Source: Oscillospiraceae bacterium
Lineage (GTDB): Bacteria; Bacillota; Clostridia; Oscillospirales; Ruminococcaceae
Assembly: GCA_020054675.1 (NCBI GenBank)
Contig: JAIHAL010000005.1
Span: 62,001-126,000 of the forward strand
Direction: 5' to 3'
DNA length: 64,000 bases
Part shown: positions 1 through 64,000 of the stretch, one piece after another
Layout: each line of letters begins with the position of its first letter
How positions within the stretch are numbered: position 1 is the stretch's first letter
Made by a program: the position numbers and the translations under genes
Notes under the pieces: generated by a model
Databases searched by the model: none
What the model was told of the DNA's origin: nothing
The model's input: only the letters and a program-made list of their open reading frames with translations

Positions 1-817
1 CCATACCGTAATTCTTGCTTTTAAGATGATTATTAAGGAACATTATAAGCGTCATGGATGTACGGTCCGGATTTCCGTGACCGTTTGTGAGAATTTGAGG
101 AACATCAAACATTTGAAGACCGCCGATAATTGATGTGATAAGTGTATATGCAAGTATTGGCTTAATAAGCGGAAGAGTAATATAAAAGAATCTTTGTATG
201 CGATTGCATCCATCAATTTCAACTGCTTCAAAAATATCTGTGCTAATTCCCATAATTGCAGCCATTAACATAATAGTTGTATTTCCAAACCACATAAGGA
301 AATTCATAAATCCAATAAGAGATCTTGTTCCGAAAACTGATCCCATAAAGTCAATTGGACTTTTTGTTATTCCAATCGACATTAAAATTGAATTGATAGG
401 CCCTTTCGTTGAAAACATAGTAAAAAACAAAAGTGCAAACGCAGATGCCATAATCATATTCGGCAAATAAATTACTACTTTAAAAAATTGCTTTCCATGA
501 ATTTTAAAACGAACATCAGAAAACCATCCTGCAAGCATTAATGCAATTAAAATTTGCGGAATAAAACCGATAATCCACAAAATTAAAGTATTGCCTGTAT
601 ATTTAAGCATATCTGATTCCAACAAACTTGCATAATTTTTTATACCAATGAAATTAGGCCCGATTTCCTTGATTCCGGAACGATAATATTCAAAAAAACT
701 ATATCGAATTGTATTTATCAACGGAATAAAAGAAAATACAAAAAAAGTTATAAAAAACGGCAGTATAAAAAGATATCCCCATTTTCCATAACTGATGCTC
801 TTGTGCTTTTTTTTCAT
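1..817 (-). CDS. Sugar ABC transporter permease, MalF/UgpA type (partial)
   Basis: The gene runs off the left edge, so only the first ~272 codons are present. The start is the ATG at 815-817, with an AAAGGAAT-like site upstream, and the protein begins MKKKHKS. A hydrophobic segment follows (about residues 12-32), with further membrane segments after it. The conserved cytoplasmic EAA loop that docks on the ABC ATPase is visible as EAVEIDG, then RFFYITLPLI (encoded around 165-235). By family knowledge this is one of two permeases of a CUT1-type carbohydrate importer; the partner permease probably lies to the left. It sits downstream of a substrate-binding lipoprotein gene on the same strand, with a hairpin between them. 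The substrate cannot be told from this part. Confidence 0.9.
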   Translation of the reverse strand, partial: MKKKHKSISYGKWGYLFILPFFITFFVFSFIPLINTIRYSFFEYYRSGIKEIGPNFIGIKNYASLLESDMLKYTGNTLILWIIGFIPQILIALMLAGWFSDVRFKIHGKQFFKVVIYLPNMIMASAFALLFFTMFSTKGPINSILMSIGITKSPIDFMGSVFGTRSLIGFMNFLMWFGNTTIMLMAAIMGISTDIFEAVEIDGCNRIQRFFYITLPLIKPILAYTLITSIIGGLQMFDVPQILTNGHGNPDRTSMTLIMFLNNHLKSKNYGM

Positions 818-851
818 AATATACTCCATACATTCCTTTCTATTTAGAAAA

Positions 852-876
852 CTATGGGGCAGTAACTGCCCCATAG
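852..876 (-). terminator. Perfect hairpin between binding protein and permease genes
   Basis: An 11-bp perfect inverted repeat (852-862 with 866-876) has a 3-nt loop and, read on the minus strand, a short T-run (TTTTCTAAA). It lies between the binding-protein stop and the permease start. I infer a partial terminator or 3' stabilising hairpin that leaves the binding protein more abundant than the permeases, as in many ABC importer operons. Confidence 0.6.
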
Positions 877-887
877 ACTGCTGATAT

Positions 888-2321
888 TTATTCTGGCCAT
901 TCAACTTTTGTAATATCAGGATAACGTTCCATAATAGCTGTTTCAAAATTAGCCTTAGCTTTATCTAAATCAACTTTGCCTTCAAAATAATCGCCAAATG
1001 AACTTTGGATTAACTCAACACATCCTTGGTCGTAAGCTGAAAGCGGAGCAATCTTAATATTTTCAGCAACCGGCGCAAAATATTTAAATGGATTTTCTCC
1101 GCCAAGAAATTCTGATGAAAAACTTTTATCCGAAGCAAGTGCAGCCATTGCAGACCGGTTATTTGTAAAATCAGATGTTTCTTTGGAAATTTTTACAAGA
1201 TTGTCTTTGTTTGCTGTTAAAGCAAGGATTATATCTTTAGCATGCTGCGGATTATCTGTTCCTACGGCAGCATGTATGTATGAACCGCCCCAGTTGTATT
1301 CTTGCGGAGGATTTGTTACAGCCCATGCACCCTTATCGCCGTCCCAATTAGGCTTAAGCACAAAATCGATTCCCCATGCCGGGAATAAAAATGCAAATAC
1401 TTTAGATTTTGAACCCATTGCCTTGTTCCAGTCATCATTCCACTGGCCTTTTATTGCAGGGTCAAAATAACCGCTGTCTTTCCATTTTTTAGAATCGTTA
1501 ACCCAATTCATAATCTTCTTATCGACCTTAACTGTTGAAGAACCCGGCTTTACCCATGGTTCACTGATGCTGTTTCCATAAAGACGGAATGTATCTGCAT
1601 AAGAAGCAAATACATAATATCCCTTGGCCTTTAATTCTTCTGCTGCGGCTTTCATTTTATCCCAATCGGAAACTTTCTTTCCTATTTCTTCAGGATCATC
1701 AGTTCCAAATACATCCTTGGCAATATCGCGACGATATACGAGAAGCCCCGGACAACACTGCCATGTAGAACCTCTTTGCACTCCGTCAGAATCAGAAGCC
1801 GTTGTTCTTGTAAAGCTATATTGGTCTGCAAAATCTTTATCCGGATTTATTCCGATGTCTTTAAGGGGCAATGCAACATTTGCAGTTTTGTCTGTATACT
1901 TAAACACATAATCTGTTTCTGATAAAAACAAATCAACTTTATCATTATCAGCTGCACTTGCCTGATTCATAAGAGCCTCGTCAAGTTTAGCCTGATATAC
2001 GCCGTCCTGATTAGGGTTAATAATCCAGTGAATTTCAGAACCGTCCTTTAATTTTGTAACAGTCCCATCTTCAGACGTATTAACTACCTGATCATAAACA
2101 GTTTCCACACGAGTACGGAATTCGTCATTCCAGCAATAAATGTTAATAATTTTGCCTTCGTCAGCGGATGAATTTTCTGCCGACACTGATTCACTTGATG
2201 AATCAGCTGCATTTTGCCCCAATGTCGATTCGCTTGATGAATTAGCCGAATTTCCGCATCCGGCTAACATTTCCGCAGCTGTTGCCGCTGCAATTAACGC
2301 TGAAATCAATTTCTTTTTCAT
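888..2321 (-). CDS. Sugar ABC transporter substrate-binding lipoprotein
   Basis: 477 aa. The start at 2321 is chosen because a GAAGGAG site sits 9 nt upstream and the protein then opens with a lipoprotein signal: MKKK, a hydrophobic stretch, and LAGC with the lipidated Cys at residue 22. A longer frame from 2390 adds 23 residues that make no signal peptide. A Ser/Glu-rich linker precedes the mature domain, which reads as an extracellular solute-binding family 1 type protein (for example IINIYCWNDEF near the start of the mature part and WGGSYIHAAVGTDNP further on). It would capture a sugar outside the membrane and deliver it to the permeases encoded at 1-817. The AraC-type gene at 2603-3343 on the same strand is a likely regulator. 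Specificity unknown. Confidence 0.88.
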   Translation of the reverse strand: MKKKLISALIAAATAAEMLAGCGNSANSSSESTLGQNAADSSSESVSAENSSADEGKIINIYCWNDEFRTRVETVYDQVVNTSEDGTVTKLKDGSEIHWIINPNQDGVYQAKLDEALMNQASAADNDKVDLFLSETDYVFKYTDKTANVALPLKDIGINPDKDFADQYSFTRTTASDSDGVQRGSTWQCCPGLLVYRRDIAKDVFGTDDPEEIGKKVSDWDKMKAAAEELKAKGYYVFASYADTFRLYGNSISEPWVKPGSSTVKVDKKIMNWVNDSKKWKDSGYFDPAIKGQWNDDWNKAMGSKSKVFAFLFPAWGIDFVLKPNWDGDKGAWAVTNPPQEYNWGGSYIHAAVGTDNPQHAKDIILALTANKDNLVKISKETSDFTNNRSAMAALASDKSFSSEFLGGENPFKYFAPVAENIKIAPLSAYDQGCVELIQSSFGDYFEGKVDLDKAKANFETAIMERYPDITKVEWPE

Positions 2322-2545
2322 TGTAAAATTCTCCTTCTGCATATAACATACGGTTAACCCGTTGCTTATTTGATGGATAAAATATATCACAACAAATTAT
2401 AGAAATATATTATAAATCAAACTAAAACATCAAAATCATGTCATATATCATAAAATATGCAATAATTGTTTGAATAAATATCAGTAAAGTGGACAAAAAT
2501 AAGCCGAATTATCATCGGCCTGAAAATAAATTTATAGTTAACAAA

Positions 2546-2590
2546 GCCGGAGGCAGAACGGCATTTAAATGTGCCGCTCCGCCTTCCGGC
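2546..2590 (-). terminator. Long GC-rich hairpin after the AraC-type gene
   Basis: The arms GCCGGAGGC and GCCTTCCGGC pair with one bulge and an inner stem (CGGCAT with ATGTGCCG) closes on TTAA. It lies 13 nt after the regulator's stop. The minus-strand tail is only moderately T-rich, so termination is likely but not certain. The rest of the 281-bp gap (2322-2602) is AT-rich. It carries TATAAT-like boxes on the minus strand at 2396-2401 and 2409-2414 without good -35 boxes, as expected for an activator-dependent promoter. Confidence 0.55.
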
Positions 2591-2602
2591 GTCAAAGCAA
2601 AA

Positions 2603-3343
2603 TTACAGCATAGATTTATAATATTTATCCCGATACTTTTTTGGGGTTAAGCCCATAAATTTCTCAAATATTTGTATAAAATGGCTTTGGGATGAAAATG
2701 ACAAATAATTTGCAATATCAACTATTGACTGATCTGAATATCGCAAAAGTTGAGTTGCTTTTTCAATCTTTTTTTCACGAATATAATCACTTATAGAAAT
2801 CCCAAGATTTTGCTTGAACACGCGCGATAAATAATTTGCAGATAATTCAGTGTGATCGGCAAGCATTTGAACAGTTATTCTTTCGTTAATATGGCTATAT
2901 ATGTAATCCACACATTGCACAACTGGTTTTGACAAAATGGCTTTCTTTTTTTGAAGTATCATTTTGCCGGTAAAATCTTTTACCATAGAGTGATGAAGAT
3001 CCGCCACTTGTTGGATAGTATTGCAGCTGTCCATTTTTAAAATATAAAAATCACTTAATCTATATGCCAGTTCCGGCTCTAATCCCCCTTCTATACAATA
3101 TCTGGTGAGCATTGCGGCAGTAACAACAAAATGATATTTTATATTGGTAAGTGGATTGCGGGAAAGGACCCCCGTTCCTTCTAAGTTTACAAAGGCATTT
3201 TCCTCACAGTTTCGTATAACTGTATCCATATCTCCAGTTTTAACCGCATTATAAAATGAATATTCTACGTCTGGAGAACGATGATGAATTTCAAGCTCAT
3301 CATTTTGTAATTCTGAGTCAAGCCATTTATCGGAAAATGACAT
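2603..3343 (-). CDS. AraC family transcriptional regulator
   Basis: 246 aa. The ATG at 3343 has GGAGG 7 nt upstream, better than the ATG at 3364. The C-terminal ~100 residues are a canonical double helix-turn-helix AraC domain. The first helix-turn-helix is in the region of VQMLADHTELSANYLSRVFK. The second is around QSIVDIANYLSFSSQSHFIQ, followed by the typical FMGLTPKKYRDKY end. The N-terminal ~140 residues have no cupin motif I can recognise; YesN-type regulators of carbohydrate uptake often have such variable sensing parts. Its position just upstream of the sugar importer, on the same strand, suggests it activates that operon. Confidence 0.9.
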   Translation of the reverse strand: MSFSDKWLDSELQNDELEIHHRSPDVEYSFYNAVKTGDMDTVIRNCEENAFVNLEGTGVLSRNPLTNIKYHFVVTAAMLTRYCIEGGLEPELAYRLSDFYILKMDSCNTIQQVADLHHSMVKDFTGKMILQKKKAILSKPVVQCVDYIYSHINERITVQMLADHTELSANYLSRVFKQNLGISISDYIREKKIEKATQLLRYSDQSIVDIANYLSFSSQSHFIQIFEKFMGLTPKKYRDKYYKSML

Positions 3344-3545
3344 AATCGCACCTCCATATATCATGCAAATTTATGGCAAGTTAAATTTCCTCATGATAAA
3401 ATTTTAAGCTTCAAACGACAATTACAATATACATGGAAATCAGTCAATACGTCAATAGAATCTGTTTTAAAAGTATAAGTATCGTATCAAGTATCGTACC
3501 AAACCGTTTTTTACAGACAATTCTTAATTTTACCATAAAATACAA

Positions 3546-3581
3546 AAGCTGCAAATGCCGTAAAACAGGCATTTGCAGCTT
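3546..3581 (-). terminator. Intrinsic terminator after tRNA-Pro
   Basis: A perfect 14-bp stem (3546-3559 with 3568-3581) with an 8-nt loop starts just past the tRNA 3' end. On the minus strand it is followed by a T-rich tail (TTTTGTATTTT). Confidence 0.88.
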
Positions 3582-3588
3582 ATTTTCC

Positions 3589-3665
3589 TGGTCTGGGTGA
3601 CCGGACTTGAACCGACGACCTCTACCACCCCAAGGTAGCGCGCTACCAAACTGCGCCACACCCAG
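3589..3665 (-). tRNA. tRNA-Pro (anticodon GGG)
   Basis: 77 nt on the minus strand including an encoded CCA. The 7-bp acceptor stem is CTGGGTG with CACCCAG, discriminator A. The D-loop contains GGTAGCGC, the T-arm contains GGTTCGAACC, and the anticodon stem CTACC/GGTAG encloses the loop TTGGGGT, giving anticodon GGG (reads CCC). It lies 51 nt downstream of the uvrA stop and is followed by its own terminator. Confidence 0.96.
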
Positions 3666-3716
3666 TTACAAGACTTATATATTATAATACATAAGTCTTG
3701 AAAATGCAAGTGACGT

Positions 3717-6557
3717 TTATATTTTTTTAGTTTTATTTAATATTTTTTTCAAATACTGACCTGTATATGATGCCTCGCAAGCGGCGATTTCCTCCGGAGT
3801 GCCTGTTTTTACCACTGTTCCTCCGCCGTTTCCGCCCTCCGGCCCTAAATCTATAATGTAATCCGCAGTCTTTATAACATCAAGGTTATGCTCTATCACT
3901 ATGACGGTATTTCCGCCCTCAACAAGCTTTTGGAGAACCTCTACAAGCCTGTGCACATCCGCCGTATGAAGCCCCGTTGTAGGCTCGTCAAGAATGTAAA
4001 CCGTCCTGCCGGTTGCACGCTTTGAAAGCTCGGTTGCAAGCTTTACCCTTTGCGCCTCACCTCCGGAAAGAGTTGTCGCAGGCTGTCCTATCTTCACATA
4101 TCCAAGTCCGACCTCCAAAAGGGTTTGAAGCTTTCTTGATATCCTCGGAATATTTTCAAAAAAGCGAACCCCCTCCTCAACGGTCATCTCTAAAACATCG
4201 TAAATGGATTTGCCTTTGTATTTTATGTCAAGAGTTTCACGATTGTATCTTTTGCCCTTGCAAACCTCACACGGAACGTAAACATCCGGCAAAAAGTGCA
4301 TTTCAATTTTTACAATCCCGTCGCCCTGGCAAGCCTCGCATCGTCCGCCTTTTACGTTGAATGAAAACCTCCCGCTCGTATAGCCTTTCATCTTTGCATC
4401 GTTAGTCTGGGCGAAAAGGTCCCGTATATCCGTAAAAACTCCCGTATAAGTTGCGGGATTTGACCGCGGGGTCCTGCCTATCGGGGATTGGTCTATATCA
4501 ATCACCTTATCAAGATGTTCAAGGCCGGTAATTTCAGAAAACTTCCCAGCCCGGCACCTTGCACGGTTTAGCTTTGAGGCAAGATGCTTGAAAATTATTT
4601 CATTTACAAGAGAGGATTTTCCCGAACCGGAAACTCCCGTCACGCAGGTAAATGTGCCAAGCGGAATTTTAACATCAACGTTTTTAAGATTGTTTTCGGC
4701 GGCGCCGTAAACGCAAAGGAAATTCCCGTTTCCCTCACGCCTTTTCTGCGGGACGGGTATAAATTTCTCTCCGCTTAAATACTGTCCTGTTATGGATTCC
4801 GGACATGCCTTGATGTCATCAACCGTTCCGGCGCAAACCACCTTTCCGCCGTGGACTCCAGCCCCCGGGCCTATGTCGACTATATAATCCGCGCTAAGCA
4901 TGGTATCCTCATCATGCTCGACAACTATGACAGTATTCCCCATGTCGCGCAGCCTTTTGAGCGTTGCTATGAGCTTATCATTGTCGCGCTGGTGAAGCCC
5001 TATGCTCGGCTCGTCAAGGATATAAAGCACTCCCATCAGCGATGAGCCTATTTGCGTGGCAAGCCTTATGCGCTGGCTTTCCCCGCCGGAAAGCGTTCCG
5101 GAAGAGCGCGCCAGTGTAAGGTATTCAAGTCCCACGCTTTTCAGAAAACCAAGCCTTTCCTTTATTTCTTTTATAATCCTTTCGGCTATGAATTTTTCAC
5201 GCTCGCTTAAATTCAGTTTTTGGAAAAAATCCAGCGCTTCGGCAACCGAAAGCCGTGTAAGCTCCATTATGTTCTTCCCGCCGACCGTAACCGAAAGGCT
5301 TTCCTTTTTAAGCCTGTCCCCATGGCATTCCGGACACGGAACATCGCTCATGTATGACATCAGTTCATCCCTTGCGTATTCGCTGGAGCTTTCCTTGAAC
5401 CTGCGTTCAAGATTGTTTACCACTCCCTCAAATGCGGCATAGTAAATCCCTCCGCCGTATTCGGCAGGACGTTTAAGCTCAAGCTTTTCGCCGTTTGTGC
5501 CGTAAAGAAAAATGTCAAGCTGTTCCTTTTTAAGATTTTTAACAGGCTCATCAAGCGGTATACCATATCTTTCGGAAATAGCGCTGTAATACATCATTGC
5601 AAACGTGCCGTCCTCAATGGTATTCCAGCCCGGCGCCCTTATTGCCCCCTGCATTATTGAAAGCTCTTTATCCGGAACAACAAGCTCCGGGTCCACCTTT
5701 TGGAAAACGCCGAGGCCTGTGCATTTTTCGCAGGCGCCAAACGGATTGTTGAACGAAAACATCCTTGGCGTAAGCTCTTCTATGGAAATATTATGCTCCG
5801 GACATGCATAGCTTTGCGAAAAGAGCATTTCCTCCCCGTCAATAACATCGACAATCACAAGCCCGCCGGAAATTCCGAACACCGTTTCAAGGCTGTCGGT
5901 AAGCCTTGGCTTTATTCCGTCCTTTACAACAAGCCTGTCAACGACTATTTCAATATTATGCTTTTTATTCTTATCAAGCTTTATTTCTTCTGACAAATCA
6001 TATATGTTCCCGTCTATCCTTATGCGCACAAAGCCGGATTTTTTAGCCCTTTCTATCTCCTTTGCATGTTCGCCTTTTCTTCCTCTGACAACAGGGGCAA
6101 GAAGCTGGATTTTTGAACCCTCCGGCAGTTCGCATATCTGGTCAACAATCTGGTCTATCGTCTGCTGTTTTATTTCCCTGCCGCAGATTGGGCAATGCGG
6201 AATCCCTATCCTTGCGTAAAGCAGTCTTAAATAATCGTAAATTTCGGTAACCGTTCCCACAGTCGAACGTGGATTTTTTGAAGTAGTCTTCTGGTCTATC
6301 GAAATTGCCGGAGAAAGGCCCTCTATGCTGTCTACATCCGGCTTTTCCATTTGCCCCAAAAACTGCCTTGCGTATGAGGAAAGGCTTTCCATATACCTTC
6401 TCTGCCCATCGGCATAAATTGTGTCAAACGCAAGGGACGATTTTCCCGAACCGGAAAGTCCCGTCATTACCACAAGGCTGTCGCGCGGTATTTCAAGGTC
6501 CACGTTTTTGAGGTTATGCTCCCTTGCGCCCTTTATTATGATTTTATCTCTTTGCAT
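3717..6557 (-). CDS. uvrA: Excinuclease ABC subunit A
   Basis: 946 aa, full length for UvrA. This ATPase finds DNA lesions with UvrB in nucleotide excision repair. It shows two ABC modules. The first Walker A is GLSGSGKS at residues 33-40, with an early zinc finger (CPICGREI) and signature [12 protein letters not shown]. The second Walker A is GVSGSGKSS, with the C-terminal zinc-hook cysteines CEACQGDG and CEVCKGK, signature [12 protein letters not shown], and Walker [13 protein letters not shown]. It starts 1 nt after the uvrB stop, so the two are co-translated in a radC-uvrB-uvrA operon. No SOS box was evident in the upstream region. Confidence 0.99.
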
Positions 6558-6558
6558 A

Positions 6559-8520
6559 CTATTCGCCTTTCAATTCCTTTATTTTGTCCCTTAAATATGC
6601 CGCATGCTCAAATTCAAGCATTTTTGCGGCATTTTTCATCTCCGCCGTAAGCTTTGCTATCAAATCCTGCTTTTCCCTTGCGGAAAGCTTTTTGCCGCCT
6701 GCTTTCTGGTCAACTTCCGCCTTTGATGAAATTTCAAGCACTTCCCTTATGTCTTTCCTTATTGTCTTTGGGATTATTCCATGCTCCCTGTTGTATTCAA
6801 GCTGTATCTTGCGGCGCCTTTCGGTTTCCATTATTGCGTTTTCCATTGAGCCGGTCACGCTGTCGGCGTACATTATTACCTTTCCGTTTGCATTTCTTGC
6901 CGCGCGGCCTATGGTCTGTATAAGGGATGTTTCATTCCTCAAAAATCCCTCCTTGTCGGCATCAAGGATTGCCACAAGCGAAACCTCCGGTATGTCAAGC
7001 CCTTCCCTTAAAAGGTTTATTCCAACAAGCACATGGAACTCGCCCTTTCTCAAATCCCTTACTATCTCCATGCGCTCGATTGTGTCAACATCGTGGTGGA
7101 TGTATCTGACTTTAATTCCCGCCTGTGCAAGGAATTCAGTCAAATCCTCCGCCATCTTTTTGGTAAGGGTTGTCACAAGCACCCTTTCATCCTTTTGAAT
7201 CCTTTCGTTTATCTCAAAAAGCAAATCCTCAATTTGTCCCTCGACTGGTTTTACAACAATCTCAGGGTCAACAAGTCCCGTCGGACGAATAATCTGCTCT
7301 ACAAACCTGCCGGAATGCTCCTTTTCAAACGGCCCCGGAGTGGCGCTTACATAAATAGCCTGATTTATCTTTTTGTAAAACTCATCAAATGTAAGCGGCC
7401 TGTTGTCAAATGCCGACGGAAGTCTGAAACCGTATTCTATTAACGTTTGCTTTCTTGCCCTGTCGCCTCCGCTCATTCCCCTTATCTGCGGCAGGCTGAC
7501 ATGGCTCTCATCCACGATAAGCAGAAAATCGTCCGGAAAGTGGTCAAGAAGCGTATACGGAACGCTTCCGGCAGGTCTGCCCGCAAGGATTCTCGAATAG
7601 TTTTCAATTCCTTTGCAAAACCCTATTTCGTTCAGCATTTCAATATCATACTGCGTCCTTTCGGCTATTCTCTGCGCCTCTATAAGCTTTCCGTTATCCT
7701 TGAAATATTTTATCCTTTCATTCAGTTCCTTTTCTATTTCCGAAATTGCTTCAAGCATTTTTGAGCGCTCTATTATATAATGGCTTGCAGGATATATCGC
7801 GACGTGTGAAAGCGTTGAGATAACCTCTCCGGTAAGCACGTTTATTTCAGATATCCTGTCTATCTCGTCGCCGAAAAACTCAACTCTTATCGCGTTTTCA
7901 GAAGAACCTGCCGGAAAGATTTCCACCACATCTCCCCTTACTCTGAATTTATTTCTTACAAAATTAACATCATTTCTTTCATACTGGCATTCCACAAGCC
8001 GCGCAAGCAGCTCGCCCCTTGATTTTTGCATGCCCTTCCTCAAAGAAATCACCATTGTGCGGTAATCTTCCGGACTTCCAAGGGAATAAATGCAGGAAAC
8101 GCTGGCGACTATTATAACATCCCGCCTTTCCGCAAGGGCAAGCGTAGCGGAGTGCCTTAATTTGTCTATTTCATCATTTATCGCGCTGTCCTTTTCAATA
8201 TAGCTATCCGTTGAGGGGATATACGCCTCCGGCTGATAATAATCATAATAGGAAACAAAATACTCCACCGCATTGTTCGGAAAAAATTCCTTAAACTCGC
8301 TGCAAAGCTGTGCGGCAAGGATTTTGTTGTGCGCAAGGACAAGGGTAGGCCTGTTTACCTCGGCAATTACGTTTGCCATGGTAAAGGTCTTGCCCGAACC
8401 GGTAACTCCAAGCAAGGTTTGTTCCCTTACGCCTTTATTAAGCCCCTCGACAAGCTGGGCAATTGCCTTTGGCTGGTCGCCGGACGGCTTATATGGGGCT
8501 TTTAAGTCAAATTTATCCAT
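6559..8520 (-). CDS. uvrB: Excinuclease ABC subunit B
   Basis: 653 aa. The start at 8520 has GGAGGAG 3 nt before the ATG; a frame opening at 8559 overlaps radC and has no such site. UvrB is the damage-verifying helicase-like core of nucleotide excision repair. Visible features are Walker A GVTGSGKT (residues 38-45), the DNA-inserting beta-hairpin with the Tyr-rich [10 protein letters not shown], the [13 protein letters not shown] helicase segment, motif [11 protein letters not shown], and the C-terminal UVR domain ([18 protein letters not shown]) that contacts UvrC. It sits 10 nt after radC and 1 nt before uvrA. uvrC is not in this window. Confidence 0.99.
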
Positions 8521-8530
8521 AACTCCTCCG

Positions 8531-9214
8531 TTATTTGAACATTGAAAAATATCCCGCATCGTACATTGACGACGCCCTGTCCTTGTTTACTATAATATGG
8601 TCAAGCAGTTTTATCCCAACGCTTTTTAAAACTGAAAAAAGTTTGTTCGTAACCGCAATATCCGTTTCAGACGGAACCGGCAGGCCGTTTGGATGGTTAT
8701 GCGCAATTATTATCATCTCACAGCCGGAGCGGTATGTAAATTCAACTATCTTGCGCACGTCCATAGGAACAGCACTCACCCCGCCTTCAATAACCACTCC
8801 CTCGGAGCGGATTTTCAAGCCGTCGTCAAGGCATGCCACCCTGAGCTGCTCGTTTTTAATCCCTATAAAGCAATTAAAGAAATGTGCGCATATCTTTTTG
8901 GAGCCGTCCATTACCTCGCTTTCGGTTTTGCTCCTGCCATAAGCGCTTGCAAGCTGAGGAATCATTTTCAAAAGCACCGCAGCATTTTCGCCCATTCCCT
9001 TGACGGAGGCTATATCCTCAGGATTTGCGTCAAAAACCCCCGAAAGCGAGCCGAATTTCTCAATAAGAGCATGGGCAATTTCGTTCGTATCAATTCGCGG
9101 ACGCGCATAAAAAAGCAGCAGTTCAAGAATTTCATGGGCTTTAAAGCTTTCAAGCCCGGTTTTCAAAAAGCGTTCTTTAAGTCTTTGCCTATGGCCCTCA
9201 TGCGGATTGGACAT
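8531..9214 (-). CDS. radC: RadC/JAB-domain protein
   Basis: 227 aa, the usual RadC length. The N-terminal ~75 residues hold a helix-hairpin-helix-like part ([10 protein letters not shown]). The C-terminal JAMM/MPN+ metalloprotease-like domain has the motif [14 protein letters not shown] at residues 172-185, with both His, the Ser and the Asp present. Historical names tie RadC to repair and recombination, but the biochemical role of the family is not settled. The start has GGAGGG nearby. It is first in the operon with uvrB and uvrA, which supports a link to DNA repair. Confidence 0.95.
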
Positions 9215-9254
9215 AAACCGCCCTCCGTTTCGTTAGCACAAATGTTCTAAAAAC

Positions 9255-9283
9255 ATTATAATACAATTTTCCGCATTTGAAAA
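9255..9283 (-). promoter_or_regulatory. Sigma-A-like promoter for radC-uvrBA
   Basis: On the minus strand there is TATAAT at 9260-9255 with a weak -35 (TTTTCA, 9283-9278) at 17-nt spacing, about 40 nt before the radC start. It lies back to back with the promoter for the pseudouridine synthase gene. Confidence 0.6.
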
Positions 9284-9304
9284 GATGTATTTTGTAAAAA
9301 AATA

Positions 9305-9313
9305 TGCTATAAT
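9305..9313 (+). promoter_or_regulatory. Extended -10 promoter for the RluA-type gene
   Basis: TGCTATAAT is a perfect extended -10 element 40 nt before the TTG start at 9354. No good -35 lies at 17 nt. Because this box lies inside the longer frame that opens at 9285, it argues against that ATG as the start. Confidence 0.65.
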
Positions 9314-9353
9314 AAGCTTTAAGTTTAGTGATATTTTTGAAAGGATTTTTACT

Positions 9354-10304
9354 TTGAGAGAATTTGTGATAAATGAAAACGACTCCGGCCAAAGAGTGGA
9401 CAAATTTCTGCAAAAAGCCGTAAAAAGGCTGCCGCAAAGCCTTATGTACAAATACATCCGCACAAAGAGGATAAAGCTTAACGGCAAAAGATGTGAAATT
9501 TCCGAAAAGCTCAAGGCCGGCGATACAATGCAGCTTTATATAGGCGATGAATTTTTTGACGAAAGCCCCGATACAGAATTTCTTTGCGCCCCTTCCAAAA
9601 TAGATATTGTTTACGAAGATGAAAACATCCTGCTTGTGGATAAAAAATGCGGGCTTGTGGTGCATGAGGATGAGGAAAAAACTCCCGATACCCTTATAAA
9701 CCGGATAAAGCATTATCTTTACGAAAAAGGCGAGTATCTTCCGGAAAAGGAAAACTCCTTTGCGCCATCCCTTTGCAACAGGCTTGACAGGAATACCGGC
9801 GGAATAGTCATTGCCGCAAAAAATGCCGAAAGTTTAAGGATTTTAAACCAAAAAATAAAGGACAGGGAAATTGAAAAGCACTATCTCTGCATAACATGCG
9901 GATATCCGCCAAAAGACAGCGATACCGCAAAAGCGTACCTTGAAAAGGACAGCTCAGAAAAACAGGTAAAGATTTCAAATAAGAAAACTTCCGCCAACAA
10001 AACAATAATAACAAAATATACGGTCTTAAAGAAAAAAGACGGCCTTGCGCTTGTGGATGTGGATTTAATCACCGGAAGAACCCATCAAATCAGGGCGCAC
10101 ATGGCATATCTCGGGTGCCCCTTGCTCGGCGACGGGAAATACGGAAGCAACAGGATAAACTCTAAATATTCGCTGAAAACGCAGGCCCTTTACTCCTACA
10201 AACTTATATTTAAATTCACAACAGACGGCGGAATACTTAATTATTTAAACAATAAGTCTTTTGAGGTTAATAATATTTGGTTTAAGGAAAAATATTTTGA
10301 ATAG
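9354..10304 (+). CDS. RluA family 23S rRNA pseudouridine synthase
   Basis: 316 aa from a TTG codon. GAAAGGA lies 8 nt upstream and the promoter -10 sits upstream of it, so the ATG at 9285 is rejected. The N-terminal S4 RNA-binding domain spans about residues 12-70. The catalytic motif NRLDRNTGG contains the essential Asp at residue 145. Family hallmarks include the RTHQIRAHMAYLGCPLLGD segment. It isomerises uridines in ribosomal RNA; RluC/RluD type is likely, but the exact sites cannot be read from sequence. Confidence 0.93.
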   Translation: MREFVINENDSGQRVDKFLQKAVKRLPQSLMYKYIRTKRIKLNGKRCEISEKLKAGDTMQLYIGDEFFDESPDTEFLCAPSKIDIVYEDENILLVDKKCGLVVHEDEEKTPDTLINRIKHYLYEKGEYLPEKENSFAPSLCNRLDRNTGGIVIAAKNAESLRILNQKIKDREIEKHYLCITCGYPPKDSDTAKAYLEKDSSEKQVKISNKKTSANKTIITKYTVLKKKDGLALVDVDLITGRTHQIRAHMAYLGCPLLGDGKYGSNRINSKYSLKTQALYSYKLIFKFTTDGGILNYLNNKSFEVNNIWFKEKYFE

Positions 10305-10321
10305 ATTTTACAAAAAAATTG

Positions 10322-10351
10322 TTGCGCGATTCAACTGTTTTGTGATATAAT
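10322..10351 (+). promoter_or_regulatory. Promoter for the PHP/malic enzyme operon
   Basis: TTGCGC (10322-10327), an 18-nt spacer and TATAAT (10346-10351) preceded by TGA as an extended -10. It is 55 nt before the PHP gene. Confidence 0.65.
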
Positions 10352-10406
10352 TATTCTGTTATTATTGTATCAGCCCTTTTTATTTTGCTTATGAGGAGGA
10401 TGAAAA

Positions 10407-11264
10407 ATGAAAGGTGATTTACATTGCCATACCAAACTTTCAGACGGTTCCCTTGGAATTGAAGACATCATCGTGCAAGCAAAGAGGACGGGAATTGATT
10501 TTATATCAATAACCGACCACGATACTCTTGCCTCGTTTTCGCGCGCTGCCGTTCTGGGCGAAAGGTATGGGGTGCACATTCTCCCCGGGGTTGAGCTTTC
10601 GGCCTGGGATAAGGAACGCGGACGAAAAGTCCACATATTATGCTATGCCCCGCAAAAACCGGACCGGCTTGAAGGGCTTTGCCTTAAATCCTGCGAAATC
10701 CGTAAAGCCTGCGCAAAAGAAATGCTTGAAAAAGTTATGAAGCTTTATCCGATAACGCCCGAAAGCGTCATGAAATACGCAACCGGCAGTAAAAGCATTT
10801 TTAAACAGCATATTATGCACGCTTTGATGGACTACGGCTATACTACCCATTTTTACGGAAAACTCAATGATGAGCTTTTTAACCATAAAACGGGAAGCTG
10901 CATTGTTGAAAGGGAGTATCCGGACGTGAACTTTGTTATTGACCTTGTTCACTCCGCAAGAGGGGTTGCCGTCATGGCCCATCCGGTGCATTACGACAGC
11001 CTTGACCTCCTTGAAGACCTTGCTCAAAAAGGCAAGCTTGACGGGGTCGAGGTTTTTCATTATACTGCTAATAAGGAGCAGCGCAAAAAACTTCTTCAAA
11101 CGGCGGAAAAATACAATCTCATTGTGACCGGCGGCTCGGATTTCCACGGAATCTACAACACAAAGCCGACTCATATCGGCAGCGAAACCACCGACAAGGA
11201 AAACCTTGACAGGATATTCAAGCTTGCCAACGCCGGAAAAAAGAGCACAGTTTCGGTGCGCTGA
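10407..11264 (+). CDS. PHP-domain phosphoesterase (YciV/TrpH-like)
   Basis: 285 aa. The PHP metal-binding motifs are clear: DLHCHTKLSDG at the N-terminus (His6, His8), ISITDHDTL, the VMAHPVHY segment and a C-terminal GGSDFHG. Family members hydrolyse phosphodiesters using two or three metal ions; relatives such as E. coli YciV act on 3',5'-nucleoside bisphosphates and short RNA ends. GAGGAGG lies before the start. It is followed after 38 nt by the malic enzyme gene, probably in one transcript. The substrate assignment is by family only. Confidence 0.88.
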   Translation: MKGDLHCHTKLSDGSLGIEDIIVQAKRTGIDFISITDHDTLASFSRAAVLGERYGVHILPGVELSAWDKERGRKVHILCYAPQKPDRLEGLCLKSCEIRKACAKEMLEKVMKLYPITPESVMKYATGSKSIFKQHIMHALMDYGYTTHFYGKLNDELFNHKTGSCIVEREYPDVNFVIDLVHSARGVAVMAHPVHYDSLDLLEDLAQKGKLDGVEVFHYTANKEQRKKLLQTAEKYNLIVTGGSDFHGIYNTKPTHIGSETTDKENLDRIFKLANAGKKSTVSVR

Positions 11265-11302
11265 AAAATCCGTATCATACATAGCAAAAGAGGAATTATT
11301 AA

Positions 11303-12475
11303 ATGGATATCATGGAATCGGCACTTAAAAAGCATTATGAATGGAAGGGCAAAATCGAAGTGATTTCACGCACTCCCATAAACAACCGCGAAGAGCTTTC
11401 GCTTGCCTATACTCCGGGAGTTGCGCGCCCATGCCTTGAAATTGAAAAAAATCCGGAGCTTTCATATGAGCTTACAAGAAGGGCAAACCTTGTTGCGGTC
11501 ATAACCGACGGCACAGCGGTTCTGGGGCTCGGCGACATAGGCCCGAGAGCGGCAATGCCCGTTATGGAGGGCAAATGCGCGCTTTTCAAGGAATTTGCAG
11601 GCGTGGATGCTTTCCCGATATGCGTAAATTCAAAGGACCCGGATGAAATCGTAAGGACAATAGAGCTTATTGCTTACAGCTTTGGCGGAATAAATCTTGA
11701 AGACATTTCTGCGCCAAGGTGCTTTGAAATAGAAAAAAAGCTTAAAGAAAAGCTTGATATACCGGTTTTCCATGACGACCAGCACGGAACCGCAATTGTT
11801 GCAAGCGCGGCTATGATGAATGCCGCAAAAATTGCCGGAAAGAAAATTTCTGAAATGACTCTTGTGATAAACGGTGCGGGAGCTGCGGGAATTGCAATTG
11901 CAAAGCAGTTTTTATCGCTTGGAATCGGCAACATAATAATGGTTGACCTTTGCGGAATAATCTGCGATGGGGATGACTTTCAAAATCCCGCCCATTATGA
12001 AATTGCAAAGCTGACAAACAAAAATCATTTGAGGGGAACTCTTGCTGATGCCATGAAGGGGGCGGACGCTTTCATAGGCGTTTCAAAGCCGGACCTTGTT
12101 TCTGAGGAAATGGTCGCCTCAATGAACGAAAAGGCAATCGTTTTTGCAATGGCAAATCCCGTGCCGGAAATCATGCCTGACAAGGCAAAGGCCGCAGGCG
12201 CTTTTATTGTCGGAACAGGCAGGAGCGACTTTCCGAACCAGATAAACAACGTTGTGGCTTTTCCGGGAATTTTCAAAGGAGCTCTTGCAGTAAGGGCAAG
12301 GGATATAAACGAGGAAATGAAGCTTGCCGCCGCAAAGGCAATTGCCGAATGCGTGCCGGAAAATGAGCTTTGTGCGGAAAAAATACTTCCCGATTCGTTT
12401 GACAGAAAAGTTGCCGAAGCGGTTGCAAAAGCCGTTGCCGAGGCAGCAAGGGAATCGGGAGTTGCAAGAATATAA
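11303..12475 (+). CDS. NAD(P)-dependent malic enzyme
   Basis: 390 aa, the short bacterial form without a phosphotransacetylase domain. It decarboxylates malate to pyruvate. Visible signatures are SLAYTPGVARPC near residue 35, the DGTAVLGLGDIGP motif, the metal-binding FHDDQHGTA segment, and a Rossmann NAD(P) site VINGAGAAGIAIA. A GAGGAAT site precedes the ATG. It sits between the PHP gene and the TSCPD gene with short gaps. It supplies pyruvate and reduced nucleotide; NAD versus NADP preference is not evident. Confidence 0.95.
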   Translation: MDIMESALKKHYEWKGKIEVISRTPINNREELSLAYTPGVARPCLEIEKNPELSYELTRRANLVAVITDGTAVLGLGDIGPRAAMPVMEGKCALFKEFAGVDAFPICVNSKDPDEIVRTIELIAYSFGGINLEDISAPRCFEIEKKLKEKLDIPVFHDDQHGTAIVASAAMMNAAKIAGKKISEMTLVINGAGAAGIAIAKQFLSLGIGNIIMVDLCGIICDGDDFQNPAHYEIAKLTNKNHLRGTLADAMKGADAFIGVSKPDLVSEEMVASMNEKAIVFAMANPVPEIMPDKAKAAGAFIVGTGRSDFPNQINNVVAFPGIFKGALAVRARDINEEMKLAAAKAIAECVPENELCAEKILPDSFDRKVAEAVAKAVAEAARESGVARI

Positions 12476-12490
12476 AAGGATTGAGGTTTT

Positions 12491-12736
12491 ATGGAGATAA
12501 ATTACACACCAAAAGGCGTATGCGCAAGCAAGATAACAATAAAGGTTGAGGACGGAATCGTCACCGAAGTAAAGTTTACCGGAGGATGCAGCGGCAATGC
12601 CGCAGGCATAAGCTCCCTTGTAAAGGGAATGCCGGTAGACGAAGTTATAAAAAGGCTTGACGGGATAAAATGCGGTTTTAAATCCACATCCTGCCCCGCG
12701 CAGCTTGCGGAGGCCCTTAAAAAAAGTTTGCAATAA
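12491..12736 (+). CDS. TSCPD domain protein (TIGR03905 type)
   Basis: 81 aa. The protein contains the signature TSCPAQLAEAL near its C-terminus and FTGGCSGNAAGISSLVKG in the middle, matching the small stand-alone TSCPD family common in Clostridia. Similar domains occur at the end of ribonucleotide reductases and in nucleotide-metabolism proteins. Four Cys residues (positions 11, 33, 55 and 62 region) could bind a metal. It starts 15 nt after malic enzyme and ends the operon at a strong terminator. Function unknown. Confidence 0.85.
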   Translation: MEINYTPKGVCASKITIKVEDGIVTEVKFTGGCSGNAAGISSLVKGMPVDEVIKRLDGIKCGFKSTSCPAQLAEALKKSLQ

Positions 12737-12743
12737 GCATTAT

Positions 12744-12774
12744 GCCGCACGGAAAAGCTTTCGTGCGGCTTTTT
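12744..12774 (+). terminator. Intrinsic terminator after the TSCPD gene
   Basis: GCCGCACG (12744-12751) pairs with CGTGCGGC (12762-12769), extended inward by AA/TT, and is followed by five T residues. It ends the PHP-malic enzyme-TSCPD transcript. Confidence 0.92.
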
Positions 12775-12834
12775 GTGATAAGGTTACTGATTTTTTTCCG
12801 CTTTTTGGGGATAATAAAAGAAAGGGAAATGTGT

Positions 12835-13686
12835 ATGCCTCAAAAACCAATTAAAGAAACTATTCACGCAAAAGGAATGGATATTGGCATCTATACTACT
12901 GATTTTGAAAATGAATTTATTTCGCTTACAGACATTGCAAAATATAAAAGCGATGACCCAAATGATGTTATTAAAAACTGGATGCGCAACCGTGATACAA
13001 TTGAATTTCTTGGCCTTTGGGAAAGCTTGCATAACCCAGATTTTAATCCCGTCGAATTCGACGGGATTAGAGCTCAAGCCGGATTCAATGCTTTTACTTT
13101 ATCTCCAACAAAATGGATTAACAGTGTTAATGCAATTGGTCTTGTATCTAAGGCCGGACGCTATGGAGGTACTTATGCACACTCTGATATAGCATTTGAA
13201 TTTGCATCTTGGATTTCACCTGAATTTAAACTTTATATTATAAAGGACTACAAAAGACTAAAAGCTGATGAAAACAGCCGATTATCTTTAAATTGGAACT
13301 TAAATCGTGAAATCTCAAAATTGAATTATCGCATTCATACTGACGCAATTAAAGAAAATCTCATCCCGCCGGAACTGACTCCGGCACAAATTTCTTTTGC
13401 TTATGCAAGTGAAGCAGATTTGCTGAATGTGGCATTGTTTGGAATTACAGCTAAACAATGGCGGGAGAAAAATCCGGAAGCCAAAGGAAACATTCGGGAT
13501 GCAGCTAATTTAAATCAACTATTGGTTCTTGCAAACATGGAAAGTTATAATGCAATTTTGATTGAACAAGGCAAGTCTCAAGCAGAACGGCTTGTAATAT
13601 TGCATGACCTTGCAGTAAAGCAGCTTCAAACACTGATTGAGATGAATAGAAAAATTTTGCCTCAAATTGATAACAATCAAGAATAA
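12835..13686 (+). CDS. KilA-N domain protein
   Basis: 283 aa from the ATG at 12835, with AAAGGG 8 nt upstream. A longer frame from 12742 would begin inside the preceding terminator and is rejected. Residues ~20-120 match the KilA-N fold found in phage and DNA-virus proteins, with FISLTDIAKYKSDDPNDVI and the GRYGGTYAHSDIAFEFASWI segment. The C-terminal part (KQWREKNPEAKGNIRDAA) resembles the conserved tail of bacterial stand-alone KilA-N genes. DNA binding is presumed for the family; the cellular role is unknown. The gene is AT-richer than its neighbours and sits between two unrelated metabolic genes, so it was probably gained by transfer. No other phage gene is nearby. Confidence 0.88.
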   Translation: MPQKPIKETIHAKGMDIGIYTTDFENEFISLTDIAKYKSDDPNDVIKNWMRNRDTIEFLGLWESLHNPDFNPVEFDGIRAQAGFNAFTLSPTKWINSVNAIGLVSKAGRYGGTYAHSDIAFEFASWISPEFKLYIIKDYKRLKADENSRLSLNWNLNREISKLNYRIHTDAIKENLIPPELTPAQISFAYASEADLLNVALFGITAKQWREKNPEAKGNIRDAANLNQLLVLANMESYNAILIEQGKSQAERLVILHDLAVKQLQTLIEMNRKILPQIDNNQE

Positions 13687-13720
13687 TTTTGAAAAATTTA
13701 CTTTTAAAGGAATGATTTTA

Positions 13721-14581
13721 ATGTCAAGAGTTGTTGTAATAGGAAAAGGCCCCGCCGGAATTTCGGCGGCTTTATATACCGTTCGTGCGGGAATTGAAAC
13801 TATTGTGATAGGCAAGGACGGCGGAGCGCTTGAAAAAGCTGATAAAATAGAAAATTACTATGGGTTCCCTGAAGCTGTGGATGCAAAAACCTTGATTTCA
13901 AACGGAATTGAGCAAGCCCAAAAGCTTGGCGTTAAAATTGTTTCAGATGAAGTTGTTGGAATAGGCTTTAAGGAAAAACTGAATGTCATCACAAAAGAAA
14001 GCGAATATGATGCCGACTGCATAATAATTGCAACAGGTTCTTCAAGGTCATCCCCAAAAATAAAGGGGCTTGCGGAATTTGAGGGCAAGGGAGTCAGCTA
14101 TTGCGCCGTATGCGACGCATTCTTTTACAGAGGAAAGGATGTAGCCGTAATCGGCGACGGAGAATATGCATTCCACGAGGCAAAGGAGCTTTTGCCGACA
14201 TCAAAATCTGTAACCATACTTTCAAACGGAAAGGATTTCTCCTCAGAGCCTCCAATGGGAGCAAAAACGATAAAAACAGAAATTGCCGCGCTTGAAGGCG
14301 ATACGGTTCTTAAAAAGGTTGTATTCAAGGACGGCAGCGAGCTTGAGGTTGCAGGGGTTTTTGTAGCCGTGGGAGTGGCATCCAGCAGCGACCTTGCCAA
14401 AAAAATCGGCGCCCAGACCGAAGGCGCAAGAATTGTTGTCGATGAAAACATGTCAACCGGCGTGCCGGGGGTTTTTGCCGCGGGAGATTGCACGGGAGGC
14501 CTTCTGCAAATTGCAAAAGCCGTAAGCGACGGTGCAAAAGCAGGCACGCAGGCAGTAAAATATATAAGAAAGCAGAACTAA
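13721..14581 (+). CDS. Thioredoxin reductase-like FAD/NAD(P) oxidoreductase
   Basis: 286 aa. The start at 13721 has AAAGGA 9 nt upstream. Two dinucleotide-binding folds are present: an FAD site GKGPAGISAALYTVRAG at the N-terminus, and a redox CxxC (CAVCDAF). The second nucleotide site reads GDGEYA instead of the usual GGGDSA. The C-terminal FAD motif GVFAAGDCTGG is normal. This is a short, divergent member of the thioredoxin reductase family, common in Clostridia. It may use an electron donor other than NADPH, as the second glycine-rich loop is altered. It is followed 4 nt later by a glycosyltransferase gene. Confidence 0.88.
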   Translation: MSRVVVIGKGPAGISAALYTVRAGIETIVIGKDGGALEKADKIENYYGFPEAVDAKTLISNGIEQAQKLGVKIVSDEVVGIGFKEKLNVITKESEYDADCIIIATGSSRSSPKIKGLAEFEGKGVSYCAVCDAFFYRGKDVAVIGDGEYAFHEAKELLPTSKSVTILSNGKDFSSEPPMGAKTIKTEIAALEGDTVLKKVVFKDGSELEVAGVFVAVGVASSSDLAKKIGAQTEGARIVVDENMSTGVPGVFAAGDCTGGLLQIAKAVSDGAKAGTQAVKYIRKQN

Positions 14582-14585
14582 TGAA

Positions 14586-15539
14586 ATGTCAAAGGAATAT
14601 CCGGAAGTTTCAATTTTAATGGCGGTTTACGAGCCGCGCATGGATTGGTTTGAAAAACAGCTCAAATCCTTAAACAGTCAGGATTATCCAAATTTAAGTT
14701 TGATTGTGCTTGACGACTGTTCCCAAAAAACTCCTTTTAAGGAAATTGAGGGAATGGTAAAAAAGCATATCTTAAACTTCCCTTTTAAAATTTTAAGAAA
14801 TGAACATAATACGGGTTCTACAAAAGCTTTTGAAAGGCTTGTCGCTGAGGCGGACACGCCTTTTGTTGCTTTTTGCGACCAAGATGACATATGGGAAAGT
14901 TTTAAAATAAGTGTTTGCATGGAAACGCTTTTAAAGGAAAGGGCAATTTTTGTTTGTTCGGATGTAAGGGTTATTGACGGCGATGATAAAATCATTGCAG
15001 AAAGCATTACGGATGTAAACCGGAGGCATTCGTTTGAAAATCTTTCCGCTGATGGCCTTGTTTTCAAAAACTTTGCAATAGGCTGTACGGTAGTTATGGA
15101 AACAAAGGTGGCCAAGGAGGCCATGCCTTTTATAGACGGCATGGTACATGACCACTGGCTTGCGCTTTTTGCGGCATCCACAGGCAAAATCTGCGTTTGT
15201 CCACAAAAGCTCATACGATACCGCATTCACGGCGGAAACCAAACCGGAGTGCTCTCTAAAATAAAAAGCAGAGATGATTATTTTAAAATGAGGATTCTCC
15301 CTTTTAAAAATCAAATTTTGCAGATTGAAAAGCGTCTTGACCTTAAAATACTGCCCAACGCAAAAGAATGGGCATTTGCAAGGGAGGATTTTTCCCTAAA
15401 AAGAACAGGTGCCTTTAAAAAGCTTTGGAAGCACCGAAAATTAAATCTTCCGGTTTCGCTTTTTGAAATGGCAACAAGGTTTATGCCGGATTTTTTATAT
15501 AAAATTCTACTTAAAGCTTTGCAAAAAGGGATAATATAA
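14586..15539 (+). CDS. Glycosyltransferase family 2
   Basis: 317 aa. The N-terminal GT-A fold starts VSILMAVYEPR, with the nucleotide-binding LIVLDDCS and the metal-binding motif CDQDDIWE (about residue 98). A later VHDHWLALFAAS and RYRIHGGNQTG resemble rhamnosyl- and galactofuranosyl-type GT2 enzymes of cell-surface polysaccharides. No membrane segment is seen, so it is a cytoplasmic transferase. It starts 4 nt after the preceding stop with only a weak ribosome site, which suggests translational coupling. Donor and acceptor are unknown. Confidence 0.88.
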   Translation: MSKEYPEVSILMAVYEPRMDWFEKQLKSLNSQDYPNLSLIVLDDCSQKTPFKEIEGMVKKHILNFPFKILRNEHNTGSTKAFERLVAEADTPFVAFCDQDDIWESFKISVCMETLLKERAIFVCSDVRVIDGDDKIIAESITDVNRRHSFENLSADGLVFKNFAIGCTVVMETKVAKEAMPFIDGMVHDHWLALFAASTGKICVCPQKLIRYRIHGGNQTGVLSKIKSRDDYFKMRILPFKNQILQIEKRLDLKILPNAKEWAFAREDFSLKRTGAFKKLWKHRKLNLPVSLFEMATRFMPDFLYKILLKALQKGII

Positions 15540-15567
15540 TTTGGCTGAATACAAAAGATTTTTCCCA

Positions 15568-15596
15568 ATCCGCTTAATTTATTTAAGCGGATTTTT
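15568..15596 (+). terminator. Intrinsic terminator after the glycosyltransferase
   Basis: ATCCGCTTAA (15568-15577) pairs with TTAAGCGGAT (15583-15592) around a 5-nt loop and is followed by a T-rich tail. Confidence 0.9.
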
Positions 15597-15751
15597 ATTT
15601 TAGCTTTGAAAATTTAGGTTCCAAGCTAATTTATTAAAGTGTTGATGAAAGTTTTTACATTCGCTCTTACAAAAACGCAAAGGCAGCATGGGGATTTAAG
15701 TCGCATTTTTGCAAATAATGCAAGAAAAAATATTAAAACTTTCAAAATCGG

Positions 15752-15780
15752 TTGACACAAAGGCATTTTAATGTTATAAA
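15752..15780 (+). promoter_or_regulatory. Consensus sigma-A promoter for ANTAR-dapF-dapL
   Basis: TTGACA (15752-15757), a 17-nt spacer and TATAAA (15775-15780). It is 82 nt before the ANTAR gene and is the best -35/-10 pair in this 322-bp gap; the rest of the gap (15597-15751) shows no gene or clear structure. Confidence 0.82.
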
Positions 15781-15861
15781 TGAATATGATGACTTTATAA
15801 TATTAACCTTCGCACACATAAAATAAAAAAAGCAGATAATAATTAAACAGGGGGATTTCTT

Positions 15862-16431
15862 ATGCTTAAAGCGATAGTAGCCGCAAAAAATCAAAATTCA
15901 TGCGATGCAATTGCGGACATTGTCACCGATTGCGGATTCCTCGCTGTAAAAACCGCAAACACAGGCCTTCAAGTGCGTGAACAATTTACATACACCGATT
16001 ATGAGCTGATGGTGCTGTACCCTCCCCTTGAAGATGAGTTCGGACTTGAGCTTGTTGCCGACATTGCCAAAAACAGCAATGTTGCCGTAATAATAATATC
16101 AAAAAACGAAATCGCCGAAGAAATACAGCAAAAACTTGCCTTTTGCGGGGCTTTTGTCCTGCCGCGCCCTATAAATAAAGCAATGTTGACACATGCAATA
16201 CGATATGTTATGATTGTAAGAGAACAGGCAATTAAGCTAAAAGCTGCCAATGCCGATCTCTTGCAGAAAATCAACGACTTGAAGCTTATAGACAGGGCAA
16301 AATGTGTGCTTATAGAGGTATTGAAACTTTCAGAATCTCAAGCACATAGGTATATACAAAAGCAGGCCATGGACCAAAGGCTTCCGCAAACGGAAATTGC
16401 AAAAAACATACTCAAGACTTACGAATTATAA
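15862..16431 (+). CDS. ANTAR-domain regulator with a degenerate receiver
   Basis: 189 aa, preceded by AGGGGGAT. Residues ~1-120 have the length and pattern of a CheY-like receiver. They lack the acidic pair after strand 1 (AIVAAKN), have Tyr where the phosphoacceptor Asp should be (LMVLYPPLEDEFG), and have Arg instead of the conserved Lys (LPRPIN). Residues ~130-189 form an ANTAR RNA-binding domain (LIDRAKCVLIEVLKLSESQA, then the C-terminal IAKNIL helix) after a short coiled coil. By family knowledge ANTAR proteins bind tandem RNA hairpins and prevent transcription termination. Because the receiver cannot be phosphorylated in the usual way, a ligand or protein partner may control it. Its RNA target is not visible here. 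Confidence 0.88.
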   Translation: MLKAIVAAKNQNSCDAIADIVTDCGFLAVKTANTGLQVREQFTYTDYELMVLYPPLEDEFGLELVADIAKNSNVAVIIISKNEIAEEIQQKLAFCGAFVLPRPINKAMLTHAIRYVMIVREQAIKLKAANADLLQKINDLKLIDRAKCVLIEVLKLSESQAHRYIQKQAMDQRLPQTEIAKNILKTYEL

Positions 16432-16456
16432 TTTTTATAAAGGCAAGTGAATTTGA

Positions 16457-17308
16457 ATGCTTCATTTTACTAAAATGCACGGTGCGGGAAATGACTATAT
16501 TTATGTGAACGGATTTAAAGAAAAAGTTGAAAATCCCGAAAAAATCAGCATTGCTTTAAGCGACCGCCATTTTGGGATAGGCTCGGATGGACTTGTGCTT
16601 ATCCTGCCAAGCGAAACATGCGATTTTAAAATGCGCATGTTCAATGCAGACGGCTCCGAAGGTAAAATGTGCGGAAATGCTTCAAGATGCATAGGAAAAT
16701 ATGTTTATGAAAACGGCCTAACGGACAAAACCGAGATTACCCTTGAAACTTTAAGCGGAGTGAAAAAATTAAAGCTCTTCCCCAACCGGAACGGAAAAGT
16801 AGATTATGTTGAAGTGGACATGGGCAAGGCTCTTTTGAAAACAAAGGATATCCCTATGAATTCGGACAAAGAACATTTCGTAAACTCCCCGCTTGAAGTC
16901 GGAGGAAAAGAATACAGGGTGACCTGCGTTTCCATGGGAAATCCACATGCCGTTATTTTTGTTGACGAAACTGATAATTTAAAGCTTGAAGAAATAGGTC
17001 CGCTTTTTGAAAACCATCCGGTCTTCCCCGAAAAGGTAAATACTGAATTTGTAAAGATTTTAAGCCCCGAAGACATAAGGATGAGGGTTTGGGAAAGAGG
17101 TTCGGGAGAAACCCTTGCATGCGGTACAGGGGCCTGCGCAAGCGTAGTTGCATCCGTACTTTGCGGCTTTTGCGGATACAATATACCTATTCGGGTTCAT
17201 CTTAAAGGCGGAATGCTCACAATAACCTATCAAAGCAACGGCACCGTAATTATGGGCGGAAATGCCGTAAAAGTCTTCGACGGTGAGATTGACATTGATA
17301 ATATTTAG
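16457..17308 (+). CDS. dapF: Diaminopimelate epimerase
   Basis: 283 aa. It interconverts LL- and meso-diaminopimelate for lysine and peptidoglycan synthesis. The N-terminus MLHFTKMHGAGNDYIYVNGF is typical. The two catalytic cysteines are seen in MCGNASR (Cys72) and ACGTGACA (about Cys221). It starts 25 nt after the ANTAR gene and is followed 15 nt later by dapL, the enzyme that makes its substrate, so the two catalyse consecutive steps. Confidence 0.98.
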   Translation: MLHFTKMHGAGNDYIYVNGFKEKVENPEKISIALSDRHFGIGSDGLVLILPSETCDFKMRMFNADGSEGKMCGNASRCIGKYVYENGLTDKTEITLETLSGVKKLKLFPNRNGKVDYVEVDMGKALLKTKDIPMNSDKEHFVNSPLEVGGKEYRVTCVSMGNPHAVIFVDETDNLKLEEIGPLFENHPVFPEKVNTEFVKILSPEDIRMRVWERGSGETLACGTGACASVVASVLCGFCGYNIPIRVHLKGGMLTITYQSNGTVIMGGNAVKVFDGEIDIDNI

Positions 17309-17323
17309 GGAGTGTATTATAAA

Positions 17324-18523
17324 ATGGCAAAAATGAACGAAAATTTTCTCAATTTAAAGGAAAGCTATCTTTTTGCGGAGGTTGCAAAAAGAGTTAAGGA
17401 ATTTTCCGCACAAAATCCGGACAAAAAAATAATCCGCCTTGGAATAGGCGACGTCACACTGCCTCTTGTTCCTGTTGTTGTAGATGCCATGAAAAAGGGC
17501 GCAGATGAACTTGGCGTAAAGGAAACCTTTAAAGGCTATCCCGAATACGAGGGATATGCTTTCCTGCACAAGGCTATTGCGGATTATTACAAAAGCTTTG
17601 GCGTTGAAATCGGAACTGATGAAATCTTCGTAAGCGACGGCGCAAAAAGCGATGTAGGCAATATAGTCGATGTTTTCGGCATTGACAATACGGTACTTGT
17701 TACGGATCCTGTTTACCCCGTTTATGTGGATACAAACATAATGAGCGGCAGAAAAATAATTTATGCCGATTCCAACGAAGAAAACGGCTTTGCCGCAATG
17801 CCGGACAAAAACATCAAGGCCGACATGATTTACCTTTGCTCGCCAAACAATCCGACCGGTTCAGTTTACACAAAGCAGCAGCTTAAAGAATGGGTTGATT
17901 ATGCCCTTGAAAACAAAGCGGTAATTCTTTTTGATGCGGCTTATGAGGCATATGTTTCCGATTCTGAAATTCCGCGAAGCATTTTTGCAATAGAGGGCGC
18001 AAGAAAATGCGCGGTTGAGTTTTGCAGTCTTTCAAAGACCGCAGGCTTTACGGGAACAAGATGCGGATACACGATTATCCCAAATGAGCTTGAGGTTTAC
18101 GATTCAAACGGAAACCCCGTCAGTCTGAAAAAGCTTTGGTACCGCAGGCAGTCATCAAAATTCAATGGAGTTTCCTATCCTGTACAGTGCGCCGCTGCGG
18201 CTGTATTCACTCCTCAAGGCCAGGAGCAAATAAAGCAAAACATAGCTTATTACATGAAAAACGCAAAGCTCATTGCCGAAACTCTGACCGAGCTTGGAAT
18301 AAAATTTACCGGCGGAATAAACAGTCCTTATATCTGGCTCAAATGCCCCAATGGAATGGGTTCGTGGGAATTTTTTGATTACCTCTTAAAGAACATTCAA
18401 GTTGTCGGAACCCCCGGAGAAGGCTTTGGAAAGAACGGCAAAGGATGGTTCAGGCTTACCGCATTCGGCGATTACGAAAATACCGTTACTGCAATGAAAA
18501 GGCTTAAAGAATTGATGAAATAA
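17324..18523 (+). CDS. dapL: LL-diaminopimelate aminotransferase
   Basis: 399 aa. The ATG at 17324 has AGGGAGTG 9 nt upstream; the GTG at 17312 has none. This PLP class I aminotransferase converts tetrahydrodipicolinate to LL-diaminopimelate in one step, bypassing the succinylase and acetylase routes. Visible motifs are RLGIGDVTLPL near the N-terminus, YLCSPNNPTGSVY, and the PLP lysine in CSLSKTAGFTGTRCGY (about residue 240). Adjacent dapF supports the assignment over other class I enzymes. Confidence 0.97.
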   Translation: MAKMNENFLNLKESYLFAEVAKRVKEFSAQNPDKKIIRLGIGDVTLPLVPVVVDAMKKGADELGVKETFKGYPEYEGYAFLHKAIADYYKSFGVEIGTDEIFVSDGAKSDVGNIVDVFGIDNTVLVTDPVYPVYVDTNIMSGRKIIYADSNEENGFAAMPDKNIKADMIYLCSPNNPTGSVYTKQQLKEWVDYALENKAVILFDAAYEAYVSDSEIPRSIFAIEGARKCAVEFCSLSKTAGFTGTRCGYTIIPNELEVYDSNGNPVSLKKLWYRRQSSKFNGVSYPVQCAAAAVFTPQGQEQIKQNIAYYMKNAKLIAETLTELGIKFTGGINSPYIWLKCPNGMGSWEFFDYLLKNIQVVGTPGEGFGKNGKGWFRLTAFGDYENTVTAMKRLKELMK

Positions 18524-18574
18524 AGTAATTATTGGTCATTATAGTGGTTAGTTTTTGTTCTTTTACTTTTTTAT

Positions 18575-18595
18575 AGGGGGGATTCCATCCCCCCT
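18575..18595 (+). terminator. G/C hairpin after dapL
   Basis: A 9-bp perfect stem, AGGGGGGAT with ATCCCCCCT, has a 3-nt loop. The tail CTTGCTTTTTAAAG is T-rich. It lies 52 nt after the dapL stop. Confidence 0.75.
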
Positions 18596-18631
18596 CTTGC
18601 TTTTTAAAGATAATAAATTTTTATAACCCCC

Positions 18632-18667
18632 TGCCTACTTTTCTTCACCAGCGAAGAAAAGTAGGCA
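18632..18667. repeat. 15-bp perfect hairpin in the dapL-scfB spacer
   Basis: TGCCTACTTTTCTTC (18632-18646) pairs perfectly with GAAGAAAAGTAGGCA (18653-18667) around the loop ACCAGC. It is the left part of a repeat-rich, non-coding stretch that continues into the dispersed repeat at 18710. Confidence 0.7.
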
Positions 18668-18709
18668 AAAGACGCCGCCCTGCGGGGATTCGCTTGCGTC
18701 CTGCTCGGC

Positions 18710-18853
18710 GAATTACGGCTTGTTATTGTTGACCTGCTTTTCGCCTTGGTGCTCACCACTCCAATTTTACTACGAAAAGCAGGTCTTTATCTAAATTTGT
18801 CTTAATAACCTTATTAGCGGAAAATCTTTTCTTATTAAGCGAAATAAGGTGCT
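18710..18853. repeat. Dispersed intergenic repeat, copy 1
   Basis: This stretch matches 37091-37232 in the same orientation. The 59-nt core (18727-18785 versus 37108-37166) differs at only about two positions. The core is a hairpin: a 13-bp perfect stem, GACCTGCTTTTCG with CGAAAAGCAGGTC, and a 29-nt loop conserved in both length and sequence. The flanks match more loosely up to a TTCTTATTAAG-type block. No frame looks coding. The element type is unknown: an untranslated structured repeat, possibly a non-autonomous mobile remnant. Confidence 0.8.
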
Positions 18854-19012
18854 TTCCGAGGTTCGTAAGTATTATTCTTTTTCGCCTTTAACTAAGTAAG
18901 ACGTGGCATCTTCAAGGAAAGCAGCCGAGCTTTGTCGTGCAGGGCGCAAGCGATAGCGTGGCGCCCGTTGCCGAAAAGCCGGCGGAATAAGACTCTACTT
19001 TAATAATAAGTA
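18854..19012. other. Non-coding spacer with one GC hairpin
   Basis: No gene is seen. GGGCGC (18942-18947) can pair with GCGCCC (18961-18966) around a 13-nt loop. The neighbouring 18668-18709 and this stretch are richer in GC than most spacers here, and may be further parts of the repeat at 18710. Confidence 0.5.
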
Positions 19013-19031
19013 AAGGGGGCAAAGCCCCCTT
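19013..19031 (-). terminator. Terminator for scfAB
   Basis: An 8-bp stem, AAGGGGGC with GCCCCCTT and a 3-nt loop, lies 30 nt past the scfB stop. The minus-strand tail is T-rich (TTTACTTATTATT). Confidence 0.75.
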
Positions 19032-19060
19032 CAAAATAAAGTAAAATTACAAAAACTAAT

Positions 19061-20428
19061 TTAAAAATTTTCTTCAGATTGCACAGCTTTAAGCATTATC
19101 GCACATTCAAGGCGTTTCTTTTCAATTTCACATGAAAATTTATGCGCCGAATGAACATCCCCGGCATAAATAAGGTTGTTTGCGTTGCATCCGCCGCTGC
19201 AATAAAATCTTGCCCAGCAGGTTTTACATTCTTTTTTGCTGTAAATATGAGCTTTCGCAAAATAATCCTTCCTGCTCTCGTCAAAGGAATCATCATTTAA
19301 ATTGCCCATTTTCCAATCTTCAATTCCCACAAACTGGTGGCATGGATAAATATCCCCGTCCGGAGTAACGGCAACATACTCGTTCCCGCATCCGCAGCCC
19401 CTAAGCCGCTTGATTGCGCAAGGCCCTTGGTCCAAATCAAGCATAAAATGGAAAAAGTTAAACCTCTTGCCCTCTTTTGCGCCAGCGATTATTTTCCCTG
19501 CAAGCCTTTCATATTCGGAAAAGATTTTAGGCAAATCCCTTTCTGTAATGGCATAAGGCATTTTGGAATCGCATACCACAGGTTCAACCGAAATCTGGTC
19601 AAATCCCTGCTCGTAAAGGTGAAAAACATCATCCGCAAAGTCAAGATTGTATTTTGTAAATGTTCCGCGGACGTAATATTCCTTTTCGCCGCGCTTTTCA
19701 ACAAGCTTTTTGTACGCAGGAAGAATCCTGTCATAGCTTCCGCTTCCGTCAACTCTTGCCCTAACCCTGTCATTTACTTCTTTCCTGCCGTCAATGGAAA
19801 GCACTACGTTTGACATTTCCTTATTTATATAATCTATTTTTGCATCATCAAGAAGCATTCCGTTGGTTGTAATTGTAAATCTGAAATTCTTGCCGAATTC
19901 CTTTTCCTTTGAACGCGCGTATTCGGTAATTCCCTTTACCACCTCAAAGTTCATCAAAGGCTCTCCGCCAAAAAAGTCAACTTCAAGGTTTTGCCTGTCG
20001 GCTGATTTTTCAAGCAGAAAATCTATTGCCTTTTTGCCGGTTTCAAGGTCCATAAGCTTTCTTCCAAGTCCAAAATCCCCTGTTGACGCAAAGCAGTATT
20101 CGCACCGCAGGTTGCAGTCTTGCGAAACCAAAAGGCACATGGCCTTTACCGGCGACGCAACCGCATATTTTGTAAATTTTTCATAATCATCCTCTGAAAA
20201 AAGCAAACCCTCGCCGTAAAGCTGGGTTATTTCTTCATAGCATGAGCATATATCCTCCGCGCTGTAATAGCGCGAAAGCTTTTTAACCACGTTTTCCGGA
20301 CATTCCGGCGAAAACGGCGGCATAACATTGTCAAGCAAATCATATGTAAGCTCGTCCACAGCATGCACAGCGCCGCTGTTTACATCAAGGACAATGTTGT
20401 ACCCGTTAAGCTTGTATTTGTGTATCAT
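19061..20428 (-). CDS. scfB: SCIFF radical SAM peptide maturase
   Basis: 455 aa. It forms thioether cross-links in the SCIFF precursor peptide encoded just upstream. The radical SAM cluster motif CNLRCEYC (Cys105, 109, 112) is followed by FFGGEPLMNFEVV. A C-terminal SPASM region carries many Cys for auxiliary Fe-S clusters (GCGCGNEY, YPCHQFVG, KECKTCWARFYCSGGCN). The N-terminal ~85 residues form a peptide-recognition part. AGGGAGAA precedes the ATG. The SCIFF system is nearly universal in Clostridia, and the product's role is still unclear. Confidence 0.97.
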   Translation of the reverse strand: MIHKYKLNGYNIVLDVNSGAVHAVDELTYDLLDNVMPPFSPECPENVVKKLSRYYSAEDICSCYEEITQLYGEGLLFSEDDYEKFTKYAVASPVKAMCLLVSQDCNLRCEYCFASTGDFGLGRKLMDLETGKKAIDFLLEKSADRQNLEVDFFGGEPLMNFEVVKGITEYARSKEKEFGKNFRFTITTNGMLLDDAKIDYINKEMSNVVLSIDGRKEVNDRVRARVDGSGSYDRILPAYKKLVEKRGEKEYYVRGTFTKYNLDFADDVFHLYEQGFDQISVEPVVCDSKMPYAITERDLPKIFSEYERLAGKIIAGAKEGKRFNFFHFMLDLDQGPCAIKRLRGCGCGNEYVAVTPDGDIYPCHQFVGIEDWKMGNLNDDSFDESRKDYFAKAHIYSKKECKTCWARFYCSGGCNANNLIYAGDVHSAHKFSCEIEKKRLECAIMLKAVQSEENF

Positions 20429-20450
20429 TTTAATTCTCCCTAAAAATTAA

Positions 20451-20468
20451 GGGGACATTGCTGTCCCC
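20451..20468 (-). terminator. Attenuator hairpin between scfA and scfB
   Basis: GGGGACA (20451-20457) pairs with TGTCCCC (20462-20468) around TTGC. On the minus strand it is followed by TTAATTTTT. It lies between the precursor stop and the scfB ribosome site, so it probably makes scfA message exceed scfB message. Confidence 0.75.
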
Positions 20469-20485
20469 TGCCATATCCGTAAAAA

Positions 20486-20632
20486 TTACTTGCTGAGGTT
20501 TTCACACTTTTGGTTTGCAACCGTACAAGAGGTCTTGCAAGCCGACTGGCAGGAAGCTTGGCATTTGCCGCAACCGCCCTTTTCAGCGGATTTCTTCAAA
20601 TTTGCCTTATTAAGAGTCTTAACGTGTTTCAT
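20486..20632 (-). CDS. scfA: SCIFF precursor peptide (six Cys in ~45 residues)
   Basis: 48 aa, too short for most gene finders. It begins MKHVKTLNKANLKK, an N-terminal leader typical of this family. It then has exactly six cysteines at residues 21, 24, 28, 32, 36 and 43 in a Gly/Ser/Ala/Thr-rich context, and ends with ENLSK. GGAGGA lies 8 nt before the ATG. The adjacent scfB maturase confirms the call. The modified peptide carries Cys-to-Thr (or other residue) thioether bridges; CTV and KTSC segments give Thr acceptors. It is one of the most conserved ribosomal peptides of Clostridia. Confidence 0.96.
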   Translation of the reverse strand: MKHVKTLNKANLKKSAEKGGCGKCQASCQSACKTSCTVANQKCENLSK

Positions 20633-20676
20633 TTTTATAATCCTCCAAACAAATTAACTTTTGAAATAATATTTAC

Positions 20677-20705
20677 ATTATACCACGCCATCGGACAAAA
20701 TTCAA
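20677..20705 (-). promoter_or_regulatory. Promoter for scfAB
   Basis: On the minus strand TTGAAT (20705-20700), a 17-nt spacer and TATAAT (20682-20677), 45 nt before scfA. The -35 overlaps the last codons of the upstream membrane-protein gene. Confidence 0.75.
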
Positions 20706-21100
20706 TACCTTTTTATTTTGGAGTTTACACCAACTATTCCGCCTATTCCGGAACAGGTAATAAGCATTGCAAGCTTTGATATTGCAAATCCGGCATTAAA
20801 ATCTCCTAAAAAAACAAGGTTTATTAAAAAAAGCACTCCAAATACAGCCGCACCAAACAAAATGCCCGTTAAAAGCCCATTCTTGCGGCGTTTTTTGGAA
20901 ATTAAAAAAGACGCAAAATAACTTCCCACGCAAAGCGAAATGCTTGCCATTGCGGAAATTATCCCATCCGGCGCATCAGCCTTTGTCATTACAAAAGAAA
21001 ATATCACAAGACACAAAATCGTTGCCGCCGCTCCCCAAAGCACAGGGGCTGCAACCAAAAAAAGCTTTGAATTTTTAAAATTTCCGGATGTCCTATACAA
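20702..21100 (-). CDS. TIGR04086 family membrane protein
   Basis: 132 aa from a TTG start with AGGAGGGG upstream. It has four hydrophobic helices: about residues 13-38, 45-66, 74-96 and 105-127. A basic KKRRKNG loop sits between the second and third, which should be cytoplasmic. The length, topology and position next to yajC and the SCIFF genes match the TIGR04086 family of Clostridia, whose function is unknown. The ribosome site lies inside a long hairpin (21103-21151), so translation may be throttled. Confidence 0.85.
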   Translation of the reverse strand: MYRTSGNFKNSKLFLVAAPVLWGAAATILCLVIFSFVMTKADAPDGIISAMASISLCVGSYFASFLISKKRRKNGLLTGILFGAAVFGVLFLINLVFLGDFNAGFAISKLAMLITCSGIGGIVGVNSKIKRY

Positions 21101-21102
21101 GC

Positions 21103-21151
21103 GGCACCCCTCCTAAATATGTTATCTTAAAACATATTTATTCGGGGTGCC
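21103..21151 (-). promoter_or_regulatory. Hairpin covering the ribosome site of the TIGR04086 gene
   Basis: GGCACCCC (21103-21110) pairs with GGGGTGCC (21144-21151). An inner stem (21114-21123 with 21131-21140) pairs 10 of 10. In the minus-strand message the AGGAGGGG site (about 21114-21107) is in the 3' arm and thus base-paired. It could also act as a terminator for plus-strand reading (tail TTTAATTTA). I infer a translation-limiting structure between yajC and the TIGR04086 gene. Confidence 0.6.
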
Positions 21152-21166
21152 TTTAATTTATGCATA

Positions 21167-21514
21167 TTATGCTTCAGGGGTATCATGTATGGTTTCATTG
21201 GACTGTATTGCCCAAGTCTTAACCCTTATTTTGCTCCTGTCACCGCCTGTTTCAATGACAAGCGTATCTTCGGATTTTTTTACAACTATCCCAACTATTC
21301 CGCCAACAGTAACCACTTCGTCGCCAATCTGAATGTTTTTGCGCATTTCTTGGGTTTCTTTTTCCTTTTTCCTTTGAGGCCTTATCATTATAAAATACAT
21401 AAGAACAAGGATTGCTACCATCGGAAGAAGCGAAATAAGCATTGCCAAAAAAGAATTTCCGTCCGTCGCGGTTGCAGTTGAAGCTGAAGTCAGCAGGAAC
21501 AAACCAAAATGCAT
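21167..21514 (-). CDS. yajC: Preprotein translocase accessory subunit YajC
   Basis: 115 aa. The ATG at 21514 has GGAGGA 7 nt upstream; a TTG one codon earlier is too close. One membrane helix (about residues 25-45, MLISLLPMVAILVLMYFIM) is followed by the family hallmark IRPQRKKEKE. The small beta domain contains IQIGDEVVTVGGIVGIV. YajC associates with SecDF next to SecYEG and helps protein export; secD and secF are not in this window. The downstream TIGR04086 and SCIFF genes form a neighbourhood common in Clostridia. Confidence 0.95.
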   Translation of the reverse strand: MHFGLFLLTSASTATATDGNSFLAMLISLLPMVAILVLMYFIMIRPQRKKEKETQEMRKNIQIGDEVVTVGGIVGIVVKKSEDTLVIETGGDRSKIRVKTWAIQSNETIHDTPEA

Positions 21515-21591
21515 CAATTTTCCTCCTAAATTAAAATTTTATAATATTATATCATTTAAAAGTCTGCTATACAATAGCTTTAACAAATATT

Positions 21592-22980
21592 TTATTTGGA
21601 TGTTATATACTCATCAATTGCCTTTGCCGCTTTTTTGCCTGCGCCCATTGCAAGTATTACCGTCGCTGCACCGGTAACGGCATCCCCACCGGCATAAATG
21701 CCCTCGCGGCTGGTGAGCATATCCTCATTGACAACAAGGCATCCTCTCCTATTCACTTCAAGACCCTTTGTGGTTGAACGTATAAGCGGATTTGGCGATG
21801 TGCCTATTGCCATAATAACCGTATCAACTTCAATTTCAAAATTAGAGCCCTTTATTTCAACCGGTTTTCTCCTGCCGCTTTCATCCGGTTCGCCAAGTTC
21901 CATTTTTACGCATTCTATTGCCTTGACTCTGCCGTTTTCATCTCCCATTATCTTTACGGGATTTTGCAGCAGTAAAAATTCAACGCCTTCCTCCATGGCA
22001 TGATGTACTTCCTCACGCCTTGCCGGAAGTTCTTCAAGCGAACGCCTGTAAATTATATACACCTTTTCGGCGCCAAGGCGCAAAGCGCTTCTTGCGGCGT
22101 CCATAGCGACATTCCCCCCGCCGACAACGGCAACTGCCTTTGCATTTCTTACAGGAGTATCATAATCATCAAGGTATGCCTTCATAAGATTTATTCTGGT
22201 CAAAAATTCATTTGCCGAATAAACCCCCACAAGATTTTCGCCCTCAATCCCCATAAAATTGGGAAGTCCGGCGCCGGAACCTATAAAAACAGCCTCAAAT
22301 CCCATTTCCTCTATAAGCTCATCCACAGACAAAACCTTTCCTATGACCATATTTGTCATGAATTTTACCCCAAGGTCTTTAAGGGACTGTATTTCCTTTT
22401 GCACTATCGCTTTCGGGAGCCTAAATTCCGGAATCCCGTACATAAGCACTCCGCCGGCAACATGGAAAGCCTCAAAAACGGTTACGTCATAACCGATTTT
22501 CGCCAAGTCAGCAGCGCAAGTAAGTCCAGCAGGCCCTGAACCCACAACGGCAACCTTATGCCCGTTAAGCTCCGGCTTTTTAATTTTAGTTTGCTCATTT
22601 TCCATTACAAAATCCGCCGCAAACCTTTCCAGTCTGCCGATTGCCACAGGCTCGCCCTTTAATCCGCGCACGCATTTCCCCTCGCACTGGCTCTCCTGAG
22701 GGCAAACCCTGCCGCATACTGCGGGAAGATTGTTTGTTGAAGTGATTACTTCATAAGCCTCTTTAAAGTTTCCCCTTGCAATTTCAGAAATAAATTCCGG
22801 TATGCGCACATTTACAGGACATCCCTCAACGCAAGGCTTATGTTTGCAATTAAGGCATCTGCCGGCCTCTTCCATTGCCATTGCCTTTGTATAGCCAAGC
22901 GCAACTTCCTCAAAATTCCTTGCGCGCACCTTCGGATCCTGTTCAGGCATTTTTATTTTATTTGGAGTCATATTAGGCAT
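21592..22980 (-). CDS. nfnB: NADPH-dependent glutamate synthase small-chain-like / NfnB-type subunit
   Basis: 462 aa. The N-terminal ~130 residues carry eight cysteines in two 4Fe-4S patterns (CLNCKHKPCVEGCPV and CGRVCPQESQCEGKCV). Then come an FAD site (VAVVGSGPAGLTCAADLA) and an NAD(P) site (VAVVGGGNVAMDAAR), and a final FAD motif GIYAGGDAVTGAATV. It overlaps the upstream gene by 8 nt. Paired with a ferredoxin-reductase-like subunit, the likely complex is NfnAB, the electron-bifurcating ferredoxin:NADP oxidoreductase. The names GltA/SudA are used for the same family, and sequence alone does not fully separate them. Confidence 0.92.
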   Translation of the reverse strand: MPNMTPNKIKMPEQDPKVRARNFEEVALGYTKAMAMEEAGRCLNCKHKPCVEGCPVNVRIPEFISEIARGNFKEAYEVITSTNNLPAVCGRVCPQESQCEGKCVRGLKGEPVAIGRLERFAADFVMENEQTKIKKPELNGHKVAVVGSGPAGLTCAADLAKIGYDVTVFEAFHVAGGVLMYGIPEFRLPKAIVQKEIQSLKDLGVKFMTNMVIGKVLSVDELIEEMGFEAVFIGSGAGLPNFMGIEGENLVGVYSANEFLTRINLMKAYLDDYDTPVRNAKAVAVVGGGNVAMDAARSALRLGAEKVYIIYRRSLEELPARREEVHHAMEEGVEFLLLQNPVKIMGDENGRVKAIECVKMELGEPDESGRRKPVEIKGSNFEIEVDTVIMAIGTSPNPLIRSTTKGLEVNRRGCLVVNEDMLTSREGIYAGGDAVTGAATVILAMGAGKKAAKAIDEYITSK

Positions 22981-23821
22981 TTTTAATCACCTCCGTCAAA
23001 CGGCAGTAATGTTCTTTTTCCTGCTTTTCCTTATCGGCATATGTGGAATTTCTTCTTGAAAGCTCGTCAAAATCCACAAGATGCCCGTCAAAGTCCGGCC
23101 CGTCCACGCAGGCATATTTCACCTGACCGCCGACCGTAACCCTGCATCCGCCGCACATTCCCGTGCCGTCAATCATAATGGGATTGAGCGAAACTATGGT
23201 TTTTACCCCGTATTTTCTTGTAAGCTCGGAAACAAACTTCATCATGGGAACAGGCCCTATTGCCACAACCACATCGTATTTTGTGCCGGAGTCAATAAGC
23301 TCTTTCAAGGCATCCGTTACAAAGCCCTTTTTGCCGTAGCTGCCATCGTCGGTTGTAATGACAAGCCTGTCGCTGACAGCCTTGAATTCATCTTCAAGAA
23401 TAACTATATCCTTGTTCCTGAATCCGGCTATTACATCAACCGAAACGCCTTTTTCATGCAAAGCCTTTGCCTGAGGATAAGCAATGGCGCAGCCAACCCC
23501 TCCGCCGATTACGGCCGCTTTCTTTACTCCCTCGTCAAAATGCGTGGGAACTCCCAAAGGCCCCGCAAAATCAAGTATGGTATCGCCCTCGTTAAGCTCG
23601 GAAAGCTGCATTGTAGACTTTCCTACAATCTGGTAAATTATTGTGACCGTGCCGTTTTCCCTGTCATAATCGGCTATCGTAAGCGGAACCCTCTCGCCCT
23701 TTTCATCTATCCTGAATATGATGAATTGTCCCGCTTTAGCCTTTTTGGCTATATAAGGCGCGCTTATCTCCATCAGCACAACAGATGGATTAAGTATCTG
23801 TTTTCTTACAATCTTATACAT
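22973..23821 (-). CDS. nfnA: NfnA-type sulfide dehydrogenase/ferredoxin-NADP reductase subunit
   Basis: 282 aa. GAGGAGG lies 5 nt before the ATG at 23821; a longer frame to 23869 runs into a terminator hairpin and is rejected. It has an FAD-binding beta-barrel (GQFIIFRIDEKGERVPLTI), an NAD-binding part (AAVIGGGVGCAIAYPQAK) and a C-terminal 2Fe-2S cysteine cluster (GTGMCGGCRVTVGGQVKYACVDGP, split here: Cys-x2-Cys then Cys). It pairs with the overlapping nfnB gene. NfnAB uses reduced ferredoxin and NADH together to make NADPH, which suits an anaerobe. Confidence 0.92.
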   Translation of the reverse strand: MYKIVRKQILNPSVVLMEISAPYIAKKAKAGQFIIFRIDEKGERVPLTIADYDRENGTVTIIYQIVGKSTMQLSELNEGDTILDFAGPLGVPTHFDEGVKKAAVIGGGVGCAIAYPQAKALHEKGVSVDVIAGFRNKDIVILEDEFKAVSDRLVITTDDGSYGKKGFVTDALKELIDSGTKYDVVVAIGPVPMMKFVSELTRKYGVKTIVSLNPIMIDGTGMCGGCRVTVGGQVKYACVDGPDFDGHLVDFDELSRRNSTYADKEKQEKEHYCRLTEVIKNA

Positions 23822-23850
23822 TGGCTCCTCCTCAAAAAATAAATCAATAA

Positions 23851-23881
23851 GCAAATACCCGTATATCATACGGGTATTTGC
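23851..23881 (-). terminator. Terminator after the amidase gene
   Basis: A perfect 14-bp stem (23851-23864 with 23868-23881) with a 3-nt loop lies 5 nt past the amidase stop. The minus-strand tail ends in a run of six T. Only 29 nt separate it from nfnA, so nfnAB depends on read-through or on a promoter overlapping the hairpin. Confidence 0.88.
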
Positions 23882-23886
23882 CCTTC

Positions 23887-26859
23887 TTATCTTGAAAGAT
23901 AATTTTGAATTCCCTGAACGATGGCATCGGCTATTCCGCTCTGATGCTGGGGATTATTCATTGCCATAGCTTCCTCGTAGTTTGTGACAAATCCAACTTC
24001 AAGCAAAACAGACGGGAATTCCTGCTGGGTAGTAACCCAGAAATAATCGTATTTTGCTCCCCTATTGCGGTTTACTCCATCCATGTAAACGTAATTTTGA
24101 TAATAACCGGCCACGGATGCCGAAAGCGCTGAAGCAAACGGCTTTGAAAACGGAGTAAAGTACCATGCCTCAACTCCTCTTGTAGTCGAATTTCCAGCAA
24201 CCGCATTTGCATGCACGGCAATATAAAGGTCCGGATTATACTGTCTTGCAATATTTGAACGCTGTTCGGTATCATAATACTGGGATTCAGTATTAAACCT
24301 GACAGCATTTGCGCCCGCCGCGGCAAGCTTTGCCTGAAGCTGTTTTGATATTCCAAGCACAACCGACTGCTCGGTAACGTGTCCTATTGCGCCATAGTCA
24401 AAGCCGGAGCCTTTTACGCCATGGCCGGGGTCAATTACGATTGTCTTTCCCGCAAGGCTTCCGGTACAGCTCTTGAATCTGAACACAAGCGTTCCATCGC
24501 TGTCATAGTATGATTTCACTCCGCCGTAAATTCCGCTCCTGCTGAAATTAAGCGTAAGCGTTGCCCTGCTGACGTTTCCGCTTTCATAGACATCGCCCCA
24601 GCTTGCCGATGAGAACAGTGCCCCCGACGGGAACGAAAGTCCTCCGGCAGTTGAATTTGCATAGTCAAAGGTAATTGAAATCGAATTTGCGCCAAATCCG
24701 CTTATCGCATAGCTTCCGCCGCCTGCATAGCTTACTCCGCCAAACGACATTGAGAACGGAGTCCTTACGGTCTGGCGGATTCTTACCACAGTATCCGCAC
24801 CCTCCATCGTTGCCGAAACAGCCTCTATTGTATTTGAGCCAAGCGGAGCATTTTCAAGCACATCAACATCAGTGGCTTTTAACCTTTTGCCGGAAAGCGT
24901 CAAATAGAAGTTTACCGAATCAAAAGTAACCTTTTTAACGCAATAGTCAAGCACTCCGGCAGGAAGACGAGCCTGGTCGGGCGTGGGTATTTTATCCGAA
25001 GTGGAGTAATTATATACCATCGTGTTGTCGTTTCTTACCCTTAAAAGGCTTCCGTCCGCATTATTCGGCACTTCTGGAAGAGCGTTCACTATAATTGTCG
25101 CGCCCGTTATGCTGCCTGTAAAAGCAACGCCGTTTTTGCCGGTGTATTTTCCGTAAATTGAAATGCTTCCCAAATTTTGAGCACGGTTTATTATTCCCTT
25201 GGGAACAGTATAAACGCCGGTATATCTTATGTAATTTGAGTTTTCATACCCTTCTACCGTGCCCTCCTGCGGTTCAAGCTTTATAGTCTTGCCGTTTACC
25301 GTTGCTGTAACGGTTGAACCTTTATATGCTATTGCCGTAATGGAAACGTTCGTGCTACCCTCAACATTCAAATTCCCCGGCGCCGGAGTCGCGCTTTTAA
25401 GCACGGTTACTTTTCTTGTAATCCTATATGTAATGGTCTTTCCCTTATGTTCTATTGTAAATACATTCAATCCTACGTCAAGGTCTTTTTCGTAATAGAA
25501 ATTTCCTGCTTCATTGAGCTTTATTACTTCCCCGTTGAACTTTACCTCAAAGTTTGAGTCAAAAGTTCCCATGAATTTAACCGTTGGTTCTTCAGTGGTA
25601 AATTCCCTTTGCTGCGGAGAAATAATAGTCAGTTGATTGTCAATAGTTTCCATGTTAAGAGTGTTGTCATAATATTTTGTCAATACCGTTGTGCTTGAAT
25701 CCGGATTTTTCACAAGGCTTTGATAGGATTTAAAAGCGCTCCCCTTATAGCCGTTAATTTTTGCCGCCGCGCGCAGCTGCTGCACAATCTGGTCGGGAGA
25801 ACCCCATCCCTGCTCCGAGGTGCAAAGCTTTTCATTGTCATGCATAACGTAAAGCGGAATATTAACCTCCAAAGCATGCTTTGCCCACCAGCTTACAAAT
25901 TCGTTATACGGAAGCTTTGAATCTTCAAGGGAACCCTTTGCTTCCAGCATTATAAAATCGGCATAACCCCTTTGGACATATCCCAAGGTATCGGAATACC
26001 CGTCCACAAGGGCCTCAAAATCATCGCTTGTATTTGAGCCATTTGAATTGGTGGAGGCATTTGCCCATGCGTCTTTAAGGTAAATTCCCACCGGAACGGT
26101 ATTATTTGTTTTCCTTATAGCATCGCTTACAAGGCTGAAAACATACGCCCCGTTATCCCTAAGCCAATTTTCAAAACCTATGCCGGAGCCGTTTTGCATA
26201 TAGTCATCAAAGCTGGTTTTATTCTTTGAAGAATAATAACCTTCCAGTATTATCCCGTCAACCGCATTTTTCACGGTAAAAGTATGCGCTTTTAAAGCAA
26301 GGTAGTCTATCCTTTCCTGCAAAGGTTCATTTTCAAACTGTGAAAGCACAAAATTTATATCAAATGTAAGGTAAACGAAAAATCCCTTATCCTTTGCGGC
26401 TTTTATGGCAAGCTCCACAGGAGTTTTTTCAACGGTTTCATTTATATCCGTGCTGTAAAAAGCCTTGCCGTTATAATCGGTATTTATCACAACCGCGTTA
26501 AGGCCTATTGCCTGTGCGTTTTTAAGTATTTCATCAAGCTTTGCGTTTATTTCATCATTGGTAGAAGATTCGGACACAGCAAAATCAAGCCCCGGAGTAA
26601 TTGAAACCGCCCTGAGCTGTTCCGGAAAAGTAAACTGGCTCTTATACTCTTCCTGTTCTTGATTTTGATTATTTTGAGAGTCATTTTGCCCGCTGTTTGT
26701 CTGCCCTTCGGAATTTTGCGCCTGAGTTGTTTCCGTCTGGGATGTTCCGTCAGTGGCAAAAGCATTTATTTGCTCAAAAATTGCAGCTCTTTCGCCGCAA
26801 GCCGGCGCAAATAAAACAAGTGCCGTTATCAGGCTTAAAATCCTGAGAAACCTTTTCAT
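23887..26859 (-). CDS. Exported GHL10-domain N-acetylmuramoyl-L-alanine amidase
   Basis: 990 aa. A signal sequence (MKRFLRILSLITALVLF, then APACGE) is followed by a Gln/Asn/Ser-rich linker (about residues 35-80). Residues ~85-395 form a GHL10-type TIM barrel (LRAVSITPGLDFAV, then AQAIGLNAVVINTDY). The middle ~350 residues are beta-rich, Ig-like or SH3-like. The C-terminal ~190 residues are an Amidase_3 zinc domain with IVIDPGHG (His), VTEQSVV (Glu) and YIAVHANA (His), and a late LLEVGFVTN (Glu). It would cut the glycan-to-peptide bond of peptidoglycan outside the cell. Fusion of GHL10 with the amidase suggests cell separation or remodelling. CCAAAGGAG precedes the ATG. Confidence 0.9.
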   Translation of the reverse strand: MKRFLRILSLITALVLFAPACGERAAIFEQINAFATDGTSQTETTQAQNSEGQTNSGQNDSQNNQNQEQEEYKSQFTFPEQLRAVSITPGLDFAVSESSTNDEINAKLDEILKNAQAIGLNAVVINTDYNGKAFYSTDINETVEKTPVELAIKAAKDKGFFVYLTFDINFVLSQFENEPLQERIDYLALKAHTFTVKNAVDGIILEGYYSSKNKTSFDDYMQNGSGIGFENWLRDNGAYVFSLVSDAIRKTNNTVPVGIYLKDAWANASTNSNGSNTSDDFEALVDGYSDTLGYVQRGYADFIMLEAKGSLEDSKLPYNEFVSWWAKHALEVNIPLYVMHDNEKLCTSEQGWGSPDQIVQQLRAAAKINGYKGSAFKSYQSLVKNPDSSTTVLTKYYDNTLNMETIDNQLTIISPQQREFTTEEPTVKFMGTFDSNFEVKFNGEVIKLNEAGNFYYEKDLDVGLNVFTIEHKGKTITYRITRKVTVLKSATPAPGNLNVEGSTNVSITAIAYKGSTVTATVNGKTIKLEPQEGTVEGYENSNYIRYTGVYTVPKGIINRAQNLGSISIYGKYTGKNGVAFTGSITGATIIVNALPEVPNNADGSLLRVRNDNTMVYNYSTSDKIPTPDQARLPAGVLDYCVKKVTFDSVNFYLTLSGKRLKATDVDVLENAPLGSNTIEAVSATMEGADTVVRIRQTVRTPFSMSFGGVSYAGGGSYAISGFGANSISITFDYANSTAGGLSFPSGALFSSASWGDVYESGNVSRATLTLNFSRSGIYGGVKSYYDSDGTLVFRFKSCTGSLAGKTIVIDPGHGVKGSGFDYGAIGHVTEQSVVLGISKQLQAKLAAAGANAVRFNTESQYYDTEQRSNIARQYNPDLYIAVHANAVAGNSTTRGVEAWYFTPFSKPFASALSASVAGYYQNYVYMDGVNRNRGAKYDYFWVTTQQEFPSVLLEVGFVTNYEEAMAMNNPQHQSGIADAIVQGIQNYLSR

Positions 26860-26908
26860 TTCCTATCTCCTTTGGTTTGCTTTCCTTTGTTGCTCTATTT
26901 CTCTATCT

Positions 26909-28426
26909 CTATTTTAAAACTGCCGCAAGCTCGGCCTTTTCCTGCTCCATTTGAGCCGCAACTCCCGATGCAGGCGCAAAAATGCTTTCATATCTGAAAA
27001 ATGCGACTCCGCCGTATTTAGGCTGTGCTTTAAAAGTTTCGACCTGTCTTGCAAGAATCCTCTTATCGTTCATCCATTCTCCCGTGCTTTCGGAAGTGCC
27101 TATCTTATAAGCCGCAAGTCCCGCCACAAGCTTTACGCCCGGAGCCGTAACCATATCGCACCAGGACTGCAGATTTGTCGCATAAGGCTGTGAGGTATTT
27201 TTAAAGCCGTAATAAATCTGCGGAACAATGTAATCAAGATACCCGTTTTGTGAGCACCATTTCCTTACATCGGCATACTGTGAGGAATAATTGTTGTTTA
27301 CATTTCCCTGCGGGCTGACTCCAAACAGAACCGTACTGTTCACGCTCTTTATGCCGCTGTAAAGTTCCCTTACCATTGCACTTATTGTGTCAAGCCTCCA
27401 TTGCGAAAGATTGGACGAGCCGCTTTGGGCAAATACAGCCGCATCAAATGAGCTTTGCGTTGTAGGATAAAAATAATCGTCTATATGAACTCCGTCGACA
27501 TTATATTTTGAAACTATTTCCTTAGCGCCGGCAATAATTAAATCCCTTACCTCCTTGTATGCGGGACTGAAGTACCAAACCCCGTTTACAAGCACTATGT
27601 AAGTGCCGCGCTTATTTGAATCATTATACCATTGTTTTATTAAATACCGATTAGGAATTTGTTGAATTTCGGTGTCCTTAACTCCGCGCATTGGATTTAT
27701 CCACGCATGGATTGAAAGCCCTCTTGCGTGCGCCTCATCCACAAGGATTTTAAACGGGTCAAATGAAGGCTCTGCAGCAATAGTCCCCGTGCAGTTTGCG
27801 GACCACGGGAACAAATCCGAAACGTAATAAGCATCCCCGTGCGCCCTTGCGTGAACATAAACGGTATTTATTCCCAAGGCAACGCAGTTGTCATACATTG
27901 TCCTTACCGATGCAGTAAATTGCGCCTGTGTCTTTCCTTTAAGGATATTCTGGAATTCAAGGTAAGATATCCACATGGCATTTTGTTTATCATAATTAAG
28001 GGCTGTATATGACGACTGGGAGTAATATTGTGAAACTGCGGTAACGGCAGCGGTTGTCGCAGCAGTAGTTGCTGCTGTTGTGACAGGAGCAGTCGTTGTC
28101 GTTGCGGAGGTTGTGGTTTGCTGTGCAGTTGTCGAAGCCGCAGTCGTTTTGGCAGTTGAAGCTTTAACTGCCGCAGTGGATGCCTTGGTTTGTGCGGCAG
28201 CAGTCGTAGTTTCGGCAACGCTTGCCGCTGTGGCTGATGTTTCGGCAGAACTTTGTGTCGTTTCCGATGCAATTGCAATAGTAGTTTTGGATGTTTGAAC
28301 CGGATTTTCCGCCTGCAAGGTTTGTGATGAGGATGTAACCTTCACCTCAGACTGCTCTATCTTTTTGCAAGCGGAAAGTGATGAAAATATTAGTGCAAAT
28401 GATAGTATAAAAGCAATTTTTTTCAT
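26909..28426 (-). CDS. GHL10-family (DUF187) lipoprotein
   Basis: 505 aa. A lipoprotein signal (MKKIAFILSFALIFSSLSAC, Cys20) is followed by a ~100-residue Thr/Ala/Ser linker (about 45-135). The family 10-like glycosyl hydrolase domain follows: NAMWISYLEFQNI, INTVYVHARAHGDAYY, SIHAWINPMRG, DGVHIDDYFYP and GVSPQGNVNNNY are all typical of this family. Such proteins are predicted to act on cell-wall glycans, but few have been tested. It lies 49 nt upstream of the amidase gene and probably shares its transcript. GGAGA lies before the start. Confidence 0.9.
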   Translation of the reverse strand: MKKIAFILSFALIFSSLSACKKIEQSEVKVTSSSQTLQAENPVQTSKTTIAIASETTQSSAETSATAASVAETTTAAAQTKASTAAVKASTAKTTAASTTAQQTTTSATTTTAPVTTAATTAATTAAVTAVSQYYSQSSYTALNYDKQNAMWISYLEFQNILKGKTQAQFTASVRTMYDNCVALGINTVYVHARAHGDAYYVSDLFPWSANCTGTIAAEPSFDPFKILVDEAHARGLSIHAWINPMRGVKDTEIQQIPNRYLIKQWYNDSNKRGTYIVLVNGVWYFSPAYKEVRDLIIAGAKEIVSKYNVDGVHIDDYFYPTTQSSFDAAVFAQSGSSNLSQWRLDTISAMVRELYSGIKSVNSTVLFGVSPQGNVNNNYSSQYADVRKWCSQNGYLDYIVPQIYYGFKNTSQPYATNLQSWCDMVTAPGVKLVAGLAAYKIGTSESTGEWMNDKRILARQVETFKAQPKYGGVAFFRYESIFAPASGVAAQMEQEKAELAAVLK

Positions 28427-28458
28427 ATAAATTCTCCAAAATTTTTATTAGCAATTTT

Positions 28459-28487
28459 ATTATATAATTTTTCCCTTATTGCGTCAA
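28459..28487 (-). promoter_or_regulatory. Promoter for the GHL10 pair
   Basis: On the minus strand TTGACG (28487-28482), a 17-nt spacer and TATAAT (28464-28459), 32 nt before the gene. The rest of the divergent gap to 28708 is AT-rich with no other feature seen. Confidence 0.82.
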
Positions 28488-28708
28488 TACATTCTTCATA
28501 AAATGTTGACATTTGGAATAAATTACATGTTTTTCTTGCATTGGATTAAAATGATTTATAAACATAATTTGAGCCGATTTTATATTTTTCAGTAAAATTC
28601 TTTCTTTATCGAATATAAAAGATATCAATGTTTTTTAAATTTTTGGATTTTATTAATGTATATTGTAAAATTACATGTTAAAATTTAGATTATAAGGGGG
28701 AAAATGCT

Positions 28709-31144
28709 ATGGTAAAAAAAATTTCAGGCATCTTAAAAGAAAGCTATACAAAAAAATTTCTTATTTTTTCCCTCGCTTTATGCTTTGCCGTACTTTTTGC
28801 AAACGCTGCGGCAAATTCCCTCCTTGAAAAAAGCTTTTTTAAACAAACATCCGAAACTTCAATAAAAAACCTTTCGTCCGAATACTCTGAAAAAATCAAC
28901 TGTAAGATAAATTCAAAACTTGACATTTTAAACTTTTTGGCAAACAGCGAAAAAACGGCAAAATACCTCACCGCTTCGGTAAAAGACAAATCCGGGGCTT
29001 ATGCCGACGGTTTTGATGAAATAAAATCCATATTGCATGATTGCGCCAAAGATTCCTCCATTTCACTTGCGTGGATTGCCTGCGACCTGCAAAGCTTTTA
29101 CATAACCTCCGACGGAGAAATTTCCGGCAAAGATTACAACATAAAGTCGGCCCCATGGTATTCGTACTTCATTTCAATGCCTGAGTCGAGCGTATGGTTC
29201 TCAGGTCTGTCAAAAAGCCTTGTTTCTGACGAAACCGGAGTGACAATCGTCAAATCAATATTTGAAAACGGGAACCTTTTAGGCTATGCCGGAATTGAGA
29301 TTTCAACAAAAAATCTTCGTACCATGCTTGAAGAAATTGAAACCTCTCAAAGCTGCTATCCGATTTTAATTGATTCCAACGGCAACAAGCTTTATGCAAG
29401 CGAAAATTTAAGCTTCATTTCTGATTTTCCCCCAAACGGAAGGAATGTCAAAAATGCAATAGACACCGCATTGCAATCTGAAACCGGATTTTATCCTTTA
29501 AAAGGCGGCAAATATATTTACTTTGCAAAAAATCCCTTAATGGACATTAAAACCATTATCTTTTTTGATAATGAAGATGGCTTGAATTCTTCAAAGTTAA
29601 TTTTTTCAAGACATATATTTTTACTCATTTGTTCGGCTATTGTTTCGGCGGTTCTTATTTTGCTTATTTTTGCTGAGCATTTTAAGGATTTCCCCAAAAT
29701 CATGCATTCTGTGCGCAAATATAATATCAGGGACTACTCTGCACGGATAAATTCCGCATCAAACGACGGTATGGGGCAAATTGCCACCTGTCTTGATGCC
29801 CTTGGAGAAAAAATACAAAAGCAATCAAAAGAAATCACTTCTCTTACGTACCTTGACAGCCTTACAGGACTTCCAAACCGGACAAAGCTTGATTTGCACC
29901 TTGAAGAAGCAATAAAATTTGCATCTTCCACTCTTTCAAAATTTGCCGTTATTTTTATAAGCATAGATAACTTTAAATGGATAAACGATACCCTCGGCCA
30001 TGCCGCCGGCGACGAATTTTTAAAGCGCTTTGCCGAAAGGCTGAGCAGTGCTTGCAGCGTGCATAATTTCCCATGCCGTTTCAACAGTGATGAATTTATA
30101 GTAATCCACTGCTTTAAAGAAAACCTTGAAGAGGTTGATTCGTTTATTGAAAAAATTAAAAACGCTTTCCTGACGCCGCTTGAAGTTTCCGGACAAAAGC
30201 TTTATGTTAAATTTGGAATAGGAATTTCATTATACCCTGACGATGGGGACTTGCCCGAAATTCTGCTCAGGAATGCCGATATTGCCGTAAACATAGCAAA
30301 GCAGTTTGATTTGTCAGGCGTGGAATATTACAACAGTTCCTATCAAAAAAGTATTGAAAACAAAGCGGTCATTTCGCAAAAGCTTATGGCTGCAATGGAC
30401 AATGATGAATTTTACCTTAACTACCAGCCGATAATATCAACCGATTCAAAGGAAATTTATGGTTTTGAAGTCTTGCTGAGATGGACAAACGATGAGCTTG
30501 GAACGATTCCGCCGTCGGAATTCATCCCCATTGCCGAAGAAACAGGGCTCATAATCCCGCTTGGTAAATGGGTATTTGAAACTGCATGCAGATTTTACAA
30601 AAAACTTAAAAAGAAACTTGGGCGGGATGTAATTATGTCAATAAACATCTCCCCGCACCAGTTGTTACAGCCGGATTATGTCAAAAGCATAAAACAAGTG
30701 CTTGAAATAACACAAATTCCTCCGGAATACATACAGCTTGAACTTACCGAAAGCGTTCTGATAAGTCTGTTTGAATCGGCAAGCGGAATACTGATGGAGC
30801 TTTCGGAGCTTGGCATAACAATTGCGCTTGACGATTTCGGAACCGGATACAATTCGCTCAATTACTTAAAGCATTTTCCAATCAACTGCCTTAAAATAGA
30901 CAAAACCTTTATCGACCAGATAAACACCAGCAAAAAAGATTTCACCATTGCAGGCTCAATAATCGACCTCGTGCACAATCTTGACATAAAAACCGTTGCA
31001 GAAGGCGTTGAAACGGAAAATCAGTTTGCCTCGCTTTCATCCATGAAATGCGACCTCATTCAAGGCTATCTGATGAGCAAGCCTTTAAACGAAACGCAAA
31101 TAATAGAGTTTATAAATGATTACAAGTATACTTTCAGACAATAA
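28709..31144 (+). CDS. Membrane c-di-GMP protein: Cache, degenerate GGDEF, intact EAL
   Basis: 811 aa. One membrane helix near residues 18-37, an extracellular Cache-like sensor (about 45-290), a second helix (about 298-322), a HAMP-like link, then GGDEF and EAL domains. The cyclase motif reads RFNSDEF instead of RYGGDEF (about residue 459), so synthesis is probably lost. The EAL side looks complete: EVLLRW, SINISPHQL, ELTESVL, DDFGTGYNSL, LKIDKTFI, TVAEGVE and IQGYLMSKP keep the metal-binding and catalytic residues. I infer a phosphodiesterase that lowers cyclic di-GMP in response to an outside signal. AAGGGGG precedes the start. Confidence 0.93.
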   Translation: MVKKISGILKESYTKKFLIFSLALCFAVLFANAAANSLLEKSFFKQTSETSIKNLSSEYSEKINCKINSKLDILNFLANSEKTAKYLTASVKDKSGAYADGFDEIKSILHDCAKDSSISLAWIACDLQSFYITSDGEISGKDYNIKSAPWYSYFISMPESSVWFSGLSKSLVSDETGVTIVKSIFENGNLLGYAGIEISTKNLRTMLEEIETSQSCYPILIDSNGNKLYASENLSFISDFPPNGRNVKNAIDTALQSETGFYPLKGGKYIYFAKNPLMDIKTIIFFDNEDGLNSSKLIFSRHIFLLICSAIVSAVLILLIFAEHFKDFPKIMHSVRKYNIRDYSARINSASNDGMGQIATCLDALGEKIQKQSKEITSLTYLDSLTGLPNRTKLDLHLEEAIKFASSTLSKFAVIFISIDNFKWINDTLGHAAGDEFLKRFAERLSSACSVHNFPCRFNSDEFIVIHCFKENLEEVDSFIEKIKNAFLTPLEVSGQKLYVKFGIGISLYPDDGDLPEILLRNADIAVNIAKQFDLSGVEYYNSSYQKSIENKAVISQKLMAAMDNDEFYLNYQPIISTDSKEIYGFEVLLRWTNDELGTIPPSEFIPIAEETGLIIPLGKWVFETACRFYKKLKKKLGRDVIMSINISPHQLLQPDYVKSIKQVLEITQIPPEYIQLELTESVLISLFESASGILMELSELGITIALDDFGTGYNSLNYLKHFPINCLKIDKTFIDQINTSKKDFTIAGSIIDLVHNLDIKTVAEGVETENQFASLSSMKCDLIQGYLMSKPLNETQIIEFINDYKYTFRQ

Positions 31145-31178
31145 TATTAGCCGCGGCATTAAATGCTGCGGCTAATAT
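31144..31178 (+). other. Long hairpin between the EAL gene and pncB
   Basis: ATATTAGCCGC (31144-31154) pairs with GCGGCTAATAT (31168-31178), and an inner GCAT/ATGC stem extends it. No T-tail follows, so it is a poor terminator; it may protect the EAL message or reduce read-through into pncB, whose ribosome site begins 5 nt later. Confidence 0.6.
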
Positions 31179-31192
31179 AACAAGGAGACGAT

Positions 31193-32638
31193 ATGATTAT
31201 GGAAAAACAAAATCTTTCACTGCTCTGCGATTTTTATGAGCTGACAATGGGAATGGGATACTTTAAAAATCAATCCCATAAAAAAATTGCATATTTTGAT
31301 GTTTTCTTCCGGACAGTTCCGGATGACGGAGGATTTGCAATTGCGGCAGGCCTTGAACAGCTTATCGAATATATAGAAAATTTAAGCTTTTCAGAAAGCG
31401 ACATAGCTTATCTGCGTTCAAAAAAGCTCTTTGACGAGGAATTTTTATCATTTTTATCAAAATTCAAGTTCAGCGGGGATATCTATGCCGTTCCGGAGGG
31501 AACGCCAATCTTCCCTAACGAGCCGATACTTACTGTAAGAGCGCCGGCAATAGAGGCCCAGCTCATTGAAACCTTTGCCTTGTTGACGCTCAACCATCAA
31601 TCCCTTATTGCCACAAAGGCAAACCGCATAGTCCGCGCCGCGCAAGGCAGGCCGGTGCTTGAATTCGGTTCAAGGCGCGCGCAGGGGCCGGATGGAGCTG
31701 TCCTTGGCGCAAGGGCGGCATATATAGGCGGATGCGCCGGAAGCGCCTGCACAATCGCCGACAAGCTTTACGGGATTCCCGCCGGCGGAACAATGGCGCA
31801 CTCGTGGATTCAAATGTTTGACAATGAATACGAGGCCTTTAAAGCCTATTGCGAAATTTATCCCGACAATGCAACTTTGCTTGTGGATACCTACAATACC
31901 CTTAAAAGCGGCGTTCCAAATGCAATAAAAGCATTTAAAGAAGTACTGCTGCCAAGGGGAGTCCAAAATTTCGCCATAAGGCTTGATTCCGGAGATATTG
32001 CCTATCTTTCCAAAAAAGCAAGAAAAATGCTTGATGAGGCAGGACTTAAAAACTGCAAAATAGTCGCCTCAAATTCACTTGACGAATACATTATCCGCGA
32101 TTTGCTCCTGCAAGGGGCGCAGGTGGATATTTTCGGCGTCGGCGAAAGGCTTATCACCTCAAAAAGCTCACCCGTTTTCGGCGGAGTCTACAAGCTCGTT
32201 GCCGTTGAAAACAACGGCATCATAGAGCCAAAAATAAAAATCAGCGAAAACATCAGCAAAATAACCACTCCGCACTTTAAAAAAGTTTACCGCCTTTTTG
32301 ACCGTGAAAGCTCGCAGGCAATCGCCGACCAGCTTTGCGTTTACGATGAAGTCATAGACGATTCAAAAGAGCTTACCATATTTGACCCCAATGCGGTATG
32401 GAAGAAAAAGACCATATCCAATTTTCGGGCAAAGGAGCTGCTTGTTCCTGTATTCCTTAACGGAAAAAGAGTTTACAATTCTCCGTCAATAAATGAAATT
32501 CAGGCCTACTGCAAAGAACAGACGGACCTTTTGTGGGATGAAGTAAAGCGTTTTGAAAATCCGCATGCCTACTATGTTGACTTATCTCAAAAGCTTTGGA
32601 ACATAAAGCAAAAACTGCTTGAAAATGGAAAAAACTAA
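31193..32638 (+). CDS. pncB: Nicotinate phosphoribosyltransferase
   Basis: 481 aa. It makes nicotinate mononucleotide for NAD salvage. Typical segments: SLLCDFYELTMGMGYF at the N-terminus, FDVFFRTVPDDGGFAIAAGL, EFGSRRAQGPDGA for substrate binding, GTMAHSWIQ with the conserved His, and RLDSGDIAYLS. AAGGAG lies 5 nt before the first ATG; a second ATG two codons later is 11 nt away. It is convergent with the ATPase gene that ends 21 nt downstream. Confidence 0.97.
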   Translation: MIMEKQNLSLLCDFYELTMGMGYFKNQSHKKIAYFDVFFRTVPDDGGFAIAAGLEQLIEYIENLSFSESDIAYLRSKKLFDEEFLSFLSKFKFSGDIYAVPEGTPIFPNEPILTVRAPAIEAQLIETFALLTLNHQSLIATKANRIVRAAQGRPVLEFGSRRAQGPDGAVLGARAAYIGGCAGSACTIADKLYGIPAGGTMAHSWIQMFDNEYEAFKAYCEIYPDNATLLVDTYNTLKSGVPNAIKAFKEVLLPRGVQNFAIRLDSGDIAYLSKKARKMLDEAGLKNCKIVASNSLDEYIIRDLLLQGAQVDIFGVGERLITSKSSPVFGGVYKLVAVENNGIIEPKIKISENISKITTPHFKKVYRLFDRESSQAIADQLCVYDEVIDDSKELTIFDPNAVWKKKTISNFRAKELLVPVFLNGKRVYNSPSINEIQAYCKEQTDLLWDEVKRFENPHAYYVDLSQKLWNIKQKLLENGKN

Positions 32639-32659
32639 AAGCCAATCCACCCATAAAAA

Positions 32660-33874
32660 TCAATTCCATTCCTTTGACATGAGAAAATCGCGGATATTCC
32701 GGTGCTTTATGCCGTTTTGGCTCATATCAAACTCATCAAGCGTGACCACATATTTCGGGAAATTATCCTTGATATCATCATAAGCGCCAAATTCGCGTTT
32801 TACGGTTTCTTCGGAAGCAAGCAGATACGCAACCTGCACATAAAGCTTTTCGCCATGTTTTTCGCAGATAAAATCTATCTCTTTGTTTGCCGATTTCCCC
32901 ACCGTTACAAAATATCCACGGCGCAAAAGCTCCATGCATACAATATTTTCCAAAACAAGGTTTATATCCCTCATATTGCCCCCAAAAACCGCCTCCCTTA
33001 CGCCATGGTCGGCAATATAATATTTTTCGTTGATTGAAAGAATTTTTTTGCCTTGCAAATCTCTGCGCTTAATCCGATAAAACAAAAAAGCGTCTTCGCA
33101 AGCCTTAATATAATTCAAAATCGTTTCCGGAGCAACAGTGCGCCCCTCGTTTTTAAAATATTTTGAAATGGCGGTTGCAGAAAAAGTAGTGCCTACATTT
33201 GCAACAATATATGCTATAATGCGTTCCAATAAGTCGACATCGCGGATATTGTTGCGTTTGACTATATCTTTGAGCACAACAGAGTTGTAAAGGTCCTGCA
33301 AATATTGCCGCGCAGGCGCTTCGGCATAAAGAAGATTCCCAAGATAGGGCATCCCGCCTGCTGTCAGGTATTTTGCAAAGCATTCCCTAATTTCCGCTTT
33401 CGGGAAATAATTTCTGTAAAGTTCCGTAAATTCCGAAAATGAAAACGGATAAATTACAAATTCAACATATCTTCCTGCAAGATACGTTGCAAGTTCTCCG
33501 GAAAGCAGTTTTGCGTTTGAACCTGTGATATAAATATCGCAATCAAGCTCCACACGCAGTGAATTTATACACTTTTCCCAACCGTCAACCTCTTGTATTT
33601 CATCAAACAAAAGATAAATTTTCCCATTGATTTTTGAAGAACGCCTTAAAATTTCATCATGCAGCGATGCAGCATTGCAAAGATGGGCATTGCTCATATT
33701 CTCAAAATTTATGCAAATAAATTGATTCTCGCTTATGCCTGATGAAATAATTTCTTCTTTTATCAATTCCAGCATAACCGATTTTCCGCTTCGGCGAAAT
33801 CCGGTTAAAACTTTAATAAGTTCATTCCCAATAAAAGGGCGTATCCTGCTCATATAAAGTTCACGTTTAATCAC
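32660..33874 (-). CDS. AAA ATPase with DUF4143 domain
   Basis: 404 aa from a GTG codon with GGGAGGTG 6 nt upstream. The Walker A GFRRSGKS (about residues 26-33) and Walker B YLLFDEIQ form the ATPase. A Sensor-like TGSNAKLL follows. The C-terminal half is the DUF4143 part, with a PD-(D/E)XK-like EIDFICEKHGEKLYVQVAY. Such stand-alone ATPases are very common in gut anaerobes, often in many copies, and their role is unknown; links to mobile DNA or toxin-antitoxin-like behaviour have been suggested. No partner gene adjoins it. Confidence 0.92.
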   Translation of the reverse strand: MIKRELYMSRIRPFIGNELIKVLTGFRRSGKSVMLELIKEEIISSGISENQFICINFENMSNAHLCNAASLHDEILRRSSKINGKIYLLFDEIQEVDGWEKCINSLRVELDCDIYITGSNAKLLSGELATYLAGRYVEFVIYPFSFSEFTELYRNYFPKAEIRECFAKYLTAGGMPYLGNLLYAEAPARQYLQDLYNSVVLKDIVKRNNIRDVDLLERIIAYIVANVGTTFSATAISKYFKNEGRTVAPETILNYIKACEDAFLFYRIKRRDLQGKKILSINEKYYIADHGVREAVFGGNMRDINLVLENIVCMELLRRGYFVTVGKSANKEIDFICEKHGEKLYVQVAYLLASEETVKREFGAYDDIKDNFPKYVVTLDEFDMSQNGIKHRNIRDFLMSKEWN

Positions 33875-33980
33875 TTAAAACACCTCCCTTTTTATTATTC
33901 ACATGTTATCACAGATATAAACAAAAATCAATATTAAAATAGCAGTTTTATAAGTTATATCTTTTAAAATTTCTGAAAAT

Positions 33981-34014
33981 AAAAAAATCCGCAGTTCTAA
34001 CTGACGGATTTTTT
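33981..34014. terminator. Bidirectional terminator hairpin
   Basis: A stem of about 15 bp with one bulge (33981-33996 with 33999-34014) has A-runs before and T-runs after. On the minus strand it lies ~75 nt past the esterase stop. The ATPase start lies to the left, so it mainly isolates that gene. Confidence 0.85.
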
Positions 34015-34086
34015 ATTTTTGCTCTGCTCAATCCAGCAAAAAGACGCTTATGGATATAATTTTACATTTATTAAAGAAAGATTTCT

Positions 34087-34725
34087 TTAAATTATTCCCA
34101 AAGTTTTAAGATATTCAAGGGCAATTATCCTATGTCCCAAATCTTCCGGATGAACCCCGTCGCCGCTTAATTCCTCAGGCTTATAGGCCGTTATTTCCAA
34201 ACCTGCAAAAATCCCATTGAGGGAAATGTAATAATCCGCGTACTTTGCGGCAAGCTCCCTCACCACAAGGAGCTTTGGGTCCAAATCCTCATGCCAACCG
34301 TATTTTTCAGCATTGTAAAGCAAAAACGGCTCTATTATCATTATTTTTGTTGCAGGCAAGTCCCTCTTTATATTTTTAAGTATGGTTTCATAATTTTCAC
34401 GGAATTTTTCCGCCGGAGTCGGGTCCTTTGCGTCATCATATCTTCTCCAAACGTCATTTATCCCTATAAGTATGGAAATAAAATCTGGTTTTATATCAAG
34501 GATGTCTGTTTTGTAGCGTGCAAGCACATCCTTTGTCCTGTCGCCGGAAACTCCCTTGTTCACAAATTTTACCCCATTGTCGGCAAAAAGAGCATTGTAT
34601 ATCTTTGCCACCTTGTCAGGATAGCCGCATCCAAGGCTTGAAATATCATTTCTGTCGCGGCCGCAATCGGTTATGCTGTCGCCTTGAAACAAAACAGTTT
34701 GTCCCTTTTTAAAAAATTCTTTCAT
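34087..34725 (-). CDS. SGNH/GDSL-family esterase
   Basis: 212 aa. The ATG at 34725 has AAAGGA 9 nt upstream, and the ATG at 34734 is adjacent to that site. The SGNH blocks are all present: FQGDSIT (Ser nucleophile), NKGVSG (Gly), ILIGINDVWRR (Asn), and DGVHPED (Asp, His). No signal peptide is seen, so it acts in the cytoplasm. Similar small esterases remove acetyl groups from plant polysaccharides or their oligosaccharides. It lies 26 nt downstream of a GH95 fucosidase, probably in one operon, so deacetylation of imported glycan pieces is a reasonable guess. Confidence 0.9.
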   Translation of the reverse strand: MKEFFKKGQTVLFQGDSITDCGRDRNDISSLGCGYPDKVAKIYNALFADNGVKFVNKGVSGDRTKDVLARYKTDILDIKPDFISILIGINDVWRRYDDAKDPTPAEKFRENYETILKNIKRDLPATKIMIIEPFLLYNAEKYGWHEDLDPKLLVVRELAAKYADYYISLNGIFAGLEITAYKPEELSGDGVHPEDLGHRIIALEYLKTLGII

Positions 34726-34751
34726 AATAAACATTCCTTTTTGTATAAAAA

Positions 34752-36974
34752 TTATTGTTCTGTACCCGCAGTAAACTCAAATACTTTGCCTTTTTCAAAA
34801 ATAACCTCTTGTTTTATACCTTTATAGCAAATAACGGTCGAAAAACTTTTTTGAGGCCTTATTGTTGCTTTTTGAAGCTCACCATCTTTCCAGCTTATGT
34901 CAATTTCTGCTCCACCTCGGATTTTAAGTCCCTTTACAAAACCGTCACTCCATGCCTTTGGAAGCGCCGGAAGCAGCATTATTCTTCCGCATCCGCTTTG
35001 CACAAGCATTTCGGCAATACCCGCCGCCGCGCCAAAATTCCCGTCAATCTGGAACGGAGGATGATTGTCAAAAAGGTTTGGCAAGGTTGAATTGGTAAAC
35101 AGCTTTAAAAGGTTCTTTTCAGCATTTTCAGCATCCCAAAGCCTTGCGTACATATTTATTATCCATGCGCAGCTCCATCCCGTATGCCCGCCGCCATATT
35201 TAAGCCTTCTTTCAAGAGTTGCCGCAGCAGCCCTTGCAAGCTCCGGAGTTTTATCGGGGGTAATCTGCCATGACGGATGAAGCGCAAAAAGCTGGGAAAT
35301 ATGCCTGTGGCCCGGTTCTGCCTCCTCATAATCCTCGCGCCATTCCATAATCTGCCCATGCTTGCCTATCCTTATTGGCGGGAGCTTTTCCTTTATTTTC
35401 CTTACTTTTTCGGCATAATCCTCATCAGTTTGGAGTATCTTGCTTGCATTTATGTAAGCGTCAAAAAGGTCGTTTAAAATTTCATTGTCCATTGCAACTC
35501 CGGATGAATTGCATCCCCTCTCGCCGCTTGGAAGTATAAAGGTATTTTCCGGCGAAACCGACGGGCAAGTAACAAGATATCCGCCATCTTCAATAAGAAA
35601 ATCCTCAAAAAATTCCACACATGATTTAAGAACGGGATACATCCTCTTTAAAAATGCTTTATCGCGGGTGAATTCGTAATGCTCCCAAATATGCAAGCAA
35701 AGCCATGCTCCGCCCATAACCCAGTACGTTCCGGGAATCCACTGGTCCTGCGGGGCGGTATCAGCCCATATATCAGTATTATGATGGGCGACAAAGCCTT
35801 TGCAGCCGTACATCTTCTTTGCCGTAACCTTGCCGTTTTCGGCAACCCTTTCAAGCAAATCAAACAGCGGTTCATGGCATTCCGAAAGGTTGCAGGTTTC
35901 AGCAGGCCAATAGTTCATTTCAGTGTTTATATTTATCGTATATTTTGAACCCCATGGCGGAGACATCTCCTTATTCCACAATCCCTGCAAATTTGCCGGA
36001 AGGGTTCCGGGGCGGCTGCACGAAATCAAAAGGTACCTGCCAAACTGGAAATAAATCCTTACCATGCCTTTGTCAAGGCTTTTTTCGGACATAAGGGCAA
36101 GCCTTTCATCGGTAGGAATCAAATCAAGCGATTCATCCCCGCCAAGGTCAAGCACCACCCTGTCAAAAAGCATTTTATAATCGGCAATATGTCTTGAAAG
36201 CAATTCGCTATATGAGCGTTTTGAAGCTTCTTCAAGGATTTTTTCGCATTTTCTCTCATAATCCTTATACCTAAAACTTGTTGCCTCGGTAAATAGCAAA
36301 ACCACTTCATCCGCATTTTCAACCACAATATGCTCTCCCATGGTAAAGCTGTTTCCGCCGTTTGCAATAACCTTTGCCATGGCGCAGAATTTGATTCCGC
36401 CCTTGCCAAGATTGCCATCCATAGCAATTGTATCGTTTGAAACAGCCCAAGTCCTGTCATAAAAAAGCTCCCTTGCCATAAGGCATGAAAAGCTTATGCT
36501 GGCAGGCTTGTCCGCCGAAATTCTGATAACGATTACATCATCGGGGAAGCTTGCAAAGGTTTCTCGGGTATATTTTACGCCATTTGCAGTATAGGAAACT
36601 GTATGTACGGCATTGTCAAGGCAAAGTTCCCTTTTATAGTCGGAAACATCATCGCCATGGTCAAAATTTATGAACAAATCACCGGCGGACTGATACGGCC
36701 TTTCGTTTTGAGGAGTTCCCGAAAAAGCATAAAGCAATATCTTTTCCGCTTTGGATATTTCCCCTGCCAAAATAAGTTCCCTTACCTTTTTAAGGTTTTT
36801 ATGGGCATCCGGATTTATTCTGTCCATCGGAGCGCCGTACCATATGCTGTCCTCGTTAAGCTGAAGTCTTTCGCCTTTTGGCGTGCCGAAAATCATTGCT
36901 CCAAGTCTTCCATTTCCTATTGGAAGTGCCTCGTTCCAATCTTTTGCAGGTTTTTTATACCATAACCTGTTCAT
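34752..36974 (-). CDS. Glycoside hydrolase family 95 (alpha-L-fucosidase or galactosidase)
   Basis: 740 aa, normal for GH95. The N-terminus ([38 protein letters not shown]) is diagnostic of this family. The catalytic-domain segment [13 protein letters not shown] holds the conserved Asn residues, and [16 protein letters not shown] carries the conserved Asp. No signal peptide, so it is cytoplasmic. GH95 enzymes remove alpha-1,2-L-fucose (some remove L-galactose) by inversion. It is followed by an SGNH esterase gene. No importer is adjacent here. Confidence 0.95.
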
Positions 36975-37005
36975 AGGTGGTATTCTCCTTTTAGTAGTTA
37001 GTTTA

Positions 37006-37084
37006 TAGTTGTTAGTCGTTAGTTTTCGTAGCTTTACTTTTCAGGTTTTATCTTAACTTCCCAGCAACTAACGGCTAACAACTA
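37006..37084. repeat. Inverted repeat of TTAG/CTAA units beside the dispersed repeat
   Basis: A 17-nt arm (37006-37022, TAGTTGTTAGTCGTTAG) is complementary to 37068-37084 with one G-T position. The loop (37023-37067) contains CGTAGCTTTACTTTTCAGG. A TTAG-rich run also precedes it. It borders the dispersed repeat on the left. Confidence 0.65.
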
Positions 37085-37090
37085 AATTAC

Positions 37091-37232
37091 GAATTACGGA
37101 CTGTCCTTGTTGACCTGCTTTTCGCCTCGGTGCTCACCACTCCAATTTTACTGCGAAAAGCAGGTCTTTTAATTTGCTTACCTTAACAACTTTACCGACC
37201 GAAAGTCTTTTCTTGTTAAGGCGGGGCGCTTT
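37091..37232. repeat. Dispersed intergenic repeat, copy 2
   Basis: Second copy of the element at 18710. Its hairpin is GACCTGCTTTTCG (37112-37124) with CGAAAAGCAGGTC (37154-37166) and a 29-nt loop. It fills the gap between the GH95 gene start and the SPFH gene stop. The remaining 37233-37268 is a run of CTAATTTCTAACC-like units with no other feature. Confidence 0.8.
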
Positions 37233-37270
37233 TAATTCTAATTTCTAACCTCTAATCTCTAACTTCTATT

Positions 37271-38116
37271 TTATTCTCCTGCCTGTGAAGTGGTTGCAGA
37301 CTGCGAATTTGCATTTTCGGATTTTTGAGCCTCATCAATTATTCCGCCTATGTCAAGTATGTTCGCTCCATCCGAAATCACATACGGCAGCTTGCCATCC
37401 CATTTGTTTATGTATTCCATCCTTATCATGGCTTCGGTTATTTCCTGATTTTTAAGCCTGTAAGCCTCCGCCTCTGCCTTTGCTTTTTCAATCGCCTGCT
37501 GCGCCTCGATTTTTACCCTTGCAAGGTCCTGTTCCGCTTTAAGGGCATTTTGCTGGGCGGTTTGTTTTGCTTCGATTGCCTTATTGAATTCCTCGGAAAA
37601 ATCAAATGAAATTATATTGAAAACCTCAATATTAAGCCCATAAGGATTTATCTTTGCCGAAAGCGCATCCTCCATCTTCTGCGAAATAACCTGCCTGTTG
37701 GTTATAAGCTCCTCGGCAGTATACTGCGCTGTTACGCTTTTTACGCATTCCTGTATTGCCGGCTTTACAATCACATCGTCAAAATAAACTCCCACATTTT
37801 GATAAATGCTTGCCGATTTATTCCTTGCCACGCGATAGTTTACCGAAATCGTACTTGAAACCATCTGCAAATCCTTTGAAGCGCTTGATGATTCCACATC
37901 AGTCTTTAAAACCCTGTTGTCTATCTGAATTACCTGCTGTATAAACGGAATTTTAAAATGCAATCCCTCTTCAAGAACTTTTTCGCTGACTTTTCCAAAA
38001 GTGGTTACAACCCCAGTATGTCCGGCCTGAATTGTGCAAAACGAATTTGCCAATACGACAATTGCCAAAACAGCTATAATCGCCGCAATAATATACCTTG
38101 AAACTTTCTTCCCCAT
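37271..38116 (-). CDS. SPFH/prohibitin-family membrane protein
   Basis: 281 aa. AAAGGAG lies 6 nt before the ATG at 38116. A second possible start at 38152 also has a usable site inside the end of ricT, so 12 extra residues cannot be excluded. One membrane helix (about residues 7-25, IIAAIIAVLAIVVLANSF) is followed by the SPFH domain (TIQAGHTGVVTTFGKVSE, LHFKIPF, Ser/Thr-rich SSTISVNYRV). A long Ala/Glu/Gln helix (AEQDLARVKIEAQQAIEKAK region) forms a coiled coil for ring assembly. Such proteins organise membrane domains and modulate membrane proteases. It follows ricT by 39 nt. Confidence 0.9.
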   Translation of the reverse strand: MGKKVSRYIIAAIIAVLAIVVLANSFCTIQAGHTGVVTTFGKVSEKVLEEGLHFKIPFIQQVIQIDNRVLKTDVESSSASKDLQMVSSTISVNYRVARNKSASIYQNVGVYFDDVIVKPAIQECVKSVTAQYTAEELITNRQVISQKMEDALSAKINPYGLNIEVFNIISFDFSEEFNKAIEAKQTAQQNALKAEQDLARVKIEAQQAIEKAKAEAEAYRLKNQEITEAMIRMEYINKWDGKLPYVISDGANILDIGGIIDEAQKSENANSQSATTSQAGE

Positions 38117-38155
38117 ATTTTTCTCCTTTAAATCAATAATAGTTTCAGACATAGA

Positions 38156-39022
38156 TTAAACTCCCTCCAAAGCAGAAAGTTCTTTTATTTCATCCTTATC
38201 CAGCTTTATTTCCGCATCCTTTATTATTACAACCTCACTCTTGTCAAAGGTAGCGCAAACAGCATTAGGATTGTCAGGCTTTACTTTTACCTTTCCCGTC
38301 AAGAGGTTTATTTCCTCAACATAACCTTTCCCAACCGGAGTATCCACATACGCCCCAACTTTCGGCATGGTTTTTAGAAGTTCCTCATAGGTATCCTGCT
38401 CATATTTAAGACAGCACATAAGCCTGCCGCAGGTGCCGGAAATTTTCGTCGGATTCAGCGAAAGCCCCTGCTCCTTTGCCATTTTTATTGAAACCGGCTG
38501 GAATTCGCCAAGAAATGTGCGGCAGCAGAATGGCCTTCCGCAGACTCCAAGCCCGCCAAGCATTTTTGCCTCATCGCGCACCCCAATCTGCCTGAGTTCT
38601 ATCCTTGTGCGGAAAACAGCCGCCAAATCTTTTACAAGCTCCCTGAAATCGACCCTATTTTCAGCGGTAAAATAAAACAGCAGCTTATTGTTGTCAAAAG
38701 TGCATTCAACATCCACAAGCTTCATGTTAAGTCCATGTGCGGCAATCTTTTCCTCGCAGATTTTCCTTGCATCAACCTCCTTTTTCTTGTTTTGCTCAAC
38801 AATTTTCATGTCCTTTTCAGTTGCCACCCTTATAACAGTTTTAAGAGGGCTGACTATTTCGCTTTCGTCAACCAAACGGTTTGACATGACAACAAGACCG
38901 CATTCTATTCCCCTTGCGGTTTCAACTATAACAAAGCTTTTTTCGGGTATTTTTAGTCCCCCGGGAGAAAAATAATATATTTTCCCCACACTTTTAAACC
39001 TTACCCCTATTATTTCTACCAT
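38156..39022 (-). CDS. ricT: PSP1-domain regulator RicT (YaaT)
   Basis: 288 aa. The PSP1 domain fills the first half (GVRFKSVGKIYYFSP). Conserved Cys follow: GVCGRPFCCRTFL and GTCGRLMCCLKYE, the ligands shared by the family for Fe-S clusters. In Bacillus, RicT with RicA and RicF forms a complex needed for sporulation, competence and RNase Y-dependent RNA processing. It lies 11 nt after holB, the same order as in the yaa region of Bacillus. RicA and RicF are not seen here. Confidence 0.94.
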   Translation of the reverse strand: MVEIIGVRFKSVGKIYYFSPGGLKIPEKSFVIVETARGIECGLVVMSNRLVDESEIVSPLKTVIRVATEKDMKIVEQNKKKEVDARKICEEKIAAHGLNMKLVDVECTFDNNKLLFYFTAENRVDFRELVKDLAAVFRTRIELRQIGVRDEAKMLGGLGVCGRPFCCRTFLGEFQPVSIKMAKEQGLSLNPTKISGTCGRLMCCLKYEQDTYEELLKTMPKVGAYVDTPVGKGYVEEINLLTGKVKVKPDNPNAVCATFDKSEVVIIKDAEIKLDKDEIKELSALEGV

Positions 39023-39033
39023 TTATATCTCCT

Positions 39034-39975
39034 TTATAAGCTAAAAATCTTTCCGCACAAAGCGGACAAAAATAAATTGAGATTTACATTTGAGTCAATT
39101 GCCTTTGCCGCATCCGAAAAAAGTGCATGCAATTTCAAAGCTTTTGAAACCGAAAGCACCTCCGCCATCTTTTGCGCCCCTTCCGGATACGGGCCCATTC
39201 TTGACGCAACATCAAATTTCAACGAAAGGCTGTCCATCACTATCTTGTCCAGCAGAGCCATAACTTCCTTTGCCATTGTCCTGTCTTTTTCGGATTCAAG
39301 CTCAGCAAACGCCTTTAAAGTCTTATATTCGCCAAAAGAATTTATACCATCAGTAATATCTTTTATTATTTTTACAGTTTTTTGCGTCTTTTCATCTTCA
39401 ATATAAGAAATCTGCATTCCTATGTTTCCGGGAAAAGCAGATAAAGCTCCGCTAATCTTTTCATTATCATACCCTTTTTCGGCAAGGGCCATTCGGCATT
39501 CATCATCGCTGCAAGCGGACACACCAAAACAAACAGTTCTCGAAATTATGGTCGGCAAAAAAACCTCCCTGCTTCCGGCGGTAAATATAAAATGCACAAA
39601 CGGAGGCGGTTCTTCGATTATTTTCAAAAGCGCATTTTGAGCTTCGCTCCTCATGCCTTCGCAATCTGCAAAGATATAAACCTTCCTGTCGCCGTTATTT
39701 GGAAGCACAAAAGCATCCGCCGAAACCTCTCTTACCGTATCCACCGAAAAAGTTTGCGACGCCCCGCCCTTTTTCGCCCAAATTATATCCGGATACGACA
39801 TGGGATTTATGCTTTGCCCCGGCGCAGCAATCCTTGATGAAAGCCATGAGGCAAGTGTTTTTTTCCCAAGTCCCTTTTCCCCGTAAAACAAAACGGCATG
39901 AGGAACACGCTCGGACTTAAGCATGGATTCCAGCACGCCGACAACATTTAAGTTCCCGTATATTTTAGTTTCCAT
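39034..39975 (-). CDS. holB: DNA polymerase III delta' subunit
   Basis: 313 aa. An AAA+ clamp-loader subunit that helps open the sliding clamp. It has the modified Walker A GEKGLGKKT (about residues 32-40), KVYIFADCEGM (Walker B region), NALLKIIEEPP, and the Sensor-1 region IISRTVCF. The usual four-Cys zinc module between Walker A and B is missing. It lies 16 nt after darA and 11 nt before ricT. Confidence 0.93.
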   Translation of the reverse strand: METKIYGNLNVVGVLESMLKSERVPHAVLFYGEKGLGKKTLASWLSSRIAAPGQSINPMSYPDIIWAKKGGASQTFSVDTVREVSADAFVLPNNGDRKVYIFADCEGMRSEAQNALLKIIEEPPPFVHFIFTAGSREVFLPTIISRTVCFGVSACSDDECRMALAEKGYDNEKISGALSAFPGNIGMQISYIEDEKTQKTVKIIKDITDGINSFGEYKTLKAFAELESEKDRTMAKEVMALLDKIVMDSLSLKFDVASRMGPYPEGAQKMAEVLSVSKALKLHALFSDAAKAIDSNVNLNLFLSALCGKIFSL

Positions 39976-39991
39976 TATACTTTAAGTATAT

Positions 39992-40315
39992 TTACACCTT
40001 TTCAAAACGTTCAATATTTGTTACAAAAATTGTGGCCCCGCCGATTGAAACTTCAACAGGAATTGAAGTATATGTTCCAACGCCATAAGAAGTTGCAGAT
40101 GGAACAAACTGTTTTCTTTTATGGCTCTTCTTGGCAATCACGTCTATGATTTCATCAACCTTTTCATCCTCTGCGCAAATAAGGAATGTAGTGTTTCCCG
40201 CCATGAGAAATCCTCCGGTGGAAGCAAGTTTAGTTGCAGAAAATCCCGCCTTTGTAAGGGCAGACGAAACGGAGTGGCTGTCGTCGTTATTGACAATTGC
40301 ATAGATAAGCTTCAT
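39992..40315 (-). CDS. darA: Cyclic di-AMP receptor DarA/PstA
   Basis: 107 aa. The ATG at 40315 has GGAGGA 6 nt upstream. The PII-like fold starts MKLIYAIVNNDD, and TKLASTGGFLMAGNTTFLI contains the conserved ligand-binding Gly/Asn region. The B-loop and T-loop are short. DarA trimers bind cyclic di-AMP and, in Listeria and Bacillus, affect cell metabolism and osmolyte balance. It sits between a decarboxylase gene and holB as in Bacillus, but tmk and yaaR, normally beside it, are absent. Confidence 0.96.
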   Translation of the reverse strand: MKLIYAIVNNDDSHSVSSALTKAGFSATKLASTGGFLMAGNTTFLICAEDEKVDEIIDVIAKKSHKRKQFVPSATSYGVGTYTSIPVEVSIGGATIFVTNIERFEKV

Positions 40316-40364
40316 AAATATTCCTCCTGATTTCAACCGAATTACCGTATTTTTTTAATTATAT

Positions 40365-41690
40365 TTATTTTACCACATTCATCGTTGAAATGCTATACTT
40401 TTTTAAAATATTCATGCAGGAGGAATCTATTCTTTCGCCGGGAACCACAACGGGTATTCCGGGAGGGCATTTTACCTTTGCGGCGGCGCATATCCTGTCA
40501 AGGCTTTTTTCAAGCGGAATTTCCTCGCTTTCGCAAAGCGCCGCCTGCCTTGGCGTCAATACTTTTTCAGGCTGCGGGACAATAAAGCTTTCGATTTTTA
40601 TTTTTTCATCCTTTGGATTTATTCCCGAAAGCACGCTTAAAACCTTTTCAAATTCCGGTTTTGAATTAAGCGGCGAAAAAAGCAAGACTGCATAAGCATC
40701 GTCGCAGTATTCAGGCTCTATCCCGCAAAATCTGAGCCTTTCCGAAAGGCCGTGCCCGTCAATGCCGATGGGAATTCCGGAAAGCGCAAAATGAAGCGGT
40801 TCGGTTTCCAAAATCTCATATTTGCCCGCAAGCATCCCTTTGAGTTTTGAAATCCTCAAAGCCGCATCTTCAAGGTGCTCCCTTGCCGTATTTTCAAGAT
40901 ATTCGTTGCAAAGGTCAAGCGAGCAGAGCGTAAGGTATGACGGGCTTGTGGAGGCAAAAAGCGCCATTTTATCCTTTGCCGCAGAGGCAAACCTTTCATT
41001 CTTTATATGCAGATATGCTCCGCCCGTAAGCACCGGCAGGGTTTTATGCGCGCTGTCGCAGCACATATCCGCCCCAAGATCCATTGGATGCAGGCTCTTT
41101 TCAAGAAATTTCAAATGCGCCCCATGTGCATTGTCCACAAGCAGAGGAAGTCCGTATTTTTTGCAAACCTCCGAAATTGCCGCCACATCAGCCATTCTTC
41201 CGTAATAATCCGGAGAGGTTATATATACGCATGACGGATTTTTTGACGAAATTATTGCCTTTTCAACATCCGCCGCCGAATAAGTAAAAGAAACAATCCC
41301 CCTGTTTTCTCCCTCAGGGAAAATCCAGACGACATCCAAATCAAGCAGTATGCATGAATTAATAAATGCCTTGTGCGCGTTGCGGGGAGCTATTACCTGC
41401 GAACCGGGCCTTGCGGCAAGGGCAAGCATGGTTTGGATGCAAAGCGTAGAGCCTTGTGTCGAATACAGCGTGCGGGTGCTGCCAAAAAGCTTTGCGGCAT
41501 TTTTTTCGCTTTCGCTTATTATCCCATCCGCCTCATAAAGGCTGTCGGCGCCTTTTATTTCTGTTATGTCGTAGGGGAAAACCGCAGAAAGCGGATGGCA
41601 GTAAAGCTTTCCCTTATGGCCCGGCATATGCAGCCGCAGTACCTCTCTTTCAGAATAGCTTTGCAGGAAATCATAAATCGGCGTATTCAT
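40365..41690 (-). CDS. PLP-dependent Orn/Lys/Arg decarboxylase family (YaaO-like)
   Basis: 441 aa. Fold type I PLP enzyme: N-terminal LRLHMPGHKG, then STQGSTLCIQ, LVDNAHGAHL, and the PLP lysine in DSAHKTLPVLTGGAYLH. The C-terminal part is typical of the short Bacillus YaaO family, whose amine-forming substrate is uncertain (arginine or lysine). It begins with an ATGA overlap on the stop of the sigma-4 gene, so it is translated from that message, and is followed 49 nt later by darA. Confidence 0.9.
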   Translation of the reverse strand: MNTPIYDFLQSYSEREVLRLHMPGHKGKLYCHPLSAVFPYDITEIKGADSLYEADGIISESEKNAAKLFGSTRTLYSTQGSTLCIQTMLALAARPGSQVIAPRNAHKAFINSCILLDLDVVWIFPEGENRGIVSFTYSAADVEKAIISSKNPSCVYITSPDYYGRMADVAAISEVCKKYGLPLLVDNAHGAHLKFLEKSLHPMDLGADMCCDSAHKTLPVLTGGAYLHIKNERFASAAKDKMALFASTSPSYLTLCSLDLCNEYLENTAREHLEDAALRISKLKGMLAGKYEILETEPLHFALSGIPIGIDGHGLSERLRFCGIEPEYCDDAYAVLLFSPLNSKPEFEKVLSVLSGINPKDEKIKIESFIVPQPEKVLTPRQAALCESEEIPLEKSLDRICAAAKVKCPPGIPVVVPGERIDSSCMNILKKYSISTMNVVK

Positions 41691-42001
41691 TCTTCATCCT
41701 CCATTTTTATGAAGTAATATTTTATCCTTTCAAGGATATTTTTTCTTGCCCTTGCCAGCGTTCTGGAAACCGTTGAAACATTTACCCCGCAGATTTCAGC
41801 AATTTCAGGCATATTGCGCTCCTCATAATAGTATAGCAGAACAAATTGCTTTTGTCTTTGGGTCAAGTCGTTCAAAATCACTTCACGCATGGCTCTTTTT
41901 GCAATTTTCCTCATTTTGTCGTCGCCGGAATTATTTTTGGAGAGCTTAAAAAGCTCCCTGTCGATGGTTTTTTCATCCCAAAAAATTCTTTTCATACTCA
42001 A
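41687..42001 (-). CDS. Region-4-only sigma-70 family protein
   Basis: 104 aa from a TTG codon that overlaps the previous stop as TTGA, with GGAG 9 nt upstream; the later ATG (41995) is 15 nt from it. Only sigma region 4 is present: LNDLTQRQKQFVLLYYYEER and PEIAEICGVNVSTVSRTLAR form the -35-binding helix-turn-helix. Region 2 is absent, so it cannot be a full sigma factor. It may regulate transcription by binding core polymerase or DNA alone; similar small proteins occur in phage and integrated elements. It overlaps the decarboxylase by 4 nt (ATGA). Confidence 0.85.
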   Translation of the reverse strand: MSMKRIFWDEKTIDRELFKLSKNNSGDDKMRKIAKRAMREVILNDLTQRQKQFVLLYYYEERNMPEIAEICGVNVSTVSRTLARARKNILERIKYYFIKMEDEE

Positions 42002-42207
42002 AAGAAATCACTCCAAAGCGTACCGTCTTTTAAACAGCGGGCAATTGACAAAAGGTCGCGTCTTTCCTCATAAAGCACTCTTCGCCGGAGCTTTAAAGAT
42101 TCAAGCCTATCCGGATTTTCTTCCCTTGCTATTTCCCCGTTCAAAAAAATAATTCTTCCGGTAAGCTTTTTTGCGGACTCAATATAACTTTCATAAAGCG
42201 GATCCAT
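41998..42207 (-). CDS. Small helical protein upstream of the sigma-4 gene
   Basis: 69 aa. GGAGG lies 5 nt before the ATG at 42207; a longer frame to 42366 has no such site and starts before the promoter. The protein is charged and mostly helical (YIESAKKLTGRIIFLNGEIA, then SLKLRRRVLYEERRDLL) with an aromatic end (GTLWSDFF). I do not recognise a family. It is translationally coupled to the region-4-only sigma gene by a TTGA overlap, so the two products are probably made in equal amounts, perhaps as a complex. Confidence 0.72.
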   Translation of the reverse strand: MDPLYESYIESAKKLTGRIIFLNGEIAREENPDRLESLKLRRRVLYEERRDLLSIARCLKDGTLWSDFF

Positions 42208-42289
42208 TTTAACCTCCGTTAATTTTAAAAAAATCAGCCTCACGCGGTTTTGCAAGCTATAAGTCCTTTTAGTGAAATTCCTCAAACCA

Positions 42290-42318
42290 ATTATAGAACG
42301 TATGTTCTTGAAAGTCAA
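42290..42318 (-). promoter_or_regulatory. Promoter for the sigma-4/decarboxylase/darA operon
   Basis: On the minus strand TTGACT (42318-42313), a 17-nt spacer and TATAAT (42295-42290). It is 83 nt before the 69-aa gene. Confidence 0.85.
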
Positions 42319-42371
42319 TAATTTTTTAAAATTTTTTATATAACGGAGCAATTTTTGTCCAGACAAAAAAA

Positions 42372-42388
42372 CGGCGGCAAATCCGCCG
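42372..42388 (-). terminator. Terminator after the VanY-type gene
   Basis: CGGCGG (42372-42377) pairs with CCGCCG (42383-42388) around a 5-nt loop. The minus-strand tail is a run of seven T. Confidence 0.88.
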
Positions 42389-42408
42389 CCGAAATTCAGG
42401 GATTTCTT

Positions 42409-43239
42409 TTAATTCGTCCCCTTTTCTTTTTCATAATATTCTTCAAGGCAAAGTCCGCTGTCCTTGATTTTTTGAGCGTAATAAGGCCCCACAAAGCGGT
42501 AGTGCCACGGCTCATATTCTATGCCGGTTATCTTTTCCTTGCCCTTGGGATACCTTAAAATAAAGCCATACTTTGCGGCATTTTCGGAAAGCCATTTAAA
42601 TTCATCCGTCTTTTCAAAATCCTCGGTAAGCGAATAGCTCCCTGCCTCTAAAATATCTGCGCATATGCCGGCGTTATGTTCGCTCTGCCCCGGAATTGCC
42701 ACTGCCTGCGAAGCCATTTTAACCGCTTCCTCATGCGAATAGCCCTGCTTTTCATATTTTTTGGTATCATTATCAAGCAAAGTCTGCTGGTACTCCACGC
42801 TGCGGTATGCCGAAACGATATTTAAATTCACGCCGGCCTTTTTAGCATCGGCAAGCATATTTATCATATAGTCGGCGCAACGGGCATCCATTTCAAATTT
42901 TCCTTGAACAGCCTTTCTTTCAAACGTATAATTATCCGGCAAAGGATGTGTCTGATTTATAAGAAAAAAAGCCCATTCATTTTTATCCACCGCGGCATCT
43001 CCCCCACCTGACGAAGATGAAGCGCTGCTTTCAGGTTCTCCACCGACTACTATTGCCGAGCTTCCGTCTGCAACGGATGTATTCAGCGAAACTGAACTCT
43101 GCTCCGAAGTTTGCGATGAAGCGGAAGCCGTTGTACTTTCTTCCGTTTTACTCTTCCTCATCGTCCCCGGAAGGGTGGCCAAAAACACAATCCCCAAAAG
43201 CAGAATGCTTATAAGCAATATATATTTCACCGATTTCAT
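42409..43239 (-). CDS. D-alanyl-D-alanine carboxypeptidase, VanY family
   Basis: 276 aa. GGAGG lies 7 nt before the ATG at 43239. One membrane anchor (MKSVKYILLISILLLGIVFL) precedes a Ser-rich linker. The zinc peptidase M15B domain has SAYRSVEYQ, the zinc motif SEHNAGICADI (His, Asp) and EPWHYRFVG (Glu, His). It trims D-Ala from peptidoglycan stem peptides, outside the membrane. It has its own promoter and terminator. Confidence 0.94.
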   Translation of the reverse strand: MKSVKYILLISILLLGIVFLATLPGTMRKSKTEESTTASASSQTSEQSSVSLNTSVADGSSAIVVGGEPESSASSSSGGGDAAVDKNEWAFFLINQTHPLPDNYTFERKAVQGKFEMDARCADYMINMLADAKKAGVNLNIVSAYRSVEYQQTLLDNDTKKYEKQGYSHEEAVKMASQAVAIPGQSEHNAGICADILEAGSYSLTEDFEKTDEFKWLSENAAKYGFILRYPKGKEKITGIEYEPWHYRFVGPYYAQKIKDSGLCLEEYYEKEKGTN

Positions 43240-43267
43240 CTTTATGCCTCCAAAACAAACTTTTAAT

Positions 43268-43296
43268 ATTATAGCATTTTGGAACGGCAAATACAA
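43268..43296 (-). promoter_or_regulatory. Promoter for the VanY-type gene
   Basis: On the minus strand TTGTAT (43296-43291), a 17-nt spacer and TATAAT (43273-43268) with TGC before it (extended -10). Confidence 0.8.
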
Positions 43297-43324
43297 GTTT
43301 TTATATTTTTCTTTTACATAGCAA

Positions 43325-43348
43325 AACTGCGCAAATTCATGCGCAGTT
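43325..43348. terminator. Hairpin past the duplicated gene end
   Basis: AACTGCGC (43325-43332) pairs with GCGCAGTT (43341-43348) around an 8-nt loop. The minus-strand tail is TTTTGC. It is the likely terminator of the Thr-rich lipoprotein transcript, now ~180 nt past its stop because of the 125-bp duplication. Confidence 0.6.
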
Positions 43349-43350
43349 TA

Positions 43351-43475
43351 TTTACTCACTGATTATATGCTTGCTTTTAGGCATGCCTATACATTCCTAA
43401 ATAACCTTAATCATTGTTTTGATCAATTATAAAAACCATTGTCAAAAACTAATAATATTATCAGTATTATTACTT
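43351..43475 (-). pseudogene. Decayed second copy of the lipoprotein gene 3' end
   Basis: The 125-bp unit 43351-43475 is a tandem copy of 43476-43600. Matching blocks (for example GGTTATTTAGGAATGTATAGG on the minus strand) keep a constant 125-nt offset. The right copy contains the last ~23 codons of the lipoprotein gene plus its 3' flank. In this left copy the coding part has a 1-nt deletion and a stop, so it is a non-functional remnant. Confidence 0.75.
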
Positions 43476-43600
43476 TGTACTCACCAGTTATATATTTACT
43501 TTTAAGTATGCCTATACATTCTTAAATAACCTTAATCCCTAATTTGGTCAATTATAAAACCACCAACTCTGTAACCAATAACATTATCACCGCCACCACT
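43476..43600. repeat. 125-bp tandem repeat unit (gene-end copy)
   Basis: The right unit of the tandem pair described at 43351. It overlaps the 3' end of the lipoprotein gene. The two units are similar but diverged, so the duplication is not recent. Confidence 0.75.
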
Positions 43601-44551
43601 TTCATCTTCGCTACCCCATGGACTTAATGTAAAATACCATTTACCATTAGGTCTCTTTATCTGTATCATTGCATGTCGTGAGTTTGAGCCATCTGCTGCT
43701 CTACCACCGATATATCTCGTTTCAAAACCCCACCAATTTAATACTGCTCTATAACACTGTACTTGTGTACCACAATTTCCTTGTGATAACTGCTTATTGT
43801 AATTAGGAGAGTATGCACATAATATTGTAGATGCATTACTTGTACCATTATTTGAACCGCAATGACCATCAAATAGCCAACTGCAAAATGTCAAAGCATA
43901 GCTCATACTGTCTTCATCATTAGGATTTATATCCTGCCAAGCAGGACAATTCACATCATTAAAATCATTTATTGCACTTTCTCTAAACACATCCCACATA
44001 GAAACTGTATACCCCGGCTGTGGGTAAAACAAATAATAAACTGCATCATATATTGTTTTCATCTCCGTTTGGTCTCTACCACCAAATCTTAAAGTCAATT
44101 TCTGCGATATAGGAACACACGTATCTTTGTTTAACCATATTACATCCTTACCCGGCACACCTTGTGCTGTTGATGATTGAGATGCGGCTACTGTTGTTAC
44201 AGCGGGCTGAGTTGCCATTGTTGTAACAACTGGTGCTTGTGTTGTTGCAACTGTATTAACAGTAGTAACAACTGGTTTTGCAGTAGTAACAACTGGTGCT
44301 TGTGTTGCTACTACTGTAGTTGCAGTAGTAACCGTTGTCGATTCCGCTGTTGTTGTTTCTATTGTCGTTCCCGTAGAAATTTCAGTCTGTGCTGGAGTCT
44401 GCATGCTTGTCGTGCTTGCCTCCAAAGATGCCGTTTCAACCTCCGCTGTACTGCTTTCCTTTTTATCCGAGCACGAAGACCCCGCCAAAGCAATTGCGGC
44501 AAGCAAAGCTATCAAAAAATATTTGTTTAATTTTGTATTTTTTGTTCCCAC
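43532..44551 (-). CDS. Lipoprotein with Thr-rich linker and transglutaminase-like end
   Basis: 339 aa from a GTG with AAAGGAG 10 nt upstream. A lipoprotein signal (KYFLIALLAAIALAGSSC, lipid Cys about residue 27) is followed by a Thr/Val/Ala linker to about residue 130, with repeats such as TTQAPVVTT. The C-terminal ~200 residues include NCGTQVQCYRAVLNWWGFET then GSNSRHAMIQIK and WYFTLSPWG. That Cys, His and later acidic pattern resembles a transglutaminase-like domain. I cannot assign a family for certain. It is anchored outside the cell. Confidence 0.7.
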   Translation of the reverse strand: MGTKNTKLNKYFLIALLAAIALAGSSCSDKKESSTAEVETASLEASTTSMQTPAQTEISTGTTIETTTAESTTVTTATTVVATQAPVVTTAKPVVTTVNTVATTQAPVVTTMATQPAVTTVAASQSSTAQGVPGKDVIWLNKDTCVPISQKLTLRFGGRDQTEMKTIYDAVYYLFYPQPGYTVSMWDVFRESAINDFNDVNCPAWQDINPNDEDSMSYALTFCSWLFDGHCGSNNGTSNASTILCAYSPNYNKQLSQGNCGTQVQCYRAVLNWWGFETRYIGGRAADGSNSRHAMIQIKRPNGKWYFTLSPWGSEDESGGGDNVIGYRVGGFIIDQIRD

Positions 44552-44574
44552 AATTTATCAGCTCCTTTATTTTT

Positions 44575-44602
44575 ATTATACTTTTTTATGAAAAAATGTC
44601 AA
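44575..44602 (-). promoter_or_regulatory. Promoter for the Thr-rich lipoprotein gene
   Basis: On the minus strand TTGACA (44602-44597), a 16-nt spacer and TATAAT (44580-44575), 24 nt before the gene. Confidence 0.85.
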
Positions 44603-44894
44603 TAAAAGTGGACGAAAAACAAGTGTAACCTTTTCCCCATTTTTAAGCGGTTTTTTAAAGGGAAAAGTGATATTTTTATAGAAAACAGCAATTTCATTAA
44701 GATTATTCACTTGCTTTTCAAGTGTCATTTACGGCTGGCATAATTCCAACGCAAGAGGCCGCCCGCTCATTGACAACTTTGCCGCTGTTGGTTAATAATA
44801 GACTAATTGACGCAAGGATAAAATAGGCATATATTGCATATAATGAAGCGGGCAGTAATTATTAAAATTTCCTGCTCCATTTGGATCGGCTGTA
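44603..44894. other. Spacer with a GC-richer block, no gene recognised
   Basis: This holds no convincing gene. A block at about 44705-44800 is richer in GC than its surroundings. One plus-strand frame is open for about 37 codons ending in TAA near 44802, with no start codon and no ribosome site, so it may be the remnant of a gene end. ACTTG/CAAGT near 44709-44723 could make a small hairpin. It is the left boundary of the defence island. Confidence 0.4.
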
Positions 44895-44923
44895 TTGACA
44901 AGACAGATATTTGAGTGTACAAT
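44895..44923 (+). promoter_or_regulatory. Sigma-A promoter of the type III antitoxin RNA
   Basis: TTGACA (44895-44900), a 17-nt spacer and TACAAT (44918-44923). Transcription should begin near 44930, just before the tandem repeats. Confidence 0.88.
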
Positions 44924-44929
44924 GTAATT

Positions 44930-45082
44930 GTAGATAGGAAACTATCTCAAATGTTTGTTGCTACTCGATATGCAACTCAAACAAGGTCGAGCTCAAATGT
45001 TTGTCGCACCTCGATGAGCGACTAATAAAAGGTCGAGTTCAAATGTTTGAAGCTCCATTCGAAAGAATGGGGCTTCTTTATT
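44930..45082 (+). ncRNA. cptI: Type III antitoxin RNA (CptI-like), 46-nt pseudoknot repeats
   Basis: Three units begin with TCAAATGTTTG at 44947, 44993 and 45039, exactly 46 nt apart. The first two are complete: each has a stem, GTTGC/GCAAC (44957-44961, 44972-44976) and GTCGC/GCGAC (45003-45007, 45018-45022). The T-A to C-G change preserves pairing. In each, the loop CTCGA (44964-44968; 45010-45014) is complementary to TCGAG downstream (44987-44991; 45033-45037), giving an H-type pseudoknot. The third, partial unit runs into a terminator. By knowledge of type III systems, the RNA units are cut by the toxin and inhibit it. The 5' end is inferred from the promoter. Confidence 0.88.
45049..45079 (+). 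terminator. Terminator between antitoxin RNA and toxin
   Basis: GAAGCTCCATTC (45049-45060) pairs with GAATGGGGCTTC (45065-45076) around GAAA with one G-T pair. A T-rich tail follows. This is the usual position in type III systems: most transcripts stop here and a few read into the toxin gene. Confidence 0.9.
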
Positions 45083-45096
45083 AATGGGGTAGTTTA

Positions 45097-45582
45097 ATGA
45101 TGGTTGTCGGTCATTTTTATTATATTAGTGATCAATATTTTATTGATTTTCCAGATCCTTATTTAATGAAAAATAAAGAAATGGTGAATGGTCAGCCCCA
45201 TAATCGACCTTGCTTTTATACTTTTCTTGATGAAGCAACCGGACTATATTGGCTCATTCCATTCTCTTCACAAACAGCAAAATTCCATGATTATTATAAT
45301 AAAAAAATTCAGAAATACGGAAAGTGCGACACCATCGTATTTGGAGAAGTCCTTGGCCATGAGAAAGCATTCTTGATTCAAAATATCTGCCCGGTAACCA
45401 GTTCATACATATTAAATGAATATATTGATTCGGTTGCAAATATACCGGTACGAGTTGATGGCCGGCTTGAACAGGAATTGATTACAAAAGCAAAAAAGGT
45501 AATTGCGCTTCAAAGGAAAGGTGTCAAATTGATTTTTCCGGACGTACTTTCAATAGAAAAATCATTGCTAGAACAAAAATAA
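45097..45582 (+). CDS. cptN: Type III toxin endoribonuclease, CptN/ToxN-like
   Basis: 161 aa; a second ATG follows the first. GGGGTAG lies 4 to 7 nt upstream. The protein reads FYYISDQYFIDFPDPYLM at the N-terminus, then a Phe/Tyr-rich core, then LYWLIPFSSQTAKFHDYYNK, a layout I recognise from the CptN/ToxN/TenpN endoribonucleases. FLIQNICPVTSSYI and a Lys/Arg-rich end (KKVIALQRKGVKLIFP) are also in line. The preceding pseudoknot repeats and terminator decide the assignment. By family knowledge, free toxin cuts cellular RNA and can cause abortive phage infection. It is convergent with mcrC. Confidence 0.85.
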   Translation: MMVVGHFYYISDQYFIDFPDPYLMKNKEMVNGQPHNRPCFYTFLDEATGLYWLIPFSSQTAKFHDYYNKKIQKYGKCDTIVFGEVLGHEKAFLIQNICPVTSSYILNEYIDSVANIPVRVDGRLEQELITKAKKVIALQRKGVKLIFPDVLSIEKSLLEQK

Positions 45583-45601
45583 ATACTTAAATAGACAAAT
45601 T

Positions 45602-45639
45602 CCCCCTATAATTTTACTTTAAGCAAAAATTATAGGGGG
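45602..45639. terminator. Hairpin between toxin and mcrC
   Basis: A perfect 14-bp stem (45602-45615 with 45626-45639) with a 10-nt loop lies between two convergent genes. The tails are AT-rich, so it may serve both. Confidence 0.8.
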
Positions 45640-45652
45640 TAATAAAAAATAT

Positions 45653-47020
45653 TCACTCTTCAAATTTTTTTGAATTTTCAGGGAATTCTTCTTTCCAAAT
45701 CTTTATGTTACACTCCATTTTTTCACAAAACTCATTATAATGAGATCCATTTGGAATAATAAAAGGGATTTTATAACATCCCACTTCTTCTGCATAAAAA
45801 CTTTTAAATGGATTTAATATTAAATTTTCTATTGTTTCATTTTGGTCAGTTCCGTTTTGAACAGGATAAATTATCCCACATTTATTCCCGCCTGTAATAT
45901 AAAGGTATGATAAAAGCTGGTGCATATCGTCATTATTATAATTCCATTTCTTGTATTTTGCATCAAACACATTACGCCGGTCTCCATTTTCAACTTTTTT
46001 AACAAAGTCCGGATACCATTTCCTTTTGTCTTTTGTATATTTTATGCCGGAACTTTTTTGGGGAATAAAATGTTCATAATTATCAAGCAATTTAACTGCT
46101 ATGAAGTTTTCCCATAACCAAGAAATATCTATTAATAACCCAAAACTTTCCTCTTCTTGCTCTTCATAGATATTGTCTCCTTCTTCTTTAAGCAGTCGAA
46201 GACAAATTTGCCTGATTTTTTCATAATCTTGGAACATGGGATGTGTAATTTGATTGTGGCACTTTGGTTTTTGCTGATATTTTATATTCATTTGAAATGA
46301 TGGCGTGGCTTCTTCAATAACATTTTCAATTTCATACATAATACTATGCGATTTGCAATAATTCGACCACAAATCATAATATTTGCCTTTTATAAATTCA
46401 AATGTTTGCCTTATCATGCAAAGAATATCATTGTCATAGCTGTATTCCCTTGTATTATAAGCAGTTTTGCCTATAAAAGGAACATTGCACTTTATATGCC
46501 TTGCCACATCAAAATAGCCCTTAAAATTAAAGTCATTATGCTTGAAAGTCTTATAAACCTTATACAATCCTTCATTATATGCTTCTTGTATTTTTTCACA
46601 AAAAAGAATTACAAGAATCAAATCAAAAATTGATTCGTTTAAGTTTTCAATATTGCAATTATACAAAGTAAAATCGTAATATGTACTAATTAAATACAAT
46701 AAAAAATATTGTTTTTCCGAAACGTCAAATCTGGAATGGATTTCTAACCGAATATCCGGAACTGAAATTACACCGACCCAATTAGTAGTTAATATTTTAT
46801 CGTTCTTACGCCAAAAAATATCTTCATTATTTTTATTTGCTTTAACATCTTCCGGTATTCTAATCAGTTTGTTGACATCAATATTTTGGAATTTTTTCAA
46901 TTTATTCCATTGTTCTTCTGTTATGTCTCCATTATCAGATGATGTTTCATTATCAATTTTATATTCATTGTTGTCTGTCCAAATAATTATATCTGAGTTA
47001 TTCGGCATTATTTTTTCCAT
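45653..47020 (-). CDS. mcrC: McrC-family nuclease subunit of an McrBC-type restriction system
   Basis: 455 aa. McrC supplies the PD-(D/E)XK nuclease and stimulates McrB. The C-terminal half carries WYPDFVKKV, then FDAKYKKWN (Asp...Asp-x-Lys), the expected catalytic pattern. The N-terminal part with GVISVPDIRLEIHSRFDVSE is the McrC-type domain that contacts McrB. It overlaps the end of mcrB by 23 nt on the same strand, so the two are coupled. It lies in an AT-rich, defence-related stretch. Confidence 0.9.
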   Translation of the reverse strand: MEKIMPNNSDIIIWTDNNEYKIDNETSSDNGDITEEQWNKLKKFQNIDVNKLIRIPEDVKANKNNEDIFWRKNDKILTTNWVGVISVPDIRLEIHSRFDVSEKQYFLLYLISTYYDFTLYNCNIENLNESIFDLILVILFCEKIQEAYNEGLYKVYKTFKHNDFNFKGYFDVARHIKCNVPFIGKTAYNTREYSYDNDILCMIRQTFEFIKGKYYDLWSNYCKSHSIMYEIENVIEEATPSFQMNIKYQQKPKCHNQITHPMFQDYEKIRQICLRLLKEEGDNIYEEQEEESFGLLIDISWLWENFIAVKLLDNYEHFIPQKSSGIKYTKDKRKWYPDFVKKVENGDRRNVFDAKYKKWNYNNDDMHQLLSYLYITGGNKCGIIYPVQNGTDQNETIENLILNPFKSFYAEEVGCYKIPFIIPNGSHYNEFCEKMECNIKIWKEEFPENSKKFEE

Positions 47021-48599
47021 CCTGATTTTTTTTATCCTTTATGCCACAAAATCCATTATACATTTCTTTAATATTATCATCACTTCCTCTTTTATTTCTT
47101 GCATATTCATTTAGAATTTGACAAATATGATTATACCAGACCTCTTTTAATGCTTCTGTATAATCCTCAGGCGTGTCCATATATAAATTTATTTTAGCAA
47201 AATAAGCCGGGCCGATATGATAATGCCTTGTAAGATTAAGTTCACTTACTATTGCTTCATTTAAAGCTTTAATTTTTTCGCAATAATCTTTATAATTATC
47301 CCCTAATTTTTGGTCAACGCCCATAGCTTCAAGTACTTTTGCCATGACTTCATCAGCTTTGACCTCATACCATGCAAAACGTCTTCTCATGGCAAAGTCA
47401 AAAATTTCAACGCTTCTGTCAATATTATTCATGGTTCCGATTATATAAACATTGCTTGGAATAAAAAATTTATCTTCTTTTGTATCAATAAAAAAAGTAT
47501 CTTCCGTTGCACAAGAAGAATATTGTGTGGAAATTTTTCCTTTATCCCCTCTATAATCCACATCAATACAGAACATTACTTCACCGAAAACTTTTGAAAT
47601 TTCAGCGCGGTTTATTTCATCAATTATAAACAAAAATTCCGGAAGATTTTCAATTACTTCATTGACAATCTCAATGCTTTTATCCGAATTATTATATTTA
47701 TCTATAGCTTCCTTTAAGCCGGAGTTGGACTCAATTTGTTCTTTCCAAAAATTAATAACTTCTTGCTTTTGACCTTTTAAAAATTTTTCTATATTTTCCT
47801 TGTTAATATTCCTATTTGCTGACATTATTCTTTCAATTACGCCGGCGCTTCTGCAAAAAGATTTAAACACCCCATTTTTAAGTATATATGAAAGTTCTTT
47901 CCCGGAAAGTTCAGGCCTTATTCCGTCAATAAAATCAGTATAATCATATGATGGGTGAAACTGAACCATATCAATTCTTATTTCTTCATTATCTGTAATG
48001 CCAAGCTCTTTAGCTATTTCATTTAATGCCGAATAAGTTTTTCCAGTACCCGGCGCTCCATGAAGAATAAGCTGCTTGTTTGCTTTAAGAAGTTGGACAT
48101 ATTTATTGCTTGAAGAAACATTTTCATTTCCTACATTTATATCTGCAACAGTCTGATCATTTGATGCTTCTTTTAATTCATTTATTAAATTTTCCATTTC
48201 TTCTCTCTTCCACCACTTATCTTTTAATATTTCCTCTATTTTATTAGATACATCTTTAATTGTGCTTTCTTCAGTTAAACCTTGTTCTTGACGAAAATAA
48301 TCTTTATTGCTAGATCTATTTTTACCTCCTTTAAAATATGCATAAGAATTAGCGCTTACTGTATTAGTACTTTTTTCTTCAATTTCTGTACTACTTCTTT
48401 TCTCACTATGATATCTATTTATATATATTTTTAATAAAGTTTCATTAAGCAATAATCCAAATAAAAAATCAATTTTTTTAGCATTCCCCCAAATATTTCT
48501 TTTTTTTTCTATAAAACTGTCTAACCACTTATTTTCTTCAATGTTTTTAAACATTTCTTCAAATTCTTTTAAAGTGGTTTTGTCGGTTACTTTTAACAC
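46998..48599 (-). CDS. mcrB: McrB-like GTPase motor with a variant N-terminal domain
   Basis: 533 aa from a GTG with GGGGGTG 7 nt upstream. The AAA+ GTPase part has Walker A GAPGTGKT (residues 181-188), Walker B FLFIIDEINRAE, and the McrB hallmark GTMNNIDRS, then FAMRRRFAWYEV. In E. coli, McrB with GTP forms a hexamer that moves DNA to McrC. The N-terminal ~150 residues (LKEFEEMFKNIEENKWLDSF, FLFGLLLNETLLKIYINRYH) should recognise the target, but they do not match a DNA-binding domain I know. The same domain is present as a separate gene upstream. Confidence 0.92.
   Translation of the reverse strand: MLKVTDKTTLKEFEEMFKNIEENKWLDSFIEKKRNIWGNAKKIDFLFGLLLNETLLKIYINRYHSEKRSSTEIEEKSTNTVSANSYAYFKGGKNRSSNKDYFRQEQGLTEESTIKDVSNKIEEILKDKWWKREEMENLINELKEASNDQTVADINVGNENVSSSNKYVQLLKANKQLILHGAPGTGKTYSALNEIAKELGITDNEEIRIDMVQFHPSYDYTDFIDGIRPELSGKELSYILKNGVFKSFCRSAGVIERIMSANRNINKENIEKFLKGQKQEVINFWKEQIESNSGLKEAIDKYNNSDKSIEIVNEVIENLPEFLFIIDEINRAEISKVFGEVMFCIDVDYRGDKGKISTQYSSCATEDTFFIDTKEDKFFIPSNVYIIGTMNNIDRSVEIFDFAMRRRFAWYEVKADEVMAKVLEAMGVDQKLGDNYKDYCEKIKALNEAIVSELNLTRHYHIGPAYFAKINLYMDTPEDYTEALKEVWYNHICQILNEYARNKRGSDDNIKEMYNGFCGIKDKKNQDGKNNAE
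48361..48590. repeat. Duplicated segment, copy in mcrB
   Basis: These 230 bp match 48949-49175 (227 bp) at about 95% by hand count, with one 3-nt difference. They encode the same N-terminal domain in both genes. The match drops on either side. Confidence 0.9.
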
Positions 48600-48664
48600 T
48601 ATGACACCCCCATAACACCATTTAACTTCATTGAAATATTATACTTTTTAAAAATAATAATTTA

Positions 48665-48730
48665 AAAAAATAAAAGACTACCATATTTTTTATAATTATA
48701 AAAAATAATTTGGAAAGTCTTTTATTTTTT
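48665..48730. terminator. Long hairpin between the stand-alone domain gene and mcrB
   Basis: A-rich AAATAAAAGACT pairs with AGTCTTTTATTTT, with an inner AT hairpin. The minus-strand tail is T-rich. It lies 16 nt past the stand-alone gene, so mcrBC may be transcribed partly by read-through. Confidence 0.7.
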
Positions 48731-48746
48731 AATATTTCCTCCAATG

Positions 48747-49184
48747 TTAATTATTAGAAATTTTTTTCAAATCTTTTATTAAATCTTCTATTTCCTTTTG
48801 TTTTTCATTTTGGCCTTTTAATATTTCATTTATTTTATTAGACACATCTTTAATTGTGCTGTGTTCATTCAGTCCTTGTTTTTCTTGTGAAAAATCATCT
48901 TTACTGGTTTGTATTTCCATTACATATCCATAAGAATTTCGCTTTACAGTATTAGTACTTTTTTCTTCAATTTCTGTACTACTTCTTTTTTCACTATGAT
49001 ATCTATTTATATATATTTTTAATAAAGTTTCATTAAGCAATAATCCAAATAAAAAATCAAATTTCTTAGCATTTCCCCGCATATTTCTTTTTTCTATAAA
49101 ACTGTCTAACCACTTATTTTCTTCAATGTTTTTAAACATTTCTCCAAATTCTTTTAAAGTAGTCTCATCTGTTACCTTGTACAT
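48747..49184 (-). CDS. Stand-alone copy of the McrB N-terminal domain
   Basis: 145 aa. GGAGGG lies 7 nt before the ATG at 49184. Residues 1-80 are nearly identical to the mcrB N-terminus (KEFGEMFKNIEENKWLDSF, FLFGLLLNETLLKIYINRYH, SEKRSSTEIEEKSTNTV). The C-terminal helical part (STIKDVSNKINEILKG) also matches but more loosely, and the protein stops before any ATPase motif. It is thus a free copy of the presumed target-recognition domain. It could compete with, assist or regulate McrB. I know of no named family for this arrangement. It is in an operon-like order before mcrB but separated by a terminator-like hairpin. Confidence 0.88.
   Translation of the reverse strand: MYKVTDETTLKEFGEMFKNIEENKWLDSFIEKRNMRGNAKKFDFLFGLLLNETLLKIYINRYHSEKRSSTEIEEKSTNTVKRNSYGYVMEIQTSKDDFSQEKQGLNEHSTIKDVSNKINEILKGQNEKQKEIEDLIKDLKKISNN
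48949..49175. repeat. Duplicated segment, stand-alone gene copy
   Basis: The partner of 48361-48590, about 95% identical by hand count. The 3-nt difference removes one Lys codon. Confidence 0.9.
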
Positions 49185-49391
49185 TGCAAAACCCTCCAAT
49201 AAAATTATTTTATAAGTTAAAAAATCGTCAAAATAAATTTTATTTCGTTAAAAGAATAGAATTTATTTTGCCAATTATAAGAATTATTATATACTATTTT
49301 TTCTTATTGTCAACATATTTTGAAAAATAAATTTAAATTTCTATTTATTTTTACAAAATACGCTCTAAAATTTGTGAAAAAATAAAAAACA

Positions 49392-49419
49392 CCGGATGAA
49401 CACAAAATCGTTCATCCGG
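49392..49419 (-). terminator. Terminator of the exopolysaccharide operon
   Basis: A perfect 10-bp stem, CCGGATGAAC with GTTCATCCGG and an 8-nt loop, lies just past the operon's last stop. The minus-strand tail is a T-run. Confidence 0.92.
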
Positions 49420-49428
49420 CTGACATTC

Positions 49429-50514
49429 TTATTCAAAAATCTCTTTCAGCGACTCTTCATCATTTCCGCAAAGGCGCCATAATGAAATATTTCCGCCGCC
49501 GTTTTGCTCCACGCATTCCGCCCATGTTTTTATTGTTTTGCCGTCGGCGTACCAAACCTCGTGGAGCTTATCGTCATCATCATAATAGCTGAAATACAAT
49601 GCTCCGCTTGCCTCGTCGCGGGATGGCTCCTTGCCATGCTTCAAGGCAAGTTCCGCGGCGGCAGTTTCCGTAAGGGCGGCGCAATCACCCTCATACTGCC
49701 AGTCAAATCCTCCAGTCGAAAAAGCAAAGGTCTTTTTGCCCGAAATGGCACTCATTTTTTGGCAAAGCCCTTTTATAAACTGCTTGTCCGCCTTTGGACC
49801 GGGAGTGGTCCCGGAATCGTAAAGATTGTAGCACATCATTACATATTCCGGTCCCTCCGGAAATTTAATTTCTCCCAGCGGAGCGGACGGCTCCAATACA
49901 ACCCTTAATTCAAATCCGTTTTGGGATGTATATGCATAAAGGATTTCAATAAATTTTACAAATTTATTCCAAAGAGCGGTGTTCTTGCGTATTGCCTCGT
50001 AATCTATTTCCACGCCGTCATAGCCGTTTCTCCTTGCAATTGAAACCACTTCTTTTGCGTGCTCCTCCATGGATTTTTCATCCTTAAAAAGCTCCGCAAG
50101 CAATTTTGTATCCTTTAAAGATGACGAACCGTCTTTGTTTATTTTATCGTTCACAAAAGAAATATAATGCTTGCATTTCAAATCGGAATGATTAGTCTTT
50201 AACCTTGCAAAAAGTTCGGTTGTTTTATCCGGCAAAAAAAGCTCGTTTTCGGCATCAAAATAAGCCGCAAAATGAATTATGTTGTCCAAATTTTCCTTTA
50301 AGTCCTCAATTTCCTTTTCCGAATCTTCATTGTCCCAATACACTGTCCATGCTGAAAATTCCACTTCTTTTTCATCAGATGTTTCTATTTTTGTTTCACT
50401 AACTTCCGGAGAAGATTGCTTTGGAAGCGATATTTCCGCCGAAGAGCTTGAAAACCCTCCCGCCGAACATCCTGTTAAAATCAGTGCAAGAAAAAGTGTC
50501 AGTATTTTTTTCAT
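49429..50514 (-). CDS. GH18-like lipoprotein
   Basis: 361 aa. GGAGG lies 5 nt before the ATG at 50514. A lipoprotein signal (MKKILTLFLALILTGCS, Cys16) precedes a Ser/Glu-rich linker. The domain is a chitinase-like TIM barrel: GYDGVEIDYEAI carries the GH18 DxxDxDxE-type motif with the catalytic Glu as YE. The substrate could be the polysaccharide made by this operon; similar hydrolases trim or release the polymer outside the cell. It is the last gene of the operon. Confidence 0.85.
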   Translation of the reverse strand: MKKILTLFLALILTGCSAGGFSSSSAEISLPKQSSPEVSETKIETSDEKEVEFSAWTVYWDNEDSEKEIEDLKENLDNIIHFAAYFDAENELFLPDKTTELFARLKTNHSDLKCKHYISFVNDKINKDGSSSLKDTKLLAELFKDEKSMEEHAKEVVSIARRNGYDGVEIDYEAIRKNTALWNKFVKFIEILYAYTSQNGFELRVVLEPSAPLGEIKFPEGPEYVMMCYNLYDSGTTPGPKADKQFIKGLCQKMSAISGKKTFAFSTGGFDWQYEGDCAALTETAAAELALKHGKEPSRDEASGALYFSYYDDDDKLHEVWYADGKTIKTWAECVEQNGGGNISLWRLCGNDEESLKEIFE

Positions 50515-50526
50515 GAAATCCTCCAA

Positions 50527-52386
50527 TTACAAATACTCAATAAAGAAGTTTATAATCATATCCCAAATATTTTTTGCGCTGTCCTTAATTTTGTCAAAGC
50601 CGTGCAGCCTGTTGTCATAAAAAGGATTTTCTCCCCCGTTTGCGTAAACAACAACATCCTTGAACACACCGTCGTAAACATTGTCCACTATGTTCCTTTG
50701 GCTGTAAGCATATCCTCCGAATGCCGATTCAATATAAACCGAACCCTTATCTGCATTTTTGACTTTCAATGCTTCAACAAGCGGTTTTCCGTCAATCCAA
50801 ATTGACAGGTTTTCTCCGGAAAGCTTTATCTCAATTTTTCTGTCGCCAGGTTCGGAAAGTTCCGTTTCCGGATTATACTCATCCGCGCCCTCGCTTGTGG
50901 ATTTCGGCTTTTGCTTCATTTTTTCATTCAATTCCGCCAAAAGCTTTGCGGCAGTTTCCTTGTCAGGCGCATATTTAATTGCTGTCTTAATTTCCGCTAT
51001 TTCTGCTTCAAGTTTATTTTCCTCAACAGACTGGTAAACAGTGCCGTCAAACTCATCCAGATTTATGGAATAAAGCTCAGTCTTTTCTTTGTCGTCTTTT
51101 CCTTTTTCATATACATGAATTACATTATCGGCAAGGCGGACGCAAATATAATTATTTAAATCTTCATCCGCCCTCAAATAAACAGACTGTATCCCCGCCT
51201 TGTTGCCTTTAAGCTCTGCTGAAAACGTTATGTCCGAATAATTCCCGCTGTCTTTAAGCCGCATAAGCCCATGGTCGGCCGGAAGCGATGTCAGCACAAT
51301 TTCATTTCCCCTGAATTCCGCTGCTCCCAGAACCGTTTCCCATGCCTCGCCTCTTTCGGAATCGCCGCTTACAAAATTCATATCCTCTTTGGTATCGTTC
51401 CATATCCTCATCAAAAGATGGTTCGGGTACCAATACGCCTGAGGCTGTATTCTTGTCAGGTCATACGGCGAAGTTTCATATGTATTAAGGCACACGCCCT
51501 CGCGGTTGAAATTAAGCTTGAATATCTCCTTAATCCACTTTTCATTTTCCGCTGAAACAGCATCATTTGTGCCGAATTTCCCTGTATTTGAATGCATAAG
51601 CGCATACATAACCGGCACTTTTTTTATTTTTTCAAGATACGTTTGCTTTAATTTTGAATAATCAAGGGCAATCCTTTCTTGCATTTGATACTTTATTTCC
51701 TTTGGCACTCCGTTTTCGTCGCGGATATAATCCATAAGGTAGTGATTGTAATTCCTGTCAAGATACTTTGACACCCTTGAAAATTCGTATGTATCAAGCT
51801 GGTCAAGGAAATTCCCGTACCTGTCAAATACATTTATATATGAAAGGCGATAGCCGTTTGAACCAAGCTCCCAAAAAGAGGATTTCTCCAAATCCTTCAA
51901 ATCATCTGCTCTTAAAAATTTAGAGTCATTCAGTTCAAGGTTCTGGGCATAGGTCATCATCGTCGCCTTGAAATTATAGTTTTCCATTATTTTTTGGGCA
52001 AAAATTCCCGTATCGCGCCTTCCGTCTTCAAATATCAAAAACAGCGCCTTTTGCGGAAGAGCTTTTTTATTTTCAAGGTAATCAAGAATATCCTGCTGTG
52101 TGACCGTAACATACCCTTGACTGCTCAATGCCTTTAAATGCTCATCCAGGCGTGAAGCGGATATAAGGCTTTGAGTTCCCATGCGGTCGACGCCAAAATA
52201 TGAAATGGCAATAAATCCGTTTTCCGTTTGAACCCTGTCCTCATCTTTAATCGGAGAATACGGCCTTGAAGGAAGCAGCGCCTTTAAAATAAGAGCCAGC
52301 AGCGAAATCAGTATTATCGCTTCCAAAACACTGCGGAAAGCTTTCATTCGGTCCTTTTTCTTTGGGGAAAATTCGTACTTTTGCAA
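50527..52386 (-). CDS. Membrane-anchored degenerate deacetylase with lectin-like end
   Basis: 619 aa from a TTG at 52386 with AAAGGAG 9-10 nt upstream; an in-frame TTG at 52395 is too close and an ATG at 52347 is a further option. One membrane helix (VLEAIILISLLALILKAL) precedes a NodB-like fold. Its motifs are altered: LIFEDGRRD instead of TFDDG, and ELGSNGYRL where the metal-binding His should be. Residues ~390-600 form a beta-sandwich of LamG/concanavalin type (ITFSAELKGNKAGIQSVYLR). I infer a binding or scaffold protein for the polymer rather than an active deacetylase. 12 nt before the GH18-like gene. Confidence 0.8.
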   Translation of the reverse strand: MQKYEFSPKKKDRMKAFRSVLEAIILISLLALILKALLPSRPYSPIKDEDRVQTENGFIAISYFGVDRMGTQSLISASRLDEHLKALSSQGYVTVTQQDILDYLENKKALPQKALFLIFEDGRRDTGIFAQKIMENYNFKATMMTYAQNLELNDSKFLRADDLKDLEKSSFWELGSNGYRLSYINVFDRYGNFLDQLDTYEFSRVSKYLDRNYNHYLMDYIRDENGVPKEIKYQMQERIALDYSKLKQTYLEKIKKVPVMYALMHSNTGKFGTNDAVSAENEKWIKEIFKLNFNREGVCLNTYETSPYDLTRIQPQAYWYPNHLLMRIWNDTKEDMNFVSGDSERGEAWETVLGAAEFRGNEIVLTSLPADHGLMRLKDSGNYSDITFSAELKGNKAGIQSVYLRADEDLNNYICVRLADNVIHVYEKGKDDKEKTELYSINLDEFDGTVYQSVEENKLEAEIAEIKTAIKYAPDKETAAKLLAELNEKMKQKPKSTSEGADEYNPETELSEPGDRKIEIKLSGENLSIWIDGKPLVEALKVKNADKGSVYIESAFGGYAYSQRNIVDNVYDGVFKDVVVYANGGENPFYDNRLHGFDKIKDSAKNIWDMIINFFIEYL

Positions 52387-52410
52387 AAAATCCAAACTCC
52401 TTTCCCGTTT

Positions 52411-54687
52411 TTAAGGCTGTGCCGCCGCTTTGGACTTGTTTTTCTTTATTTCCTTTTGCTTTTGCTTTTCGGCTTTCTTTTCCTGCTCCTTCACATCTTC
52501 CGGAGTCATCCTTGTTCCCCAGGTTGATTTCCAGAACGTAAACCATGCAACAGGCATCTGCCACAAAAGCACACCCTCATAAAACAAGCAAAAGAGTAAT
52601 CCGAAAATCCATGTAGAGCTCTTTTTAAGGAAAAGCTGGGCAAAGCTCATCAAAAGCGACATAAGCATTATTCCTATGATAAATGTCGTAGGGAATATCC
52701 TGTTTACAATCGGGACATACACAAGGTTGTAAAGCACTATTATAGGCGCGGCAATCGGCACGACAAGCCCCATATAGAAAAACACCGCCGCAAGAGGCTC
52801 TTTTTTCCATATAAATTTTGCCGAAACCATTGATTCCCTTAGCCAAGAACGTTTCCAGCGCATTTGCTGCTTTAAAAACACCTTGTATCTATTTGGAACT
52901 ATGGTTGAACATATAGCTGTATCCTGATAATTTGTCCTGTGATTTTTAAGCACGATGTTTGTCATTGCCCTGTCATCGCCGAAAGTTGCCTTTTGCCCCA
53001 AAAACTTCTGGTTGAGCCATTCGTCCAGATGCTCCAAAACTATGCTCTTGCGATAGCATGAAAGCGGTCCCGAAAGACATGTCACCGTATCAAAATAAGC
53101 CTCCGCCGCCTTCATAATGCGGAAAGCTATGTAATATCTTACCGACTGCATTTTTGTAAGTCCGTTCGTATAAGTGTTCGCAACGTCGGTTCTTCCGGCA
53201 ACTCCGCCCATTTTGGGGTCTTGGAACGGCTGTACAAGGTTCCTTATTGCAAACGGGTCAAGGAAGCTGTCAGAATCGACAAACACCACAAGCTCATGCT
53301 TTGCCATAAGCGCCCCTCTTGCAAGGGCATCGCGCTTGCCCATATTTTTTTCCTGAACAACATATTTAAGGCGCTCTTTTGTTTTAAATCTTTCCGCCTC
53401 ACGGTAAAATTTTTCTATTGTCGCCTTAATCACCTCCACAGACCTGTCTGTGGAGCAGTCATCAACCACTATCACCTCAAGCTTATCTACCGGATAATCC
53501 TGATTCATGCAGCTTGATATGGTGCGTTCTATCCATTCCTCTTCATTAAAGCATGGAATTATTATTGTAACTCCCGGAGTAAAATTCGGATTTATAGGCA
53601 CAGGCTTATAAAGCGCACCGAAAAGATATCTGCTGAGCAAAAACACCGCAGCAACAATGCTGTAAAGGTAAAGATACTTGTTGAACTTAAAGTAAATTAT
53701 GCTTTCCGCCCTCATTAAAAGTATGAAAAATGTTGTGAGGAACAAAAACAGGCTTGCGCTTGCAAGCAGATATCTTCCCCTTGTACGGTTGGCGTATTGC
53801 GCAAGAGTTTCCTCAAATTCAAATCCGCAAAGAAATTCCCCTTCTTTCCCGGGTTGCGTCCTTGCAAGCTTTGCAGCAATATTTACTTTCATTTCATACC
53901 CTTCCGGCATGCTTCCGGGGGTAATTTCAAATTTCAAGCTGATTTTTTTGCTCCCTTTAAGAGCCTCGGCGCCTTTTGAGTCTTCTATGCGCAAAAGTAT
54001 CCCCGTAGTGGAAATATCCACGCTTTTGGCATGGATTTTCCTTTTTCTGCCGTCGCTTGTTTTATACTCGACAAGCACTTCATAAACTGCATTGTATCTT
54101 TCGCCGTACTGTTTGCTTTTTATGTATGCCGTTGCATCGCCCTTAAAATCTTCAAGCGTCTTTTTTCCTCTCCGGTCTATATTTGAGCGTATTGCCTGCG
54201 AATCGGGAACATATGAAAGCAGTCTTCTATCGGATTTCAAATCCAAAAGCACATCTTTTACTTCTTTGGATTTTCCATTTCTATACTTTAATCTTTTCCA
54301 TTTTTTGCTGGATTTCTTTTCCTTCTCATTATTTTTTTCTGCTTTATCAATTTTAATTATTTCTTTTTCTAAGATATTCAAAAACTCTTCCGGCTGCTTT
54401 TTTTCGCTTTCTTTATTTTTTTCTGTTTTAAGAATTTGATTTTCAAGAATGTCTGAAAAATTTTCAGGTTGCTTTTTATTATCATCTGTTTTACTAAATA
54501 CTTCTTTTATTATCAAGTCAAGCTTTAAAGCTTCCGGATTTGTATGCATTAAAATTTCTCTTAATGCCTGCTCTTTATCCTTTGAAAACGGTTTGGATTC
54601 AATGGATTTTTTTGCGATTTCACACCAAAGGAGCAATTCATCCAAGGAATAATCCTTTAAGGCTTTGTATTCGTCGTTTTTATCCAT
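52411..54687 (-). CDS. Processive GT2 polysaccharide synthase with N-terminal PilZ domain
   Basis: 758 aa; the ATG at 54687 has GGAAGGA 9 nt upstream. An N-terminal charged region is followed by a PilZ-like domain (about 195-300) with the conserved SVDISTTGILLR (D-x-S-x-x-G); the usual RxxxR box looks weak. Two membrane helices precede a cellulose/chitin-synthase-like GT2 domain: IVVDDCSTDR, FVDSDSF, CLSGPLSCY, GDDRAMT, and the Q-x-x-R-W-like QQMRWKRSW. Several helices close the C-terminus. PilZ lies before the synthase domain, unlike BcsA. It should be allosterically driven by cyclic di-GMP. The sugar is unknown. Confidence 0.9.
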   Translation of the reverse strand: MDKNDEYKALKDYSLDELLLWCEIAKKSIESKPFSKDKEQALREILMHTNPEALKLDLIIKEVFSKTDDNKKQPENFSDILENQILKTEKNKESEKKQPEEFLNILEKEIIKIDKAEKNNEKEKKSSKKWKRLKYRNGKSKEVKDVLLDLKSDRRLLSYVPDSQAIRSNIDRRGKKTLEDFKGDATAYIKSKQYGERYNAVYEVLVEYKTSDGRKRKIHAKSVDISTTGILLRIEDSKGAEALKGSKKISLKFEITPGSMPEGYEMKVNIAAKLARTQPGKEGEFLCGFEFEETLAQYANRTRGRYLLASASLFLFLTTFFILLMRAESIIYFKFNKYLYLYSIVAAVFLLSRYLFGALYKPVPINPNFTPGVTIIIPCFNEEEWIERTISSCMNQDYPVDKLEVIVVDDCSTDRSVEVIKATIEKFYREAERFKTKERLKYVVQEKNMGKRDALARGALMAKHELVVFVDSDSFLDPFAIRNLVQPFQDPKMGGVAGRTDVANTYTNGLTKMQSVRYYIAFRIMKAAEAYFDTVTCLSGPLSCYRKSIVLEHLDEWLNQKFLGQKATFGDDRAMTNIVLKNHRTNYQDTAICSTIVPNRYKVFLKQQMRWKRSWLRESMVSAKFIWKKEPLAAVFFYMGLVVPIAAPIIVLYNLVYVPIVNRIFPTTFIIGIMLMSLLMSFAQLFLKKSSTWIFGLLFCLFYEGVLLWQMPVAWFTFWKSTWGTRMTPEDVKEQEKKAEKQKQKEIKKNKSKAAAQP

Positions 54688-54707
54688 AAGCAAAAATCCT
54701 TCCGTTA

Positions 54708-57700
54708 TCAATCTTTCAAATAATCGCTTAGCTTTGCAAACCGATAGCCAAGGTTCATATAAAAAGGAATCACCGTATCAAGCGCCTCGGCAGTGTATTT
54801 GGCATTTTCCGACATATGCATTACTATTATGCTGCCCGATGAAATTCTTCTCACCTTGTCCGATGGAGTGCTTAAATCCGCAGGCGCTTCGGTGAGAATG
54901 TCAAATCCGTTTAAAAGCTTGTCGGCAAGTTCCTGCTTGCTTTTTGCCTCATAGTCATGCGTGCTGAAATCCCCGTTTACTATATAGCTGTGGCCCAAAT
55001 TAAAAACAGTCTCCATTCCAAGCTTGCTGACCGCAAGGGTAGGAGGCCTGAAGTAAAGAGTAAGCCTTCCGGTATCGCCAATATACCTGTACATCTCGTC
55101 GTATGCTGCTTTTACATCCGCTTCAAGCTTTATTTTTTCGTCTTCATCCTTTATGTCAACCGTCATGTGAGTAAATGTATGGCTCCCTATGTCATGACCA
55201 TCAAGGGCAATTTTCCTTAAAAGATTCGGATTTGAAAAAGGCGTGTCAAGCGGAGTCGAAGCAGTTCCCACCCTGACAAAAAAAGTTCCCTTGACATTGT
55301 ATTTTTTCAAAACATTCAAAAGCTGAACTATATCCGTATCATGTCCCCAGTCGTCAAATGTAAGGAAAAGCACTTTTTCACCTTTTGTATCTATCTTTCC
55401 TGTCTTGTCAATTTTTGAAATTTCCTCATCGGTAAAGCCTTCCAAAGTATTTTTATCATTGATTGACGGGTTCCCTATATAATTTGAATATATTTTTGAA
55501 ACAAGAGTACTCTCAGAATATCCATGGTCCTTTATAAGACTTTGCTTTTCAGCTTCCTGCTTTGATAAAGGTTTATAAACAAGCGGGCTGGAAAGCATAT
55601 CCCCCATGGTTATTATCTTATACGGGACATTTTTTACATATTTCTCCGAAACCTTTGACACAAGTTCATTCACGGCATTCTTTTGCGTAAGGAAATTAAG
55701 GCGGAAAAAAACCACTTCCCCCATTTCAAGACAAACCGTATTTGCATAATATTTTGATATTATCTCATCGGCAGCCATGTTTTTGTATTCTGAAAGAACA
55801 GTATTCTTGCTGTAAGAAACAACATTGTCATATCCCATTGCCTTTGCCGCTTCCAAAACGGAATCGCTTGACTCGGCATAAAGCGGCATATAAAGCTTAT
55901 CTTTACTTTCGTTGTACTTATCCCCAAGGAATGCCTTTAAACATTTTTCACCAATATCAATTTCATAGCAAATATCCTTTGCATTCATAACGGCAGGATT
56001 TTCATAATTCATGCCGTATCCGCCGTTGCAAAGCTGGTGCCCTCTGTTTAAGATTTCCTTTGCGTTTTCAGGATATTTAATCAGTTCTTTTCCCGTAACA
56101 AAAAAAGTTGCCTTTGCTCCAAGCCTGTCAAGGGTATCAAGCACCGCATAAAGGGTTTCCTTATCTGAAATTCCTCTGAAAACATACGAAACTGCCGGCA
56201 TTGTCGTATAAACGCTTTTAATTTCATTTGCCTTTTGCGAAGAATTTTTTAAGAGCAATTTGTCATAATCTCCGGCTTTTGTGCTTATTTTTATACCGTT
56301 TACAGTCACGCTGTCTTTGCTTGTTTTTCCCTTTTGATTTGAATCCCCATCTTCAATCGAATAATAAGCCGAATTTTTAAGCTCTTCAAGTCCGACTATG
56401 CTTTTGCCAAGTTTTTGTATTTTTTCTGTTGACAGAGAAACTACCTTGTCCAAATTGCTGTTTAAGTCAAGCCTGAAATTTATAATATCTCCGTTTTTAA
56501 TCCCTGCGTCAAGATACTTCATTATTTCATCAACGGAAGATGTTTTATCCTTTACCGGCAAAACATTATATGTAACCACGCTGTATCCAAGCGCAGATGC
56601 CGCTTCAAGCACAACATCGCTGTATTTCCCATAAACAGGCATAAAAAACGATGTAGTTGCTCCAAATTTTTCATTAAGAAGCTTCCCGCACTTGTATATT
56701 TCAAAACAAGCCTCCCTGAAATCCATCTTTTCCATGGATTTTCCGGTAAGCCCGCCGTTGCCTATGTAATGTCCCGCCTTTATTATCTTTTCTATCTTGT
56801 CCGGATACTTTAACACGTCATATCCTGTAACAAAAAATGTTGCCTTTATATTGTTTTTCTTTAAAACTTCAAGAACCTTGTCAAGCGTTTCACCGTTTTC
56901 AATCCCGCGGAAAGAATATGCCACGTATGGCGAAGCCGTTGAAACCCTCTTGTATACTTCCGCAAGCATACCCTTGTTTTCCGCCCTTTTTTGAGTAAAG
57001 CTGAGTGAAAAATCCTCATCCGAATATGCTTCAAGATTGTTCAGCGAAACAACCTTATATCCCTGCTCCTTCAATGCAGCAAGCAAAAGCTCGACATTTT
57101 GCACAAGACTAAGGTTTTTTGATTCTTCCGAAACGCTTTGCGATGAAGAACCCCCATTTGAAGAATCTACCGAAGATGACGTTACCGAATAAAGATTCCC
57201 AAACCTTGACATATAATCGATATACTCTTGTGAAGCATACGATGATTTTGTGCGGATATTGTCCCTGTTCTTTTTAAATTCATCCTCGGAAAGAGCACTG
57301 TCGGTTTTAAATGAAATTACCGCTCCCGATTTCAGATTTTTTACAAACGCCTTTGCATTTTCCTTTGAGCGGAAGCTCTTTTCATTTAAAAAATAAGTGC
57401 TTTCCACAACATAATTAAAACCGCTTGCTCCCGCCGCATTCAAAAGCTCATCGGTATATTCCGTCCTGTTGCATTTAAGAATTGACGGAGTCTCTCCGGT
57501 AATCTGCTTTAAAATCGAGCCTGCGCGCGAAAAATCCCTTGCAAGCTCCTCCCCGCTTAGTTCCTGCATATTTTCTTTTGCGGAAAGAGTATAGTTCCCT
57601 ACATCATAACCTGCATCAAAAACAGTTTTTATCCCATCCGGCTCCTCTGCGGATTTTATTGCCGGAAAGAAAAATGTCGCAGGAGCGCCATATGCATCAA

Positions 57701-57995
57701 GCAAAGCCGTTATCTTTTGGGCGCTTTCTTTATCAAGCATGCCGTCAAAAGTAATTGCCGCAACCATTTCAGCGGTATTTACCCCGCCCAAAATCTCCGC
57801 TTTGCCGTCATAATTATTTTTCAGCTTTTCAAGCGCTTGCGAAACGTCAATATCCCCGCTGTAAAGAGGCTTTAAGCTTTCATCGGCAGGCGCTTCCACT
57901 TTTTTTAATTTCAAAGAATAGCTTGCGTATATTATCCCCGCCGCAACAAGAACCAATGCCAAAACAACAGCCAAAACCTTAAAAACACGTTTCAT
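54708..57995 (-). CDS. Four-domain NodB-like polysaccharide deacetylase
   Basis: 1095 aa. GGAGA precedes the ATG; the N-terminus is a membrane anchor (VLAVVLALVLVAAGIIYA). Four NodB-like units are seen at about residues 75-230, 355-520, 600-770 and 870-1095. The first has ITFDG; the second and third have SFRG and VFRG and GNGG/CNGG in place of the catalytic Asp and metal His. Only the fourth is complete: LTFDDWG (Asp880-881 region), GSHTFTH (His939, His943) and YFRPPT. Deacetylation of the exopolysaccharide outside the cell is inferred. The three inactive units may bind the polymer. Confidence 0.9.
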   Translation of the reverse strand: MKRVFKVLAVVLALVLVAAGIIYASYSLKLKKVEAPADESLKPLYSGDIDVSQALEKLKNNYDGKAEILGGVNTAEMVAAITFDGMLDKESAQKITALLDAYGAPATFFFPAIKSAEEPDGIKTVFDAGYDVGNYTLSAKENMQELSGEELARDFSRAGSILKQITGETPSILKCNRTEYTDELLNAAGASGFNYVVESTYFLNEKSFRSKENAKAFVKNLKSGAVISFKTDSALSEDEFKKNRDNIRTKSSYASQEYIDYMSRFGNLYSVTSSSVDSSNGGSSSQSVSEESKNLSLVQNVELLLAALKEQGYKVVSLNNLEAYSDEDFSLSFTQKRAENKGMLAEVYKRVSTASPYVAYSFRGIENGETLDKVLEVLKKNNIKATFFVTGYDVLKYPDKIEKIIKAGHYIGNGGLTGKSMEKMDFREACFEIYKCGKLLNEKFGATTSFFMPVYGKYSDVVLEAASALGYSVVTYNVLPVKDKTSSVDEIMKYLDAGIKNGDIINFRLDLNSNLDKVVSLSTEKIQKLGKSIVGLEELKNSAYYSIEDGDSNQKGKTSKDSVTVNGIKISTKAGDYDKLLLKNSSQKANEIKSVYTTMPAVSYVFRGISDKETLYAVLDTLDRLGAKATFFVTGKELIKYPENAKEILNRGHQLCNGGYGMNYENPAVMNAKDICYEIDIGEKCLKAFLGDKYNESKDKLYMPLYAESSDSVLEAAKAMGYDNVVSYSKNTVLSEYKNMAADEIISKYYANTVCLEMGEVVFFRLNFLTQKNAVNELVSKVSEKYVKNVPYKIITMGDMLSSPLVYKPLSKQEAEKQSLIKDHGYSESTLVSKIYSNYIGNPSINDKNTLEGFTDEEISKIDKTGKIDTKGEKVLFLTFDDWGHDTDIVQLLNVLKKYNVKGTFFVRVGTASTPLDTPFSNPNLLRKIALDGHDIGSHTFTHMTVDIKDEDEKIKLEADVKAAYDEMYRYIGDTGRLTLYFRPPTLAVSKLGMETVFNLGHSYIVNGDFSTHDYEAKSKQELADKLLNGFDILTEAPADLSTPSDKVRRISSGSIIVMHMSENAKYTAEALDTVIPFYMNLGYRFAKLSDYLKD

Positions 57996-58010
57996 ACCAT
58001 TTCTCCAAAA

Positions 58011-59330
58011 TCAAAGTCTCCAATATCTATATCCTTTTGAAATCATTAAATTTTTATCAAAAATCCCCTTTACGTCTATTAAAACTCTTTTGCAGTCTTC
58101 ACCATGCGCAAACATTCTATCCACATCTTCAAGCGATAAATCCTTGAATTCCTTGTGCGCAACTGCAAAAACAACGCAATCCATATCCCGTATTTCATCA
58201 AATTCAACCGGGGGGCAGCCGTAAATTTTTTCTATTTCCGCCTTTGAAGCCACCGGGTCAAAAATCACCGGCTCCATTTCATATGTCCTAAGATAGTTTA
58301 TAATGTCCTCCACTTTTGAATTCCTTGTATCGGGGCAATCTTCCTTAAAAGTAAGCCCAAGCACGGCAACTTTTGCCTTTCTTACAGGCTTGTCCGCCAA
58401 AATAAGCTGTTTTATGATGTTTTCGGCAACAAATTTTGCCATTCCGTCATTTATTTTTCTTCCGGAAAGAATTATTTGCGAATGATATCCAAGCTTTTCC
58501 GCTTCATAAATAAAATAATACGGGTCAACACCTATGCAATGCCCTCCCACAAGGCCCGGATAAAATTTAAGGGCATTCCATTTTGTGTTCATTGCATCAA
58601 TTACTTCCCTCGTATCTATACCCATTATATTAAACACCATGGAAAGTTCATTCATAAAAGCGATATTTATATCCCTTTGGCTGTTTTCGACAACCTTTGC
58701 CGCCTCGGCAACCTTTATGCTTGACGCCTTATGTATTCCCGCCTCGATAATTTCACCATAAACAAGGGCAATTTCCTCGCATGCCGCATCATTTATCCCT
58801 GAAACAACCTTCACTATGTTTTCAAGCCGGTGAACCTTATCTCCGGGATTTATCCTCTCCGGCGAATAGCCGACAATAAAATCCTTGCCGCATTCAAGTC
58901 CGGATTCCCTTTCAAGAATCGGAATGCATATATCTTCCGTTACACCCGGATAAACCGTGGATTCAAAAACCACAGCGCTGCCTTTGCAAAGATTTCTCCC
59001 GACAATTTCGCAAGCGCTTGTAACAGGCAGCAAATCAGGGGTTTTATCCGCATTTATAGGAGTCGGCACAGCAACCACAATAAATTTTGCTTCGTTAAGG
59101 CGTTTTTCATCAGAAGTAAAATCCACGCCGGAATTTAAAACTGCCTTGCTTCCCACCTCGTTTGTAGGGTCAATTCCGTTTTGATAAAGTTTTACCTTTT
59201 CTGAATTGATGTCAAATCCGATTACTGAAAACTTCTTGGCAAATGCAACTGCCAAAGGCATTCCAACATAGCCAAGTCCCACAACGGCAAGCTTTTCTTT
59301 TTTGCTTTTAAGATTCTCAACCAAAGTCAT
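58011..59330 (-). CDS. Nucleotide-sugar 6-dehydrogenase (UDP-HexNAc type)
   Basis: 439 aa. The ATG at 59330 has GAGGA 8 nt upstream; the ATG at 59348 lies at the predicted transcription start. The Rossmann site is AVVGLGYVGMPLAVAFAKK. The catalytic Cys is in GGHCIGVDPYY, which with YSPERINPGD marks the WecC/TviB/WbpA-type that oxidises UDP-GlcNAc, UDP-GalNAc or UDP-ManNAc to the uronic acid. It is first in the operon, supplying the precursor for the synthase. Confidence 0.93.
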   Translation of the reverse strand: MTLVENLKSKKEKLAVVGLGYVGMPLAVAFAKKFSVIGFDINSEKVKLYQNGIDPTNEVGSKAVLNSGVDFTSDEKRLNEAKFIVVAVPTPINADKTPDLLPVTSACEIVGRNLCKGSAVVFESTVYPGVTEDICIPILERESGLECGKDFIVGYSPERINPGDKVHRLENIVKVVSGINDAACEEIALVYGEIIEAGIHKASSIKVAEAAKVVENSQRDINIAFMNELSMVFNIMGIDTREVIDAMNTKWNALKFYPGLVGGHCIGVDPYYFIYEAEKLGYHSQIILSGRKINDGMAKFVAENIIKQLILADKPVRKAKVAVLGLTFKEDCPDTRNSKVEDIINYLRTYEMEPVIFDPVASKAEIEKIYGCPPVEFDEIRDMDCVVFAVAHKEFKDLSLEDVDRMFAHGEDCKRVLIDVKGIFDKNLMISKGYRYWRL

Positions 59331-59352
59331 GCAAACCATCCTCGTCATAAAA

Positions 59353-59468
59353 ATTATAGCATTTTTATTTATGTTTGGGAATGAGTTTCGTAAAGAAAAT
59401 GTAAAAAAACGAATAAATATGTCGATTTTATGTATTTTATAGCGGCGTTTTTTGTTTTTATAATTATA
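59353..59468 (-). promoter_or_regulatory. Two candidate promoters for the exopolysaccharide operon
   Basis: On the minus strand TATAAT at 59358-59353 has a weak -35 (TTCCCA, 59381-59376) 17 nt away. A second TATAAT at 59468-59463 has TGC before it (extended -10) and would give a ~125-nt leader. The rest of 59331-59605 is very AT-rich, with no gene or riboswitch pattern seen. Confidence 0.5.
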
Positions 59469-59605
59469 GCATATAAAAAATTTCTTGGATATAGTTTTTT
59501 AAATATTTTTATTTATATAATTAACTTTTGGTTGGAATATATTATTTTTACTGCCATTTAAAAGAAATTATTTGTAAAAAACGCTGGAAAAGAAACAAAA
59601 AAACA

Positions 59606-59639
59606 GCACCAAGTTAGACAAAAAGTCAACTCGGTGCCA
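59606..59639 (-). terminator. Terminator after the ECF S-component gene
   Basis: The minus strand folds a stem, GGCACCGAGTTGAC with GTCTAACTTGGTGC (two mismatches), around TTTTT and is followed by a run of seven T. Confidence 0.85.
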
Positions 59640-59669
59640 TAAAACCAAAATTTAACTTAAACAAAAAAT

Positions 59670-60200
59670 TTACATATTTTTTTCATTCAAAACAGAAATT
59701 CTTTCTTTAAAACTGATTTTATCAAGCGCAAAGGCAATGACGCAATAAAACAGAGTGCTGCCGATGGGCTGAAGCACTCCGGGGAAAACAGCGGCAAATG
59801 CCGCACCGAAATTCCCAAACAAAATGAAATCGGCAATAAAATATCCTACTATTGTAACAAGCCCTGATGCCACCGAAACCATTATGCTTTTAAAACTGAA
59901 CAGCTTCACGCTCCTGCCTGCAAGGTAAAAGCAAAGCGCATTAAGCGATTTTATTATTACCGTAGGAATGATGTAAATGTAATATCCCGAAAGAAAATCG
60001 GCAAGCCCGCCGCCAAGAGAAGCGGCTATCATTCCGAACGGAAACGGCAAAACGCTTGCGGCAACGTAAATTATTCCATCGCCGACATGGATATATCCGT
60101 TCCCCACAGGAATATGCAAAACAAACGCCGTGGTAACGCAGATAAGCGCCGCAAAAACCGCAGTATAGGTCATCAGCAGCAGCTTGTTTTTGTTTTTCAT
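59670..60200 (-). CDS. ECF transporter S component
   Basis: 176 aa with six hydrophobic helices. The N-terminal TYTAVFAALICVTTAF is the typical S-component start, and IPVGNGYIHVGDGIIY precedes helix 2. It resembles the TIGR04002 group, whose substrate is not known. S components bind a vitamin and share a common energising module encoded elsewhere. GGGGGA lies about 10 nt before the ATG. It is a single gene with its own terminator. Confidence 0.9.
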   Translation of the reverse strand: MKNKNKLLLMTYTAVFAALICVTTAFVLHIPVGNGYIHVGDGIIYVAASVLPFPFGMIAASLGGGLADFLSGYYIYIIPTVIIKSLNALCFYLAGRSVKLFSFKSIMVSVASGLVTIVGYFIADFILFGNFGAAFAAVFPGVLQPIGSTLFYCVIAFALDKISFKERISVLNEKNM

Positions 60201-60484
60201 CCTTAAAATCCCCCTTAAAGCTTATTGTTTAATGATAATTATAATTTCCTTGGGCCTTTTCCGCAAATCTTTTTCCGAAATAAAGATTTTATTAAAATCA
60301 GTTGCTTTTTTACAATCAAGCAAAATAAATCCCGTCTTGAATTTGTAATCTCTGCAAAAAAATTATAGAAAAAATTCTTTTCAAAATTAATAAAAATCAA
60401 TCTGCACAATACCATTTTTAAAAGCTTTCATCTATTTATGCAATAGGTATAATTATTATTTTAAAAAATTGATGGATTTTATTA
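60201..60484. other. AT-rich divergent spacer, no riboswitch found
   Basis: Between the ECF gene (minus) and GH26 gene (plus). I looked for a vitamin riboswitch before the ECF gene and saw none. TATAAT-like ATTATA at 60362-60367 on the minus strand has no matching -35. Confidence 0.5.
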
Positions 60485-60513
60485 TTGACAAAAGAAGGTT
60501 TTTTGTTTATCAT
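60485..60513 (+). promoter_or_regulatory. Promoter for the GH26 gene
   Basis: TTGACA (60485-60490), a 17-nt spacer and TATCAT (60508-60513). It lies in the open frame before the true start and supports the start at 60581. Confidence 0.85.
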
Positions 60514-60580
60514 TAAAATGCATTTACTTAAATTTGAGCTAATTATAATAATGCATTTTGTGCAAAGAGGTGTGCTTACA

Positions 60581-62098
60581 ATGAAAAAAATAAAGTTAAT
60601 AGCCGCTGTTTCAGCCATTTCAGCAGTTTTTTCATCGTGCAAAAATACAGGAGATGTTTCAAGCTCCTCCGCATCTGAAATTGCCAAAACTACTGCTTTA
60701 AATCAAACATATGAAATAGTAATCGAAGCGGAAGACGGCAAAATGAGCGGAGATGTCCACTCGGCAAACGGGAGGCAGGGCTATTCCGGAAGCGGCTATG
60801 CAACCGGATTTACCCAAAAAAGCACAAACTCATGGAGCTATGAGGTAAATATCCCCGAAAGCGGGCATTACGATTTTACTGTCCGATGCGGCGCGGATGA
60901 ATACAAAGCATTTAAAATAACGGCAAACGGCAAGGATATAGGCGAATGCTCCACAAAAGGGGATAAAAAATTCAACGACGTGGAAATAAAAAGCGTTTAT
61001 TTGGAAAAAGGAGATTGCAAAGTGTCGCTGATTGAAGGCTGGGGATGGTTTGACCTCGACAAAATAACCATAAAAAAAGGCGAAGGAATATCATCGGAAA
61101 TTTATAAAAATGTGGATTCCGTGCCTATAAATCCAAACGCAAATGAAAAAACAAAAAAGATAATGAAGTATCTTGCCGAAAATTACGGAAAAAAGGTTTT
61201 ATCGGGACAGTATACAAATCACGGATACAGCACCGAAACAGACGCAATATATGCCGCAACGGGAAAATATCCGGCGATAAGGGGCTTTGATTTTATTTTT
61301 TACTCCCCATCAATAAAGATGCAGGGAAAAGATACTAATCTCGCAATAGAATGGAGCAAAAAAGGCGGACTTTGCACTTTTTCATGGCACTGGTTCGCTC
61401 CCATGGACAAGGCTGAATTTTATACCGAAAAAACAAATTTTGATTTTTCAAAGGCTGTAACCGACAAGGACATTGCCTTAAAATCCCTTGACGAATTAAA
61501 GCAAATGCTTGACAAAGGGGAAATTACCGAAGAATGCTACTACATTTGCAGGGATATAGATGTTATCTCGGAGCAGCTTAAAATCCTTGAAGAAAACAAT
61601 GTAACCGTGCTGTGGAGACCGCTGCACGAAGCCGGAGGCAGCTGGTTCTGGTGGGGAAGCAAAGGCGCCGAAAACTACAAATGGCTCTGGCGGCTGCTGT
61701 ACGAAAGGCAGACAAAATACCATAAGCTCAACAATCTGATTTGGGTCTACAATGGGCAAAAAGGCGATTGGTACGTCGGGGACGATTTATGCGACATCAT
61801 AGGCGAAGATATTTACCCCGACAAGCATTGCTATGAGGCGCAGGGCAAGCGTTTCCTTGACGCCGTCGGATATTCAGGCAAAAAAATTGTTGCGCTTACC
61901 GAAAACGGAGTCATTCCGGACATAGACCTGATTGAGCGCGACAATGTCTACTGGTCATGGTTCAACACCTGGTGCAGGGAGTTTATCGTTGACGGCAGCG
62001 GGAATATCTCAGAGGAATACACTGAAAAAAGCATGCTGCAAAAAGTGTACAACAGCGACAAAGTGATAACTCTTGATGAACTTCCGGATTTTGATTGA
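60581..62098 (+). CDS. GH26 beta-mannanase lipoprotein with CBM35
   Basis: 505 aa; GAGGTG lies 8 nt before the ATG. A lipoprotein signal (MKKIKLIAAVSAISAVFSSC, Cys20) is followed by a CBM35-like module (about residues 38-165: VIEAEDGKMSG, GYATGF, GWFDLDKITIKK). The GH26 barrel contains the acid/base in LWRPLHEAGGSWFWWG and the nucleophile in ALTENGVIPD. It should hydrolyse beta-1,4-mannan on the cell surface. It ends before a heparinase-like gene on the same strand. Confidence 0.95.
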   Translation: MKKIKLIAAVSAISAVFSSCKNTGDVSSSSASEIAKTTALNQTYEIVIEAEDGKMSGDVHSANGRQGYSGSGYATGFTQKSTNSWSYEVNIPESGHYDFTVRCGADEYKAFKITANGKDIGECSTKGDKKFNDVEIKSVYLEKGDCKVSLIEGWGWFDLDKITIKKGEGISSEIYKNVDSVPINPNANEKTKKIMKYLAENYGKKVLSGQYTNHGYSTETDAIYAATGKYPAIRGFDFIFYSPSIKMQGKDTNLAIEWSKKGGLCTFSWHWFAPMDKAEFYTEKTNFDFSKAVTDKDIALKSLDELKQMLDKGEITEECYYICRDIDVISEQLKILEENNVTVLWRPLHEAGGSWFWWGSKGAENYKWLWRLLYERQTKYHKLNNLIWVYNGQKGDWYVGDDLCDIIGEDIYPDKHCYEAQGKRFLDAVGYSGKKIVALTENGVIPDIDLIERDNVYWSWFNTWCREFIVDGSGNISEEYTEKSMLQKVYNSDKVITLDELPDFD

Positions 62099-62164
62099 CG
62101 TTAATATTTATTCCTTGCTTTAATGAAGGCGGTCTTGTCAGCAGTCGGAAAATAGTGGTTTGTT

Positions 62165-62205
62165 GTTCGTACCCGTATCTTTACTTTTCAAGCTTTTATT
62201 TTAAA
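62165..62205. repeat. Partial match to the repeat at 37025
   Basis: TTCGTA, then TCTTTACTTTTCA, then TTTTAT and TTAAA occur in the same order as at 37025-37060. This suggests a third, worn copy of part of the dispersed element's left side. Confidence 0.45.
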
Positions 62206-62265
62206 ATAACAGGCCTCTAATTTCCGACTTCTAAAAATTTTTGCATCTTTTCGTACAATAATCAA

Positions 62266-62294
62266 TTTACAAATTGCTGCCGATGTAGTATAGT
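62266..62294 (+). promoter_or_regulatory. Promoter for the heparinase-like gene
   Basis: TTTACA (62266-62271), a 17-nt spacer and TATAGT (62289-62294), 33 nt before the ATG. Confidence 0.75.
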
Positions 62295-62327
62295 ATAGTT
62301 GATATTTTATGAAAGGGGTTTCTAATA

Positions 62328-64000
62328 ATGGAAAACCTCCTTGATGCGTTAAAAGAAAAAGATTTTACGCTTTTTCCCGAATGCTTTGACAGGGCCAAAA
62401 AAGAAAAAATCCTGCATTTGCCTTTTTATAAGGAAATGATTAGGGAACTTTTGGAATTTGAAAAATCCACAAGGGAAAAGGATTTTCCATCCCTGCCGTT
62501 TTCGCTTTTCAGGCTTTTTGATGAAACAGGCGACAGGGAAAAATATCAGGAAAAATATTTTTTAAGGCGCAAAATTGCAAATACATATGCCCTGATGTAC
62601 CTGCTTTACGGCAAAAAGGAATATCTTTCACGGCTTGAGGACTGCCTTTGGAAAATATGCGGAGAATATACATGGTGTCTGCCGGCGCATCTTGGTTCTA
62701 TCCTTGAATATTCGCCGGAGCACAAAACCGTTTTAGACCTTTTTAACTGTGAAACTGCCGCGTCACTCTCCGAAATGCTTTATCTCCTCAAAGGCAGGCT
62801 GCACTCCGCCGTTGAAAACAGGGTGCGTGATGAAATCTTTAAAAGAGTACTTTCCCCGTTTTCATCTTCACCGCCGCAGTGGTGGGAAAGCTCCAAAATG
62901 AACTGGGCATCGGTATGCGCATCTTCAATAGGCATTGCTTCAATTTATCTCATTGAAGATGAAAATGCCCTTTTCCCCATCCTTCAAAGGGTAATTTCCG
63001 CTCTTAACAGCTTCCTTTCGGGATTCTCAAGCGATGGCGCCTGCCTTGAAGGAATGCTTTACTGGAATTACGGGCTTGGATTCTTTACTTATTTTTCTGT
63101 TTTGCTGAGCGAAAGGACAGGCGGAAAAATAAATCTTTCCCAAGATGAAAGAGTGAGAAAAGCGGCGGCCTTTCAGCAGAATTTCATGCTTGATGATTTG
63201 AATGCCGCAAGCTTTTCGGATTCCCCGCCGCAAAACAGGTTCATTTTAGGCTTTTCGCATAGGCTTTCAAAGCTTTTTGCCGAAATAACTCCTCCGCACT
63301 TTTCATGCTCATCCGGAGCGTTTGGCGACAACTGTTTCAGATGGCAGCACATGGTCAGAAACTTCTTTTGGAGCGAGCCGCAATCAACCGGCGGACTTGG
63401 TGAATGTTCATGCTTTTATAAAGACGCAGGGCTTTTTTTAAGACGGATAAAAAGAAAAAACGCCTTTGTTTCCTTTGCCGCAAAGGCAGGCCATAACGAC
63501 GAGCCGCATAATCACAACGACATAGGCAGTTTTATCCTTTTTTGCAGCGGAAAGCAAATCTTTGCCGACCCCGGCAGCGGTGAATATACAAGGGAATATT
63601 TCAGCGATGGTCGGTATGGGCTTATTGCCACATCATCACGCGGACACAGCGTGCCTATCATAGACTCCAAATTCCAAATGCCGGGAAATGAACAAAAAGG
63701 AAAAATCATAACCGCCTTGCATAAGAAAAATTCAAGCAAATTTGAAATTGAATTTTCAAAGGCATATAAAAATCCCTCAATGCTGCATTTAAAAAGGACT
63801 TTTATCTTTGACAATAAAAATCTTTGCCTTGATTTGATTGATGATTTCCTTTTTGATACTCCTCTGCCGGCAAAGGAACGCTTTGTGACATTTATTCCTC
63901 CAAAAATAATCGGCAATGAAGTTTTTATAGGAAACTATGCCAAGATTTCCGTTCAAGGCATCAATATCTCCCCCAAAATAAGCGAAGAGGAATTTTTGTT
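62328..64000 (+). CDS. Heparinase II/III-like lyase (partial)
   Basis: The gene runs off the right edge with ~557 codons present. AAAGGGG precedes the ATG. No signal peptide. The N-terminal ~300 residues are an alpha-helical toroid (YALMYLLYGKKEYLS, GMLYWNYGLGFFTY), and the heparinase II/III beta domain is marked by AGHNDEPHNHNDIGSFILF and IFADPGSGEYT, with the conserved His and Asn. Such enzymes cleave uronic-acid-containing glycans. It follows a mannanase on the same strand, so a glycan-use locus may continue to the right. Confidence 0.92.
   Translation, partial: MENLLDALKEKDFTLFPECFDRAKKEKILHLPFYKEMIRELLEFEKSTREKDFPSLPFSLFRLFDETGDREKYQEKYFLRRKIANTYALMYLLYGKKEYLSRLEDCLWKICGEYTWCLPAHLGSILEYSPEHKTVLDLFNCETAASLSEMLYLLKGRLHSAVENRVRDEIFKRVLSPFSSSPPQWWESSKMNWASVCASSIGIASIYLIEDENALFPILQRVISALNSFLSGFSSDGACLEGMLYWNYGLGFFTYFSVLLSERTGGKINLSQDERVRKAAAFQQNFMLDDLNAASFSDSPPQNRFILGFSHRLSKLFAEITPPHFSCSSGAFGDNCFRWQHMVRNFFWSEPQSTGGLGECSCFYKDAGLFLRRIKRKNAFVSFAAKAGHNDEPHNHNDIGSFILFCSGKQIFADPGSGEYTREYFSDGRYGLIATSSRGHSVPIIDSKFQMPGNEQKGKIITALHKKNSSKFEIEFSKAYKNPSMLHLKRTFIFDNKNLCLDLIDDFLFDTPLPAKERFVTFIPPKIIGNEVFIGNYAKISVQGINISPKISEEEFL

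Follow-up and report, generated by a model that had tools for sequence, protein, structure and literature searches.

Two intergenic gaps in the 64,000-nt stretch of DNA analysed here (the window) carry nearly the same hairpin, which raises the question of what this hairpin is and how it came to lie in both. A first-pass annotation had described it as a dispersed repeat and had named three options for it, a structured RNA, a protein-binding site or a non-autonomous mobile element. BOX, BIME and other composite interspersed repeats have been known for a long time, and for many of them the mover is still an open matter. We consider it probable that the hairpin is the constant part (module E) of a genus-specific, non-coding, non-autonomous composite interspersed repeat, BOX/BIME-like in kind and spread by insertion. 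The copy number, the mosaic build and the presence or absence of copies between two species all fit a repeat of this kind.

The positions of the two copies, their 13-bp stem (GACCTGCTTTTCG/CGAAAAGCAGGTC) and their 29-nt loop were confirmed, both copies lying on the + strand (Table 1). Their stems are identical, and the only two differences between the cores fall within the loop, in line with the earlier estimate of about two; a longer match between the copies runs to 82% over 131 nt. Copy 1 sits between convergent LL-diaminopimelate-aminotransferase-like and radical-SAM-like genes, copy 2 between two - strand genes, alpha-L-fucosidase-like and HflC/prohibitin-like (all names read from translations).

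Table 1. Features of the two window copies and of the blocks around them (positions in the window).
Feature	Positions	Strand	Remark
Core hairpin (module E), copy 1	18730..18786	+	stem 18731-18743 with 18773-18785, loop 18744-18772
Core hairpin (module E), copy 2	37111..37167	+	stem 37112-37124 with 37154-37166, loop 37125-37153
Core leader CGAAT(T/A/G)ACGGCT and variable 9-10 nt spacer	18709..18729	+	copy 1
Module F2 of copy 1, second variable hairpin CTTAATAA...TTATTAAG	18801..18839	+	stacked copies
Module A, long perfect hairpin GCCTACTTTTCTTC...GAAGAAAAGTAGGC	18633..18666	+	copy 1 block
Module B, CCCTGCGGGG	18678..18687	+	copy 1 block
Module I, alternative 3' module, CGAAATAAGGTGCTTTCCGAGG...	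18840..18941	+	copy 1 block
Module D in inverse orientation, GGGCGC...GCGCCC hairpin	18942..18966	-	copy 1 block
Terminator-like hairpin just 3' of dapL-like gene, left block edge	18575..18595	+	terminator scan
Terminator-like hairpin of convergent radical-SAM-like gene, right block edge	19011..19033	-	terminator scan
Module F2 of copy 2, CCTTAACAA...TTGTTAAGG	37181..37221	+	both stem sides differ from copy 1
Left TTAG heptamer tract, imperfect, bounding copy 2	36991..37022	+	
Inner heptamer tract, between left border of copy 2 and core	37068..37085	-	
Right heptamer tract bounding copy 2	37238..37262	-	
Insertion of copy 2, 280 bp without alignable counterpart in the sister genome (59 bp there)	36990..37270	.	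sister comparison

The hairpin is not restricted to the window. The annotation had allowed for only two copies within a larger duplicated segment, and the genome-wide count and alignment that it had proposed show otherwise: when the own genome (G000; 2,275,668 bases in 19 contigs, 90% complete) was scanned with a tolerant pattern, the core was located at 48 places, 27 forward and 21 reverse, and the reversed pattern at none. Three further copies lie beyond these 48, one 5'-truncated on contig C3, one truncated in locus L113 and one at a contig end in L115. In the second genome of the genus examined (G089, the sister genome) 27 core matches were listed, some of them head to head as inverted pairs. 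The repeat was called dispersed and non-coding, and this stands, since 49 of 51 core matches lie between open reading frames (ORFs) or at contig ends and the other two fall within a called ORF that itself overlaps the element. We rejected a coding role because the loop lengths of module D differ and the spacer carries 1-nt indels, so that no reading frame is kept; ORFs running through the element are taken as by-products.

Stacking the copies showed that the unit of repetition had been drawn too small: the hairpin is indeed dispersed, but the real unit is a larger mosaic block of which the core is the constant part. On the 5' side, and in varying completeness, lie a terminator-like hairpin (T), the long perfect hairpin A, module B, module C (a CGCCGGCAACGG stretch) and an exchangeable hairpin D. 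On the 3' side follows the variable hairpin F2 and then one of several continuations, either a short G-rich piece with a heptamer tract, or a longer module succeeded by D, C and A in inverse order. Module D comes in several complementary types (arms GGGCGC, GGCAATT, GGGCAC, GGACGC and GGGCAT with their complements) and once as a chimaera with mismatched arms; A, found at 33 places in the own genome, also has several perfectly paired variants and one mismatched variant pair. These sub-sequences combine in varying arrangements, and pieces of the repeat family were found inserted in one another. In copy 1, module C and the 5' half of D are absent, an internal deletion relative to other copies, and a single-sequence fold favours a different pairing in the F2 region; in copy 2, a heptamer-bounded insert takes the place of modules A-D.

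In 518,574 bases of the own genome we counted 85 heptamer tracts of the form TTAG-NNN, of which 66 consist of exactly five TTAG units. For the strict five-unit form, TTAG-WNR, there are 86 matches in the complete sequence of the own genome (46 + 40) and 51 in G089 (23 + 28). In all it is present in 12 of 247 family genomes and 7 of 126 genera (e.g., G063, G044 and G164), with a reversed control of 0 throughout. TTAG-WNR tracts were also seen near related heptamers such as GCAAGAA. Inverted tracts bound a minority of the elements (18 rows representing 12 distinct elements, six being listed from both strands), their arms are degenerate, and the elements so bounded measure about 320-530 nt and contain several unlike hairpins; one of 419 nt folds as a single closed multi-branched structure (z -11.1). 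A short cassette, in which two inverted tracts surround ~46 nt (most of the 19 listed are 109-111 nt long), also sits inside other modules. Perfect palindromic flanks around whole elements had been suspected from single junctions and were dropped, as mirrored flank runs are 0-2 nt for elements with the core. At five loci of G089 (L059, L067, L070, L071 and L072) only the right half of the core is present, preceded by a heptamer tract and AGTGCCC; this variant looks like a recombinant whose left end is another one.

The own copies were compared with 526,786 bases of G089. Among the 46 own copies checked, seven had both flanks on a single G089 contig, the other 39 being not judgeable; the core was absent from G089 at five of the seven and present at two, which bears out the suggested spread. 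At the five sites without the core, G000 holds 612, 625, 822, 412 and 280 bp where G089 holds 37, 28, 46, 3 and 59 bp, respectively, the last pair of values referring to window copy 2. At L113:3371, also among the five, G000 has only a truncated core. In the reverse direction, four of the 27 G089 copies were judgeable, two with and two without the core in G000. With two genomes of the genus compared, the G089 sites lacking the core could also be losses. One of the sites lacking the core, L171/L194, is not a clean empty site, as a heptamer tract is present in G089, and the counterpart of copy 1 is a contig break there. The pair L113/L124, one of the two sites with a core in both genomes, was rejected as a shared old copy: its cores stand in opposite orientation and among different modules, so that it is a case of independent insertion or inversion.

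We aligned 65 copies from the two species (46 own, 19 from G089), leaving out those truncated in the core. The stem is paired in 842 of 845 cells (99.6%), 18 cells are changed on both sides, and G-U pairs number 0; four stem types occur, GACC, GCTC, GGCC and GCCC. The two-sided changes belong mostly to one G089 type and may go back to a single event. Taken over all four helices, none of the 500 shuffles reaches the observed covariation score, number of paired cells or number of cells with two-sided change; no excess is seen in the pairs with two-sided change (8 against a shuffle mean of 8.0) or in the further pair types (23 against 23.3).

In the own genome, mean column identity (46 copies) is 0.998 and 0.997 for the two stem arms and 0.948 for the loop, with lower values around the core (5' flank 0.884, F2 0.866, linker 0.793, spacer 0.620). 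The claim that the loop is conserved as well as the stem thus holds there, but not across the genus: in G089 the loop scores 0.804, below both the 5' flank (0.883) and the linker (0.850), owing to the presence of two loop types in that genome. Within each type the loop is nearly fixed; the G089 result speaks against a universal loop constraint. The loop had also been called unpaired. Its 29 nt are conserved as described, but a small inner 4-bp stem is possible within it (helix 2, 90% of cells paired in the alignment). The exclusively Watson-Crick changes and the co-changing arms suggest that the hairpin is kept as DNA, which might come about through arm-to-arm correction or through recognition of the extruded hairpin.

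A structured RNA, cis-regulatory or small, encoded by the core would be consistent with the conserved loop of the own genome, with the two-sided stem changes and with RNA folding that beats shuffles at both window copies (z -2.85 and -3.89). We nevertheless regard such an RNA as quite improbable, whether regulatory or housekeeping. The Rfam search of the window returned only a tRNA at gathering score and chance-level matches, nothing credible, at permissive thresholds; G-U pairs are missing from all 845 stem cells; and the covariance search across 247 genomes gave nothing above 32 bits outside the genus. A regulatory role in particular is unlikely, since orientation to the flanking genes is mixed and an Rfam match is lacking: the 41 of 51 core matches with both neighbours identified divide into 14 between convergent, 22 between tandem and 5 between divergent genes, with no fixed orientation.

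A further possibility is that the copies are dispersed transcription terminators or mRNA 3'-end protectors, kept for ending or shielding the transcripts of their neighbours. When ORFs of 90 aa or more are taken to represent genes, gaps holding the core are enriched between convergent genes (12/36, against 28/230 for gaps without it; odds ratio 3.6, P 0.004). Terminator-like hairpins stand at both edges of the copy 1 block, and at some G089 sites without the core an ordinary hairpin of this type occupies the place where the element sits in G000. The core itself, however, is no intrinsic terminator by the scan, given its 29-nt loop and 0 terminator-like sites at copy 2. Moreover, terminators would not require a conserved loop, and the copies between tandem (22/41) or divergent (5/41) genes, in both orientations, speak against such a role, which we judge unlikely. 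A role in chromosome organisation or replication, in which a protein binds the core hairpin or duplex and selection places the copies, is very improbable. It would draw on the uneven distribution over contigs, with two copies on C12 and C18 (678,700 bases) against 14.3 expected and 14 on C2 against 5.1, and on the tendency of the core to oppose the local GC-skew leading strand (26 vs 12 of 38 scorable copies among the 48, P 0.034 at 10 kb on each side; P 0.041 and 0.038 at two other window sizes). Yet the unevenness is partly expected, because long contigs are those unbroken by repeats, and the strand bias is weak and takes no account of the coupling of gene strand and skew. The sites differ between the sister species, and the mosaic of other modules and the nested insertions have no role in this explanation.

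Among the three options of the annotation, the non-autonomous mobile element is the best supported, by the sites without the core in the sister genome, the independent insertions and the mosaic modules. As for protein binding, the core hairpin may have a role in mobilisation, perhaps as the recognition site for a putative mover.

A chain of swappable hairpin modules (T, A, B, C, exchangeable D, core E, F2 and alternative 3' parts) makes up the block, and inverted arrays of five TTAG heptamers often form its borders. The block would have spread by inserting into intergenic DNA, preferably into gaps between convergent genes, where it could take the place of the native terminator region. At gene ends, insertions may be tolerated on account of the terminator-like modules at the edges of the block, which would account for the positions of the insertions though not for their spread. 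We infer from the stem changes that the core is probably maintained at the DNA level, as a hairpin that can be extruded and is recognised by a trans-acting enzyme.

Searches for such a mover and for its traces were negative within their scope. Target-site duplications, which the annotation had suggested looking for, were not found: the mean best direct repeat, 2.17 for heptamer-bounded elements (18 rows, 12 distinct) and 1.95 for the 19 short cassettes, did not surpass that of mispaired flanks (2.23 and 2.24, respectively). In the own genome there were 0 matches to Y1_Tnp (PF01797, the RAYT-type HUH transposase; control positive in 6 of 14 genomes) and 0 to reverse transcriptase (PF00078; control positive in 3 of 14), both absences being provisional because the assembly is 90% complete. 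Over 518,574 bases, about 23% of the genome, 462 ORFs were compared and no multi-copy transposase-like family was seen; the few repeated pairs consist of two tandem genes in the window and of ORFs that overlap or adjoin elements. Given the negative results for target duplication, Y1 transposase and reverse transcriptase, the repeat should not be classified as a classical MITE, REPIN or retro-element, although its way of working may resemble theirs.

The foot of a REP hairpin adjoins a conserved tetranucleotide. According to excerpts of PMC3116915, the BIME and REP-REPIN elements of enterobacteria and pseudomonads are palindromic and extragenic and show compensatory stem changes, as do the copies described here. 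Together with the weak strand bias, this likeness would speak for a REP/REPIN-type element moved by a RAYT (Y1 HUH) transposase. We find that origin hardly credible, as the Y1/RAYT gene was not detected in the 90% complete own genome. The present repeat differs from BIME and REP-REPIN also in its bounded elements, which contain several unlike hairpins over about 320-530 nt. The likeness to the BOX elements of Streptococcus pneumoniae lies in a limited set of modules, intergenic position, predicted stem-loops and clustering (excerpts of PMC3049150). The present repeat differs from BOX in its sequences and modules and in its TTAG heptamer borders; no tandem boxB-like array was seen in it, and no related IS termini were found. 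Heptanucleotide repeats (TAACTGA in Beggiatoaceae, and those of cyanobacteria) share the 7-nt period, the intergenic position and the phylogenetically scattered occurrence (excerpts of PMC4679880), whereas the tracts described here have a degenerate TTAG-WNR unit, mostly number exactly five units and often form inverted pairs.

Mitochondrial repetitive or double hairpin-forming elements and GC clusters, too, are dispersed, with tandem or merged hairpins, and the excerpted text mentions no flanking duplications for the double-hairpin elements (PMC2800124, PMC4478555). Their loops are variable and their stems conserved, unlike in the present core, whose loop is largely kept too and whose host is bacterial. 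There is also a more speculative variant, which we hold only tentatively: the repeat might consist of nested selfish palindromes, whose modules insert into one another's stems and loops without target duplication, with both arms and the loop kept exact at the DNA level, and which are moved or copied without a Y1 transposase or reverse transcriptase. It would be a bacterial counterpart of the mitochondrial hairpin elements, with TTAG-heptamer borders. The excerpts obtained from the open-licence literature searched held no description of this core-hairpin repeat family. With its near-fixed core stem and loop, exchangeable cassettes, fixed-size heptamer borders and sister sites without the core, the composite repeat offers an unusually clear anatomy, and finding its mover would reveal how palindromes in bacteria can multiply when no transposase is visible.

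As far as tested, module E is confined to the genus. A DNA search of 197 family genomes gave matches in three, two being the genus itself; the third (G092) holds a single 23-nt match inside apparently protein-coding sequence (by sequence reading, not by a formal gene call) and was taken as chance. The covariance search that the annotation had proposed, run on 247 genomes, returned matches in 11, scoring 54.6-90.4 bits inside the genus and none above 32 bits outside it, where nine genomes with single matches of 22-32 bits were judged chance. In the genome_contigs collection, from which the own genome was perhaps left out, the exact core pattern occurs in 12 stretches, every one of which belongs to a single MAG (Oscillospiraceae bacterium isolate bin66). 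Module A was present in one of 391 class genomes, the own one, the sister genome lying outside that draw. A plasmid or phage origin was rejected: window 18520-19060 had no blastn match in 72,556 plasmid or 50,697 phage records, and the one IMG/VR match is host flank. The contig concerned (L228, IMGVR_UViG_3300034759_000167) is 99.6% identical over 252 bases (1-252) to L103:8499-8750 and continues with phage-like ORFs; we rejected a phage-borne copy here, the contig representing the host flank of an apparent prophage attached beside the repeat. As several copies lie at contig ends, the repeat may be one reason why contigs break in the metagenome assemblies studied here.

Some smaller features of the window were also recorded. 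Positions 62133-62196 hold a degenerate heptamer-bounded remnant, 70% like 36986-37049, and its sister site (L135) has half a core flanked by an inverted GTGCCCTTACT repeat. A tandem partial gene duplication lies on the - strand at 46998-49199 (ORFs 46998-48599 and 48747-49199, 71.6% identity over 148 aa), and at 44946-45037 a 46-nt unit stands twice in tandem, its two copies being 80% alike.

Follow-up and report, generated by a model that had tools for sequence, protein, structure and literature searches.

Upstream of a complete mcrB-mcrC pair in the genome of an Oscillospiraceae bacterium, we found a small separate gene that is a free-standing copy of the N-terminal domain of the neighboring McrB. 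The stretch analyzed, referred to here as the window, comprises 64,000 nucleotides, and all coordinates refer to it unless another locus is named. On the minus strand, the small gene (49184-48747) is followed by 147 nt of intergenic sequence, mcrB (48599-46998), and mcrC (47020-45653), the last two overlapping by 23 nt. The small gene (48747..49184) encodes 145 amino acids from an ATG and has an intact start codon and ribosome-binding site (RBS) (GGAGGG), while mcrB (46998..48599) starts with GTG and encodes 533 amino acids, namely, an N-terminal domain (residues 1-149, encoded by the copied part of the gene at 48150..48599) and an AAA+ GTPase-type domain. The coordinates given in the original prediction, made from the sequence, were correct. 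We tentatively interpret the free domain as an additional subunit that would damp a predicted McrBC-type enzyme.

The McrBC core and its surroundings

We examined the core for the hallmarks of McrBC, a phage-defense enzyme of the type IV restriction class. The Walker A (GAPGTGKT), Walker B (FIIDEIN), and NxxD (MNNID) motifs of McrB all lie in invariant alignment columns, and the protein matched AAA_5 in Pfam (3.7e-9) as well as the solved structures of Escherichia coli McrB (2e-37). Against the McrB model NF008457, the match (7.4e-41) was under the cut-off of that model. McrC (45653..47020, minus strand, 455 amino acids) matched PF10117 with an E value of 2.1e-38 and 132 bits (cut-off, 23.9), and its nuclease motif (PD...DAK) is readable, which identifies it as a DUF2357/PD-(D/E)xK partner. 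By the features tested here, the core is an ordinary McrBC, and it looks intact.

The N-terminal domain had no credible match in Pfam, PADLOC, NCBIfam, PHROGs, or the PDB, and none of the known modified-base recognition domains (ADAM/DUF3578, EVE, YTH) was found at the N terminus of McrB by Pfam, NCBIfam, PHROGs, or PDB searches. Given that uncharacterized N-terminal domains are common among McrBs, this does not exclude the protein from the McrBC group. DNA recognition by the domain would be an analogy with other McrBs, and its pI of 6 to 7 gives no hint of DNA binding. AlphaFold2, applied to the two-sequence alignment of the domain, returned an unusable model (pLDDT of 44, helices only), and sequence searches of the PDB using profiles of either this domain or that of the second locus described below (L166) gave nothing significant. 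Partial matches to DUF3990/PDC-M13A reached only 16 to 18 bits and were treated as chance; the true PDC-M13A of the same genome lies elsewhere (G000:C11:10059-10532), and true members in this genome score 228 bits.

Convergent with mcrC, we detected a type III toxin-antitoxin system of the CptIN family (44946-45582, plus strand), in which a 46-nt repeat array (44946-45049) precedes the toxin (45097-45582; NF047359, E value of 1.3e-61). The G+C content across 45000-49200 was 25 to 32%, versus 36 to 45% in both flanks, and by this parameter, the block formed by CptIN and McrBC looks like a small acquired defense island. Farther away (42409-43296, minus strand), there is a secreted homologue of VanY-like D-Ala-D-Ala carboxypeptidases, scoring below the NCBIfam cut-offs, which is in all likelihood an ordinary cell wall enzyme.

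In order to put this layout into perspective, we compared it with known systems of the superfamily. In E. coli K-12, the McrBC locus also yields a partial McrB chain, and the balance between full McrB and this form, McrBs, which lacks the recognition domain, controls assembly with McrC and restriction (PMC12707154). McrBs consists of the motor, lacks the N-terminal domain, and arises by internal initiation within mcrB, while the partial form encoded in the window is the N-terminal domain without the motor and comes from a separate upstream gene; the domain itself is not DUF3578/ADAM by Pfam. The description of the locus as the reverse of E. coli was therefore apt, since a free copy of the N-terminal domain stands beside an intact McrBC. 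The restriction cassettes LlaI and BsuMI have a third open reading frame (ORF) beside an McrB/McrC-like pair, and their McrB homologue is short (337 to 343 amino acids), all of it aligning with the C-terminal part of R1.LlaJI (PMC1459862), whereas the McrB of the window, with 533 amino acids, still has its N-terminal domain, of which the extra gene is a copy. CoCoNuT systems, members of the McrBC superfamily with extra components, have GTPases with an NxD motif and long coiled-coil fusions (PMC11090510), unlike the NxxD motif (MNNID) found here. The added gene thus fits none of these three kinds of system; the open-licence papers searched contained no description of such a layout, in agreement with the original prediction.

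Divergence between the two copies and expression signals

The small protein aligned only with residues 1 to 148 of McrB (BLASTP, 106/148 identical [72%], 124/148 positive, E value of 9e-64) and had no AAA match, confirming that it carries no ATPase. At the DNA level, identity between the small gene and mcrB was 83.6% over 434 nt when gapped, with ungapped stretches of 92% over 170 nt and 86% over 110 nt. This similarity extends from the start codons to the stop codon of the small gene, at which point McrB continues into the motor; that is, the copy is domain precise.

The divergence was unevenly distributed. Within codons 14 to 80 of the small gene (48945..49145, minus strand; 48357..48560 on the mcrB side), only 8 of 201 nt differed and dS was 0.13, while outside this tract, dS was 1.10 and dN was 0.31. 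The 95% identity over 227 bp reported in the original prediction fits this central tract, but the flanks, which it did not mention, are much more diverged. Among codons with an unchanged amino acid, 4 of 61 had synonymous changes in the tract versus 11 of 43 outside (Fisher P value of 0.01), and permutation gave a P value of 0.005 for a tract with at most three changes, both values referring to borders chosen after inspection of the data. The most diverged segment was codons 81 to 100 (dN of 0.58), and the C-terminal part also differed most between the copies. Given this mosaic, the simplest reading is an older duplication, the middle of which was recently homogenized, rather than merely a fresh copy. 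Thus, of the two origins first put forward, recent duplication or ongoing gene conversion, the former is disfavored by the flanks, while the homogenized center agrees with recent exchange.

If the duplication is old, the frame of the small gene would have been open for a long time. Relative to McrB, it has indels of one and two complete codons and contains no internal stop, so that it is not a frameshifted fragment here. The proposed comparison of synonymous and nonsynonymous changes yielded a dN/dS ratio of 0.28 outside the tract (bootstrap range, 0.10 to 0.55), with 4.8% of the bootstraps at 0.5 or above, the range (0.5 or more) expected under neutral drift of one copy. The probability of finding no stop after 40 neutral changes is ca. 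0.1. Together, these values are modest evidence, not proof, that both copies are constrained.

Several trivial origins were discarded. The copies are 16% diverged in DNA, which rules out an assembly artifact or a tandem repeat, and McrB keeps its own full N-terminal domain, which rules out a frameshifted or split mcrB. A simple head-to-tail duplication including the upstream region was unsupported by comparison of the intergenic sequences: in L166, nothing resembling the interval between the small gene and mcrB precedes the small gene, and in the window, the resemblance is limited to short A+T-rich matches.

The small gene is preceded by a perfect match to the consensus sigma70-type promoter, TTGACA-16-TATAAT (49286..49313, minus strand), which occurred in 6 of 20,000 dinucleotide shuffles of that intergenic region. 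Between the two genes, we detected a long hairpin with a U-rich 3' flank (48659..48736, minus strand), terminator- or attenuator-like, with a z score of -3.84 and no shuffle as stable among 200. A simple terminator scan missed it because the stem is A+T rich and has a long arm. The hairpin is followed by a weaker promoter-like site for mcrBC, TTTAAA-17-TATAAT (48638..48666, minus strand; 10/12 positions), a type of match that is common by chance here. The translation start of the small gene (RBS GGAGGG, ATG) likewise looks more favorable than that of mcrB (RBS GGGGG, GTG). From the promoter, hairpin, RBS, and start codon, we infer that the free domain probably outnumbers McrB.

Relatives of the locus and a second case

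Searches of 394 genomes from the order, of the other genome of its genus, and of phage and plasmid records revealed no relative of the small protein. Pattern scans of 85,000 species genomes and of viral contigs, which are sensitive to close relatives only, were also negative. The absence of the gene from all relatives had been named beforehand as an outcome that would speak against the idea, and for this particular gene, that is what we observed across the 394 genomes, phages, plasmids, and viral contigs.

The nearest McrB motors were those of Lachnoanaerobaculum, with 59 to 66% identity. The closest motor found, that of Lachnoanaerobaculum orale (L045), had 59% identity and was the sister of the window McrB in the tree (support of 0.998), and its McrC matched with an E value of 5e-114. 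The N-terminal domain of the window was absent from both Lachnoanaerobaculum McrBC loci; in L. orale, the McrB has a different N-terminal domain, with no copy of it nearby. Since these motors occur without the domain, the motor, as judged from sequence, predates its combination with this N-terminal domain. The locus of Lachnoanaerobaculum gingivalis (L048, 4827-7524), with both mcrB and mcrC broken into two reading frames apiece and a pair of near-identical transposase-like ORFs on either side (2936-4261 and 10046-11037), is a decaying McrBC between insertion elements.

We then searched for self-copies in a set of 194 McrB frames with an N-terminal part of at least 60 amino acids, gathered from genome contigs, whole genomes, and viral contigs and including some near-duplicate loci; the test was repeated at the DNA and six-frame levels. 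The layout was present in 2 of these 194 frames, that of the window and L166, so that the search for a lone domain beside mcrB in other genomes, suggested by the original prediction, provided one further case, with a nonhomologous domain. A viral-contig scan with a second alignment gave 12 loci, mostly on contigs found before.

L166 belongs to a genome (G557) of another family within the same phylum. As in the window, a free copy of the N-terminal domain of its own McrB lies directly upstream of mcrB, encoded by a gene of 142 amino acids; over 414 nt, this gene and the beginning of mcrB are 90% identical in DNA. The copy ends at the domain end, has an AGGAGG RBS, and is separated from mcrB by a 13-bp hairpin (z score of -3.88). 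The differences from the window are that the domain is unrelated in sequence (probability of similarity, 0.1%), that no consensus promoter was found upstream of the small gene, and that the copies are younger, with dN (0.12) nearly equal to dS (0.13), values that fit either a relic or divergent selection. Their most divergent segment was codons 61 to 80 (dN of 0.23). The two McrBs were not sisters in the tree, and the L166 small gene was absent from 22 relatives of G557. Given that the domains are unrelated, that the McrBs are not sisters, and that neither the 22 relatives nor the nearest relative of the window has the layout, it likely arose independently in the two loci. This recurrence is suggestive of a function of the spare copy, though it is no proof.

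Other candidates were set aside. In L049, an exact 366-nt repeat of the 5' end of mcrB (123-488 and 3755-4120), cut in mid-domain, lies downstream of mcrC and is fused into a truncated amylase gene; it is an insertion scar or an assembly join and pictures what a random relic or artifact looks like. L106 has a remote paralogue located further downstream. Other matches look like split or broken mcrB genes. In L042 (2912-5014), there are one or more in-frame stops at a 3-nt gap between the N-terminal part (2912-3343) and the rest of mcrB (3347-5014), and the McrBs of L164, L136, L152, and L158 are likewise split between the N-terminal part and the motor. A viral contig (L191, IMGVR_UViG_3300028591_008364) has two different mcrB-like genes directly in tandem (2268-4226 and 4236-5996).

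Possible roles of the free domain

The explanation we favor, though tentatively and at somewhat less than even confidence, is that the free N-terminal domain competes with or caps that of McrB and damps the enzyme. The domain would be an additional McrBC subunit with its own gene, promoter, and RBS, set apart from mcrBC by the hairpin and made in excess over McrB. Sharing the ligand, the self-association surface, or both with the N-terminal domain of McrB, it would act on McrB at its targets by competition or capping and so raise the threshold for attack. This would be the mirror image of E. coli McrBs, which consists of the motor minus the recognition domain and draws McrC away. We counted in favor of this tuning role the domain-precise copy beside an intact McrBC, its non-fresh frame with whole-codon indels and a dN/dS ratio below the neutral expectation, its expression signals, the recurrence in L166, and the McrBs precedent (PMC12707154). 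Counted against it were the lack of conservation of the small gene, the rarity of the layout, the near-equal dN and dS in L166, the lack of a known domain family, the pI, and the unusable structural model.

The main rival, to which we give somewhat less credence, is that the small gene is an inert relic, a functionless partial duplication left over by chance in a family in which mcrB N-terminal domains are often exchanged. The same rarity, lack of conservation, and L166 substitution pattern agree with it, as do the L049 repeat, which illustrates that partial duplications occur, and the several surveyed McrBs that look broken between the N-terminal domain and the motor. However, a relic that has accumulated a dS of ca. 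1.1 outside the tract would hardly be expected to retain an open frame with in-frame indels only, and domain-precise ends, promoter, RBS, and hairpin, counted as twice independent, contrast with the mid-domain cut of L049.

That the free domain instead serves as an extra recognition subunit, binding targets with perhaps a shifted specificity and recruiting or coassembling with McrBC to widen its range, appears unlikely. The concentration of differences in one central segment of each pair of copies, and in the C-terminal part, is what specificity changes would produce, and cassettes with a third ORF beside an McrB lacking the N-terminal part are known (LlaI and BsuMI; PMC1459862). Yet the McrB of the window retains its own N-terminal domain and would not need a third subunit for recognition, DNA binding by the domain is postulated by analogy, and the copy lacks the AAA+ part through which McrB assembles. 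Least probable of all, in our opinion, is a sequence reservoir, in which the copy would act as a recombination or conversion template to change the recognition domain of McrB or in which deletion between the direct repeats, ca. 588 nt apart, would eliminate the small gene together with the hairpin and bring mcrB under the consensus promoter. The mosaic identity is in line with such exchange, but its borders were picked after data inspection, the conversion seen here homogenizes rather than diversifies, and a reservoir needs neither promoter, RBS, nor open frame.

Beyond this locus, the tuning role can be extended to the proposal, which we hold with more doubt, that McrBC systems repeatedly and independently evolve a stand-alone, separately expressed copy of their recognition domain as a dedicated regulator or decoy that sets the threshold of the motor. 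What is understood of how McrBC-type motors spare the host comes mainly from E. coli McrBs. If the proposal is true, such motors would have a second means of tuning, opposite to the first, in a free recognition domain that recurs with unrelated domains. If the copies are instead relics or conversion partners, they still record the duplication and rewriting of McrB recognition domains.
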